Assembly (NCBI GenBank): GCA_038503065.1
Contig: JBCAMK010000018.1
Location: 1,364,001-1,428,000 of the forward strand
Length of the DNA: 64,000 bases
Direction: 5' to 3'
Origin: Paragyromitra xinjiangensis
Lineage: Eukaryota > Ascomycota > Pezizomycetes > Pezizales > Discinaceae
Below are positions 1 through 64,000 of this stretch, piece after piece. The position numbers and the translations under genes were made by a program. Under the pieces are notes generated by a model, which saw only the letters and a list, made by a program, of their open reading frames with translations, did not search any database and had not been told where the DNA came from. Numbering within the stretch: the first letter of the stretch is position 1; every line of letters begins with the position of its first letter.

Positions 1-1054
1 TAGGCATCAACGCTAACATTGAACGGGATAATATTTCCAGATCCGCCGGATATTTTTCCACAATGATCGAAATTCTTATCTAGAGGAAGCCGCAAGCATA
101 TCCACTCGAACACATAACACATGGCAAACACCCACGGCTAATAATTTGTCGATTCGATTGAATGCAAAAAAATCCCGACCGTTTCTCTTGACTTGATGCT
201 GACCTGGGCCGGATCAAATCGAATGGTCAAAGTTGGCTCGTGATGCATATTAATTGAGAACACTGGGTCTAAGTTACTATTGGAAATCGAAATCGATAAC
301 GAGGCCGGAAGCGGCAGTGTTACATAATTCACAATTATTGATGAGGAGGGGAGCAAGTGGCCTGCTAAAGCTTTGAGGCTTGTTCTCCAACACACACGAC
401 CCCTCTATCCCGGAATCTCCGCCCCAATCGAACAGCCCAATGTGCGGCGCGCGATAATGACGAATTTTGGGGTTAGTAGGCAATCATCCAAATCTGATAT
501 TTCCGAGGAAGAGCTCGCCTAGAATAAAACGAGCCAGTCTGAATATAGGGTGATCCAGTACTAAATTCAGAATATTGCTTATTCACCCCTTCCGATTTCT
601 ACGCACATATCGATATGCAACCATCTGCACAGCGCAGCTGCGCATACGTACAACATGACAGGTTAGTTCACGAATAGAAACCTAACCAAAAAATGATAGC
701 GATAATCGAAGTATAGAAAACAGTTGTAGCTTGAAACAATAACTTGCTTTTACAATTGGCTCGATCGCCGCTAGCAGGCAAGCTCCTGCACGTATTATTT
801 TCCCTTTCTTTATATTTTTTTTAGTATTTCACCCCCCAGTAGACTGATGGTGCATGGTTATTAGGGGCGAGTTTAGTTATGCCCAATACCTCCCTAATGA
901 TTGCTTCCCATGCAGACCCCTTTAGATCTAGTTACTAAGTAGAAGCTCTCTCGCCTAGTCGATTTTGCCCTGCCGAGCACACCCAGCTTCCTCCACTTTC
1001 ATCAACTCAAATAAACCCCTAAATCGCTCGAGAACCTCCACGAAACAAGAACTG
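1..1054. other. Intergenic, no gene recognised
   Basis: No open frame here starts with ATG and looks coding on either strand, and I see no tRNA or inverted repeat. The stretch just upstream of the gene at 1055 has a T-rich tract near 810-830, which may belong to its promoter. Confidence 0.5.
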
Positions 1055-1876
1055 ATGCGGAAAACGTGGATTGCAAGCGGTCTTCTTGCCCAGGATGCTG
1101 CTGGGCTTGGTCGCTTCGTCTTGAGTATCGAATACCCGGAACAAGATTTCTATAGCCCTTCCCCCGCCTCCATTACGGAGGAAAACGCCTCCTCTGTGCA
1201 GCTCGAGCCATTCCGCCAGACACTTACTCGGACGGAAGGCTCCAAGTTCCATACATTCTTAACAAATCTCTTGTCAACCACTTATTCCAAGCAAGAAGAA
1301 TCAACAACCGAGATCGAGTCCGCCGTTTGCAAGACCTACCAGTTGCTGAATTCAGGAGAATTCTTCCATAACGAATGCAGGACCGATTCGGCACGAAAGT
1401 GGTTAGAGCGTGCAATCAAGAGGAGGAGAGATGTCTATCTGACTGTCGGCATCAAGACCCTAGAAAACACTCACATCACTATAGGGCAACGGCGATCAAC
1501 CGGGTTGGGCGGACGTTTCGAACTCCCTATCGAACAGCCTACCCAGGTAGGGAGTATAGACCCTGACGTCGGTGCATCACGATCAAAGCAGATCAACCAG
1601 GCGACAAATTTCGTAGCGCCGGGAGAGCACATATATGCGGTGCAATACCGCAAGATCGAGTTCTCTTGGTTCTCCAGTCATAGCCTTGAAAAGGCCTCGC
1701 TCGAGAACGGGAACCGCTGGAAGATTTATCTTGGAGGGAGAGGAGATGATGAAGATGAGGAAGATGTTGTCGATGCGGAGATTCAAGATTACCCAGAAAG
1801 AGATGATCTGGAAGGCGATTGCGAAACATTCGATTTCGGAGATGACGAGATGTTGTATATTCTTGAGTCGGACTGA
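1055..1876 (+). CDS. Conserved-looking fungal protein of unknown function, acidic C-terminus
   Basis: Single-exon frame of 273 residues starting at the first in-frame ATG (MRKTWIASGLL). The frame is open further upstream from 965, but only with a TTG codon, so I chose the ATG. The sequence reads as a folded domain: a region with DVYLTVGIKTLEN near residue 130, then FVAPGEHIYAVQYRKI near 190 and WKIYLGGRGDDEDEEDV near 225, ending in a strongly acidic tail. There is no signal peptide, membrane segment or recognisable catalytic motif. I have the impression of a fungal family of uncharacterised proteins with the VQYRKI and acidic-tail layout, but I cannot name it. The neighbours give no functional hint: degraded DNA lies on both sides. 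Confidence 0.6.
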   Translation: MRKTWIASGLLAQDAAGLGRFVLSIEYPEQDFYSPSPASITEENASSVQLEPFRQTLTRTEGSKFHTFLTNLLSTTYSKQEESTTEIESAVCKTYQLLNSGEFFHNECRTDSARKWLERAIKRRRDVYLTVGIKTLENTHITIGQRRSTGLGGRFELPIEQPTQVGSIDPDVGASRSKQINQATNFVAPGEHIYAVQYRKIEFSWFSSHSLEKASLENGNRWKIYLGGRGDDEDEEDVVDAEIQDYPERDDLEGDCETFDFGDDEMLYILESD

Positions 1877-3290
1877 AGTTGGGAGTGGAAGAGACACTAC
1901 ATGCATGCAGGAGATCACAAGTGCCATTAAGAGTATCTTCCGCTAGTACGTGGAAGCAAACCTCCTCAGAGGTAGATATCAAGCGATTAAATAGCAACAT
2001 AAATACATGTAGCCCCATCACCACACAAATCTTGAAACCTGCGTCACCAGCGGATAGCACCCGAGCAGTAGGCATTATATGATTACGAATAACTTTGATA
2101 ATGAATGGTCCACCTGTTCCTTTCCATAACTGTAGTGTGCCACATGTATATCACGATCATAAGAGTATTTGATAGAAGCCCGACAAGAGCTTTAAGAGTG
2201 TCCCGCCAACCCGTCCCCATAATTTTCTCATACTATGACCAACGTAGAGTAGACCTAGCCATAGCCACCTAGGCTCAGGAAGACTATCATCAGTAGGAAG
2301 ACGGATAGTTTCATGGATAAAATCTACCCTCGAATATAAACGAGTTAGGTAAGCAGCATCATCTTGAATCACTCGCCTCCTATAAATTCAAATCCAATAC
2401 CCATGGAAAACTGTATGGAGAGTATGTAGAGCATAGCCAAAGAAGCTTTTCGAGCAAACCGCCGGAAGAACTAAGCCTTTTATGACCCTTAAAAATCACG
2501 ATGGCGTGGAAAGTGTTCCCCGTTTTCTACGTCCATACACCCACATTCCCGTGAACCCACGCATCCCCAAACCTAACCATGCTCATTCACTACTTTCTAT
2601 ACCTCTATATCCTGCTCTAACACTAGGCTTATTTTTGCCTACTACTGTACGCTCTTTACTTCATCCAGCTGCCAGCTTTAATAACAGGCCTGAGTAGTAA
2701 ATCCCTTCTCTAGAATGCCTATTGAGATTCTCTCTGTTGCGGCCATAAGCAACACATATCCTACTCTTGCAGCTTTATGTCCTCTCATTGGCCACTGCTA
2801 TCCTTCCCCGGGAGCCTTCAGTTGCCTTCAAACCTTGTTATCAGAACACCCCTGCCTGCAACGGGACGTCATCTACGCAAGGCCACAGAAGAGACTCCCA
2901 AATAAGAATTGTCCAACAATCATCCTAGAAAGTAGCCGCTATGTAGATTCTCCTACACTTAGCCACCGGGACCAACCAGAGTAAGAAATATGATCCATGT
3001 AAGTTTAAACCTCGATCAATCATACCTGCATATAGAACACTGGTGGTGCCAAAAGCCTCGCCAAAGCCAGCCTATATATGATATCCCCTCTATAGAGGCG
3101 ATTTCTTTAATGAAGATTTTAGAGAAAAAATTACTAGAGAAGAAATTGAATCAAGAGACATCACTCGATTCTTGGCATCTTGGCATCTTGGCATCTTGGC
3201 AAATCAGTACGTTCAAGTCCATTATTATGAGGTCGAAACCGTTCCATCCTAGTTAAAAATACTCTCTCGCTATATACTATCATCCCACAC
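1877..3290. other. Intergenic, AT-rich, no gene seen
   Basis: Only short open frames without family features. It contains a small tandem repeat (listed separately) at 3171-3201. Confidence 0.45.
3171..3201. repeat. Short tandem repeat, 8-bp unit CTTGGCAT x4
   Basis: Three perfect and one nearly complete copy of CTTGGCAT follow one another without spacers. It is an ordinary microsatellite-like expansion in non-coding DNA. Confidence 0.9.
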
Positions 3291-3889
3291 CTATACGTCA
3301 TTTCTTACACGCACAGCCAAAGCCTCTGCTTTATAGTACTCATTGGCCCATATATGCCTCCTAGCCCTCTGCTCTACCGGGAGATATCTAACTCCCCTTG
3401 CCTCCTCTCCGCCCCAGAAGTCCCACGCTTTCGATGCTAAGGCTAGCCTCATTGTATAGGCAAGATGCTCAAATCCCTTTGCGGCCAACGCCCCAAAAAC
3501 GCCCAGCTCCGGCTTACTACCCGGTCAGGGGCTGTGTTCACATGAACTTCCAGCCCCTTCTTGAGAATTGAGTAAACCGCCACCAGAGCAAAGGTCGTGA
3601 CCCGCCAGAAATAGGATTTAGCGGTAGCTGCGGCAAAGCCGGCGCGCTTCTCTCCAACCTCCAGCACTGCTTCAACAAGATCTCTTTTCCCGGCCTTGGT
3701 CGTTGTAGTTATCGGTAGGATGGAGGTGAGCAGTATGCCCACCCAAACTACAAGCGTTCCTATGGTTAAGACGTTGGTGACGGCAGACTTTGATAAAATT
3801 GACATCATGTACTGTTTCCCGGCGAACTTATCCGTAGCTCTAATAAACTCTCTTTCTATCCCCTTCTCAACTCTCCTATATGAACTCAG
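3291..3889 (-). pseudogene. Remnant of a membrane-protein gene with a frameshift
   Basis: On the minus strand a frame is open from 3889 and has ATGs at 3808 and 3805. It reads as protein with a hydrophobic segment (VLTIGTLVVWVGILLTSIL) and a second weakly hydrophobic stretch (FWRVTTFALVAVYSIL). Around 3515-3527 the protein-like reading moves to another frame, which continues as LGVFGALAAKGFEHLAYTMR down to the TAG at 3291. Both halves look coding and are stitched by one base, so I read this as a gene with a one-base frameshift or a decayed fragment. The reading also continues upstream of the ATG as plausible protein (EFIRATDKFAGKQY), so the 5 prime end may be an internal exon and the true start lost. 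I do not recognise the family. Confidence 0.4.
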
Positions 3890-5024
3890 TCAACTATCTT
3901 CGGAAGGTATTGCCGCTGCCTACCTTAGCTCTGTTTCCCCTCCAAACTAAAACCGGATTCCATTCCGATGCCCGTGCTGAAGAAAACATTCATACTAACG
4001 AGATAATTCGTCCGGGCTTGCACGGCTTGCAGCCAATCTTGCGCTACATCACGGACTCCCGGATCTAGTTGGTATGCAGGTATGTGAGGCTCATTGGTTC
4101 GGCGGTAACGTATTTTGGTTCGTCAACTCCTCTATTGACAAGTCCTCCACTATTATTCTCTTTGCTCGTCCCCTGCGTCGTTTTGCCCACCCGTGGGTCT
4201 GGTAGGGGATCTATCTCCAGTGGATGGGTATGCATCTTGTGCGCCATCGCAAGTGTTATCCAAAGGCATCTCTTCCGGTGTAGGTGGGAGCGGCGTGGCT
4301 ACACCTAGTAATGGATTTAGAGGGTGTATAAGTGGAGCGGGGATTATGGTTCCTCCCAAACATCGGGGGTGCCTTGGGGGGACGGTGTGTGTGGTTGTGT
4401 AGAGAAGGTCATCATGTGAGGTTTCTTGGTGCAAATCGCGACAGGTAACCTCTCCTCGCCGGGTAATTCGCTTTTCGGTTCTAGCTAGAGTTGGTGCTAG
4501 AGGAGCTGAAAAACCAGATGCGCAAGCTGTCTAATATGTAAATCTAAATTCACACCCGTTTCATAGTGGATATTTCGTTTCCTAAAGTAGGTACATAAGC
4601 TTTTGTTACACACCCACCAGCATTATGCATAACTCGCAGGTGGTACATGCATGCAGTCAAGGTTGTTCCCTACGTAACACAGCCGTCCCGGCCGCGCGAT
4701 CATTCCCGGAAAAACTTCGGCGAAAAGCTGCATCTCGATTATGCGCTCACAGACGCGGACTATCCGATTAGGTTGATGCGGGCCCGTGCCAACCCTGTAC
4801 CTTGCAGCGCGGGAGTGGAACCAGGAACGAACACCGATATAAGATACCGCAAAATATGGGGAAGGGGATTCTGCAAAGTCGCGGAGTAGAGCGATCCTAC
4901 ATCGGACATCGTCCCACCTGCCGATGATCTAGCGCCCAGGCCGGGAGGAGCGAAAGTCGCATGATTGCGGGAACCCAAAATCGGATTATCTTTCGTGGCG
5001 TGGCGAGTTCTCTAGAATCCATGA
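3890..5024. other. Intergenic and upstream region of the GH32 gene
   Basis: No convincing gene. The last 100 bases before the GH32 start include a TATA box, listed separately. Confidence 0.5.
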
Positions 5025-5032
5025 TATATAAG
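5025..5032 (+). promoter_or_regulatory. TATA box of the GH32 gene
   Basis: TATATAAG lies about 55 bp upstream of the ATG at 5086, leaving room for a short leader. It is the best core-promoter match in the upstream region. Confidence 0.55.
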
Positions 5033-5085
5033 AGAGGTGTCGTCTTGTTACTATATCCCCGTACCCTCCCGGCGACCTTTCCAAT

Positions 5086-7159
5086 ATGCGTTACGCCTTG
5101 ACTGCGCTTGCCTTGCTCTCTGGAGTGAGTGCCCAAAACTACTCCACCGTTAACCTCGCAGACGTGGACATTGCCACAGCACCGAACAACACGCTGTTCA
5201 CGAGATGGAGACCAACCTCGCACATTATGGTATATTCTCTACCCTCACCCTCATACTCAATTCTAACTGGTACACAGGCGCCTCACTCATGGATGAACGA
5301 TCCCTGCGCCCCATCCTACGACCCCGCGACTGGTCTATACCACATTGTACCGCCCCTCTACTGAGAACCCCGTAAAAACTAGAACCTAACAACTACCTAC
5401 TTAGATGTACCAATTCAACCCACACCACATTAACTGGGGCAATATTTCTTGGGGTCACGCCGTGTCCAAAGACCAAGTAACCTGGACTGATGTCAACGGC
5501 TGGGAAGACAGTCTCGCCCGCACGCTCGGCACCGGTCCACCAGGCACCCTCGACCACCTCGGGGTCTTCTCAGGATCCGCCCAATTCCTCCCCTTGAACC
5601 AATCCTACGGACTCCCCGGCCTGCCTTTCACCAACGGGCCCACGAAAGAAACCGTCATGGTCGTCATGTACACCGCCGTGCAGCACCTTCCAACCCACTG
5701 GAGCATCCCCTACATCAACGGTACCGAAACACAATTCCTCGTCACATCAACCGACGGCGGCCACACCTTCAACAAATTCTCCGGTACAGACATCAACCCC
5801 GTCATCCCAGTCCCACCGCCAAACTGGAACATCACAGGCTTCCGCGACCCAATCTACAATAAATGGCCAGAAATGGACGACATCCTCTTCGGCAACCCCA
5901 CAGCAGGTAACTTCTACGCCATATTAGGCTCCGGAATCAAAGGCTCCGGCGGCCGTCTACCACTCTACTACGCCCCCGCGGACGACCTCACATCCTGGCA
6001 GTACCTCGGCCCCCTCTTCGCCGCCGCACCAAATAGTACCTGGAGCAACACATACTCCGGGTCCTTCGGATTCAACTTCGAGATGGCTGGAGCCTTCTCA
6101 CTCGCAGAGCTGAAAAACGACGGCGGCGACGACGTCTCCGTTCACAATTTCATAATCGCCGGTACCGAAGGCGGTAGCACAACGCAACACCCCTCGCTCC
6201 AATGGGCGCTTTGGTCCGAACTAGCCATAACCCGTGCCGGGGACGGGTTTGTAGAAAGTAGTATCCTCTCCTCTGGCGTCCTCGACTGGGGTTCCGCGTA
6301 CGCGTGGAACTCATTCTGGGATGCGCCGGGGAAGCGGCGGATTGCGTATGGGTGGTCGAGGGAGGACTTGATGGTTGCGCAGACGGCGATGGGGTGGCAG
6401 GGGGTAGTGACGCTACCTAGACATTTGTATGTTAAGGTGTATGAGGGGGTTGTGAATACCGAGGGTATTATATCGCAGAGAGGGTCTTGGACAGCTCAGA
6501 AGATGGTGGATGGGACGTGGAAGGTGACGACGTTGGGGATGCGGCCTGCCCAGGAGGTCGTCGATGCGTTGCGTCAAGGCGCGGGGAAGACTTCTTTGGG
6601 GAGGAGGACCGTAGGGGCGGGTACTTACACCCCGTTTGATGCGGGTGGCGTCTCGCTGAACATCCATGCTGAGATCGAGATACCATATAATTCTACAACG
6701 TCTCTCGGCTTCGCTGTGCGGCGGTCTCCAGACGGCGCAGAGCAGACACTCATAGTCTATAACCCCATCAAAAAAGAACTCTCCATCGTACGCAACAACT
6801 CCACTACGCTCCCGGTAGACTACGTTACCACTTACACACTCACCGCACCATTATTCCTTCTAGATCAACGCAGTAAGCGTGAAACACTAACACTAGATAT
6901 CTTTGTCGATAACTCTATGATCGAGGTATTTGCGAACGAGCGAGTCGCTATCACGGCGCGCGTGTATCCTGCCAGGAACGACTCAGTTGGTGTGGGAATG
7001 TGGACTGGGGAGGGGGAGGGAGAGGTTACGTTTAGACATGTGGGGGTGTGGGTGGGGTTGAAGAATGCTTTCCCGGGGAGGCCGGCGAATAGTAGTACGG
7101 GGTTGGTGTTTGATACGCCGGCGGAGTCGGGGGATGGGGTTTGGTGGGCGGGGAATTAG
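5086..7159 (+). CDS. Secreted GH32 enzyme, fungal beta-fructofuranosidase/fructosyltransferase clade
   Basis: Three exons (5086-5229, 5278-5346, 5405-7159) with two GT-AG introns of 48 and 58 bp, both phase 0, give a 655-residue protein. Residues 1-16 (MRYALTALALLSGVSA) are a signal peptide. All three GH32 active-site elements are present: the nucleophile Asp56 in WMNDPC, the transition-state stabiliser Asp219 in FRDP, and the acid/base Glu297 in GFNFEMAG. The NFE motif instead of the usual EC, the DPC instead of DPNG, and the HWSIPY segment resemble the fungal clade containing Aspergillus fructosyltransferases rather than yeast invertase. The second half is the usual C-terminal beta-sandwich, and its many N-x-S/T sites fit secretion. 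Expected activity is hydrolysis or transfructosylation of sucrose or fructans; the sequence does not tell which. No transporter or regulator is adjacent. Confidence 0.9.
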
Positions 7160-7516
7160 TGGGAATTGATTTTTTGGGGGAGGTTGTCGTATATTTGTGG
7201 GAAGGAACGGAAGGTCTATTTGGTCTCGCTGTTTGTTTCTGGGATCGATGGACGCGCTTGAGGTTGGCTTCAGGCCCGTGGGTATAAGTTTCGAAAATAT
7301 GTTCGTGAGTTAGATTAACTATGACTCGGATAAGGGGTATGATGTTCCGAGCAGTTGTATGTACTCCCCACCAATAGAAATTACCTATCCCCGCCCCCGT
7401 CTAGTGAACATTCCAAAAGCACCCGCCTATGCAATGCCTAGATTGCAAATATTCATCAGTTATTGAAACATTCTTCGAAACAGGCGTGGTCAGAATAAGA
7501 TTTCCATGTACTATCA

Positions 7517-7529
7517 AGGGTTAGGGTTA
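7517..7529 (+). repeat. Short interstitial telomere-like motif
   Basis: AGGGTTAGGGTTA, slightly more than two TTAGGG units, in non-coding DNA. It is one of several in the window; see findings. Confidence 0.7.
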
Positions 7530-9028
7530 TCACGAACCTAGGGCCAAACACTCGATGAATAACCAGCATCGCCATATACCAACGTGTTCGGTCATAGAAC
7601 GATGAGAATGAGCCATCCCGTCCGCTCTGGCATATCCAAGCATCGTATCGCCTGGCTAGTACTGCAGTGGGTGACCATGTGGGAATCCCAGGTACCGAAC
7701 TCTTTTGTTTTGTGGGAGGATGTTTAGACCCCTTGATCAAGCCACATGTACTTCCACCAGCAGCCTTTAATAGCACTAAGAAGGGCTCAAGATTATTTGC
7801 ATTGGGACTGGCTGCTTGGAGCTCCGAGGGAGCGTACCAGTTTACCGGGAGTCTATCATAGTTTCTCACTCGTTTTAAAAACCTGCACGTTTTCGGGAGG
7901 GATTGATGCCAGAAGTGCCTACCATCTATTCTTTCAGTAGTTGACACAAATGTCCTCGTTGTATGGCATTGAATACCTGTGGTGGCATGGAGTCGAAGAT
8001 TGTCATTAGCGGAAGGAGACGCACGACGTTCATTAGTTCTATGCTTGGGCTGCGGGCAGAGAGGTGGAGATGCTGTTACCACTAAGTAAGGAATCCCCAA
8101 CTGATAGATTTGTGGAGGCACGTATGCTACGTAGTGGTCCTTGGTATGGGGGTTGGGCTACCAATAGGAAGGGGAGATAATAAAACTTGCCCCTCTCGAT
8201 ACTGAGTGTTGTGATACTCAATAGAAAAATATCCACGTAAAATGAATACGACTAAATTCTCTAACCATGGATTAACGGCATAGGCATTCTTTTTGTATCG
8301 CGGCACTCTGCAGGAAGGTTCGGTTTTCCTAGGCTTACATCCTTTATCTTGCGGCCAATTCTTACGGCCAGTCCAGCATTCAAAGAACCTCGCCATCACC
8401 CACTTCAGCCCACTTCCAAAAAATATCTCTCACTCCTTGCAACCCAAACTACGCCCAAAACTCCAAGCAAGTTAACACCTAAACCTCTTGGATTCTCTGT
8501 ATCATCACCATCTATGTACTCGTCACAAGGAAATTATAACTCAGACTCTGTCACCAGGCCTTGCTGCAAACTGAACGCAGCCACCAACACTGTCAACTTG
8601 GCATGCAAATCCTTAGATTAACCCCGGTAGCCTCCCCAGACTTCGGGAGTATCAAATGCTCATACAGCCTCGCTGGACGTCGTACCATCGCCAGTTCCGT
8701 GACTACGCCTTAACAGCATCCTCATCAGACCCAACTCTCGGGAGCACCCGGCACGGCCCCTCTAAGGATAACCTAGTGCTTCTAGAGACTAAATCCGGAC
8801 ATATCGGCCTGTTGATACTCCTACGTGGTGAATTTAAGGAAATCCCCTTGGCTATGTACTGGGAGCCATCGTCACATACTTATTCTTTACGAGCATTTAG
8901 TAAGATATCTGTTCATCTAGTATCACAGCGACCGCGTTTCAGCCGGTTCTCCAGCTGTGAACGACATTCGTGGCAGAACAGAAGGAGCTCAGTAATCACC
9001 CCCATGAGTGCCTCGACTAGGATTCATC

Positions 9029-9041
9029 AGGGTTAGGGTTA
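9029..9041 (+). repeat. Short interstitial telomere-like motif
   Basis: AGGGTTAGGGTTA, identical in core to the copy at 7517. It lies 170 bp left of a MITE. Confidence 0.7.
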
Positions 9042-9211
9042 CGCTTGACCAACGAATATAATCGTCCAACATACGTAAACTTGGCATCGGTAACATGATA
9101 TTTAGAGCACCAACAATTCCTGCTAAAATCCCGCCCCACGTACTGCATGATGCGCCTAGAATCCGAATCGATCAACTTTCGGTAGAGAGAGAAGTGTAGA
9201 AATGTGCGGTA

Positions 9212-9381
9212 GACGCCTTCACGGTCCACCCGGACACCCCTCACCCGGACAACTAACGGGAATAGGAAAGTTTCTGGCGTTGCAACCGGCTTCTTTGCTG
9301 CTTAAACAGGAATTCTCTACCAGATATTAATCAATCATCTGTCCGGGTGAGGGGGGTGCCCGGGTGGACCGTGAAGGCGTC
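9212..9381. mobile_element. MITE, 170 bp, TA target duplication
   Basis: The left arm (GACGCCTTCACGGTCCACCC onward, 9212-9250) is matched by an almost perfect inverted copy at 9341-9381, with about two differences over roughly 40 bp. TA dinucleotides at 9210-9211 and 9382-9383 bracket the element exactly, as expected for Tc1/mariner or pogo transposition. There is no coding capacity, so a transposase must act in trans. Confidence 0.85.
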
Positions 9382-10157
9382 TATATCAACAGCATCCACA
9401 CCAGGAACCTCCGCGCCTTCCGGAACGAAATTATCAGTTTGATGAGTGGAGTAAGATTAGCCGTCCTCCTGTGGGACGATCGCCGATTAAGTGTATCGAT
9501 ATCATACTTCGGGATGTCACAATGTGAGGTTAGTTTGTGAGAAGCGAAACACTGCAAACCACCAAGCGACAATTGCAATATAGGTGAGACTAAGGCAGAC
9601 GCAAGCTCAAGAGGGGGCGCCACTAACAGACCACTGTGCTCACTGCAGCAATGGGAACACCCTTGACGAATTCATTGGTACGGTAGCGTCACAAAATACC
9701 CGGGTGGTTATTAAGCCTAGCCCGGATCACAATCCTTGTTTTAACCTCACTGGTTATCCGGCCTATTCATCGCTTGGCGCATGGCGGCCCATCAAGAAAA
9801 ATCTACTCACTATGAATTCGCAGAATCACTTTTGAGGATACAAGTCTGAGAATCAAGATAGTTCAATGAATATATTCTTTACAGAAGAAATGGCGTCATG
9901 CCAAAATAACTCGCCAACAAAAGAAATTTCTCATGTCCCACCAACTGATAACATCATTAAAAAGCATCTAAAGGACCAACCCAACTACAGCGAATACAGC
10001 GCCAAGAACAGTCATCATGTTAAACACCTTATCTACCGATCCAGTTCCGGTAAATACAACGACCGGCGGGGGACTAAAGCAGTTCGGTGGAGCAGGCAGA
10101 GGGGTCAAAATCTAAGAGTATTATGTTAGAATTGATACAAACGATGGATTTGGACCT
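9382..10157. other. Intergenic downstream of the fasciclin gene
   Basis: No gene recognised; short open frames only. Confidence 0.5.
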
Positions 10158-11164
10158 CTATACCTTCTCAACTCCATGAATAACACCGTTGTTTGAAATT
10201 CCATCGGTTTTCACGATGCGGACACAGTTGACATAGAAGACACCATCCTTAACATTAATATATAAGTTTGAGCCTTGAGAACTTTTTATTACATCGCCGT
10301 CTTTGAGATCGGGACTGTATATGGCATTGTCATTAACGGTATGGTATTGGATGGCTGAGGTGCTCAGTGATGATTGGTTCGTGAAAGCTGAATCAATTGG
10401 TGCGAAAACGGTGATTTGGTCTGCAACGTCGTAGGTTTTGCCGATATCAGTACCATTGAGGCTACCTTGGAACTTGTTGAGGCCCATTTGTTCGATGGCT
10501 TTGCTTGGTGGTTGGGGAAGCATGAAGACACTTCGGTTGGGTTAGCACATCGGACCGATAGATTGTGATTAGGAGGATCAACTCACGTATCAACTACATG
10601 TGCAACACCCTGAGTGCATTGAATATCACCGAAGATTATATTTGACACTGTCCCGGAACCTGAATACAAAACGACACCTGTAGATTGGGTCGTATTGGAG
10701 TATTGGCGTTTGATCTTGCCAGATTGAGGACCTGGTACGACTTTCACGATGATACTGTTCCTTCCCGTCGGGGAAGAGTCGGTGTCCTCTGTCTTCCTTA
10801 CGGTCCTTATATCACCCCCTGTGTCTCTCTTCAGGGATCTTTTGGAGTACATGTTGCTGTACCCTGCTTCCTGCTGGTTTTTGGCTTGAGAAACGGATGT
10901 TGCTGCGCGGCGGTAAATATTTCCAAAAAGATTTTCGCTGCTTGCCAGATATTTTTTCATTGCTTCGTCTGAAGGGACGTAGATGGTGCTGTTTCTTTGG
11001 GATGCATATACTGCGTAAATTTCTGGGTATTTCCTCAAAAGCCTTCCGAACAGACCCATCTGTGGTGTTTGGTCGCAGACATCTTGGATATCACGGTAGG
11101 CGGCAAGAACAGGGGTAGAAATGAGGGCAATTGAAAGGACTAAAAACGCCAGGATTTTTGTCAT
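10158..11164 (-). CDS. Secreted protein with two fasciclin (FAS1) domains
   Basis: Two exons on the minus strand (11164-10587 and 10530-10158) joined across a 56-bp GT-AG intron give 316 residues. The splice falls inside the diagnostic FAS1 end motif and yields HVVDTVFMLP. Residues 1-21 (MTKILAFLVLSIALISTPVLA) are a signal peptide. A first FAS1 domain (about 25-200) is interrupted by a long Ser- and charge-rich insert; a second (about 205-315) contains ITVFAPIDSAF and ends NGVIHGVEKV. There is no obvious GPI signal after the second domain, because the protein stops right at its end. FAS1 proteins act in cell-surface adhesion and wall interactions; the exact role here is unknown. It stands alone with no operon-like partner. 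Confidence 0.85.
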
Positions 11165-14100
11165 TTTGAGTATGGGAGGTAAGTTGGAGGAGAATAATGC
11201 TAAAACAGGTATGTAGTTTGAACGGGATAGCAGGAAATTTCGTCTGCATTTAAAGAAAATGGTACTTGCGATAGTAATACATCACCACAGATGCTTTGCC
11301 AGATCCCGTCCTCTCGGTGCTTGTAATAGGTGCCCCCAATTCATCATACGTGTAGCTAACAAAGCCTACAGATTAGGCAACCTAGAAACCGTAATGCGTT
11401 TACGCCAATAGCCCGGCGCGCCGATTCCTCAAGAAATGCGCAGCTGAGAAGTGAACCAGCACGGGAAAGCATGTTCCGCGAGCGACCGTAATCGTAGGCC
11501 ATAATTAAAGATTTGATGACGTGCTCACCGAATGATTTAGCAAATAATGTTACAGATTCATGCCTATGAAAAATAGAAACATTAACCGCAAGACGACCTT
11601 TGACCCGTGTTCATTGACGCAAGATAGCCTCGAGCTCTCATTTATTTCGTAAACCTCTGAAAAAGACAGTAATGCAGGCCGGCGATCCGATTTTGGGTCC
11701 TAGCAGGCTAATCCAAATCGATCATCTCCTAATTAGGTTTCATGGAGGGCTGAAGTTGACAGCTGACAGCTAACGATAAGACAATACACCTCATTCATTT
11801 TCTTAGTAGTTTGGTTTGATACTGTAGCCTTTTTATAAATCGGCACAGTGTTGGGTGTCTATCTTTTATTCGAGCAAAGATCCATCATTATTAGTCTTTG
11901 TTCGTGGCCGGACCCTGTCCCGATCCATTTCCTCATGCAGCTCACTGCTTCCACACTCGAGAATTAGGAAACGCTGGGTGAGCTTATAAGATGGATATAG
12001 GCAATTGAAGGAAAGGCTAGTTAGTGGTGCCATTTATCCTTTCCCGGGGTAATAGGGATTTTAATTACAACTACTCTATCAGCCAGCAAGGCACGTACAA
12101 GGTAGACATTAACTAGGGATTACAATTCAGGATATGTATTCGGGCATTCATTCTGTTTTCAGGGACAGCGATTCAGTTCAAATATTCGTCTCATAAGTTT
12201 GGGTGACCTTTATTTGGGGCTGCATACTTCACGTGCCACTTCAGCACCTTTAGTATATCTATACCAGTAAAATATAAACGCCATAAATTGCTGCCACTTT
12301 TAGAAAAAGCAGGGTTTACGAAGGATGGGATACCGCTGGATCTGTAAAATGCGAAGGTAGCCCTTAGTAGGCCTAAGAGTATCCCGTGTTTGAGGTGGGG
12401 TAGACTTAATGAAAGTGCTTTACTAAGCGAATAGGCTAGGATTTCCGAACAAAAATGGCATTACTGCTAGGGTGGCTTAATTGTCATAGTCTCCTGGATC
12501 GGTCGGCTTCCGAGTGAGATACCAGTCCGACTCACGAGGCATAACGAGGGGCAGCTTAGTTCCGGTAGCATCCCTCACCCCTCAACCAGGATACTTAGAA
12601 CACCCATCTTCGATCAGTCAAATGCCTTCATACTCCGAATGAAGCCTAGGGTTAAAAGGGGTGATAACCCTCCTGATTGGTTAGTTGATGACTAGAACTC
12701 GGTGGTGTCCCTCCGGTTCGGTCGATTGCCATTGCTCGAGTGGAAGAAGCTTTTACCCAATAGCGAGACATGTACGCCTTAATGTAGGAAGAATAAGGGC
12801 CTCAAATCATAGTGCAACCCATCAAATGTAAGTCAAATTAAGAACAGAGTTCATAATACGGAATGTTGCTAGCAGAACCGCAGGGGCCAGAGGATAGTCC
12901 GAGCATGAGTGGTAAAATGTGAGCATTGCTTGCTTAAAGGGTAGAGTTGTGACGTGGGTGAACCCGGCAGCAACAAGCACCACATCCATATCGATGTAAG
13001 ATTGAATTCGAAGAAACCTAAGAACAATCTCTTTCCACACACACGACTTCAAGCTGGGGTTTCTTACATCGCTAGTGTTTCGCAATAATGGATAATTAAT
13101 TCAAAGCTCTTAATAGGTACATACCAGAGAGTTTTAGAGTTATATTACTATCCACGTCACAAACTTTATTTTTAGCAAACAAACTACTGGTGTTAGTGCG
13201 CGTGATGGTTACCGAGTTTTACCAATGTGGGAGCAGCTGGGGCTGATCGGGCTTTTTATTGAGCGGGAACTGATTCACTCGCTAGGATCTGCACTACTCT
13301 GTTCTTAGCATTTATCTGACCCAAGATACTCGAATTTTCCCACCACTCTAGGCTACAGCCCTCTTCAGCCGGGGCCCCGGCTGTCAGTAAAGAGTATTCT
13401 CATTGGAAGGGAATGTCTCATCCTGCGAGAAAAAGCGGGAACAGCCGAGATCGAAAGCTGATTGGGATAATCAGAGATCTGTGTAACACCGGAAAGCGGA
13501 ATGCATAGAGTCGAGTGCCGTGCCAGAACCAATACTGATACCTCCTGGAGTGGATAGGCCCCTTTTGTAAAGTGAGACTAGTGAAAGTTTTTTTTTGCTA
13601 ACCTTAGACATATGTGGGAACCAAACTTATGAAGGTGTTGACCAGTAGCATCTTCAAAAAGCCCGCTGCAAAACTTGAAATAGGCTCTACACAGGCGAGG
13701 GTCATGCGCCTGTCTGGCTCTATGCTTTGTATGGGAATGATTCGTAGAATATCTTTACATGACATCGACTATCATATACGTATACCCATTAGCCGATACC
13801 ATTGCGCGAACCGGGTCGTTGCCTGAGACAAAATTCTCTTCAACACCTTCCGAAAAAGTAAGATACTGAGCCGTACATGGAACTATCCACGTACGCGCAG
13901 AAAGAAGCCTTTATGATACGGTGAAGGGCTTTGCAGGGCAGGATTCGCACAGGCAAAGGCGCTGTTTGTAAAAAACAGTGGCCCTGATCAACCCCGAACC
14001 CGGAACAGTTGGCTTAGCTTTCGAGTCTGTAAGTTAAGAGATTTACACTAGTGCTATATGAGCACGAGAATAAAAGAAACAGGAATTTAGTTCCAAACGG

Positions 14101-16820
14101 AATCAAATTCTATGAGTTAACCTAAGACTATCGGTTACCTTTCCTTGGTTGTGAATTGACTTCACAAGCGAGGGAAGGCCTAGGTTCAACATTCGTGAAG
14201 GGAAAATTACAGTAGTTTATCACATTCGCTAATATATCCAATAGGATATAGTCACCACTTCAATTACTCAACTTATAAAGAGTGTAGACTCCTTGTGCAA
14301 CGTCGGCTGGCCGGTGTCTTAGATAACCTAAGCTGATACTGCGCACGATCCATGCGTACAGTGATGATGAGCATGAGCGACCCAAGCATGCAAATGTAAG
14401 TGGACTAACTAATGATGTGTTCAGGCTTATTGCAAAAATATTGTGGTAATCCCGGGAACAGTGGTTCTTTGTGACCGCCTTACAGGCTACCATAAAAAGC
14501 CGGAGTACGGCACGGGGGCATTTGGCATCATGTCCCGCTTGCAGGATCTTAGATCCTAATCACTGACACATAAGAGTGGATATATGCGATCATACTGGCG
14601 AGGTATGGTCGCCGAGCTCAATTGCGCTGTCGAGTATCACCTTTGATTTGTTTTCCCGGGAGCCTTGTGGCTTTGCAATTGGAGTCACCGATCGGACCCC
14701 GCGCTTCATAGGCCTGAGAGAGTTAATCAAAATTTAACACGTCTTATCCATCCCGATACGAAACTCTTTGGAGTTGTTTGATCAAGCATCTTGAGCGCTG
14801 CCTTACAATTCATGACGATTTGGTGGTTGGCAAGTATGAGACACACGTGCGCCTCTAGCTGTCGATCACATTGCAAATAGAACTCCATCTAGGTACGAGT
14901 ACCATACCATCTCATATAATTCATTTTGGTGCCAGTGGATAAGATTTGCTGGTATCCCATGTTCTGCCTCAATAATATCACTTAGCCCTGTGCAATTAAA
15001 ACTCGGACCCGAAATTCGAACCCGTGGTGCAACTACCATCAATAATTTGGAATATGGTGAAATTGACCTGTAAGATTCACCCACATATCGTGTTGCCTAA
15101 ATCAAAATTATGCCGGGCGGAAGTGTCGTATCTTGCGCGGCACAGTTATGGTGCTCTTCGAGGATATACTACTTTCGGATTTTATGGGAATTAGGGATAA
15201 TAAGAGACTGAGAGTATATGAGTGGTAGAGTGGTTGGTGACGACCTCGGATACTTTTGTGCTGGATTATTTGGGATTTATCTAAGCTAGTGATACTCTTA
15301 TTTCATCCATGCCCGTAGCTTGTCCGATAAAACTGAGATTAACTACTTTCCTAAATCCTCATTTACCTGCAAAGTGATCATGAGCAAAGACTGTACAAGG
15401 TCTAGATTTTGAATAACAGGTACAAATGGCGTAACACTGAATGATATGGTTGATATTACTTCCAGTGTCGCAGTTTTCTGCTAGCCCAGTAATCTTCAAT
15501 TCAAATCAGTTGGCAGAGAGCACACGGATATGTATGTGGTCCTGCACCCTTGATTTTTTTAATGAGTGTTTACACTAAATCTACACTTGGCGCTTGGGCT
15601 CACCCTAGCTGGGATATCATCGATCGATAGACATATCTGCTGTTCGAAAATTTCTCTCGCGAAAGGCGAACCCTCGATGAAAAGATTGTGAAAATGCTTG
15701 ATGCTTCCCCCACTAGGTTTCACAAGCCATCACAGATCGAGCGTATCCTCCCAAACGGATTGCCGTCAGAAATATACTGATACCCAGAAAAATATCCTTG
15801 CAGAGCAGTGTGTGCACACAATTCCCACTGGTATCCGAAATCAAATGTGAGATCCTGCATACCCAGCACAGTACTAGCTGTGCACGTCCTGGGTTCCGTT
15901 AAAGTGAGTTGAAGTATTGAGGCCTCGTTCTACTAGCAGATCTAGAAGTGCCAGTAGTGGTTTTTGCTAGGAGATCACTGGAGCGAGTTTAAGGCTTAAG
16001 CGACTCTAGAGCGCAGGTAGTGTCGCTTCTAGCCCCAGAATATATTAGGTAGTTCTACGTTAATGAGCTCATTGGGAATGTAGATCTTAAAATTTGAATC
16101 TAGGCTAGTGGTCGATGTGCCACGCAAGCACAAATCGAAAGCTACCACACTAAGGTCTATGCGCGGTTTCTTGGGCCCTAAGCACATCCTAGTAGATACA
16201 GCTCACATACGGATAGGGATTTGAAGCCTCGTGCGCAGTTTAATGTTCTTCGAATTTTGGTAAAAGTTAGCAGCGTCTCGTAGATAGTGTATCTTTTTTG
16301 ATGTTTTCCAATGGGGTTTTATATGTAGGCCGGCAGGGCATTGGGCTGCCGCTATTGTTGGTTTGGAAAAACCAATAGATTTTAGAACAGTACAGAAGCT
16401 TCAAGACAGGGGTGGTGGGATCGCTGTATCCGTTTAGGCCTCCCTCGTTTCTCCACTTGTCCCATGCGGGGCGCACATCATCTAGGTATCCTTTTACTGC
16501 AATACTCGCCATGCTAGCAATGTGGTATGAAGAGCTCTTACAGCCCAGGTCTCTCAAGATAAATATGAAAAATCCTTCCACTATTTTCAATCAATCCTCG
16601 TACTTTGAGATTTTACCCGAGCATAATCTATATCTTTATCAGCCTTTTTGCTAGTCTTTTGGTTGATCCACAAACTAGTACACTGCGTATTCACAAACCT
16701 CTCCAGACATCCCTCAATCCTCAAGTAAGCTCAAATAAGCGTGCTTCGATGCTGGCTCTCTCTAACGTTTATCCGCAGGCGAATTCGTTTCTCCTCAGTG
16801 GCCTAGTCCACGCTACCACC
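11165..16820. other. 5.6-kb gene-free stretch
   Basis: No open frame with ATG and family features on either strand. Short frames at 12822-13085 and 14260-14493 look random. The composition is moderately AT-rich and may include old, mutated repeats that I cannot classify. The last part contains the promoter of the gene at 16821. Confidence 0.5.
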
Positions 16821-18842
16821 ATGGATGCCTACACCAATCCACTCCCTGAGACATACCGCCTATGGCGCTCCTTCATAATCCCTACTGAATATGGCGGGAT
16901 CCAAGGGATAGCGATGACTAAGAAGGAATATGGAATTGTGAACTCCATTTACACGTTCCTCATCGCTGGGATTTGCGGGTTCGTTTGGCAGGTGCTGGTC
17001 TTCTTTGCCCTCACATATTACCCAACGCAAGACGGATCTCTGCTTAAAGAAGGAGAAAAATATAAAGTTCCCGACACGGAGGAGGGCTTGCTCGAGATTC
17101 GCAAGCGTGAGGCTAATAGATATGTGGCTCTCGTCGCGATTTGGAACGCTCCCAATCCATGGGCTGCCATAGTACACCTCTTCAATCATGCTTTCAACAT
17201 GTGCTTCAAGGCTAAGGACGTACAATCGGGCTCCTACGATGTCATCTTCATGGTTCTTGCGCTTCTGGTGTTTGCGGGCACTAAGTCAGCAAGCGTAACG
17301 ATCCCAACATTTTATCTCCAAAGCGGTAGTGTCGCTCCAGTCAATCCTAAAGAGGTTTTCTACTCAACTATAGTTGAAAGCCCATATTTCCTGAGAATTC
17401 AGCAAACGAAAGCAGCATCTGCCCAAAGAGCCTTAGGAATTGTTGAGTTTGCGAAGGGAAAGCTCCTGGATAAGGTTAATATCTATTCAGGGGGACAGTG
17501 GGCTGGGCCTGAGGGTGGGATGATTGGCCGGACCCAATACAATTACAACGTAACAGGCTTAGACCTTGGTATACAGCACCATCATCCTACCAAATTTGTT
17601 TTAAAGGTTACCGGTGCTTGTACCCTTGACTATGGGTCATACAACACGAACCTTTCTACCAGCGCAATCGATCAATATACAGTACTCGGCAGTATTCCGG
17701 TAAAAGTTTCGGCAACACCACTCGGGAGGTCGCCAGGTGCGATAATAGTGTGTTCTACCGAACCCGTGGGGTCAAACTATTCATACGTCATTGTTCCTGA
17801 AACAGTTGGTCGTCCGAGCCCTTTTTCGGGAACCGATCCATGGTACACCACAGGTCCTAACTTAACTGCGAATTTGTTTACCGTGGATAATCAACGGCCA
17901 GTACTTTCTTGTTGGCAAAAAGACACATGGTCCTACGAGGAGCATATCGCCACAGATATCTCAAACCTGAAGAGTCTTCCCGGGTTAAATCTTTCCCCTG
18001 CCATTCAGGACCAATTCATCCCTGATCGTCTGACTACGCCTATGATATGCGAACTCGCCAACTCTCTCGGCAACTCAATCCTTATTTCTTCTGCTGGCAG
18101 GGGTCGACAATTTGATGCAGGTGTGGCCAATCACACTGCTGACCTTGAGCGTTTAATCCTCGCATCATACGTCGCAACACAAAACGTCCTGAGAGATAGT
18201 ACCATGATAACGGATACGTATAATCTCACCAACAGCGCTTTCGACGCTTCTGGCAACCCTCTACCTGGTTTTGACCAGTTTGTTCTCACGAGTGGTGATG
18301 TCGTTGCAGTTTCGCTCAAGACTTTGATCATCGTTCCGCTAGTCTTCCTCTTACTTTGGGTTGTTCGAAAAATCCTCGTATGCCTGAGATACAATAACAA
18401 GAGCAGCCCAAACATCTTTCGATTTACATTGCTTGCAGACGCCTTCCAGCCTGTGCAGCTGTATAGGCAGCTAGACGAACATGTGTGCGGTTATCGAGGC
18501 GACTGGCAGGAGCGAAGAGGAAATATGCCGTATATTACGACAGCTAAATCGTTCGAAACGTCCGACGACAAGCTGGCCCAGGCTTCAAACATAGAAACCG
18601 GAGATAGAGGGATGTCAGCGCCCAGAATTCCAGGAACGGGTGCTTCGGTTCCTATCTATGCCGCTCCGAGATCAATTATGCGCAATGATAAAAAATGCCA
18701 TCTCGAATTCGCGGGGCCTTCGGGAAAGGTAAAATCTGGGAGTAAGGCCGCTTCCGACGACCAAGTCGATAGGAAGCTAACCGGCGAGATCCATAATGAA
18801 CCAAGACGTGAGTCTTTGACCATCCTAAATCTATTGTTATAG
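16821..18842 (+). CDS. Large membrane protein with three predicted transmembrane segments, unknown function
   Basis: I chose the ATG at 16821 because of its strong start context (CCACCATGG), giving 673 residues in one exon. A start at 16749 would add 24 residues, and the frame is open back to 16605 without an ATG. Hydrophobic segments lie at about residues 39-67, 139-158 and 495-522. The roughly 335-residue stretch between the last two carries many N-x-S/T sites and several cysteines, so it is probably extracellular, and the C-terminal 150 residues are charged and probably cytoplasmic. There is no enzyme motif. This layout occurs in many uncharacterised proteins of filamentous fungi, but I cannot name a family. 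Confidence 0.75.
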   Translation: MDAYTNPLPETYRLWRSFIIPTEYGGIQGIAMTKKEYGIVNSIYTFLIAGICGFVWQVLVFFALTYYPTQDGSLLKEGEKYKVPDTEEGLLEIRKREANRYVALVAIWNAPNPWAAIVHLFNHAFNMCFKAKDVQSGSYDVIFMVLALLVFAGTKSASVTIPTFYLQSGSVAPVNPKEVFYSTIVESPYFLRIQQTKAASAQRALGIVEFAKGKLLDKVNIYSGGQWAGPEGGMIGRTQYNYNVTGLDLGIQHHHPTKFVLKVTGACTLDYGSYNTNLSTSAIDQYTVLGSIPVKVSATPLGRSPGAIIVCSTEPVGSNYSYVIVPETVGRPSPFSGTDPWYTTGPNLTANLFTVDNQRPVLSCWQKDTWSYEEHIATDISNLKSLPGLNLSPAIQDQFIPDRLTTPMICELANSLGNSILISSAGRGRQFDAGVANHTADLERLILASYVATQNVLRDSTMITDTYNLTNSAFDASGNPLPGFDQFVLTSGDVVAVSLKTLIIVPLVFLLLWVVRKILVCLRYNNKSSPNIFRFTLLADAFQPVQLYRQLDEHVCGYRGDWQERRGNMPYITTAKSFETSDDKLAQASNIETGDRGMSAPRIPGTGASVPIYAAPRSIMRNDKKCHLEFAGPSGKVKSGSKAASDDQVDRKLTGEIHNEPRRESLTILNLLL

Positions 18843-21075
18843 CTACTGACGCAGTGTTAGAGGCAGAGACAGAGAAACGTTAGTGGTTTTGCGGGGGTAC
18901 GGGGACCTAGTGCGATGCGTACCGGGAGTGGATTATACAAGGTTGACATGTATGATTGCTTGAGGGTTTCTGTATTTGTGCACCGTCTAGGATACCTTGG
19001 AGGAAGCGTTACTCACCTGTTTTTTTATGCGGTGTCCATTCATGTCTTTCGTTTGATCTTTAATTTTCTTTTACTCTTACTATTGCGGGGTGGGCGTCTT
19101 TGTTTTGTGGGACTGGGTATGAGGTGAAGGGTATGTGAGCTTATAACGACTTCCCTAAAAATACTAAGAAAAACTTTGTGATACCTGCTTTGTGTGGTGA
19201 ACGCCAACTAGAGTTAGTGCGGTGTAGGTCCTTGAGCACGAAAGCTTGAGATCCACATAGCTAACATAAACAAACTTAGTTCATAGCTTGTTCATGTTGG
19301 TTACCCAAAATTAGATGTTGTTCCTGTGATCCTTTCCCCGCTATATATTGGCCTCATCAGCGGGGCTTGTGGTTATATCCCTCTTGCCTATAATCCGTGT
19401 ACCTTCTGGCACTCTGCAAATATATTAAGGCTAAGAGTATTATCAACACTGCGCAGTGATAACGATGGCATGAACAGATATTTGGTAATCATGCACTCGT
19501 CCTTATCCGGGATGATTGTCCATTCTAGGTCCGGCCCCCGCCACCACTACTGTGGTAGACCTTTTCTCCCGGAAATCAAAATTACGGTGTAACAAGGACT
19601 ACAAATTGAATTTTGATGATGAATGAAGAAGCAATCATAGCAGTTTTGGCAATGATGAACCTGGTGTTGAACAGCTATATGCGTTTGACTGCGACTCGCC
19701 GGATTAACCTGGCTCAATATACTCGAAATGGTAACCAGTGGCCAGTTATTACGGACAGATACAACCTATTTGCAATGAGAGTAGCTTTCCAGCCGCCCCA
19801 TGCCCACCCTCGCGCGGCTAGCGCAGATGATAGGGGATGGGAAGGAGCCTACATGCAGTCCTTCACCTACATTTATGTTGTACCTATGTTGCATGGTCAC
19901 CGGTTAGGAGTGGGCCTCTCCTAAAATGGTCGGGCAGCGCGTTGAAGACAGCGAAAGGAACAATATTCGTGGGAAATCGTCGGTGACTAGGTTTGTTCGC
20001 TTATTCTGTTTCTTTTGTTCCGATCGTGTTAACTGTCAAGTTGGTTAATCCCGTCCCAAGTCTTTCATCACCCTCCTCGCTGTTCATGACCGTAGAAGCT
20101 TATTCTCGCTACAAGTACATGTAGTATCCACAGACGATCACATGGCAATTCTCGGACACCACTTTAGGAGCATGTATCGAGATTAGTGTTTACCCCTAGT
20201 CAACAGCACGCTCTGCTGGAGAAAAGACCTTACTATTATCAAACAATGAGACAAGAATCATCCACCGAGTCGTATAGGTAAGCAATGTGCATTTCGCGGC
20301 TACGGTGCGTAGCAAAATCCAGTAGTATGGGTTGGACACAAGGTTATTCGTGTCGCAACCTACCAACCATATTATTTCCCCCCACCCCGGCTTCGCTGTT
20401 TCCAGTAAATACCCTCTCATCTTTCCGCTCGCATCCCCAAATCTCCCACATCGTTGTCACCCACATTCTCTCCCTATTAACTCCGATCTAATTTCAGTCC
20501 ATTCTCTGATGCTAACCTACCCTTACGGTACCTACTGTGCTTTGGGCACATGATGCACGCAGACTTTCCTCCGACAGATGTGACCGCTCATGAGCTTATG
20601 AGAAGAATTATGTGCTTAGATGGACGCTCCCGGTACTCAAATTTATGACAGAGTACTGGTCGTATTGTCAAATTCATCGCTGGAGTTATTCTGGGGTCTG
20701 TTAGCCAATCAGGTTGGACGAAAAGGGGATGGATATACTAACAAAGAATAAGAGATATTATCCGGTGCCAGCCAGATTTGATTCAAACCAAACGGGAGGA
20801 AAGGGAAATGGAGAATGGGAGATTTTTAATAAGCGGTAGGAGAATAGGTGCTTGATGACTTTTAGGTGATGGAGTGTGGTCGCGGGGTGCTCCGTGGAGT
20901 CGCTGAGGTTGCCTGGCTAAAATGACGGCACGGCATGGTTTAATTGAACCAGAGTTAGAGTACACCCTCGGCCTGATGGTGCGCCTGGCTAGTTGGCGGA
21001 CCCAATACCTACGCGAATTTAGAGCCACTCCAATAAAGTTTATAAAGATAATTACGGAGATCAGAGTCAATGTTA
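18843..21075. other. Intergenic, no gene recognised
   Basis: Short frames such as 19613-19924 have no family features. Nothing RNA-like was seen. Confidence 0.45.
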
Positions 21076-21203
21076 CTTGTCCTCCAGCATATGAACCGGA
21101 AAACAGGGAGGGTGTGGCTTTGTATGCTGCAGGATTGTACTCAGACTTCCTAACATACAAAGCCACACCCCCCTGTTTTCCGGTTCATATGCTGGAGGAC
21201 AAG
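21076..21203. mobile_element. Hairpin MITE, 128 bp, TA target duplication
   Basis: Arms of about 50 bp (left begins CTTGTCCTCCAGCATATGAA) are nearly perfect inverted copies, differing by about one base, with a spacer of some 25 bp. TA at 21074-21075 and 21204-21205 frames it precisely. The near identity of the arms means it is young or conserved. Transcribed, it would fold into a long hairpin. Confidence 0.85.
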
Positions 21204-21504
21204 TAGACTAGAAGCCACAGAGAAGAACTCCCCCTTTGGTACAGTTCCCTATTGGCTAGTGTAGCGATAGGTTTTTGCACCAATCGAATCTTCTCGTCAG
21301 TTGAGAGGTGGCTCGTATCCGCCAACTGACCATCAGGCCGGGGGTGACGGCAGCTTCCTCTCGGCCCGCAGGCGCTTTGACCTTTCCAGAGCACCTCCAG
21401 ATCGTATGATCACGCCACTTCCAGGCTAACAGCTAAAAGCTGTGTCACGTAACTCTTGTTGCCGCCTATAAATTTAGGTCCCTCAACTTCCCCCTCCCTA
21501 GGAG

Positions 21505-21939
21505 CCATACCACTCTAAATCCTTTACAGCAACCCTGTTTCTAGGGAAACAGAATGTCGAGCGTAAAGAATTGAGCTTCCAAGGGCTTATAAATCCCGAC
21601 CATAGCCTATCTTTCAAAGACCAATCCCTAGAGAAGCATATCGCAACACTATGCAGTGTATTATGCAAACAAATTCTTCTACAGCATAAAATCGCTCGGA
21701 ACCTCCATCACTTCGTTATCGATCTTATTCTTTCAGAAATTAGGCGGCATAGGAATGTCTGGGGCAGCAATGAACCTGTACCTTGCGGCGCGGTTTTCAA
21801 CAAGCGTGTCGTTAATGCTATTCACTACCCTTGTGGCACAAGGAAATTAGTGTCTGTTGAGTGGGAGGGGCCGCTCGAAGGAAGTGGCTACTTTAAGGAT
21901 CTTCTCTCTGGCATTGAAGGTGTCTTATTGTTTTTTTAG
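21505..21939 (+). pseudogene. Open coding-like fragment without a start codon
   Basis: A frame is open from 21505 to the stop at 21939 (about 144 codons) with protein-like composition, for example NPDHSLSFKDQSLEKHIATL and YPCGTRKLVSVEWEG. It has no in-frame ATG at its beginning, and upstream sequence immediately gives a stop. It could be a terminal exon or a relic. I do not recognise the family. A MITE begins 75 bp downstream. Confidence 0.25.
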
Positions 21940-22013
21940 GATTTTTCATATGCACCGGTACCATTATAGATTTTTCTTCTAAACACCTTCTCACTGCGTT
22001 TCAGTACGATGTA

Positions 22014-22295
22014 CAGTTGCGTCCAACAAGTTCTTGCGGTTTTTGAGGTACCATGATGCAACATTAAGGTACTACGAGCCCCACAGCACAACACCCCCAA
22101 ATCCAGGAGGCTTCCCACAACTGAGCTTTAACCATGCCAGTACAATAAAGGACATACTGTTAATGCTTTAAAAAATAATGGTGAAACATGATGCTTTCTT
22201 TTTTGTTGAATAGTAAAAATTTTCATTGAGTGGTTCATGGCATCTGGTTGCATCATGGTACTTCAAAAACCGCAAGAACTTGTTGGACGCAACTG
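22014..22295. mobile_element. MITE, 282 bp, TA target duplication
   Basis: 49-bp terminal inverted repeats (22014-22062 and 22247-22295, starting CAGTTGCGTCCAACAAGTTC) differ at one position. TA at 22012-22013 and 22296-22297 marks the insertion. The terminal CAG is typical of Tc1/mariner and pogo ends. There is no coding capacity in the 184-bp centre. Confidence 0.85.
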
Positions 22296-22887
22296 TACTA
22301 CCCGAGCTCAAAGCGACTAGATATTTCTTACCCCCAGGAGTTGAGGGTTCGCTCCTTAGATAGTACTAAGATGTCGCTACCAGGTGCACAAACAAGCCTC
22401 AAGGTTCAGTTCAATAACTAAAATAAATTCGGGTGCTAAAAGGAATTCTTTGGTTGGCATAGTGCTAGGCCTGATACGAACAAAGAATAAGTGAGTGCTT
22501 ATGTATGTTGGTGTTTTAGAGGAGGGGCAGGGGCAGGGGTAGTGGACTAAATGTTTTGCACAACCAGATCTCGCTCTCTAAATACATTTAAAGGGTAGGT
22601 ATACCAACGGTGGAGCAGGAGAGGCTAATGCGATCGTTCAGTTGATGTGGGCAAGCGAGATCTTCGGGAGAAGTGAGGCTCAAAATGAGGCTCAAAAGTC
22701 CAAAGGGTTGGGGGTATTAGTGCCAAAGACGTCACACTACATATATTTCAATAGGCGGAAGGTTTAGCGGCAATCATCCGCCTCCCACGCAACATCTCTT
22801 CACCCTCTTAACCATACATATTTCGTTCACTTCAGCGTAACCAGTCTCGAGCAACATCTCTTCACGCTCCAGCTCTTTGACTTCGGC
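22296..22887. other. Intergenic upstream of the deaminase relic
   Basis: Contains a short GGGGCA repeat near 22526. No gene seen. Confidence 0.45.
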
Positions 22888-24324
22888 ATGACTACTCTCC
22901 AACTCCCTTCCCCTGCTCCCCCCTTCGACGATCGCTTGTTTGCCCTCTCGAGCATCTCACACCGCTTAGCATACCCGAGCTCCTTCAAACACCCCTCCCA
23001 ACAGCAAAAGCATCCCAAATTGCTCGATTTATTAGCCCTACTCTTGGTAACAGAGTCTAGTGGTGATGTTGCCGCCACAACTTTGATTCGCACCACTGGT
23101 TAGATTACGATTTTGTTCTCGAAGAACCGCCCCTGCAATCCGCCAGAAAGGTCGTACGTGCAAAGCATCCATGAAATCATTACGTCGATTACCGGGGAGA
23201 CTACTTCTTTGCAAGATGCTCTTCAATAACTGTTAGGGCTTGTTATTGGTAACTGCTCCTGAAAAATCAAGGCTCGCCTGAACAAATTGGCCAACCGACT
23301 GAAATCGCTTTCAATTGGCGATGTTGTTAAGCCGCTCCCTCTTCACATCACCCTACAGCTCTGGAATCTACTCAAACCAACAGGTTTCTCGTCCCCCTCG
23401 AGTGCCCTCCTCGAGAGATCAATCAGCCACTGGTTAAAACGCCTTCTCTAGGCCCCTGTAAGAGCACTCGCCGGGATACAAGCAACCACTACCCTGTTTG
23501 TAGCCTACTGTGTCGGTCATATGGAAGGCATTGATCCACTGATTGATGATCGCGTCTTACTCCGCCGCCTCAGGAAACTAGGAGATTACTACGCAGCCGT
23601 CCGCTGTCTTGTAAAAAGCTATAGCGAATTGAAGCCAAGTGACAGTATCGCTTTCCGCGAGGTAATTCACCCTCTCCGTTCCTCCTCGCCTTTTGACCAT
23701 AATCCGCTGATAGAATAGATTGTTTTCCCACATCCTGAAAGCAAACCGCTCGAGTCGGATGTTATTGGGACATTAAATTCATGGGCATCCTACGGCAGTC
23801 ACCAACCTCCCACCATCGAGAGTCTTCTTTTCGCCTATCCAACTCTCCCCGTAGTCTCGACCCCGGGCCTGAGCCTTCTCCTTGGAAACACGTTGTGGGC
23901 AACATCTCCTGATAGGCTACTCACTCATACGACTACAACCTCGGTTCACGCAAAATGTAACCTCCTTCGTTACCTCGTCACACTCAACTTACTAGCCATA
24001 GAATTTGGCGCATCGAAAAATGTTTGTTGGATGTGTGAATGCTACATCACATCCCTTAATGATCATTATCCTGGGACAATACATTTCTCGGGGCGCCAAG
24101 GGAAGGTTCATACAGAATGACAGTTCCCAGAGCACACGCCAGTGATGGTCAGGGAAAAAGTTGAGTGCTACCTATCTCATGAGCTAGATATAGTGCTGAC
24201 CCGCGTTGCGATGGAGAGACGGTCGGATTCAGAGCCAAGGGGGAGTGATAATGAGGAGGACGAAGAATGGCAGGAGGTCAAAGTAGGTGAGTTTCCAGAA
24301 GGGTTTTGGACTGTGGGGGGGTGA
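22888..24324 (+). pseudogene. Decayed OTT_1508-type deaminase gene
   Basis: The reading starts at ATG 22888 (MTTLQLPSPAPPFDDRLF), continues through several frames, and from about 23275 is steady to 24324. One clear intron (23662-23718, 57 bp, phase 0) can be removed. The C-terminal third carries the layout of fungal OTT_1508-like nucleic-acid deaminases: a VHA-x motif, GASKNVCWMC with the zinc CxxC pair, then GRQGKVHTE. Two defects are plain: an in-frame TAG at 23449-23451, and a TGA at 24118-24120 where this family usually has a tryptophan. In addition the catalytic Glu of the HAE motif is Lys (AAA at 23953-23955). TGG to TGA and GAA or GAG to AAA are G-to-A changes as expected from RIP-like mutation. 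Stops near 23229 and 23101 suggest further damage or introns. The protein cannot be active as read. Confidence 0.6.
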
Positions 24325-25059
24325 TGGATATCAAGGGTGTTGAATCGATGTGTCTTTCTGCGTCATCGCCTTGCAACGGGATGCTTTTTCTGCTTTCTCT
24401 CTTTGTTTGCTATTTCTCCTTTTGCGAGCTATTAGCGGTTCATGTGGTGCGAGTACTTAGGCGTGATGATATTGTGGATATGCTGTTGGGCTTGGGCACT
24501 ACCCCGGCTGAGCTAGCGCTGTGCGGGTTTGTGGTTGAGCTCTGCGGGTTTATAGAGCCATCATCAAATCCCATCACGGAAGGTCTTGCGGATTGAAAAC
24601 GGTTGATATTGGTAACGGAATACGAAGCAGCATGAAAAAAAAATTGTTATACAACCTTGTGGGAGATATTTTGATGGGTATTAATAGCACCTAGATAGCA
24701 TATTTAAGGGCATGATGCTTTATGATAGTTGTATTAGTGGTATTTAGCCGAGCGCCAAAACGAGAATATTATATCAAGTGATGAGTATTCTCCACGACGT
24801 GACTGAAGCTAGTAATATTTTTAAGCTCTACGAGGCGGTAGGGCGGAAGCGTGCTTCAGGCGAAGCTTGCGAGCTCGAGTAGTTGCAATTCCTCCACCAA
24901 TTAGTGAAGGAATTGGGCATTACTTGCAAGATATTATAGTAAATCTAATGAGTCCGTAGCGGGTTTAGGGTTGGTACCCATGAAGTCTTCATCAGTTACC
25001 CTACCTGGCTGATCATGATCCCCTGTCTAAAACACACCCCTCCACTACCACCTTTCGTC
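24325..25059. other. Intergenic between two relic genes
   Basis: No gene seen. The frame at 24306-24596 is hydrophobic but overlaps the tail of the deaminase relic and is not convincing. Confidence 0.45.
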
Positions 25060-26079
25060 ATGGATTCCTTATACTTGTCAGCAACGCCAGTACCCACTAC
25101 TCCACAGCAACAGGGAAAACTTGACCTATCCCTAAACTAACCTGGAGCATAGCACACTTAAAGAACCCTTTGCCAACCGCTATAATGAGACGCTTATCGA
25201 AAACCTCACCCAACCGGAAGACGAGGAACTGAACCCGCCATCGTAAATCTGGTCGTACTACTCAGCTGCCGCAAGCATTGTGCGGGATGGCATGCGATCG
25301 TTCGTCAAGAATCGGCGCGTCAGCGGCTTCACGCCCCTCCCATCCGGTCTTACTTCCCCCTAGCGAAGATACTCCTCGCTCACCGTCTGCCTCCGCTCTT
25401 CGCCACCTGTGCGATGGCGTAGAAGCATCATTACCGGTCGTGAAGCAACAGATTTCCCACTAGAAGTTGCTCATATCATCCCCTTCGGCATCTCTCAAAA
25501 CACGAATTCCCGCCAGGAATCCTTCTGGAAATTTCTCGACATTTTTATGGGAACCCCTCGTACTGACGCCCTGTTGGACTGCATCGGCGCCGACAACATC
25601 AACCGTCTCGAGAACCTTATCCTCCTGGATCGGTCTATGCATTCCCTCTTTGGCAAGGGCACTGTTACCTTTCATCCGGTACCCCCTCTCTCTACCAGTA
25701 CTGGTACAACTTCATCGTACCAAATCAGGTTTTCGTGGAACGGCAAAAACCACCGGTAAAGGGTCAAATCACGACAACACATACTAGCGCCGAGGAGGCT
25801 GCCCAGCTCGTGATATCTGGGGATAAATTCCGTCTGTCAACTACGTTTCCTGATATACCTCTTCCAAACACAATATTTCTCGAAATCCACCAAGCGGTTA
25901 ACGCCCTCCGCCATGTTATTGCGGGCGCGACGCGGAACCCTTTCGATGATGAGACTTATCATTCGGACGAAGAGAAACCACGCCTTGTCACAGATTATGG
26001 TGGCATCGAGCTCTTTACACAAAAACTGGTTTCTTCTCCCACAGCAATGGTCGATCTTTTTCAGGGTGGCTTCCTGTAA
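25060..26079 (+). pseudogene. Decayed HNH-nuclease-domain gene
   Basis: The core is clear: TGREATDFPLEVAHIIPFGI followed by NTNSRQESFWKFL and DNINRLENLILLDRSMHSLF, the layout of the fungal HNH_2-type domain, which has the usual H near AHIIPF and the downstream N and H residues. Downstream, VERQKPPVKGQITTTHTS to 26079 joins either across a 50-bp GT-AG intron (25679-25728, phase 0) or by a frameshift at the same place. Upstream the frame changes near 25425, and earlier stops separate the likely start (ATG 25060, MDSLYLSATPVPTTPQQQGK) from the domain. Fungal HNH proteins of this type have no established role. I call it a pseudogene because at least one frameshift and two upstream stops are needed to read it. 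Confidence 0.6.
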
Positions 26080-27016
26080 TGGACATATGAAATACACCAG
26101 ATTTAACCGGGCTTGGTCCGGAGCGATATTTGTAGCTCATTTCTTTGTGCTACTCCATCAATAAGACTCTAATTTTACCTTTTGCTGGTGAGACAAGAGG
26201 ACAGTTGGAGGCTTCGTGCTGTATTTCCTTTAAGAGTCTGAAGTATTTTTCACGGCCGTGTACCATGCAATTACTTTACGATATGCGATTCATATGATAT
26301 GCGATTGAATTAGGTTTCCCAGCTACCTAACCCCGTCATGCTGTCAGATCGTACCAGACCCTAAATACATGTATTCAGACTCAAACCGAAATCTATCAAT
26401 AGATCTTGCTGCGGTTTGACTCATAGGTGGCATGCAGAAGCCCTTGGATGATATCGAGTGAGATATCATGATGACAAATAATTATTGATTGATTGATTGT
26501 TTCATTAAGTAATAGTTAGAGTAATGGAGCTAAGTCTGTCGGCAGCCTCAAGACTAGGTGGCTGCTTGGAGATATCGTGAAGACAACTTCAACAGAAGTT
26601 TGGAATAGGATACCGGAATAATTAGAAGCACGCCAGATAGGCTACGAACTGCAATTGATTCTGAGGGTGCTACTACGATGAATTGATTCGTGTATCTTAG
26701 GCTCTGAATCGGTCGGCGGCCTTATTCGAGATGTCAAAAGACTTATCCCCACCAGGATCTTACCCGCCTATTTCATTATGTCCCGGGGCACAAAATTAGA
26801 AGGCTTTTGTATTTTGGTTTCTGATAGCTATCTTCAAGTTTCTATTTCTCTCCTCCTGCACGAGTACACAAAGCTCATAGCACGCCTTACAGTTCGAATC
26901 CACTTCTACACCTCTTCAACACTTCAACGACATTGTTTAATACAGGAACCCTATAATAAAGTTGTGACAGGTTTGTTACAATCCTCTCATTAATTTAGAT
27001 CAAGATCTAACATTAG
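26080..27016. other. Intergenic, no gene recognised
   Basis: Contains a short TTGA repeat near 26484. Nothing else supported. Confidence 0.45.
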
Positions 27017-27460
27017 AATAGAATCCAAAATGAACGTCATGTCAGATTTCCCAGAATTCGAATTCGAAACATCTCAGACGCGGAAACAATTAGAAACGAG
27101 ATTACTGCACAGCAAATCCATAAACTTACGGCTCTCGCGATCGAAACATCCGACATCATTCCGCCCCTCATTTCCCCCGGACCTAGAGAACAAATTGTCC
27201 GCTACATCGATGACCATTGCGATGGGTGGGAAAGTATCCGAGTAGACAAAACTGGAGCTATAGATGCTGTATACGACGTTATAGGCTCTTATAACATACG
27301 CGAAATTCACGATGAGCTGGCTGCCAGAGCTCAGACTACGACTCCCATGGACGAAGCCATTCGATACGCCTTTGTCTCCGTGTATATCGCTAACTTTTTT
27401 GCTGCTTGTATCTCACCTAGTTTCCTAGGATTATCTATACCTAATGTAGATACCGTATAG
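27017..27460 (+). pseudogene. Gene fragment, frame lost at its start and cut at its end
   Basis: A frame open from 27017 to 27460 reads as protein (ITAQQIHKLTALAIETSDII, VRYIDDHCDGWESIRVDKTG, ELAARAQTTTPMDEAIRYAF). The only nearby ATGs (27030, 27039) lie in another frame, so a one-base frameshift near 27060-27070 is needed to connect them. The stop codon lies inside the left end of a probable MITE (27453-27590), which suggests the original gene continued. Function unknown. Confidence 0.35.
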
Positions 27461-27590
27461 TTTTCAAACTCGCCTTTTATACCCCCAGCTTCAGGTCACG
27501 GGTTAGCTTGTTGCGGTATATTTTTCACCCTTCTGCGGCTTGGCTAGGTATTTTTGAGGCCTCCATTACTGACCTGAATCGATTATACAG
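27453..27590. mobile_element. Possible degenerate MITE, 138 bp
   Basis: The left end CCGTATAGTTTTC and the inverted right end CTGTATAATCGATTC are partly alike, and each is bordered by TA (27451-27452 and 27591-27592). The end resembles that of the element at 41323 (CCGTATAGTTTCGAG). The match is short, so this is tentative. Confidence 0.35.
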
Positions 27591-27693
27591 TAACCAACAA
27601 TATCTCTATCTGTTGCAACACTCCTTCTAACTACGTCACAATTCTATCATTTCAAGCCCTCCCCCTTACTAGTCTATAAAAACCTACAATAAT

Positions 27694-30108
27694 CTAAAAA
27701 CTCAGCTCACTATAGTTTACACCCTCTCCCTTCCAGCTCCCAACAGCGAGGATCGCCGTCGCCTGCCATATCGCGTTCGCTGTCTTCCCCGCGAATCCCA
27801 CCGCAGTCTCCAAATCACCATCCGCAACAGCCTCCGTAATACCCGGAAATGTAGTCCCAACATAGCCCGTGTCAACACCAGGTGCATAGATCACTAATTG
27901 ACTGGTCAGCAGGCTCCAGAGAGCTAATAAAGGGGGAACATACTGTGCTTATAGAACTCTCTCCCCGGGAGACCACCTTGCGTGATGAACCCTCTTCCGA
28001 ACGTCTTCAGCCTCGTGTTGATTGCTTTCAGCTTGGGATCGTTCTCGGCGAGACCCGTTGCAAAGGGCATGAATTCGTTTGCGATTTTTACGAACCCTGC
28101 TACTGCATCATTCACTGGGCTAAGGTCGAGGTCGAGACTGGAGGCTTCAACAGCAGTGAGGAGCCTTTGGTAGTAGAGCGAAAGCTCTGAAGCGTAAGTC
28201 GCAACATTCAGCGGGAGGAGCGGGCGGTCGATAAGATTCATTGCGAGGACGCCAAGAAATTGGCCAGCTGCAACGTGTATAGCCCAGCCAGGGTCGCCAT
28301 ATGTAGTCATCCAGTGGTAAGAGTCGTAGTCGGAGTGGTAGTGGTACACCGGGTCGTTCGCTGATGCGCCGTAGCTCAAATCAACCTGTTGTACTGTTAA
28401 ATTCATCGGTCATAGAAGGATCTGATGGGGAACCTAAATCTGCCTGCGGGGATAGGCAATGGCGGAGACTTACAGCTGTGATACCGGCTTGAACAAAAGC
28501 GGTGAAATCGCTGTGGGCGCCCAACACTCCGATGGCAGAAGACTGTGCAGTCCAATTGTCGTATATTGTTCGAGGACTATTATTCGGCGCCGGGATCTTC
28601 TTCATCACCTCAATGAGAATATCATGTAGCTCTGGGTTCGCCTCAAGAGCGAATAGAGGTCCGGCAGCAGCGACATCGACGTTCAGATACGCGACAACAT
28701 TTGGACTCGCCCAGGTAATGTACTCTTCGAGCCACTCGGTCGAGCTAACCATACCATATTCCTCGGAATCCCAAGAAGCAAAGACACTAGCCATCGCATC
28801 AGTGTCATCTCGATAGAAATATCCGCAATAAAAAGAGCCTACATCGTTCTTCTCGGCTTCCAGCCTTGCGCCACAAGCTTCCCGAATGCTCTAACAAGCT
28901 CAACAAGCACCGCCGTCGCAGAATTCGGATCTGCCGCGCCGCCGACGATCCATGCATCGCGATGGTTCCCAATTATGATAACTTCGTCCGAGATCGTCCC
29001 GTTGATTATGCCAATAACATCCCAGATATCCGTAATATTTCCCTCCATAGCATTATTGATCGTGAGCACCACACCAGGTGCAGGTCCGGTCGAGTATGAA
29101 ATACCCGGTAAGCCTCCGGACCAATCACTGATATTCACATCAGCTGCAGATACACCATGGCCATTCAATGCCTCCAGAAGCGGCCTGGAGTCCCGGTAGG
29201 AAAGCGGTAACGACGGAATATGCGGATATATCTTGGCGAGGGACACCTGGCTTGGAAGGATATCCAGGCGTGGTCTAACACTGTTAACACGATTAGAAGG
29301 GCGGGGGGCTCAAGAACTAACCGGATCTCCAACATAGACACTGAAGTAAGACACTGAACCTCTTTGCACAGAGGACGGGTTGCGTGCTGGACCATCGGGG
29401 TAAGGAAGATGGCCATTCTCCACACGTATGTTTCCGTCATCCCCAGGGTCGCTGTAGATGATCGCGCCGATCATGCCAAAGTCTTGTGCGTTCTTGACTT
29501 TGAGACCGCGGAGCTGAGGGCCATACTGAACAATTGCAATCTTGCCCTCAAGCTGCACACCGAGCTCCACGAGACGCTGGAAATCGGTTTTGTGTCCCCG
29601 TCTGCCATGGAGTCAGCTAAAAGGTGCAAACGACATCTCAAATGGAATATGCTTACCCAACGAATATATATTCTGCTGTCGCATTCCCGGTGAATGAGTA
29701 TCCATGGAATGTGGTGACACGATTCGGATAACTTGTAGTCGGGTCTGCGGACAATATATCTTCCTGAACGGCGGCATGGAAGACCGACCCATTCGGATAA
29801 CTAAGGGACACCATCTGCGTGACTGGGTAGTCTAAAAACACGTTATACGGGATGATAGTCGTTGAGATACCGCTCTCAATCCATCTGTCGCGGGTCCACG
29901 CTGCTTGAGAGTAGTTTGTGCCCGCAAGGTGAAGGCCATGGGTATAGTAATATGACCACTCTGAGAGTCCAACAGTATCAAAGGATTTCATAATGAATGC
30001 CTCCTTCTCGGCGAGAGAAAGGTCGAGTGTCGGAACATCGCTGGCAAGAGACCAATCAACGAGAGAGCCGAAGACGACGAGAGAAGAAAGCTTAGAGATT
30101 GGTTTCAT
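27694..30108 (-). CDS. Secreted M28 peptidase, glutamate carboxypeptidase II family, one frameshift
   Basis: Six exons (30108-29657, 29601-29322, 29274-28843, 28786-28474, 28385-27944, 27893-27694) with five GT-AG introns of 47-88 bp. Signal peptide at residues 1-23. The protein has a PA domain (around VGRGHKTDFQRLVELGV and GKIAIVQYG), then the M28 zinc site: GNHRDAW, GGAADPNS, WDSEEYG, GAHSDFTAF and YHYHSDYDSYHW, and a helical dimerisation-type domain at the end. All zinc ligands and the catalytic Glu are present. The summed exons are 2119 bases, exactly one more than a whole number of codons. The surplus base lies in exon 3 near 29225-29237, between the parts reading TTPGYPSKPGVPRQ and IPSLPLSYRD. 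Without it the protein would be about 705 residues, normal for the family, so it is a recent single-base mutation or an assembly error. Likely substrates are acidic C-terminal residues of small peptides outside the cell or in the vacuole. Confidence 0.85.
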
Positions 30109-33100
30109 TCTGGAAAAGAAATGGGGAGCCTGAGGAGAAGAAGAAATTTGATGGCGGGGCAGAGGATTATAAAGTTAGCTAAGGAGCATATAATATTACA
30201 AAGTCTACATACATAGGAAGGAAAATCGAGTAATTTCTAGGCAAAGGCCTGTAACATTCTCTGATATTTCTCGATATATGTGCTCAATATTTTGTAATCA
30301 ACAGGCGTATTTTTCAGAATGGAAGGTGGGGAGTAGCGGTCGCGACATTGGGAGACCCGGCCCTGTCTTTCATTTAGAGGCACTAATACAAGTTCTCCTA
30401 CCTCAATAAAATCTCCGTCAGCCAGCTAGGCCTGCGGAAGATACCACTGCAGGGGATCGTCGAAACCCCTGGAATATTTTCCGATAGTGTGGGGCCTATA
30501 ACGTATGCCAAGAATTCTTTTGAGCAAGGTAAGATTACTGTGTTCGATTACTGGAGCCCATTGTTGTCGGTACTCCGTCGACCTCGGTATGAAACTTTAT
30601 ATTACGCCATTCCTAATGGTGCAATTCGGGATGGTCTCGGAGCTGGAAGGGATAAGGAATTAACCTAAATTCTGACCGCCGCTAGTAATCAAGATTGAGA
30701 CTTCCTTTATTGAGGCTTAGACTTGCCTTAATGTGCGGGAAAGGTTATTGGTAAGCCTCATAAATCTCATCTAATATCAAGGAATATGTAGCTCTCTAGG
30801 ATCCCAAATAATATCCCTACTAAATCGCTAGAGCAAACCATAGTATCCATAAACTAGCAGTGAAGGAACTCGTAAAATAGGTGATGAGACCGATCAAAGC
30901 TTCGCCTAAATCCAGGAGAAGTCCGCACGGGTGAAGTTCAAGACAAAACAAGGACTAAGCCGTGTTGTATTATTGGGAGCACGTAGGGAGGAATAGAAGA
31001 CTTTATTGCTTGCTTGCTAGGTGGGCATACGGCCCCTATCTAAATACTCTCTCGGGTGCCCGAGTGCCCGTGTGCTCGGGTACCTGTCTCTCAATCATTT
31101 CCGACTCCGAAGGGCCAAGCCCCGTATTAGGAAGCATCTCCAACAAGCCGTGACGCCGGATAGCCGAGTGAGGTACTGTGATGGAAATAGGTAAATTTAT
31201 GTAGACGTCCCCCGAAAGCTGTCTAACCGATGGAAGAGAAGCTCTCTTCCCTGATATTTGTGGGTCAAGGGTCTTCATCAACTCGCCACCTAGCACACCG
31301 TTAATCCTAACGATACCGCAGACTTGGCGAAAAAGTGTATTTAATGGCCCCCACTTTTTCCGATGACTGGTACTGAATCTGGAATATTCCGTTTGACGAT
31401 TCGCTGTTGTGAAATATACCACGGGCTTTTTTTTCTGCCACTAGGTTCCTTGGCTTAAGTCCAAAGTGCCTTTTTGGTGGGAGTAAAATCAGTGTTTGAA
31501 TAGTCGTGATCGCACGAGAGAACGCCATATATAGAACTTGCTAAACAGGTACCGAGGGTCATGGAACTGTGTTGTGCAGTAGGTCAGGGACTTTAGTGTA
31601 CGGTACGGATAGAGCAAAGCTTCCAGCCATGAGGATCCTGTAACTAATGCTCTAGTGGGTAGCGAACCTTGATCTTATCGGTAATAGTACATGCAGCTGC
31701 AGGAGATAATAGCCTACGTCGCAGACTCTAAGATTTGAGCTAGAATTCCCCTGGAGCAAAGACAGGTCTATCAGCGCTCTGACGAAATAGGTAGAGCGGT
31801 GAAACAAGCTGTACAAACCGTGTGTTTGCGTTCAGCAACGTGCGGGTCAACCCCGCAGGCCAGTCAGCTTTCGCATCGTCAATAGTGAACTCAACACCGG
31901 ACGGACATAGGCCGGTTAGAGGTCTGTGCGGATTATGCTCGCGATGGGGAGCATCCGTTTGTCGACCGGCGGAGAGGGGGAACTCGGCGCCATCTATAGC
32001 CTATGTGCTGTGGCTCAGGTGAGGATAGGGTACGGAAGATGATGGGGCGGATCTTGGTTATCTAAGTCGCTAGTGTATGGATCTTATGAGCATCCTAGTA
32101 TATTGGCGTCAACGACGCGGTGAAGTGCCCTTACAAGGTTTGTAGTGATGAATTCTTACGAGCTGGGTTAGCTTCGGAGTCGACGAGGCCGAGACCATCG
32201 GCTTTAAGCAGTGGTTAACGCTTCGTGGATGATGCCAAGGTACCAGGTAGTCTTTGTCGGTGTGTTCATCCCTCGCTGCGATCCCTAGCCAGAATGGGTG
32301 AATTGGAAGATTAAGGAACTGTTTGGGTCGTGGAGATGGAGCTTGACGCAAAACTCATTTTGACTCTCGTTTTCTCTCCTATGGTGTGCAGCAGCCATAG
32401 GCAGTAGGGGATGTGAACGAGCCTAGTTCCCCCGATGTCGTGCATTAAATCAGCTGATCTGCCTAATGAGATTGCATCGACCTCACTTCTTGCGCTCTCT
32501 CTCCATAGGGTTTTTGGACATCGTTTTCGTTGATATTTTCTAAGCTTGCCCCATCCCCTGCCACTGCGGTTGCTGTGCACCGTTCCCATCCCCAATTGCC
32601 TGCAGAAAACTACGCGCCGTAGGAGTAGGAGTACTTACTCGAGCTGTATGGAAACTCCCTCCAGACCTTTCTCAGAGCTTCAAATTTTCGGAAGATTTCC
32701 GGGGGTGATTTGGTTCCCCCGAGCACAAACCCCTCCCCTCGAGTCCCCAGGGGTTTCCCAGCCCCCAAAATTCTCAATGTCCCAGACAATACAGAACGCA
32801 GAAAGCTGCGTATATGCGGTTGGACACGAGATTACACTTCTATAGGCTATCGGGTGATGGTTGGTGATTCCATTACGTTCAAAGGAGAAAATATTAACTT
32901 TCGCCGGTAGGTATTTACATAGGTACGTATGCTACACATGCGCTGTAGGATAGGCTAAGACAATACCGCAATCACAACAAGCCCCCGAAATGGAAAAAGG
33001 GTCGGCTGAAGATGGCTAGTTTAAGCCTAAAGACATATGGGGCCACTATATTTAGCGTGATCCAAATAATAGGGACCCGATATACGCTTAACCAAAGAAC

Positions 33101-33389
33101 ACACTTTGACTATAAACCCCCCCTCGCTTTCTTCTCTTTTTCCTTCGTAACGGGCACCCGTCCTTCCCTCTTCTTTCATCACCTTCAAGGAATTCTTGAA
33201 TACAAAACCGTGCTCACTCTGCTTAGACAAGAGACTTAGCTACCTACAACGTGTCGATATTCTTAGATGTTGTCCTCCTTTGATGGTGCATAGAATGATC
33301 CAGCAATTCTAACAGACAACAAGATCATGCGGACAAACATGAATCTTCATATGCGCTTCAATCCGGTCCGGGCCAAACCCTTAGTGCTA
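30109..33389. other. 3.3-kb gene-free stretch
   Basis: Open frames (for example 31036-31422 on the minus strand, 32546-32845 on the plus) have no family features. No RNA gene or inverted-repeat element was detected. Confidence 0.45.
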
Positions 33390-33554
33390 CAGTTCAATCT
33401 TAAGGGTATGCCACCAAAGAAACCTCAAAGCCCTAAGGGTATTCTTATAAAGCGATACCCTTATTTTACCATACAAAAAAAGCTGAAACCACCAGGTGTA
33501 CCCTTATAGAGCAGATACCCTTATACAGCGAACTCTTATCGGGCGATTGAACTG
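33390..33554. mobile_element. MITE, 165 bp, TATAAGG-box family, copy 1
   Basis: The ends are a perfect 10-bp inverted repeat (CAGTTCAATC) flanked by TA (33388-33389, 33555-33556). Inside the right end three TATAAGGGT-like boxes recur at roughly 20-bp spacing. Read inward from the right end, the sequence aligns base by base with the right end of the element at 53371-53540, so the two are copies of one family. No coding capacity. Confidence 0.8.
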
Positions 33555-33621
33555 TATGGCGCCCTCACATCGATGCACATCTATGTAACAACCCAACCAC
33601 TTTGGAAACTTTATTCCACGC

Positions 33622-33864
33622 ATGATCTTCCTTCCTCTTGTCTTCTATCCGCCCCTCTCATTCCTGCTGTCGCTAGAGCCCCTAGAACCGACCGACTCGC
33701 TCCCCAAGCAGCGAATTTTTGCCCGCGTATCCCCGAGTGTCTGCGCGGAGTTTGATGAGTTCAAGCTCTATTCTGCTCATAGAGCCTCTTCCTGTCTAGA
33801 GGTGGGTGTTTTGAAGGTTGATTTCTTCCTTTTCGCCATCTACTTGTTGCTCTTGCTATCATAA
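33622..33864 (+). CDS. Short frame, possibly the N-terminus of a lost class-3 lipase
   Basis: 80 codons from ATG. A hydrophobic start (MIFLPLVFYPPLSFLLSL) could be a signal peptide, followed by VSPSVCAEFDEFKLYSAHRA, which resembles the stretch just after the signal peptide in fungal class-3 lipases. There is no GxSxG motif and the frame ends in a hydrophobic tail. It may be a fragment or chance. Confidence 0.2.
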   Translation: MIFLPLVFYPPLSFLLSLEPLEPTDSLPKQRIFARVSPSVCAEFDEFKLYSAHRASSCLEVGVLKVDFFLFAIYLLLLLS

Positions 33865-34861
33865 TGGCTGAGGCAGCTGATAGATCAATCAAGGAGGGTG
33901 GCCAAATCGCTGAAGGCACTGTGCTAAGGAACAATTCCCGGTTATATTTCTAGCTATGATAAAGAGAAAGTGGAATGTCCAAGCTGACCCATGGTCGACA
34001 AACTTCCGGAAACCCGCAAGCCGCGAAATTTTCCTGTATTAAAGTTGTTTAATCAGCTAAGACCGCTGCAGCTTATTCTGTCTAGCCATCTAGATCTCCT
34101 CCATACGGTTATACAGTCGAGTATACGTACATACAAACTTAATGACGCCACCACCGTAGAAGCCGATCTCCCCCCCCCACAACCTAACCACAATACTTCA
34201 GAAACTAAGCAGGCTGCAGCGCTAACTCTTACTACAAGCACCGGAAGATATTCAGCGCGGCCATGCGGCCAGCGGTGTCGTTTCTGGCTGGGCAGAACGA
34301 TTGGAGAGACGTTATTCTTAGGTGAATGATACCCGCACAACCTTCTCATTTGTTGAGTATCTAGAATTACATTAAATGGCCGGCCTGTTCCAACACTTAC
34401 CCACCCAGCCCTAGAACATCGACGTCGATCAATAAGGTCACCCGAATCATATGAAATCACTCGGGTCATGAGAAATCACTCAAACCATCTACATGAACTA
34501 ATATTGAACAAATAGTAGGTACTTCATATAGAAAATACTAAATCTGATATAGATCGTAAAGAGGTGTGTATCTCTTTATTTTTAGAGAATTCAGCCAATT
34601 GAGAAGAGTCTGAAAATAATCTGGCAAACAATAGAAAATCTGTCGGCAATACGCCTATGAGATATTAAGGAGTGCATACTCCAATGAAGCGATGGCAACA
34701 ATTTAAACGTTGAACCCACCAAAGCAGAGTTTCCATAGTGCCCAACATCAAAGAACAAGTTAAAAGAGATATAGGCTAACACATACCGGTATACCGCTTG
34801 ATGCGATCAATCGGCTGCCGCCATAACTCTGGGTGCTGCCATATAAATTTGGGAAAACGTT
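33865..34861. other. Intergenic, no gene recognised
   Basis: The frame at 34053-34469 (minus) has no family features. Nothing else supported. Confidence 0.45.
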
Positions 34862-35183
34862 CAGGATACCATATTTCTAATGGGCTTGTATGCCGAATAC
34901 CACAACCAACTGCGCTCTAACCATATCCAACCCATCACAATACCACTATCGAACACTACAATTGCCAAAGACCTCTCAATATAGTACGCTATGCTAGTTA
35001 AAGTATAAAAAAAACCTAAATGTTCCCAGATTTTCTGCTGAGTTATAACGCAGAATTTGAAGGTTACCCCGTTTAGCCGAAGGAGCCGAAAGGGGCGGAT
35101 TTCGTATGTTTTTGGTGGGCATGGTTAGAGCGCAGTTGGTTGTCTTATCCGACATACAAACCCACTAGAAACATGGTATCCTG
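34862..35183. mobile_element. MITE-like element, 322 bp, 63-bp inverted ends
   Basis: Arms 34862-34924 and 35121-35183 (starting CAGGATACCA) are inverted copies with about seven differences, five of which are A:G or C:T transitions. The flanks AACGTT and AACGGT could be a 6-bp target duplication with one change; there is no TA pair directly at the ends. It lies 7 bp from the next element. Confidence 0.75.
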
Positions 35184-35190
35184 AACGGTA

Positions 35191-35355
35191 CAGTGAAAAC
35201 CGGTCATATGGCAGATCTGGTGTGTGGCGGACAGGGTCGTTTTTAGCAAGGGGACACAATATTCCTAAACACCACTAGCTAATATTGTGTTCCCCAACCC
35301 AAAAAATACCCATGTCCGCTACACACTAGATCCGCTACATGACCGGTTTTCACTG
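35191..35355. mobile_element. MITE, 165 bp, TA target duplication
   Basis: 43-bp terminal inverted repeats starting CAGTGAAAACCGGTCAT, flanked by TA (35189-35190 and 35356-35357). The arms differ at five positions, all A:G transitions, as expected from RIP or deamination. A second, inner inverted pair (ACACAATATT around 35245 and 35280) gives a compact hairpin. Confidence 0.85.
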
Positions 35356-35821
35356 TACGCAGCAAGCTGTACTGAGCACGGGACTAGGGTTAGCGCTTAA
35401 ACTTGGCAATGTACGGACATCTATCTTTCTTTTCATCTTCCTTACAACGTCAACTAATCACATTAAAAACTCCAAACAGCGTAACACAAGAGCGGCAATC
35501 TCTAGCTATTCAACATGCCTATTATTAAATTTGGTATGATATCTGCTGCCAGAACCGCTAGACCTGGAGGAACTGTTCATTTTCTGTTCCGTAAACAGCT
35601 TCACTCCACTCCGCAAGTGAATTAACAAGTGCCAATTTTTATTATGTGTTCAGCTGGTACTAACTAGGAGATGTTGGGCGGCAACCCAGATCCGGAGGAA
35701 GATAATGGTGAAGGAACCCCCGTAAACATTCTCATTCCGATGAGACTTAGCATACTAGAGAAGGTAAAACCCCATAATTTAAATATTAACTTTGTTAACG
35801 GTTTATAAGGGATATGCTGCG
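35356..35821. other. Intergenic, no gene recognised
   Basis: Short frames only. Confidence 0.45.
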
Positions 35822-36220
35822 ATGTCGTCAAAGCTTGATGATGGTTTCAAGAGCATCAACAAGCGCCTTGATAAATCCGATGAGAGACTTGAGAAAATTG
35901 ATTCAAAAGTTGATAGCTGGGTGTCCCATTCGGCGTCGGGTTAGTCATTGTCGGATTTTGGGCAGTACGTGGTCATGCCTGTAGATGATTGAGTCAAGGG
36001 ATCATCTTGATAAAAAGCTTGATGGATGTGAGAGCTCATCTCCAATTCTACCAAAGATTCGGAAGAGCGGATTAATTCAAAAGTAACATTATCCATCGAC
36101 AAGCTCGAGTCAATGATTACACAATCTCTCGACAAAGAGATTCGGAAGAAGGTGAGGAATGAAGTCCAGTATGCTATAGGCCTCGTGAATGCACGTAAAG
36201 ATGGGGAGGCTGGAAAGTGA
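35822..36220 (+). pseudogene. Coiled-coil protein fragment
   Basis: From ATG 35822 a frame reads MSSKLDDGFKSINKRLDKSD and stops at about 35942. Further on, other frames read HLDKKLDGCE and then DKLESMITQSLDKEIRKKVR, ending at a TGA near 36218. The heptad-like Leu/Ile spacing and KLD/RLD repeats point to a coiled coil. Either introns or frameshifts must join the parts. No family is recognised, and a decayed gene seems likelier than a functional one. Confidence 0.3.
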
Positions 36221-36589
36221 ACTAAAAGGATTAGAAGAGGCTAGAAAGTGAACTTAAAAGATGAGAGACTGGGAAGACTTCGTCGATAGGAGCTAGCTGT
36301 TACAGTGCATGACAATCAATAAATGGGTTTCCGCTCATATTTTTATTCGAGGGGATATGAATGGGCAAAGAGATTTGCTATTTAATGGCGGGGGGCCCAC
36401 GCCTAGCTTCGTAGATCATGCTCGTTAGTGTTTTGTCAAGAAATATATTATCTAACCTCTGGCTGACTAACACGACTTTAAACCTACAGAGTTATGGCCA
36501 GATGGCGAATACCGTCTGGCTATAACACCGGTATCTTGCACTCGTAAAACACTATCGCATCCTCATCAATCGCTCCATCGTAAGTCTTC

Positions 36590-36660
36590 GCTATATCTTC
36601 TTTACAATTACTAGCCACGCCAGTACCTACTACTACGGAGCAACAGCCTTAATTCAGTCT
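36590..36660 (+). other. Possible N-terminal relic of a second HNH-type gene
   Basis: The bases at about 36606-36648 read LLATPVPTTTEQQP, closely resembling LSATPVPTTPQQQG at the start of the HNH relic at 25060. The DNA also matches (GCCACGCCAGTACC against GCAACGCCAGTACC). No HNH domain can be found downstream. Confidence 0.3.
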
Positions 36661-37609
36661 CTTCCTTTGTTTCAGAAGCAGTTCCCAGAGGAATAAACCA
36701 TGCTTAGTAATTTTATATAAGCTAGGGTTTCTTTGTCACATAATTTATTCTCCATGCCACTTCTCTTCTCTAGTAGAGCCTAGACACCAAGTTCAGATAT
36801 TTGATAAGGAGAGATAAGATCCTGCAGAGCTGCCCTGCGCACCCACTACTCCACTAAATAGGGCACGGCAGTCAACTTGTGCTGGTTAGCCCACTAGTTC
36901 TAAACCTTAACGCCTGAGGGTCGTGAATAAAGAGATATATTTCCTAGAGTGGCGCTCCCTACTTTCTCTAGGCGCCCAGAGCGCCGTAAATGGAACAACC
37001 CCACCATACCCAAAGAGGAGGATATAATATAGTGCTTGCTTCCTGTAGGAATGGAAAGGTAGTAATCAAAAGCTAAATATCAAATTCGCAGAGAGAGTAG
37101 GAACGCGTTTCCAGATATGAGCAGCACAATAGATAGGAATAATCATCTACTATATTGCGCTTAGGGGCCAACACAGCGCTCTATAGGATCTATAGATCCC
37201 CAAGAGATTCAGCATCCTTTTTTTTTCTTCATGAGGATTGGGAAATATTAATGTTTGGAATTAGTCAGCGCGTCAGGAAGCGAATTGGTGCAAATTGAGC
37301 GCTGTACCCGATTTGTAACACTAGGGGATGTCAGGAAGTGATTTAGACTGGTGGTTTTTAGGGGCCGAGTCGCTGAGCTTACTGCCCTAGCTTTAGAGGA
37401 GGAGAATCAGGGAAGTTGTACCACCACATGACACAGTTCTCATCTATCCAGACTATAAATAATCCAGTACTCTCCAAACCCTAGAGACTAAAACAGGGCC
37501 ACCAACAGCCAGACGGGTTAATAGGTCGAGTAATGCTCCATGAACTATCACCTAAGGAGGCCAGGTTCAGGCACCACCTGAAATTGTTAAGTGTGCATAT
37601 TTTAAACAT
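36661..37609. other. Intergenic, no gene recognised
   Basis: Nothing coding. The tRNA gene starts at its end. Confidence 0.45.
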
Positions 37610-37690
37610 TCTCTGGTAGTATAGTGGTTAGTATACTCGCCTGTCATTCATAGCTCGCGAGTGACCGGGGTTCAATTCCCCGCCAGAGAG
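37610..37690 (+). tRNA. tRNA-Asp (GTC) with a 9-base intron
   Basis: The acceptor stem TCTCTGG pairs with CCAGAGA, followed by discriminator G. The D-arm region (TAGTATAGTGGTTAG) holds the A box, and GGTTCAATTCC the B box. The anticodon stem CTCGC/GCGAG encloses CTGTCA-intron-C, giving anticodon GTC. The intron, TTCATAGCT, sits one base 3 prime of the anticodon, the canonical position. A T4 run at 37696 can end Pol III transcription. Confidence 0.95.
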
Positions 37691-38537
37691 TGTTCTTTTG
37701 TTCCCTGTTTCTACATCTAAGACCGATGGGGATTAGCTCAGATGGGTTCCATTCGTGTCGCGAATACGCTGAACAGATTTTCGGTGACTTAGGAAGTCGA
37801 GTCCAGGAGCGCGGTAGTCTAACAGACCCCTCACATTACTTCTCCAATCTCGATCAGTTGGCGTTGAGTACGCTAACGATAAGTCCTGGCCCGAACACCC
37901 GGATTGAGACTCGATATTCAAAGTTCGACCACGAAACGTGTAGATAGACATCGTTGAAAGGCTACCAACCAATACTTGAGACTACCACAAAGGAGCTTAA
38001 GAAAAGGGTTTGAACAGAAGATCACCTTCAACGTAAAGTCCAGTACATCAATTTGAAATTTTCTTATCGATGTATCTCCCATATATATAATATTTGCATC
38101 GATTTCGAAATTATGTATGGCGAGATAGGAAATCGCCGCGGCCACATCTGCAGCGCATTCGCTTAGAGACCCAAAAGAACTGAGTGCATTCAATTCATAT
38201 AGCTTAATAGACTGGCCAAGCTTAGAAGCAGAAATATTTCATAAAAATTGAGATTAGGCGTCGTTTCGTGTATTGCTAGCAAAAAATTAGACCTTCTTGC
38301 CTGCAGGAGGGGGAAGATCGAGAAGATCGCAGTGAGCTTTAGTAATGGGTAAATATCGTGTAATTGTACCCATAGTAACCTGAAATAGCTATCAATACCA
38401 GATCTCCCTCGCTTCTATCTTTTAATTCAAGAAAGTAAAGCGTAGAGAGTGACAGATACCCTTAGTGCCCGATCAGTGAGTGATGCTTCGTCCAGGATTT
38501 TTGAATACGAAAGCTACTTAAAAATAGATATACATAG
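37691..38537. other. Intergenic between the two tRNA genes
   Basis: No gene recognised. The sequence around the two tRNAs is not duplicated beyond the tRNA itself. Confidence 0.5.
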
Positions 38538-38622
38538 TCTCTGGTAGTATAGTGGTTAGTATACTCGCCTGTCATTGTTTGGCTGTTCGCGAGTGACCGG
38601 GGTTCAATTCCCCGCCAGAGAG
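38538..38622 (+). tRNA. tRNA-Asp (GTC) with a 13-base intron
   Basis: The mature sequence is identical to that of the tRNA at 37610. The intron at the same site is TTGTTTGGCTGTT, unrelated in sequence and 4 bases longer. A T5 run downstream can terminate transcription. Confidence 0.95.
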
Positions 38623-39574
38623 TCTGCTATTCTTTTTGTTATTCCGCTAGTCGTTCATCGAAACCTGTATCGGAACCTACAAGCAAGAACACTCAGTTTC
38701 CATTCCTGCAGACCAAAAAGGCTGCCAAGAACGAGTAGTGCAGATACCAATTTAGTGTATGGCAACCAGGTCACCACTTCAAAACACTAATATCCTTATC
38801 TTACTATGAATCAATAGTATAGACCTGATCCCTCTCATATCTTCCGAGCATTATTTTCCTCTAAATTATTGTTAGTCTTCGTGAGCTGTCTGCTCAGCAA
38901 TCCCTTAATTTCAGTTTTGCGCAGTCTGATAGGTGGTACGATTTCAATTTAAGTCGTTCGTTAACGAATATTAAAACAGTACTCCCGAGAGACCCACCAC
39001 CTCTGATATCCGTAATCTCAGCCAATTTCGCTCATTGGAATTTTATCCGAGTGACAGGTTTCAGTTTCCGCGCCCACCTATAAAAAACCAAAGTGAAAGG
39101 CATGCACAGGAAATGCCATACCGTTCGACGCTAGACCCAGTAATACGCCGCTAAGTATATTAAGGCACGTTCTGAGATCTCCCAGCTTACGGGTATTCAT
39201 CAGACTGTAATAGCTCTCGATACAATATCCTTCGTTTATTCCCCCAAAAATTTGCACACAGAGGTAAATACCTGGACCATGCCTCTTGTACCAGAATCAA
39301 ACCTATTTTCGGCTTTTCAAAGCAATTTTTGACGTATTCTAGAAAATACCCCTATCGTGACCAAATATTCCTATATCAAGCCAGTACAATTTGACGATAC
39401 TAAACATCTTATAATTCATTACAGAGAAATCCACTTAAGAAAATTGCCGATCCCATGTTAAGCCATAGGTATCAAAGCCAAAGCCTACACAGACGTACCA
39501 TATGCCAAAGCACCACTTCACACATGAGCTCGGACGACCCAACGAGACGACAGATCCCTTCGCTCTCACTGCAG
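38623..39574. other. Intergenic, no gene recognised
   Basis: Nothing coding or repetitive was identified. Confidence 0.45.
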
Positions 39575-40422
39575 CTACTTTGTAAACACGTTCAAATTGA
39601 ATGCCCTGGCAGCAGCACACCCTCCCGTCGACTGCTCATATTGCTTCGCAAACGCGCTCGTCCCCCCGTCCACGAACATATTCACACTCCCCAACGTCGC
39701 GACGCCATCCCATGCACTGCCCACAACGGCAAGTCCGACGCAATATTGACACTCCGTGAACCAAAAATCGTCGCCCACCGATTACCATTCGCATACTATC
39801 CTCAGATCCCGTTAGGGCTAGCGCAAGGAGAATTAGTGTAGGGTAGAATAGACTCACGATTCCCCATTTGAGTCCTGTCGCTTTGATCGCCGACACGAAC
39901 TGGCGTGCAAGGGCAACGTTCTGGGTCGACCCGCAGTTCCACCCTTAAAAAGGGGAGGATGACGCCGGTGGCTCCAGGTCAAGCCAGAGCCGACGGACGA
40001 GGATATTGTTTGCAGCGAGGTAGGCAACGATCTCATTCACTTGAGTCTACAGAGACTTGCAGTTATGGGTTGATCCAGTACCTGCTATTAATTATCAGTT
40101 CGAAGAACGGAACCAGGAGGAAGAGAGGAAGAGGCGAACACGGGAAGAAGTAAGCATCAACATTTGTAATCCCTGAGGTGCGGATATGGTTATAGCTTGT
40201 GAGGAAATTTGGGTCAATTCGGCCACTACTATGTGATTAGTATCCTCGAAACCGTAATCTGAAAAGTACTCACCCCGCAGGCTTCTTGATATACCTTTAG
40301 CGAAACCCTGCGCCTGCACACGTGCACACGTCCAGACAGAGATCCAGCGCCTTGACGACAGCGTTAGCAACGCCGATCAATCCGCAGAGGATAGTTAGAA
40401 TTGTGATGGGCACAATAGGCAT
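39575..40422 (-). pseudogene. Decayed GH25-like (lysozyme-type) secreted protein gene
   Basis: ATG 40422 begins a signal-peptide-like stretch (MPIVPITILTILCGLIGVAN). Fragments of the family follow in different frames: VYQEACG, GITNVDAYFFPC, then NNILVRRLWLDLEPP with the WLDLE motif, GLKWGI, and after a 62-bp intron (39796-39857) YANGNRWATIFGSRSVNIAS and LPLWAV. The end reads FAKQYEQSTGGC. These match, in order, the fungal GH25-like TIM-barrel proteins. A TAA at 39945-39947 and a one-base loss near 39707-39712 break the frame, and the N-terminal part also changes frame. The gene cannot make a full protein as read. Its role would have been a secreted glycan hydrolase. Confidence 0.55.
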
Positions 40423-40998
40423 TTTTAGTGATAGTTTGTGAACTTAAGTGGGTTGAGAGTGTTTTATAGCGATTCGAGCAGATACAGATGCGGCCACCTC
40501 CGAGACTACCTACTTGATTGTCTAATCGCAACAGAGAGGTGATATATTTCAATACCTGTACCTATTACAGTTGATTCACTGAGAAAAACAAAAGAAAGCC
40601 CAGCGCTACCGGCGAATAAAGTATCACTCGGTAGGTATCAGGAGTAATTTTGAAAAGCCTGTCAGCAAGCCAGCAGAGCTACATGCACTCTAACTACAGG
40701 TGATGACTTTCTTCAAACCTAGCCTTTAGCTCCAACTTTATTTTGAGCCTCATTCTTCTGCTCCATCTCTCAATTTCGCTCAACTTTGTTCCTCCAGCAG
40801 CCTGTCAATAGTTCATTAAACACAATCCTCATACTTGGGGTAGGAATAACTTCCCACTCGGCAACCATCGAAATCGCCCGGCTATAGCACAAGCGGGAGT
40901 GACAATTTATTCCTAGGTCAAGTATAGTAATAGCGCTTATAACGACATATCTCTTCACCACCTACCCCATACAAGCATATATTGATGGGATGAAGCTA
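40423..40998. other. Intergenic, no gene recognised
   Basis: Short frames without features. Confidence 0.45.
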
Positions 40999-41151
40999 TC
41001 GCACAGTTTCATGCAACCCCGGGTGAATATCCCGCAACCGGGAGGGTGGCGGCACCTATAGCAAGGCTGAAGGTCCTTTGCACCAACCAGTAATTTCTAT
41101 TCCATTTGGTTGCAGGAGATCTCCCCGAGGGGATTGCTCGAAATTATACGT
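40999..41151. mobile_element. MITE, about 153 bp, degenerate copy, inverted relative to the next
   Basis: This is an inverted copy of the element at 41323-41476 over its whole length, with differences that are mostly C:T or G:A. TA precedes it at 40997-40998; the right end (AAATTATACG) has lost a clean TA. Confidence 0.75.
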
Positions 41152-41322
41152 TGTAGGGTTATAGAACACCTTGAAGAAGAGACCCGACTCTACTAACACT
41201 CGCGCTAGGTAGTTATCTATTCTTAATAGACTCACTCGCGATCGCACGTAACCCTTTACCTCAAAAACTGCTTCAACCACCCCTCCCTGAGGCTCATGGA
41301 TTGCCGAAAGGGACTTTTTGTA

Positions 41323-41476
41323 CCGTATAGTTTCGAGCATCCCCCGGGGGGATCCCGTGCAATTAAGAGGAATAGAAACTTCTGATTGGTGTAAAGGACC
41401 TTCGGTCTTGCTATAGATACCGCCACCCTCCCGGTTGCGGGGTATTCCCCCGGGGGGGTTACTCGAAACTATACGG
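41323..41476. mobile_element. MITE, 154 bp, TA target duplication
   Basis: The inverted ends start CCGTATAGTTTCGAG and continue into C-rich tracts (about 30 bp of similarity), with TA at 41321-41322 and 41477-41478. Together with the inverted copy at 40999 it forms a large palindrome of about 480 bp. Confidence 0.8.
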
Positions 41477-41478
41477 TA

Positions 41479-42185
41479 TCCTGTGAAAATAAATGAGGCG
41501 AAAACTACCTCGCATCTTCTTACCTCTAAGTTCTGCTATTACCAAGGCCGCCACGTACCGACCCGCTACAATAAAGACATTTACTTATATATTCTACCAA
41601 CGTACCACCAGAAGAAGACTTTGTAAGATGAGGAGGACAAAGGTCCAGCAGCGGTAACTGCTTAATCCTAATATTAGCATTTCCTCCTTAAGTGTCCAAA
41701 GTAGCTTCCTCGTGATACTAATTCCCGCAAGCCCTCAAACTCAGGTTCCCACAACTCTGCCACCCGCAACCCCGCCGACCCAACCACCACACAAGTAACT
41801 TAGCCTCCCCCCCCCCGTCTCTCATATCACTCCTCAAATAATTTCTCTCACCTCATACTAAATCGAAGCTCTGGGCAGTTCATTTAATCCAAAGACACAC
41901 ATGCGGGATAATTTCTACTCAAAATAGCAAACCACAAAGTCTTTTATAGTTTTAAGATACAAGAGCAACGAGATAGATTCCTTAGTCACCAGAAACTGGA
42001 CCCTCATTCACTAAGAAAATCACTACCGGCGCGATTGGCCGCGCAAAAGCACCATTTCTGGATAAACCTCGCAAAAAGAAATAGACATATCAAGCCAATC
42101 GAGAACCCTCAAATGACGTACTTCGCCCATTACACTGGCTTCTTGCATCCCGCCACCCCCGGCAAAAGAAAATTGCAAAGCCAAA
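41479..42185. other. Region downstream of the glucan lyase gene
   Basis: No gene. It contains C-rich tracts near 41810 and presumably the 3 prime untranslated region and polyadenylation site of the lyase gene. Confidence 0.45.
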
Positions 42186-45100
42186 CTAGTGAGGGACAAC
42201 CTTGATTTCAACCTTCCCAGAAGCACCAATTATCTCCTTCACAAGAACCACGATCTTTCGCAAGTTAGAATCCTTGGATAGCTCGTACTGGGCGCCAGTG
42301 ACAGTGGCCTCGTAATTATCCACAGTGGTACCCGGAGCATACCAAAAGATAATCGTATAGCTGTCACCGAGCTCTTTGACGGGGTCATAGTCATTATCCC
42401 TAACTATCCTTTCGATGGTGATAGTGCGAGAAGAGTCGGCTGATGTCGCCTACAAAGAAAACACAAAATTAGTACCAAAAAGTGGCATAACGGGTCGGTG
42501 GTCTTGGGAACGCTACCTGACTAAGAGAAACGGCGCGATATTCGCCCTTCGCCTCCGGGTCGAGATATTTTTCCCTTGCTTCATCCTCAGAAATTGAGAA
42601 AAGCTCTTTTCCTTGTTTGGCAGGCTTCTGATGGTAAACCAGGTCATTGGGGGCGCTACTGCGGCTGACGCCATCATCAAGATATGTTATGTATTTCTAG
42701 AGTTCCAGAGAAGGTTAGCAAAGAGACTTTATAATATCCAGGCCAGGTTTGAGGTCAAACCCACGTTATCTCTTCCGGGGTAGATGTTGAATTTTATATG
42801 GTTTGGCCCACCGCTAATATCGCCCACCCATTGAGTGACTTTGACTTGCGGAATGATACCACCTACAGACCTATATCAGCGACCAGGAAATATTTCCAAA
42901 AATTGCAGCCAACCGGGGAATGTTTCATCTGCTTACCCTCTCTGACGTAAACAGGTGTCACATAGGCGAAATCAGCATAGTTGTTCGTGATCTTAGCAGT
43001 GTAGTTGATCACACTCCCCCCTTCGACAGCTGGCCCCAAAGCCACACCCTGATCGTCCCAAGGCCTTAAGTTGGAAGGATACCAAAAGTAACCTAACGGA
43101 AGATAGACATCCCTGTTTTCTCCAGGGTTTTCGCTTGAGCTTTGCATAATAGGCGCAACTAGAACGTCCCGGCGAACCATATATTGATTGTCCAGGAACT
43201 TTTGTGTCTCATTGAAAAACGATGTGTCCTGAGTATCTGTCAAGAGCTAATAATAATTAGATGGTACAATTAGCTTTTGAAAAGACTTGTGCGCTAATAG
43301 CGAGGCGGTGCGACCCCAAGCTGGCTTACGCCGCGGTTCAGCGGAAGTCATACCATAGATCTCACAATAGGCAAACCATCTATTATGTTCTCAAACATAG
43401 CATCATAGAGAAGCTGAATGAGAGAATATCTCATCTCGATCCAGTACCTGCAAATGTTCTCCACTGCCTCGTAGAGCCATGCTTGATCCGCGGGCACATT
43501 ACCGTCTTCGAGATGCTTCCTATATGCATATGGCTCCTATGAGAGTTCATACATGTTAATCTTTATCGCTAAGACAAATTTCCAAATTCAGTGGATTTTC
43601 ATACCTGGAACCACTTCCTATTCTTCCTAACATAGTGATTCCTGAGCCAAGGTAACAAAAACGAGCCAGCATACCACCGAATTATCAACTCGGGGCTACA
43701 GTATTTCTCATCCCCATTCGGCTCGAAGCCTCCTGCATCAGATCCAGCAATGCTGACACCATTGAGACCAACCGACAACACCTGGGAAACTGAAATCTTC
43801 CAGAAATTCCATGTACTTGCGTTGTCCCCAGTCCAAAGACCAGCATAACGATACATACCAGCAAAGCTTCCGCGTCCGAGGATAAAATTTCGTTTACCCT
43901 TACGAGATGGAAGGTCGTTGAGGCCTTTTGCGGTGGCTTTATGCAAGTTATAGGAATAAAGTGCCCAAATCTCAATCGCGAGTTTCTTTTCCGAAGGGCC
44001 TTGAGAATTACCATCAGAGTTGACAAGTAGGCGGGAAGGAAGCCTATGATTCATGATTATCAGCTAATTTCATTCTTGAGATTCGTTGTAAGAGATGTCA
44101 GCAAAAAGTACCCTTTCATATCTCCGTATGAGTCATGAATTGCGGGAGTTGTCATGTCTTGCCACACAAACTCAAGTCCCTGTTCGCAGAGATACGTATA
44201 CTGTTTTCCCCACCAGTCACGGACCTCACTTCTATTGAGATCCGGATAAAAGCCCGCCTAGTTTGTACCATATCAACCACCACTCATGAGTATAACCATA
44301 CGGTTAGAAAATTGCCACTTACAGTACCGTTTCCATATCCATAGCTTACCCCACCATGAAACGGATAGAGCTTGGAATTCCAATTTGCACCGAAATCACT
44401 ATAGATATGTGAGTGCCGCCTGGCCATAAATAAAATACCTTTCAGTCGGTATTAATAAAAGCCGGAACCTACTAGTGATCTCCAAAATCTGGTCTTCTGT
44501 CGACATTATTCGGATCGACCTCATACTTGTTTCCTCCACCATAGCAAACGTAGCGGACGTCATTTGACGAACCATTTGTTCCCTTGGTATATCTGTCGTC
44601 CATAATGAAGTATCTAGTCACAGATACTTCAATTAGAACCAATAAATATTCAGTCGCAGACCCAGCACATTGACACTCACTTGTTGTCATATCCTTCATT
44701 GAGAGTGGAATAGCCCCCCGGACGATCATTGACACTGATGACGGGAGTGATATTGGTAGAGCATTTAATACCATTTTCCCTTAACTCTGTGAACATCTCC
44801 TTAGGGCCAGGCCAAAACTTTTGTCCACTTTTCCCGAAGAACTTGGGGTCGATAGTAAAAGTCCTGAATCCGTCCTGAAAATAAAGTCAGCAAAATCAAT
44901 ACTTAGCCACGTAAAAGCCACGCATATCCCACCTGAAAGTCCACATCAACGTGAAGGCCATCTAGTGGGATCTTGCTTTCACGGTATTGCGTATAGACAG
45001 CATGAATTGCTTCATCGTCTTCGTACCCATAGCCTTTATAGGTTTTAGATCCAAGGTCAGCTGATGAACACAAAAAAAACTACATCGAAAAATAGCCAGG

Positions 45101-46661
45101 ACAAAGCTTGCAGGGCCTTACAAGCTTGATGGTTCCCCAGAATATATCTAGGTTTCAACTGCGGACGTCCCATAATGCTAGTATAAAGCCTAAATAAATA
45201 CTCACAGTTTAGCAACGCCCATAACATACAGAATGGTGATAGGTCTTTGAGATTTGGCCAATTGTCGAATGATATTCAGAATCGTACGAAATTTTAGAGC
45301 ATACCTCACGACTTCTGGAACTGTGTTTGCGCTGATCAAGTAACAATCCATTGAGCCGAACCTGGTACCCAGCTTGATGAAGCCCGAGTTAGATTTTCCG
45401 AAGTCGATAGAAATCTGCGAGAGATTGTCGAGAAAGGTGGCCGTGACATTCGCGTGCTCTGGATTGGAATTCACATCGAAGAAAAACGGGTCAGAGTGGT
45501 ACCTATTTTTAGAGGATCATTAGTAAACGGGGGGGTCCATTAAGCGCTGTTGTCATATTAAAGCTTCCTATAGAAAGGTTCAATACGGAAAACCATATGA
45601 CAATGGTTCTTCTAAAAATTCATACGGATAGCACGTACAGTGGCTCGCGAGCATCGAGTGGGCCCTGGTTGTAAACTTGTTGATACTGCATGTTATCAAA
45701 GTCTGCAGACTGTTAGTAAGGCAATATAACACAGAACCCAAATAACCCAAACTCACTAAAATAGTTCATGTAGCATGGCATTTTCATAAAGCTCGTGCCT
45801 CCTTGTTCTCCGAAACCCAAAAATTCCCCGTGGCCCGCTTTCACAACATCTAGAACCACGTCCTTCAGCATATTGTGGTCTGGGTGCACATGATGACGGA
45901 AAGTTTTCGGAGATGTCTGCCAGATGATTTTCTCCTTTGGTGAAGTGGCAGCCGCTCCATATTCTTTTGGCATGGGATAGAGTTCCTTCAAGGGCGTCAA
46001 GATACGTAAAGCCTATAAGGCTTGTGTCAGCGATTGAAATCCCCGGCAAAGGTCATAAGAATGTACCTGGATGCGGAAAGGTTGTTTGTATAAAATCAAC
46101 TTCATGGCATCACCTGTTTCATAAAAGTTTGGTCTCCCAGGCTTTGGCTCAGATTTAATCACTGTAGACTACAAAGGGTTAACATTAATCTCCTAATAAT
46201 AAAAGCATGATTTACCGAAAAGGTCCAGTAGGTCTTGTCATCAGACTCTTCCAGTTTAGTTGTCCAGGTAAGGCCTATATATCCATCCAATGCCTCGATA
46301 AGTTCGGTCATATAGTCCATCACGATAGTACGGCTATAGGTGTAAGAACAGACAAGGCAATCAGCACAGTTGATCCCTTCTCACAGAAAGAATCACGAAA
46401 AACTAACCCGTTTACATCTCCATATTGGCTTGCATCTGTGACGGTGGGGTCATATCGAACCCTCCATAAAGTAGGCCTAACATATTGGACGACACAAATT
46501 GTGCCGTCATCGAATGTAAGGTTAACTGCACGCCAGTAGTCTTTCTCCTTGACATCTTGTGGGGGAGTTTGGGAAACCGAAGCAACACCCGAAGGGCCAC
46601 CCCATGCCGTGGCTTCTCCGAAGTAATCTTCCGCCTTGCAGAAACTGAGCGGGTCATTCAT
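42186..46661 (-). CDS. Exo-alpha-1,4-glucan lyase (EC 4.2.2.13), GH31 family
   Basis: I could place 18 exons (first 46661-46408, last 42449-42186) and 17 GT-AG introns of 47-136 bp. The exons sum to 3192 bases, exactly 1064 codons, so a 1063-residue protein with no break. It starts MNDPLSFCKAED, without a signal peptide, so it is cytosolic. The GH31 nucleophile is Asp558 (VWQDMTTPAI) and the acid Asp675 (IAGSDAGGF), at nearly the positions known for red-algal glucan lyase. Whole blocks such as NSNPEHANVTATFLDN, LKPRYILGNHQACYGYE, GLHVDVDFQDGFRTF and PVYVREG follow the glucan-lyase pattern rather than alpha-glucosidases. The enzyme removes the non-reducing-end glucose of starch, glycogen or maltodextrin as 1,5-anhydro-D-fructose. 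No dehydratase or reductase for that product is next to it. Regulation: a TATA box and CT-rich leader lie upstream. Confidence 0.93.
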
Positions 46662-46856
46662 TCTGCTAAATCTTTTGATCACCCACTATTCTCTACCTGC
46701 AATTGACTTTCTTATAGATACTGAGGATAGAGCAACAAAGGCTCGAAGGCAGAGATGTAAGGAGATGTTGGGATGAAATAAAAATGGGGTGCTGGTTTGC
46801 GTGGGAGGGGGCAATTGTGGTTGCGAAGAGCCAGGTGGGAAGTGGGTGGACAGGCA

Positions 46857-46865
46857 ATTTATATA
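46857..46865 (-). promoter_or_regulatory. TATA box of the glucan lyase gene
   Basis: TATATAAAT on the minus strand, about 200 bp before the ATG. The intervening leader is CT-rich, as is common in strongly expressed fungal genes. Confidence 0.5.
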
Positions 46866-46866
46866 G

Positions 46867-49117
46867 GAACAAAATGCTAGATCGATAATAACCAACCCCT
46901 AGCAAGTAAAGCCAAAAATACGTATCGCCGTAGAACTCGACCAGCCCTGCAGGTCTGCTAGTCGTATTTACATGCAGTGATCAAAATCCGATCTTATCCC
47001 AGCCAAATACATCCCAAATGAATATCAAGCCCATCCCGCTCCGCCTGCAGGCAACAGGCAGCCGTTGCCTTTTATTTCCCTCTCTGGTAACAGATTGGCT
47101 AGAAAATATGTACGTCTATAGCATAATCAAATATTAGAAGCATCAAAGACGAAAACGAGCTACTAAGGAGCATAAACTCTGCCGTTTTTGCGTCGAGCTA
47201 CTCGATCTTCCCCGCTCACCCGTGGTACTGCATCAAGGGCTGAAAATCGCATTTACCCCGTCGCCTGTCGCACGAATTTTCGGCCCAATTCACATATTCT
47301 TTCACAGGAAACAAGAGCTGAAAACTTTCACAAGGAAGCGAGTTGTTTATGCTGCAGTCTGAAGGCACTCATGTAGTGCTTATTGGTAGTACGGGATGAA
47401 TACAAGGGTTGGAGGGGCATGGAGATAAGACGGCAGGATTATCCGTTCCTTAGAATTGCCATATAAATTATGTGAGACCTATACCAACCCCATACCCCCC
47501 ACTCACCAAGTGCGGGGGTAGTTGGTTGGGTATATGCCAAGCCGTGATCGACCCGGCAGACGCTCCATGTCTGTTTTAACTTTTCGGGAAATATCTTGGC
47601 GTCCGGAAGAAAGCGGCTACCGACACATTTCTCGGCAGCTCGCGCAATAGACGAGATGCGTATATCACTTCGGGTCTTCGGCAATTGAGCTTAAAACCTA
47701 CCCGTATCCAGCACACATACGAACAGAGCGTTGAGCCACTAGACCCACGGAGTCGCCCAAGCAATCATAGGCCAAGTAGAAAACCCCATTGAATTCCTTC
47801 ATCTCCACTTCCCTAAAGCTCAATATAAAATTATCAGAGGTTTCGGTACCTCCCGGCTGCTCAAAAATAGGAAACGAAACCATAAAATCCAACTTTCTAT
47901 TGATGCCGACGTAGATGGTCACACATGAGCATACATGCATGTACTCGCAGCAGGCATAAAAACCCCAAGGACGCATGTTTCAATCAACCAACTAAGTCAT
48001 GGATATGTTCAGTAAGAACGCATCGAGAGTTTTTACCAACAGATCCATGCCCTTCATGTGCAGAACATGCGGTAGACCGCCATCACCGATATCACTCGCG
48101 GAGAAACAAGTATTTTCACGGCAAAGCCCGCACGGTAATTTTGTTTAAAAACTCCCCAGCTTCGGAATATGAAACAACGGGAAGTGCCCGTTTTAAAGCC
48201 AATCACGATAGCCGGACTTGGGGTTTCGGTAAAGTTTCCTATGCGTCTAAGGACGGCAGAAGCATAGCTTTGGGTTGGAATTGAGCATATTTGGTTCCTT
48301 AAAACAGCATTGCATGTGGGTACGTAAGTCAATTCGAAGCTGCAGTCTAGCAGCGTAGTCACTTTTTTCCTTTCTTGGGATAGTGGGGATAAAAGGTCCG
48401 TGTCCTTCAAGGATTACCAAATTGGCTAAGCGCTGACTTGACTTGTCTAGATACCAGCCTATCTTTGGCTGACATTTATCTTGAATACCGTATAATTTTT
48501 GAGGGAGGCGCCAAAACCGTTAAGTGTCAAAAATTGCTCCTCCAGTTTATAGTGTATTTTTGCCTAAAATGAGACCCCATAGTACTCCTCACCCCCGAAC
48601 AAACTCCCTCTCGCCAGAGTTAAGAATACTATACCCCCAAGAGAAAATAAAATCGAAACGACGCTTAGGTAAAGATTACCATCCAAAGAAACAATACGTA
48701 TACCTCATAGGGAAAACAAATTATCGGTCATCCCGCATGAACCTACCGAGTACGACCTTCTAGACTTTCATCACAACCACCATTTCACCCGCCGTCACCC
48801 CGCATTCATCCAATACACCTTCGCCGGCTCTCCCTTCTTGTTCTTCTCCATCGCTCACTTTCACTCAATATAGGTTTTCGCCACCTTCCATCTAATATTT
48901 TCTCTCCACGCCTAATACTACTCTATGACAACAGTAAAAAGACATTAGCGAATTATAGAAACTAAAACAAAATAACAAGATACATGCTTAACAGAACTTA
49001 AACCAACCATCCACCGAAAAACATCCGATCTAACGCCAATACATACAACCAAAAATAAAGCAGAGAAAAAACTTCTATATTCAGCCCTGAAACGCCCCAT
49101 CTATAGTTAACCCAGTA
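46867..49117. other. Intergenic, no gene recognised
   Basis: Open frames lack features. At 48488-48503 the string CCGTATAATTTTTGAG, preceded by TA, resembles one end of the 41323 MITE family, but no matching second end was found. Confidence 0.45.
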
Positions 49118-49282
49118 CCGTATTAACTCGAGAGAGTGGGCTTAACGCTAAGACGTTGGAATTGCCTATAGAGGTAAGGCTCTAACAAAATTCTGCTCAG
49201 CTCTGACCCTTTAGCTGGCGCCTTACTTGTCAAGGCAATTCCAACGTCTTAGCGTCAAGTCCACTCTCTCGAGTTTATACGG
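49118..49282. mobile_element. MITE, 165 bp, TA target duplication
   Basis: Terminal inverted repeats of about 50 bp (starting CCGTATTAACTCGAGAGAG on the left) with a handful of differences, flanked by TA at 49116-49117 and 49283-49284. The outermost CCGTAT is shared with the elements at 41323 and 27453; the interior is different. Confidence 0.85.
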
Positions 49283-49453
49283 TATTATCGCTTCACGATA
49301 CCAACAAACTGGATTCCACCTCCCAACAACTTTCACTCCATTTATCATTCTAGCCTCCCTCATCTCATGCGGTCTCACCATATCCTGCAGCTCATAGTCC
49401 ATTCTCATAGAACACCGCAACCAATAGATAAAGCATCTTATTGATTTAGCCCC

Positions 49454-49795
49454 TCACTTCTTCACCAAAATCACCGTCTCTACGCTCGCTCTCGCTGGAT
49501 CATATCCATATCGCTCAAAGCTTAGTCCTCTCCTCAGCAACGGCCTATCCTCTCCATCTAGGCCATCTCCGTAATCTGACGAAGAACTCGACGAATCAGC
49601 GACGTATCCTGCGTCCTCTTCGCGCGTCAGGTCCAAGTCGTAGCGACGCATACCGCTACCAGGTGGGTAGCGCCCGTACGGAAGATAGCAGGGAGAATCC
49701 GAGGAAGATGATACGCGCGAAGGAGGAGACGGAGGAAGGAGGTAGGTAAGAAGCGCGGTAAGAGGGTGAAAGAGATGTGTGAACGTTTCGCACAT
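49454..49795 (-). CDS. Small Ser/acidic-rich protein, unknown function
   Basis: 113 codons from ATG 49795 in one exon. The N-terminal 23 residues are moderately hydrophobic, followed by a Pro/Ser-rich part, an acidic Ser run (ADSSSSSSDYGDGLDGED) and RPLLRRGLSFERYGYDP. The protein is predicted to be largely disordered. The codon pattern and composition look coding, but I recognise no family and cannot exclude a chance frame. Confidence 0.4.
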   Translation of the reverse strand: MCETFTHLFHPLTALLTYLLPPSPPSRVSSSSDSPCYLPYGRYPPGSGMRRYDLDLTREEDAGYVADSSSSSSDYGDGLDGEDRPLLRRGLSFERYGYDPARASVETVILVKK

Positions 49796-51656
49796 CCTTG
49801 CAGCGATGATAGAGTCTGTTGAGAACAGGAGATACGAGGTGCAGATCTGGCTTAATCTGACAGCAGCGCGATTAGCTAGTTACTTTCTTTTCTCTCATTT
49901 CACATGTACAAGGGCTTATTGAGGGGGCTTATATTGCTCCCACCATTTCCCCTCCTTCCTCAGGCTGACGATATGAGGATTACGGGGAGCAAGTGGAGCG
50001 GTCATGCTCCTTTTCATCCACTATGGAACAACCCACGTGGGTTGCACACAAAAGTGGAATCAAGATGCTTCGTGATGCGACGATCCGTTTCCAGAAGCTC
50101 CGTGAGTGGGGTGAGTCACGTTTGCGCAGCGCGGTCTCAGGTGACGCGATTGCCCCTTTGCCTCATGACGTATCAGCCGGGAAGGAAATAGAGTATTGTC
50201 GATAAGCGATGTGAAAGATGCAGATATCTTTTTCGAGGAAAGTTCGAAGTGGAGAGTGGGGGCTAGAAACGAAGAGTCATGGGGCAGTGATAGTGAATCC
50301 CTGTGTAGAATCAGGGCCATTGCATCCAAAGGTTCAACGCCACGAGATCAGAGCTACACGATCAAATCTGAGGCAGTGCCCAAGCAACTCATGCCAAATA
50401 AAGTTACAATAAATACAAGGGTTAGGGTTGATTGAGGGTTCGTGCGCACGACAGAGAGTTTTAGCCCTACGGTTGTCCAGCGTCAGCAGTAATCGTTTAC
50501 GCCAAAAAAAATCTCCCTATCTCCCTAAGTAGCATTCTAAATTCAAATTCCGACCCCTTCAGCCCCCGGCGACGCGATTCCAACAACCTATTCCAGCAGC
50601 AACTCCCCTCCTCCCTCATTACGCTACACAGCACTAGAATACTCGAACTACATTTCTAACCAACACCACTGAAATGACAAACCAGCCCTCGTACAAGTAC
50701 AGTTGGCTCCTCCATCTCACTATCCATCAACACTTAATATGATACAAGTCTACAAGTGACGATACTTTTACCCACAACTACGAAAATTTTTCGTTAGTCA
50801 TCATAAAGGTATAAAAATCTATCTCTCATCCCAGGGTACAGGATTTAGAAAGCCCTATAGCATAGCTAACACCCCGGTAGAATACATCATTTCTTCGTAG
50901 ATCAGCGAACAGAAATGTATAAGCGCTTGTCACTACTTCCCGTTATCGACTTAAGATGTGAGCGACTGAAGATCAACCACATAAAAACCTCTATTTGCTT
51001 AGTATATGTGCCCGGTACAGCCTGATGCTACCCATTTTGATATTGCTCTCAGATACGGTAGTAGCTACAAATAGACCCTAATCAGGCTCTAGGATACTCT
51101 CCTACCGATCAGCGGGAAAAAATATCAGACACAGCATTGACAGAGAATTGATAAATACCTCACTAACTCCTTATTTTATTGATATTTCTAACAAACTCTA
51201 GTAACCTATGATCTTATTACCGCCACCGCACGATACCGGAATACCTGATCCCATCCTTCCCGAGTAGTTCTCCTTATTTTTTATTCTGCGCGTTTGGTCA
51301 CTCAATAGGGTCACCCCATTCTTCTCGCCAATTTCGAAAAGCAGAACCCAACACGATTTATATCCGAACGGTACGCTAAACACAATGAGATTCTATTCAA
51401 GGGAGATCGTGCGGCGATAACAACACCCCTAATTCCAATTAGATCTGACGTGGGGCAACTAAACTCCTCACGACCAGTTACAACTCTTTCGCATCAGCTA
51501 TGAAGGAGACCACCATAAAATTCGCCCTCAGAAGCAGACGAAAGTAAATTTTATTCAATAAAATATACTTACGGGTCCCTTCCTCTTGGATCGCTTCTAC
51601 ATTTCACTCTACAGAATGCTACTCACGGAAACCATTACATGACCGGTCAGACATTA
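49796..51656. other. Intergenic, no gene recognised
   Basis: Contains one telomere-like motif at 50418, listed separately. Confidence 0.45.
50418..50429 (+). repeat. Short interstitial telomere-like motif
   Basis: AGGGTTAGGGTT, two TTAGGG units, in non-coding DNA. Confidence 0.65.
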
Positions 51657-51791
51657 GGACAAAAATCGTCACATTACACTTTTGACCGACGTCCCTACTA
51701 TCCTACCAATCGCCCAGATTTATCGTCACATTACACTTTTGACCGACGTCCCTACTATCCTACCAATCGCCCAGATTTAAATAAATTGTCC
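51657..51791. repeat. Perfect 57-bp tandem duplication inside a possible TA-bounded element
   Basis: Two identical 57-bp units (51665-51721 and 51722-51778) begin ATCGTCACATTACACTTTTG. Outside them GGACAA (51657) and TTGTCC (51786-51791) are inverted, each with TA next to it (51655-51656 and 51792-51793). The tandem is certain; the mobile-element interpretation rests on only six bases. Confidence 0.7.
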
Positions 51792-53370
51792 TAGCCAATA
51801 TTCAATCATCGCTGAGTGGAAGGCCGATAACGAAAGAAAGGAGATTACCAGAGCAAGTCGGCATCAAGAGCAAACACAAAATCCCCGCCCAGTGATCTAA
51901 CCTTTTCGCTAACTCCGCGAGCATATCGGCCAGTTGTTAGTTATATGTACTTCTAAAAGCTGAGTAGCGGGGTTTTCACAGATCCTGTCTCAAAAATCTT
52001 ATGTGCTTCCACCATCATCCAACATTTCACAACACCCCACAACAGTTACAGAGCACAATGACATCCACATTCAGCGATACGCAAGCAAACTTTGTGGTTA
52101 AACATCTCCTTACGGGCTGCCAAACTCCAATTTCAAGATGTGCAGCACTTTGAGCAAGTTCGTTCAAGCTAGGACTAATGTTCTTCAAACCGAACAGAAC
52201 GGTGCCAGGAACACGTATCATTAGACAGTATTTCATAATATTCTTAAGGTTATATTATATAGCTTCCAAGCCTCTTGTATAATTCATCATGTTTCATATT
52301 CAATAAACTACCTCTTTTAGAACTTTCCTTCGTGCATTTGCCCCTATGCATCATAACATTCGGTGCTTGGCACCTAGATATAGGTAAGGCCTTACAACAC
52401 GGATAATGATGGAATAAGAACTTTAAGCGATATCTATCTAACAGCAAAATCACAATTCTTTGTTTTAGTCGTTAGAATCGACTAAGATTTACGGCACACA
52501 GAATCCCCCACTAACACATGCTCATGGTTACACTATCGAAAGTTATCGCTGCAGAACCGAGAATTGCTTTTCGACCGACTGAATCCTCGACATCTAGCAC
52601 TCGAGATTTCTCTAATGTATCATCGGCATGGATCGTGACGAAAGTGGGGAGACCGCCCCCCGTAAAGAAAGCCCTGCACATCAGTGTCTGTCTTGCCTGC
52701 GCGCTGCTACCGCATCATCTCAAGGTATGCTAAAAATTGGGGCCCCACGGGAAGGAGGGTCTAACATTTCTTTGCTTCTATCACGACCAAGAAAGAAGCA
52801 GTTTTCCGCCTACCGCACAAATTGTATCTGAGGCCCCAGCCCGCGCAGCCGTTGATAGGAATTGGAGATCGAGTTCAGTATCAGTAAAGGTAGTGGAGAT
52901 TTCGAGCTTTGGGAAGGTAATAAGAATACTCTTTTGGGTGTGTTGCGGTATGTCAGACCGCAAGAAGCCAAGGTCACCCGGGGGGGGGAATTGTTGGAGT
53001 GAATGGCGAAGCTTAGCTGCACAGGCGACAATTAAGAGGTCGACAGCAATACGACAGGAAGTTTCGCATTTGGGGCCATATGTGACACCCAAAGGTTCAT
53101 TCAGATAAGTGGCTATAAGGCATTGGTATGGAACACTGAGATTCAGGGTTTCGTTTTTATCCGAACCTACCAAGGCTTGCTAGAACCCCATAGCCCGGTG
53201 GATGGCAGCCAAGTAATCCGCAGAGATGCGATTTTCGTTGAAGTTGAGTCCGAAAAGACAACCTCACATGTAGTGAGCTCCCCAGCAGTTACCTACTGAT
53301 ATGAGTGGAGGAGATTATGATTGGGGCAGCCAGTGAAGAGTTGACTTACTGCTTCTATGATCCGCCCTTA
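51792..53370. other. Intergenic; one coding-like stretch not resolved
   Basis: Between about 52500 and 53170 the minus strand has protein-like pieces (for example GGGLPTFVTIHADDTLEKSR and LLIVACAAKLRHSLQQFPPP) in different frames without a start codon. They may be a decayed gene. I could not assign a family. Confidence 0.35.
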
Positions 53371-53540
53371 CAGCACAGCCGCTCTATAAGGATATGAAGT
53401 TGCCCCAATCCCATATCCTTATAAGGCAGATACCCCTATAAGACCCAGTACACCCAAAATAACCCCTGTCGGGACCCGAATACGTACCCTTATAAGGCGA
53501 CTATCCTTATAGCCCGAACCCTTATAGGGAAAATCAACTG
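53371..53540. mobile_element. MITE, 170 bp, TATAAGG-box family, copy 2
   Basis: Flanked by TA (53369-53370, 53541-53542). Only CAG and the in-register CTATAAGG box at positions 14-21 match between the two ends, so the termini have decayed. The inner right half aligns with the element at 33390 and carries the same spaced TATAAGG boxes. Confidence 0.7.
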
Positions 53541-54717
53541 TACTTTAGCAATTCTTGCCATTAAACTATGCAACTCCTCGCGGACGGGGTCATGGGACAA
53601 AGCGGAAGTGTAGTTGTTCTAGCGGAGGAGAGAGATCCAACTAAGCTATAAAGGGCATCTAGCAAAAGCCACGTATTGAGAGTGAATCTATAGGAAATTT
53701 GGTTGATTCCCACAGAGAGGGGATGTTTGGGGCAGTAGTTGTGGTGGTGTTGGGGTTCGGGTGTTGACTAGGCGGTTACTTTAGAATCGATAAACCCTAT
53801 GATAAAATACACTTTTGACTATCCAGCCACCAATACTCTATATACCTCGTCTAGTATATTACCATAGCATTTGGTAAAATTTATTCCGTTCACTACCAGG
53901 TAAAACATGCATAAGCATGTTGATATTCCATGTTTTCTGCAGCCACAACGCAGGAAGCCTCTAGTCTCGCAGTCGACGTTTATTCACTCTAAATAGGGCG
54001 TTGGGGTCGAGCTTTGTAGACAATCCGTCGACACCCAATTTAAGAAGGGTTGTCACGTGACGGGTCGGCAGCAAGACTAGAAAGCCTCCTAGCAGCAGCC
54101 TCATTCGCTAGCGAACGGAATGGATTCCACCAAATACTACGGCATACTGAAGGAGCCGGTATCAAAAACCTCATTCCGCTAGCGATTTTTAGGTCGACTA
54201 AGCCTCCCAAGCGCTCCAGCTTCTAGTAGCTAACTACTAAATCGAGTGATATTAAGTGAGATGAAAGGGCCGACACATGACTAAGCCGATGTATTTTCGA
54301 AAGTATGCGTGTGTACTAGCTTACATACAAACCACCACAATAACTAGACTCAATGACTGGGTGTGTGCGGTTTAGTGCGCTGCCTCATTCAAGTAGAGGA
54401 AATGTTGGCCCTAATTATAAAAATTTCGCAATAATGTTCAGCCTTGCTAAAAGCGATTTTGGTCATGAAAATACCCCGTTCCACTTTGCCCAAATAATAC
54501 TCTATTGTGCAATTAAGATTACGTGCACACTACGACCTAAATCCCAAGACTTCATTACCGGTTAAGCTATACATGTTCTTGTGATCGGATCTGTTGATTT
54601 CACGAAGCCCTAAGGCGAAGTCAAATAGGTTCAACATGTGCTTTAGCCACCCACATACCATCATCTTTACACGGTACAGTTTTGGCGCCCCACATAAGAG
54701 ACCGCTCAAGGCCCAAC
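53541..54717. other. Intergenic, no gene recognised
   Basis: Nothing coding. Its right border is the insertion site of the pogo-type element. Confidence 0.45.
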
Positions 54718-54719
54718 TA

Positions 54720-57661
54720 CAGTCGCTTAGGGGGGAACGGAAAATAGGTGGGAAGGGAAAGCAAGGGTTCGGGATATCTTAGTAATTGCATGTAGATCGA
54801 TTTCTTTGACATCAGGTTACTTGTAGCGCAACAGAAACGCCTCATGATGCCCGAAGTCCCCAACATCACAATCATGACAGCGAGGCTTATTTTAAGCAGG
54901 AATAAGGACAAATTAACGGGTTTTTAAAAGTGCGAGCCAGTATCTAAATACATAAACAAGAATACAACGATGCGATGATGCTGATAATGATGCTAATGAC
55001 GACTACAAGAAAGATGAGTTTTGCTTGGGAAAAAAGTACAAAAGCCACCTCAAAGGATGAAGAATGAAGAAAAAAAACCATCCGCTCTATCGCATACCAA
55101 CATGGATCCAACTTGGGATAACCCTACTACCCGTACTGCCCCAGGACATTCTTCTACTTTATTCCCTATTATTTCTACACCAAATCCCTCATTTACCCCC
55201 GAACCAAATATTATGGAACCAAATGGTGTTCGTCCACAGGTGGACCATAATAAGGAGTATTCCAAAGAAGAACGTCTTATTCTTGCTCTTGCAGATTACT
55301 TTGCCCAACTCTACTCCTACCAAAATTGTGCAGGTGATTCTATCGGCCCGATAGTAAGCCATATATCAAAACATTGGGGAGTCGCAAATAGCACTTTACG
55401 AGCACATATTTTACATCCTGAACGAAAATTACGGTCTGAACAGCACAGTGATATGCAAATTCTTACACGGGCAGAAGAGGATGCTTTGAAACAACGGCTG
55501 TTTTTTCTTGATGATTTTAATATTCCCGCAGATCGAGCCCTCTTTTACACATTAGCCAACGCTATCCTACATCAACGAGAACCATTTCGTACGCTAGAAC
55601 TGGGTCTATCAATATATTGACCGCCATCAAGACTGTGAAAATGTATTGGTACGAACAATTTCTACAAGCCGTGCCAATGCTGAAAATTGGAATGTGATGG
55701 AGGACTTTTTTTGGCAGGTAATAAAAATATTAACCAACTTGGGAATTGAACCCAACACGTTCAGCTTCTATACCTTCCTGCTTCAACTTATACTACTAAA
55801 GCTAATTACAAATATAGTTAAAACTCGTCACTGAAAAGTACGATATTCTTCCAGTCAACACCTATAACCTTGATGAAAAGGGTTATATTTTGGGAGTGGG
55901 AATGGAAACAAAACGAATTTGCCGATCCATTCAGCATGGTGCTTCACGATATAAGGAAGCCAGAAACCGAGAATCTTGTACTGTGGTGGAAACTATTGCA
56001 CCCGATGGTTTTGTCCTAACTCCATTGATTATTTTCAAAGGGAAAAACCATCTTGCAGGATGGCATAAGGAGGAAAAAGAGGAGGATTACTGGTATGGGT
56101 ATGCCGATAAAGGTTACAATAATAGTCTGCTCTGTTTAGAGTATATAGAGAAGATATTTGAGCCAGAAACAGCATTGCGGTAAGTTTATCTTAATATATT
56201 GTTTATTTTAATATATTCTAATAATTAGTATAGTGCAGGGTCCTGTTGGAGATTGCTTATCTTTGATGGCTTTGAGTCTCACATTGATTACCGTCTCGTT
56301 GATTTCTGTTTGCTCAACAAAATCCTTCCATTTTGCCTTCCGGCCCACACTTCACATGTTCTACAACCCTTGGACGTTGGAGTTTTTTCGGCACTCAAAT
56401 CCTACTACTGCCAAGAAGTAAATAGTATCCATATCCCTATTGACAAAAGCATGTTCTCCAACATTCTAGTTCATGCTCGGAGAAAGGCTTTCACAGAAAA
56501 AAACATTAAATCAGGGTTTCGAGCAACTGGTATATATCCATATAACCCCAACAGAATCCTAAATACACTTACTTTACGTGAACCCACACTAAATCAACCA
56601 CACCCTTTACCACCTCTTCCTCCTGGTCTCCAAACCCCTCACAAGCAATTTACCTTCACTCCTCGTACACCAGTTACTCCTCGCTCTATACATAACTTGT
56701 ATGTAGAAGGGTTATCAACAATTACGTCTAGCAGCCCCCGATCACAAAAACAACGTACAATTTTTACAAAATTCAAGAGTAAGCGAAAAAGTGCATTCTT
56801 TGTGAAGATGCGTAAGATGGTGAGGAAGCATTTGAGGCAGGAAGTACTACAACTTCTTAAAGGAAAAGTTGACAAAAGATATGTCAATTACGAGGTTGCG
56901 TGTGTTCTTGAGAGGGAATAAACTGGTGGAGGCGAAAAGAAAACGGGATATAGAAAAAGAGGAGAAAAATAAGAAGCAGCGTATAGCCAGAGAGATGAAG
57001 AAATCTGCACATTCGGGAGAGCATTTGGGTTAGAGCTCGGTGGTCAGGTTTTATTTGTTTTACTTTTTTATCCTGTTTCTTTCTTTAGTTTATTTATGTT
57101 TTATCTCTACGTTTTACTCTTTGTTCTCTTTTTAGTTTGCTGATTTCTTTCATCTGACTTGTTCAATTAAAAAAAACTTGTTAATATACTGTCGCGATAT
57201 ATCTGACTGGTCACACGGGGGTAGAAATTCATCTACAACAAAACCGGTGCTCATTCCTTAGCCTCAAATTTATCTTGTATATTGCTAAGTGCCCAAGTCT
57301 ATGTAAATAGAGGGGTCGATCAAGAGTGGCATTACACTCATGCCGAGTCAATGGACTGGCATGCGGACAACCATATTCCCTAGCTCCACCTAAAAGGCGG
57401 CCAGGGCTCTCAATTCTATGTGCAATGACAGCTTCCGAGTTTCACGGAAAAACTGGTACACCTAGGATTTGAACTTAAGTTCTTATACCCCTAGGAGCTC
57501 ACACATAGGTCTCGCTGATACAACTAAGCTAAGATTTTTGTTGTAAGTTTGGGAGACATCGGTTAGAAAATCTCCACAGAGCCGCAATGCAGATATTCGC
57601 CTCCCAGACCGAACCCTTGCTTTCCCTTCCCACCTATTTTCCGTTCCCCCCTAAGCGACTG
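54720..57661 (+). mobile_element. pogo/Fot1-type DNA transposon, 2942 bp, complete ends
   Basis: The terminal inverted repeats are 53 bp and identical (starting CAGTCGCTTAGGGGGGAACG), flanked by TA at 54718-54719 and 57662-57663. The element holds one transposase gene with the DDE_1 domain, listed separately. Perfect ends mean a recent insertion, even though the transposase is broken. Confidence 0.95.
55057..57033 (+). pseudogene. Transposase, pogo/Fot1 family (DDE_1), frameshifted
   Basis: From ATG 55057 an N-terminal helix-turn-helix DNA-binding part reads to about 55600 (VSHISKHWGVANSTLRAHIL). There the frame is lost by an indel, and coding resumes in another frame with YQYIDRHQD. A 100-bp intron (55718-55817) and a 54-bp intron (56180-56233) fit. 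The catalytic triad is present: Asp in TYNLDEKGY, Asp in LLIFDGFESH and Asp in HVLQPLDVGVF. The main frame stops at 56921, but a basic tail (KRKRDIEKEEKNKKQR) continues in another frame to 57033, so a second shift is likely. The element cannot move itself as read, but its ends could be used by an active relative. Confidence 0.85.
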
Positions 57662-58370
57662 TACCCGCTGAAATCGGACATTCCAGAATCGGTTACAATA
57701 GATTAGTGATAGTGGCACAAGAATAGCGAAGGCACAGAAATATAAGGGAGGAAAGCTCGCCCCATATCATAACCAATCCGCACATTTGGACCGCCCGAAT
57801 CTTCATCCTTACCGCTCACACCCCCAGGATCCTGCGGTATCCCATCTTCACAAAATGCAGCTTTTTTCTCAAGGCCACGTGTTGGTGCCCTGTTAGAATT
57901 ATCGCCTCTGAAACCACGGCTCTCTCATTTTTAGCTCTTTGGTTTTGGGTGCCTCGGTCTGACATCTCAACCCGCCACTGAAGAAGATGCTGGTAATGAC
58001 AGCATCAGCATCCACTTTAATCCAAACATCGAGAGTTGTCTTAGACTCTTAGTCAACCGTTTCATATCCCTGCTAGGATAGTTGGCATCCGAAAGCTGCG
58101 CGACAACTCGCTGTCATAGAAACAACTTGCTCCCAGATGACGAAGCGAAACCAAACCCCGACAGCGCAGCTGCCAAGCCCGATGACGTAACACGAGCTTT
58201 ACAAACCACAATGAGCAACAAATGCAACCCCACGATCGAGACTCAAAAAAACCTAGTCTCGTTACCAATCCACCAATATTCGCCCCCGCTGGATATTGGG
58301 CTTTTTCGCCTTCGTGATCTTAGTTTTTCCCCCAGGATGAGCGATTTACTCAGGTCTGGCGGTGTGAATT

Positions 58371-58381
58371 ACCCTAACCCT
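58371..58381 (-). repeat. Short interstitial telomere-like motif
   Basis: ACCCTAACCCT, the reverse orientation, in non-coding DNA. Confidence 0.5.
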
Positions 58382-58479
58382 TGCAACCGAGTGATACTCT
58401 GTGAACTCGTATTTGCGGAGATATCAGCTGCCCAATATGTCTCGGCGTAACCGTCGATTCTGATCAATTATATGTCCAT

Positions 58480-58492
58480 AGGGTTAGGGTTA
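58480..58492 (+). repeat. Short interstitial telomere-like motif
   Basis: AGGGTTAGGGTTA, identical to the copies at 7517 and 9029. Confidence 0.7.
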
Positions 58493-60218
58493 CGGAACCA
58501 GCGAGGCTATGGACACATTAGGCAGGGCGCATACAACAACGCGGTAACAACTACAGCCTGACTGACTGACTGACTGCACCGCATTCCTAGGCTTCATCGC
58601 GGCACAATCCCACTTAGGAGCTCCAAAAATTGTCACTGTTGAATCATCGCGGGCCGCAATCGCCACGTTATCGGTGGATAAGTACAGAATAGTTGTGGTG
58701 CATTGGAATGGTGCAGCTGCGCATGGGTCATCCAGTTGCCGGCGAATTGGAGGCTCGCGGATAGTTTTTAAGGCGAGTTGGATTTTTTCGAGGCGAGTGT
58801 TAGTTATGTTCCGTTTTTTGTGATTGGTGGAGTGAAATGGGTGTCTCGCGAATCGTCGGTTATCTTTTTTCGTAATGCAGGGCCTAAGGCGATGCAATGG
58901 CAGTGAGAGAGTTGATTTCGCAAATGTCCGTTGTTCCTGTTCGTGTTCGTGTTCAGGTGTTGATGGGATTGAAACGCTGCCGGGAACGAGGAGGGAAGGA
59001 ACCGGAGCATGCGCAAATTTAGAGTGGGTAGACGGCGGTCGTGGTAGTGGTCAAATAGCTGAACGCAGAGGCGGAGCGCCATGACGAGGGTAGAAATGAT
59101 CATTTGAGCAGTTTCTATCATGGCCATTGGTTTATCTCACGCATATGCAGGTTTGAACCAGGTGCTATTATTATTAGCCGTTTTGGTTCTCCCGGATCGG
59201 GTTTCGGTTCCTTCCCCCGCGAAAAACAGGGTTATTAGTGCGGGCGGCAAAAATAAAGTTGTCAAATGCGCGCACCTTATCGTGCCTTATCAATACTTGG
59301 GTTGTTTCGCGATCATGGCTTCGCACTCGATGTGCGTGTACCTTACACAGTGCTTCCTCGGCTGTCAAGGAACTCGGCTCCTTGTGTCAGAGATCTATCT
59401 CAGGGAGAGAATGGAAGTCAGCGGCTCGTACATCAATCAGCATTTGAAACGCATGAAAACCCTTCTAGAACATGACACCTCGATGCACAGCCCCAATCTT
59501 TAAATCCTCAAGCGACTCCTCCAGGCGACTGGGATGGGGGTGGAAATGGCAGAGTAAAATGAAGAGTCAGGACTCCGGACTCTAGAGAAAAGGTCCGGTC
59601 TGACTAACACTGACACGACACCACCTGCGTGTTTTTGTTGGCCCGTTGCGTGATGCCGGTGCCCTGGCCATCAGAGATTTTCTGCCATCGCGTGGACCGG
59701 TGGCGCTTGTCCAACACACCAATTTGCTGATCGTGCCGGACACACGCAACCGGCTAACCAGAAAAAGGAGGCGCAGCAAATCAATGCGGGTCGCCAAGAC
59801 AACGAGTCACCAGCAGTCACCCGACGACACAAAAACAAAGAGCGAGAAAACCAGCGAGCGCGCGGTTGCAGGCAGCAAGTGGGGCCTGTATGGCATAGAA
59901 TGACAGCCATCCATTCGCTGAATCCACTCCTCACACACCCGCGACAATCCCTGGATCTCACCCTGTTCTCCCCCCCCCCATTTTCCCTCATAACTACCCC
60001 CCCCGCCTCCTTTCCAACCTCTTCAATTCTTCATAACCACAGACTTCACCAACCTCGACGCTTCTAACTATCGTTGACTCCTATCCCAACTCTCCACATT
60101 TCACCACGCATACACACGTTATTCACGATTCAGTCTTCGATTGCGAAGTTCTAGCAGCGCATCCGCCATAACTCCTCACTTCAAGCGGTATCGCATTTTA
60201 ATCCTAAAGCACAAAAAT

Positions 60219-60551
60219 ATGTCAGATTCCGAACATCCCATCCTTCTCCCCTCGCCTCCCGCTTCCCCGATCCCGTATATGCACTCTATACCCCAGCAGC
60301 AGCAGCACGGTCCACAACGTCGCAAACGTGCTGCATACTCTAGTAATCGCATCATCCCAAGTCTTCGTAGACACGAGACGATGCTGTTTGGTGATCCACT
60401 GAAGCCAGTGGCGTGCCAGAGTCAGGACAACTATGCTGCATTTGCAGGCATGGTTGACGAGAGTAGCGATGAGGAGCGAAGAAGGGGAAGTCAGAGTAGT
60501 TGTAGCAGTGTGGGAACGAGCCAGGAGAGTGTTTCTCTGAGCGAAGGTTGA
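60219..60551 (+). CDS. Small disordered protein, unknown function
   Basis: 110 residues from ATG 60219 (MSDSEHPILLPSPPASPIPY) with A at -3, in one exon. A Q-run follows, then RRKRAAY and a compact block, IIPSLRRHETMLFGDPLKP, that looks like a short conserved binding motif, and an acidic Ser-rich tail with ESSDEERR. The strongly pyrimidine-rich upstream region resembles a fungal housekeeping promoter. I do not recognise the family. The composition suggests a regulatory or scaffold protein, which is inference only. Confidence 0.6.
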   Translation: MSDSEHPILLPSPPASPIPYMHSIPQQQQHGPQRRKRAAYSSNRIIPSLRRHETMLFGDPLKPVACQSQDNYAAFAGMVDESSDEERRRGSQSSCSSVGTSQESVSLSEG

Positions 60552-61777
60552 TTGATACTCGGAGTCTAAAGCTCTATGGGCAATTGGGGGAATAGTTTGA
60601 TGGATGGATGATGGGAAATGTTGATGGGAGGGGGTGTTTGGCTACAACAATGATGATGGGGGTGCGATGGTTTGTTTGGGAGGGTATCATTACCATCGAC
60701 AATGGGAAGCAAGTTTTCTCTCTCAACGCCGTTTGAATGTAAAATACCTTTCTCAACGCTCTCTACAACTTTGCCGAATTTCACGAAACCGCGCGAACCG
60801 AACCGAACCGACTATCACAGCTTCTCCTACTCCTACACCATCCATCCGCCAAACAAACAATCGTCTTAATCGAGCTTGCAAGCTTGAAGCACCATCCACG
60901 ACGCGACTGGTTCGTGATTTCGTGGCGGGTGTTTCTCGCGACCCGCCACTAGAAATCGCGTTCTGCCGCCAAGACCCCCCCTGTTCAACGTGGAGTCACG
61001 CGCCCTGGCGACCGAGGAGTCATACCTAACCTATTTCTCGGTTCCTTCCGGAACGCTGATTTGATATTTTCGGAGCATGGCCGGGAAGGGAATCCAATTT
61101 TACTTTCGCAGGGCCGGGAGCAGCTGTGTGTTTAGGTACCACCTTGTTACCGAAGCAACCCTGACCCATATCGTTGAACCACCACCGCCACCAACAACGT
61201 TTTCGGCGCAGTCTCGGATTCGGGTTGTTTGTTTTGTTTTGTTTACTTTTGGATTTGGATTTTTGTTGCGCGGGTTTATTTGTTTTTCTTCATCTTTTTA
61301 ATCTTTTCCTTGGGGTTTTCGGGTTCCATTAGGGTTTCTCAGGAGGTCTATTGCGGGATTTAGCGGGAGTTTTGGAAATGGGGTTTTATCTCTCTCTCTC
61401 GGTTGGTACGGACGGACGGACGGGAGGTTTTCTTCTTTCTTTCATTTCTCTTTGCATGGTTGGGTTTCTTTTTCCTTTTCTTGTTTCGATTCAAGTCATG
61501 TATTACTAGTTGATTTTTTATTGTGTACTGGGGGGGGTTGGGTCACGTTTGGCATTAGGTCCCATTTTTTGTAAAAACGGTATCATACCGTTGTATTTGT
61601 TCGTAGATAGAATTATACCCTTTATTACTATTAGAATACTAAGTCGGTCATGAAGTGAGATGAAGTGAGATGAGGTGAGGCAGGCGTGTGATCTAATAAT
61701 TACCCAGGCAGCCATTCTAGGTCTTGATGTCTCTAACATAGCCTCGTGGACAACTCATCTCATCCCACACCTTGATA

Positions 61778-61790
61778 TAACCCTAACCCT
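61778..61790 (-). repeat. Short interstitial telomere-like motif
   Basis: TAACCCTAACCCT, reverse orientation. Confidence 0.7.
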
Positions 61791-63442
61791 GTTCTGAATA
61801 CTGGTGAGCTCTACTTAGAAGTGGGGGTGTTTGGATAAGGCTGGGGTTGAGATGAGTGTATTCGTTTAGTTTACCTCGAGGCATCGGTGAGACTTATATT
61901 AGCCGGATTCACTGACTCTTAGCTTCGAAACCTTAAGTCAGACACGTGTTTTAACAGTATTCTTTGTGGGTTGCCGAATACCCCCGACGCCAACAAAGGC
62001 TGGGAATTGTAGGGCTCTAGGCTGCGCGGAAGCCTATTTAAGGGTTTTGCCTAAGGGCGTTTTAGGCCTTTGTGTCCAGCTGAAAGAAGATGTCGTTGAT
62101 TATGGTACTCATTTGAGCCTTTCCAGATACCCCCGACTAAGGTTGGGCTGAAGCCGGCGCCCTTGGACGAATTAAAATAGGTAAAACCGGAACTTTCATA
62201 CGATGATGCTGGCTAGGATCTAAGGCTGGCGATGCATGGGCGGTCCTGACGTAAAAGGCTACCACTATCGTCTCCGCAGTTGGCGCACATCTGCGGGAAA
62301 TATTCTTCTACTTTCTGAGAGACTCGTGCTAGGGCCGATCTTAGTTCTTGGATAACACTGGTAGGTGTCATGTAATGACGGATCGATAGTGTCTCTGTTT
62401 TTGAGAGTAAGTTTTGACTAGTTTGCTTTTGCCACGGTGGGTGAGGTGGATATGAGGTGTTAGTTTGCGGATATGAGTACATATCAAGTTTATAATAGCG
62501 CCTGGTCCACGAGCTTGGTTAATACTAGTTTGTCCAGCAGGGAGATCTCGGTAGTACTTCTTTACTGACTGACCTAGTGTCTTGACGCAGCGAAGCTGTG
62601 AACTAAAAGAAACACTTGTGGCAGGTGGAACCTCGTGTCGTATTACTGTTACCGAAACCCTGTTATAGAGGAGTGGGCCAGTTCAGTAACGCTGTAGCCG
62701 TATCCATTCCTTTAATGAACACGAATAACACCAGTAAACCGAGTAGCGCTGAATACCTGAATCTCAAGGCCAGGCAAATAGGATAATGCAGATCGATAGA
62801 TCGACAGTCAACGAAATCAAATTCCCTCGGTAGGAGTTGGTTTAGTTCAGCCAGTAGGATTAGAGCGCTGACGTTGATATGGTTATCAACACCCGATTGG
62901 TTGTTTACGTCGTTTAGACATACTATACTGGGATATTATCAGCAGGTATCGCTCGATAAGATTAGCAGGTATTTCTCGACTTTTGAGTATATCTCTCAGG
63001 TTGAAGCTATGCAAAGAAAGGTAGTGGTACAGTGTGGACCACCGCTGGAAAGAGCGGGTGGGATAAACGACAAGTCACAACCGAATTAACAGCCCCGGGA
63101 ATGGCATCATGTTGAAACCATGGATTCTGGCCAAAGGGAAACAACACCCCCGCTACACAAACTAGCCGCTATGACGAAAGAGTGACCGCTAAATTCAATA
63201 CAGAAAGATATGCCAACGAAAATATCGTTCTCGAGTGGATTTATGAGCAACTTCTACCTGTTATACAAAGAGAAGATCCCGAGCATGGCCCTGTTTCAGC
63301 TGCTACTGGTATATGTCTATAGAAAGTATATTAATTCGGGGTATCGGGATCATGTTTCGATATATATAGCATCAAACGGAATATCTATCAAACCTCACTA
63401 ATTTAGAGGTGCTGACGGCTGAGATTCATGAGATTCACAGGT

Positions 63443-63455
63443 AAACCCTAACCCT
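63443..63455 (-). repeat. Short interstitial telomere-like motif
   Basis: AAACCCTAACCCT, reverse orientation. Confidence 0.7.
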
Positions 63456-64000
63456 GATCGTTTCCTTCATATTTCAATAATGATTGATCTGAGCTAATCT
63501 AGTTCTCAGCACCAACAACACCCCTCCCCAAGCCCGGCTACGTTCAACACCAACGAGATATTGCAGTAGTACCCTCGAAGCCTCGTACAGTAGGTGTTCT
63601 GGGGTCGACCAAGCACTTAGTAGCTACTGTAAGACGAACTAGAACCTGCTGTATACTTCGGTAAGTATCTGATAATTCTACAAGGATTCGAACCCAAGTT
63701 GATTGACAAGTATTCTACCCTCACAGGTAATCTACAGGGCAGCAGGATACGATGCCGCCATAGCCCACCACCGATCACAGACTATGCCGTACAGCTTTAG
63801 ACCGTACCAAGGAGCTCCAACTTCAGTATCCGCTAACACAAGGGTACGGATAACTTAACGTACTAACCGAGGGAAAGGACTGAACTCTAAAAGGTCCGGA
63901 AAGCAGTACCTAGCGTTTCCCTGTCACGACGGAGAAATTCCGTAAAATAAGCAATGTCCGAGATTCTCTGGATAAGAGTTTGAAGCTCTTATTCTATGAA

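What the first reader, a model, noticed from the sequence alone, without database searches (positions are those of the whole stretch)
42186..46661. Intact 18-exon alpha-1,4-glucan lyase in a filamentous fungus
The exon sum is exactly 1064 codons, both GH31 carboxylates are in place, and block-level similarity is to glucan lyases rather than alpha-glucosidases. These enzymes make 1,5-anhydro-D-fructose and are known from red algae and a few fungi such as Morchella and Peziza. The missing signal peptide implies intracellular glycogen or maltodextrin use. The isolated position raises the question of where the product-processing enzymes lie and whether the gene was acquired.
Basis: partly seen in the sequence, partly recalled or inferred. 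Interest (0 to 1): 0.75.

Follow-up and report, generated by a model that had tools for sequence, protein, structure and literature searches.

The report
Intact fungal alpha-1,4-glucan lyase gene
The gene is an intact fungal enzyme gene that most likely breaks glycogen by elimination instead of with water; it is one of four such genes in this fungus, and related genes in many bacteria sit next to what looks like the gene for the next enzyme of the same pathway.

Summary
In detail: 18 exons, 17 GT-AG introns, 1064 codons with the stop, minus strand 46661-42186. The protein groups with the Morchella vulgaris lyase entry, away from hydrolase-type GH31, and carries both positions that mark GH31 lyases: Asn428 (published Asn459) and Thr561 where hydrolases have Glu. 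It is not a lone or recent arrival: three lyase-type paralogues lie on other contigs and group with Pezizales proteins. The less expected result lies outside the window: of 79 bacterial relatives fetched, 28 of 42 with WQ/LDMTTP, mostly cyanobacterial, have a dehydratase propeller and/or cupin gene beside the lyase gene, against 0 of 29 with Cys or Asp there and 0 of 6 hydrolase-type. The window gene is a new member of a known family; a bacterial anhydrofructose operon with a split dehydratase was in none of the papers I could search. No activity was tested.

The parts
42186..46661 (-). GH31 alpha-1,4-glucan lyase gene, 18 exons, 1063 aa
   Evidence: spliced alignment to P0001; same exon set but the last intron from P0002 and P0005
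46408..46661 (-). exon 1 (start ATG 46661-46659)
46216..46333 (-). exon 2
46067..46168 (-). exon 3
45757..46012 (-). exon 4
45639..45702 (-). exon 5
45305..45502 (-). exon 6
45122..45189 (-). exon 7
44933..45033 (-). exon 8
44681..44874 (-). exon 9, holds Asn428 (TNITP; codon 44754-44752), equivalent of lyase Asn459
44473..44613 (-). exon 10
44323..44398 (-). exon 11
44112..44257 (-). exon 12, holds WQDMTTP: nucleophile Asp558 (44158-44156) and Thr561 (44149-44147) in place of the hydrolase Glu
43605..44043 (-). exon 13, holds WTGDN: acid Asp646 (43826-43824)
43354..43536 (-). exon 14
42937..43246 (-). exon 15
42765..42862 (-). exon 16
42517..42696 (-). exon 17
   Evidence: one search had ended it at 42522
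42186..42449 (-). exon 18 with stop codon
   Evidence: one search had begun it at 42439

Best explanation
The gene encodes an intracellular exo-acting alpha-1,4-glucan lyase (EC 4.2.2.13). Asp646 protonates the leaving group and Asp558 forms a glucosyl-enzyme ester; with Thr561 in place of the hydrolase Glu, and Asn428 assisting, Asp558 then takes the C2 proton, so the ester collapses by elimination and releases 1,5-anhydro-D-fructose from the non-reducing end of glycogen or maltodextrin. The fungus converts this sugar with one or both of its two fused propeller-cupin dehydratases (contigs 22 and 17) towards ascopyrone M and microthecin-type products. Shown here: gene model, family, active-site residues, paralogues, dehydratase genes. 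Inferred: activity, substrate, location, flux and end product.
For: Gene model. All 120 listed hits are lyase-type at the position after the nucleophile, among them the M. vulgaris entry at 62%. Tree with lyases, away from hydrolase-type rows. Asn428, Asp558, Thr561, Asp646 aligned to the published lyase; the spacings Asn-Asp 94 and Asp-acid 112 in 2x2h equal 553-459 and 665-553 (553 and 459 from PMC12441222; 665 recalled). AlphaFold2 model of the 82% identical P0001 has the Gracilariopsis lyase 2x2h as top Foldseek match, E 1.7e-48. Two dehydratase genes in the genome. Neighbourhood of bacterial relatives: 28 of 42 WQ/LDMTTP loci next to dehydratase genes.
Against: No activity or expression data for this gene. 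In the red-algal enzyme the position after the nucleophile is Val, here Thr; that Thr permits elimination rests on the fungal entries. In the PDB sequence search the top hit was maltase-glucoamylase (E 2.7e-40), just ahead of the lyase (5.3e-38) (draft protein). NCBIfam's best model is alpha-glucosidase MalA, far under its cut-off (219 against 800 bits). Foldseek TM-scores to 2x2h (0.68/0.70) are not clearly better than those to hydrolases (for example 0.65/0.79); only the E-value leads. In the listings seen, lyases of the window's own clade do not share a contig length with a dehydratase. 14 of 42 bacterial WQ/LDMTTP loci have no dehydratase gene in the held flank, some with full flanks.
Confidence: 0.88

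Rival explanations
1. It is an alpha-glucosidase with unusual active-site letters that mainly hydrolyses.
For: GH31 fold and both carboxylates are shared with hydrolases; UniRef names the M. vulgaris entry alpha-glucosidase.
Against: The Glu three residues after the nucleophile, present in 7 of 7 hydrolase-type rows (own contig 4, L101-L106), is Thr; Asn is present where 6 of 7 have Ile and 1 has Met. Tree position.
Confidence: 0.06
2. It is a lyase-clade protein that has shifted to another substrate or lost activity; a different paralogue (contig 20, 6 or 19) carries the anhydrofructose flux.
For: Four lyase-type genes in one genome; the clade of the contig 19 copy holds the three fungal lyases placed in the tree that share a contig length with a dehydratase.
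Against: The window protein is the own copy closest to the M. vulgaris lyase entry and keeps all four tested residues; its 82% relative P0001 reads unbroken on a contig of at most 3,565 bases, as a spliced transcript would.
Confidence: 0.06

Closest known systems
Morchella vulgaris alpha-1,4-glucan lyase (Q9UVZ1, P0004)
   Same: 62% identity over the whole query, WQDMTTP and WTGDN, similar length (1070 aa); same 13-row clade
   Different: only sequence distance seen; that this entry's enzyme was assayed as a lyase is recalled, not read here
Gracilariopsis lemaneiformis alpha-1,4-glucan lyase (PDB 2x2h)
   Same: Asn, nucleophile and acid aligned; no Glu after the nucleophile; top Foldseek match of the P0001 model by E-value
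   Different: Val instead of Thr at that position; long branch, place unresolved in the tree
Anhydrofructose pathway of Pezizales (Anthracobia melaloma lyase, dehydratase, tautomerase)
   Same: lyase and dehydratase genes both in this genome; this published pathway I know from a reference title seen and from recall
   Different: tautomerase and reductase genes not sought; genes unlinked here
Phanerochaete aldos-2-ulose dehydratase (PDB 4a7k)
   Same: an ORF of the contig 22 gene matches it, E 3.6e-20; both own loci match the AUDH cupin family
   Different: the gene on contig 17 stands near a pyranose 2-oxidase gene, so that copy may serve glucosone instead

Membership tests
GH31 alpha-1,4-glucan lyase (EC 4.2.2.13) | GH31 catalytic domain | tested here: met
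   PF01055 on the window exon, E 7.5e-28; P0001 E 2.5e-65
GH31 alpha-1,4-glucan lyase (EC 4.2.2.13) | nucleophile and acid aspartates | tested here: met
   Asp558, Asp646
GH31 alpha-1,4-glucan lyase (EC 4.2.2.13) | Asn (lyase N459) where glycosidases have Ile | tested here: met
   Asn428; of 7 hydrolase-type rows 6 Ile, 1 Met; rule read in PMC12441222 section 3.1
GH31 alpha-1,4-glucan lyase (EC 4.2.2.13) | no Glu three residues after the nucleophile | tested here: met
   Thr561; Glu in 7 of 7 hydrolase-type rows; the Glu-to-Val effect in an archaeal glucosidase is recalled
GH31 alpha-1,4-glucan lyase (EC 4.2.2.13) | groups with lyases, not glucosidases | tested here: met
   67-row tree, SH-aLRT 100; quick method, no bootstrap
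GH31 alpha-1,4-glucan lyase (EC 4.2.2.13) | releases 1,5-anhydro-D-fructose from alpha-1,4-glucan | not testable with these tools
   needs an assay
GH31 alpha-glucosidase | W-x-D-M-N-E motif | tested here: not met
   WQDMTTP; own genes on contigs 3, 4 and 5 read W-I/N-DMNEP
Anhydrofructose pathway | anhydrofructose / aldos-2-ulose dehydratase gene in the genome | tested here: met
   two loci, contigs 22 and 17
Anhydrofructose pathway | ascopyrone tautomerase, anhydrofructose reductase | not tested
   not searched for

The most novel reading that the evidence does not exclude
The anhydrofructose pathway is not a fungal and red-algal speciality but a widespread bacterial one, carried as an operon of glucan lyase plus a dehydratase split into propeller and cupin genes, above all in filamentous cyanobacteria; fungi, this one included, received both genes from such a source, fused the dehydratase and, in Pezizales, multiplied and scattered the lyases.
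Probability: 0.4. Interest if true: 0.8.

Novelty: new member of a known kind. Interest (0 to 1): 0.5.

Why it matters
The gene gives one more well-supported fungal glucan lyase, with its three paralogues and the two candidate dehydratases of the same genome, so the route from glycogen to anhydrofructose-derived products can be tested in one organism. Following it up shows that bacterial relatives with the same active-site letters often sit beside dehydratase genes. If those bacterial operons work, an elimination route of glycogen or starch breakdown exists in cyanobacteria. A 2025 review section that I read gives fungi and red algae as its examples of organisms with the lyase, and bacteria as consumers of the product (PMC12441222, section 3.1, passages); the held 300,000 of 445,374 characters of a 2024 review of prokaryotic alpha-glucan enzymes gave no match for lyase or GH31 (PMC11046441).

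Tried and rejected
Ab initio splice model: 1050 aa with wrong exon choices; used as the query, then replaced. model (1058 aa) rejected for its weak last intron. Chance or pseudogene: rejected, frame intact. Contamination or a lone foreign gene: judged unlikely, because four lyase-type genes lie on four contigs and group with Pezizales proteins. A gene cluster around the window gene: 20 of the 29 other ORFs of 100 aa or more printed were scanned with Pfam; 5 of the 20 pass a cut-off (GH32 invertase type, TFR dimer, peptidase M28, two DDE_1 pieces) and none looks like a pathway gene; the dehydratase family has no match on contig 18. Fungi nested inside bacteria as proof of transfer: not claimed, since a tree with the 17 bacterial rows as one clade is not rejected (p-AU 0.314). 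Pyranose oxidase ORFs beside bacterial lyases: none found with two own-genome ORFs as queries against 1388 flank ORFs. Placing the red-algal enzyme: unresolved, long branch. Papers not held.

Full report
WHAT IS THERE. The window is bases 1364001-1428000 of contig 18 in a 48.2-Mb, 22-contig genome. A splice-aware alignment that I wrote, with P0001 as template, finds 18 exons on the minus strand from ATG 46661 to a stop ending at 42186; the exons sum to 3192 bases, 1064 codons with the stop, 1063 residues. P0001, P0002 and P0005 had given the same exons save for the last intron, which a too strict donor threshold misplaced.

WHAT FAMILY. The best relatives are 82% (unnamed, P0001), then 60-63% for Choiromyces, Tuber, Morchella and Kalaharituber; the M. 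vulgaris entry is 62% (the listing shows 120 of 304 proteins). In a 67-row tree (quick IQ-TREE, SH-aLRT only) the window protein sits in a 13-row clade with that entry (100) and in a 32-row fungal clade (100); seven hydrolase-type rows (own contigs 4 and 5, L101, L103-L106), which I named as outgroup, are separated by a branch of 0.98 with support 100. Caveat: the Gracilariopsis row and the two own hydrolases have very long branches.

ACTIVE SITE. After the nucleophile the window protein reads WQDMTTP; hydrolases read W-x-DMNE. Among 120 listed hits the third residue after Asp is Thr in 83, Ser in 32, Gly in 5 and never Glu; in 7 of 7 hydrolase-type rows (own contig 4, L101-L106) it is Glu. 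A review section that I read states that in GH31 lyases Asn459 assists Asp553 and that glycosidases have Ile there (PMC12441222). Asn is present in the window protein (Asn428), in the other three own lyase-type proteins, in 2x2h and in 117 of 120 hits (3 gaps); 6 of the 7 hydrolase-type rows have Ile, own contig 4 has Met. Among bacteria, Asn is in 41 of 42 WQ/LDMTTP rows and in 27 of 29 rows with Cys or Asp at the Glu position, so Asn does not tell those two groups apart. The chain spacings in 2x2h, 94 and 112, match 553-459 and 665-553 (665 recalled). This test rests on mechanism, not on the tree, and it is met.

STRUCTURE. The AlphaFold2 model of P0001 (mean pLDDT 77.5; under 50 at 560-565 and 647-668, next to the active site) has 2x2h as best Foldseek match by E-value, 1.7e-48, ahead of the next at 1.5e-45, a GH31 dextranase. 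TM-scores do not separate lyase from hydrolases, so I give this little weight.

PARALOGUES. The GH31 family search rings at nine gene places in this genome. Four are lyase-type: the window gene, C20:776813-781264, C6:416346-421024 and C19:35077-39563 (the last three with 18, 20 and 19 exons; the C6 model contains one doubtful 3-base exon). Three read W-I/N-DMNEP (contigs 3, 4, 5) and two read KTDFGE or TDFGE at that place, another GH31 type (contigs 5, 21). C20 groups with Morchella sextelata 3104 (100), C6 with M. sextelata 2393 and M. snyderi (100), C19 with Tuber brumale (91), Terfezia and Kalaharituber. So the gene family is old in this order. The phosphorylase family search found one glycogen phosphorylase place, on contig 1.

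PRODUCT-PROCESSING ENZYMES. A whole-genome search for the AUDH cupin family finds two loci, C22:10959-11877 and C17:14132-15102, and none elsewhere. A 315-aa ORF of the first matches aldos-2-ulose dehydratase 4a7k, E 3.6e-20. Approximate spliced models (705 and 712 positions with the stop) group with Morchella snyderi (support 82) and with Peziza echinospora (97). Contig 22 begins with telomere repeats, so its copy is subtelomeric, as is the contig 19 lyase; the first bases of contig 17 are not telomere repeats. About 2 kb after the contig 17 copy begins a pyranose 2-oxidase gene (225-aa ORF, 4mif E 5.1e-37), so this copy may act on glucosone; which copy takes anhydrofructose is open.

FUNGAL LINKAGE. 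In two of these, Monosporascus and Cercophora, the locus tags are consecutive. I read the match of lengths off the tables; the contigs were not seen. Of the 11, three were in the tree (P0020, P0027, P0062) and all lie outside the window's clade, with the contig 19 copy; the other eight were not placed. Of the nine rows of the window's clade with a named contig none has such a match. In these listings the window gene belongs to the stand-alone kind.

BACTERIA. A scan of genome contigs found 240 stretches that encode relatives; the best 80, 79 distinct loci, were kept. The two search patterns include the WQDM and WTGD motifs, so the set is biased towards them. Of the 79, 42 read WQ/LDMTTP, 29 have Cys or Asp at that place, 6 are WNDMNEP and 2 are fragments without the motif. 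By tblastn at E <= 1e-6, 28 of the 42 have a dehydratase propeller and/or cupin gene in the held flank (13 both, 14 cupin alone, 1 propeller alone), against 0 of 29 and 0 of 6. Of the 28, 23 are cyanobacteria; the others are a Paenibacillus, a Vibrio and MAGs of Melainabacteria, Bacteroidota and Acidobacteriota. Two of the propeller hits (L033, L053) are short pieces and one (L040) is cut by the end of the held stretch. Of the 14 misses some are cut by contig ends (L047, L055, L061), others such as L039, L054, L056, L068 and L091 have full flanks and still lack the genes. The propeller of L050 hits PF22301 at E 4e-53 and 4a7k at 1.4e-75. Of seven cupin proteins scanned with Pfam, three hit AUDH_Cupin at E 2.3e-4 to 1.2e-3, all under its cut-off, and four have no such hit; a profile comparison of 14 of them with 15 fungal and rotifer dehydratases aligns them to the C-terminal cupin, probability 96.9%, E 1.7e-10. 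The loci are related by descent, so the counts are not independent trials. Even so, the repeated neighbourhood supports that the WQDMTTP clade makes anhydrofructose.

DIRECTION OF TRANSFER. The best trees place the fungal clade inside the bacteria, but a tree with the 17 bacterial rows as one clade is only 9.98 log units worse and not rejected (p-AU 0.314). Bacterial origin is likely from the breadth of phyla, not shown. In the dehydratase tree bacteria were set as outgroup, so it says nothing on direction.

WHAT IS IN PRINT. Library searches for glucan lyase with anhydrofructose, with fung (15), with cyanobacteri (23), with GH31 subfamily terms (36), anhydrofructose with dehydratase (28), aldos-2-ulose dehydratase (35), anhydro-D-fructose with bacteri and operon (58), and four pathway terms (74) showed no paper on a bacterial glucan lyase operon in the listings and passages that I saw. 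Bacterial use of the product is in print: Sinorhizobium reduces it (PMC12441222, passage) and a marine Opitutae-related single-cell genome is said to hold enzymes for degrading it (PMC6003095, passage). The library lacks most subscription papers, among them the GH31 subfamily paper, so this is weak evidence of novelty. In PMC8185036 (passage) three Morchella importuna proteins named alpha-1,4-glucan lyase appear in secretome data, two marked Y and one N in a column whose header I did not see; this could count against a purely intracellular role in relatives.

VERDICT. Its genome makes the pathway testable, and the bacterial context is the most interesting by-product.

Noticed in passing
G000 contig ends, e.g. 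L023:1-200 (C22), L025:1-200 (C19): Telomeres look like (TTTAGGG)n, the plant-type heptamer: 420 exact overlapping 4-unit matches in the genome; the listed ones on contigs 3, 6 and 7 lie at contig ends (ends of contigs 1 and 2 not checked), and (TTAGGG)4 has no match.
   Followed up: partly
contig 17: 12005-15129 (L018:2506-5630 +) and about 17040-19714 + (L018 from 7541, into L107): Fused aldos-2-ulose dehydratase gene followed by a pyranose 2-oxidase gene: a likely cortalcerone/microthecin-type pair in an ascomycete.
   Followed up: partly
L064-L100, e.g. L070:4016-5950, L096:4389-5993: A second bacterial GH31 group with Cys or Asp in place of Thr (WQDMTCP/WQDMTDP) has its own conserved neighbours: a 529-649 aa ORF upstream (21 of 79 loci; three of them scanned, no Pfam match over its cut-off, two without NCBIfam match, one without convincing PDB match) and a further ORF, mostly just downstream (20 of 79 loci; two scanned, both DUF6209).
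   Followed up: partly
listing, P0170-P0172 and others: Bdelloid rotifers (Rotaria, Adineta) carry many fused aldos-2-ulose dehydratase proteins.
   Followed up: no
window 41017-41150 and 41321-41478: Two inverted copies of a roughly 160-base element with about 50-base terminal inverted repeats; at least 39 further places in the genome match it over more than 100 bases at 75-82% identity. MITE-like, 0.7 kb beyond the gene's stop.
   Followed up: partly
window 5405-7156 +; 27927-28890 -; 55818-56918 +: GH32 invertase-type gene; TFR-dimer and M28 peptidase exons; DDE_1 transposase pieces.
   Followed up: no
P0001, P0007-P0009, P0019, P0043: Unbroken full-length lyase frames on contigs of 3.4-3.7 kb from metagenome sources look like spliced transcripts, so relatives are probably expressed in nature (inference).
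   Followed up: no
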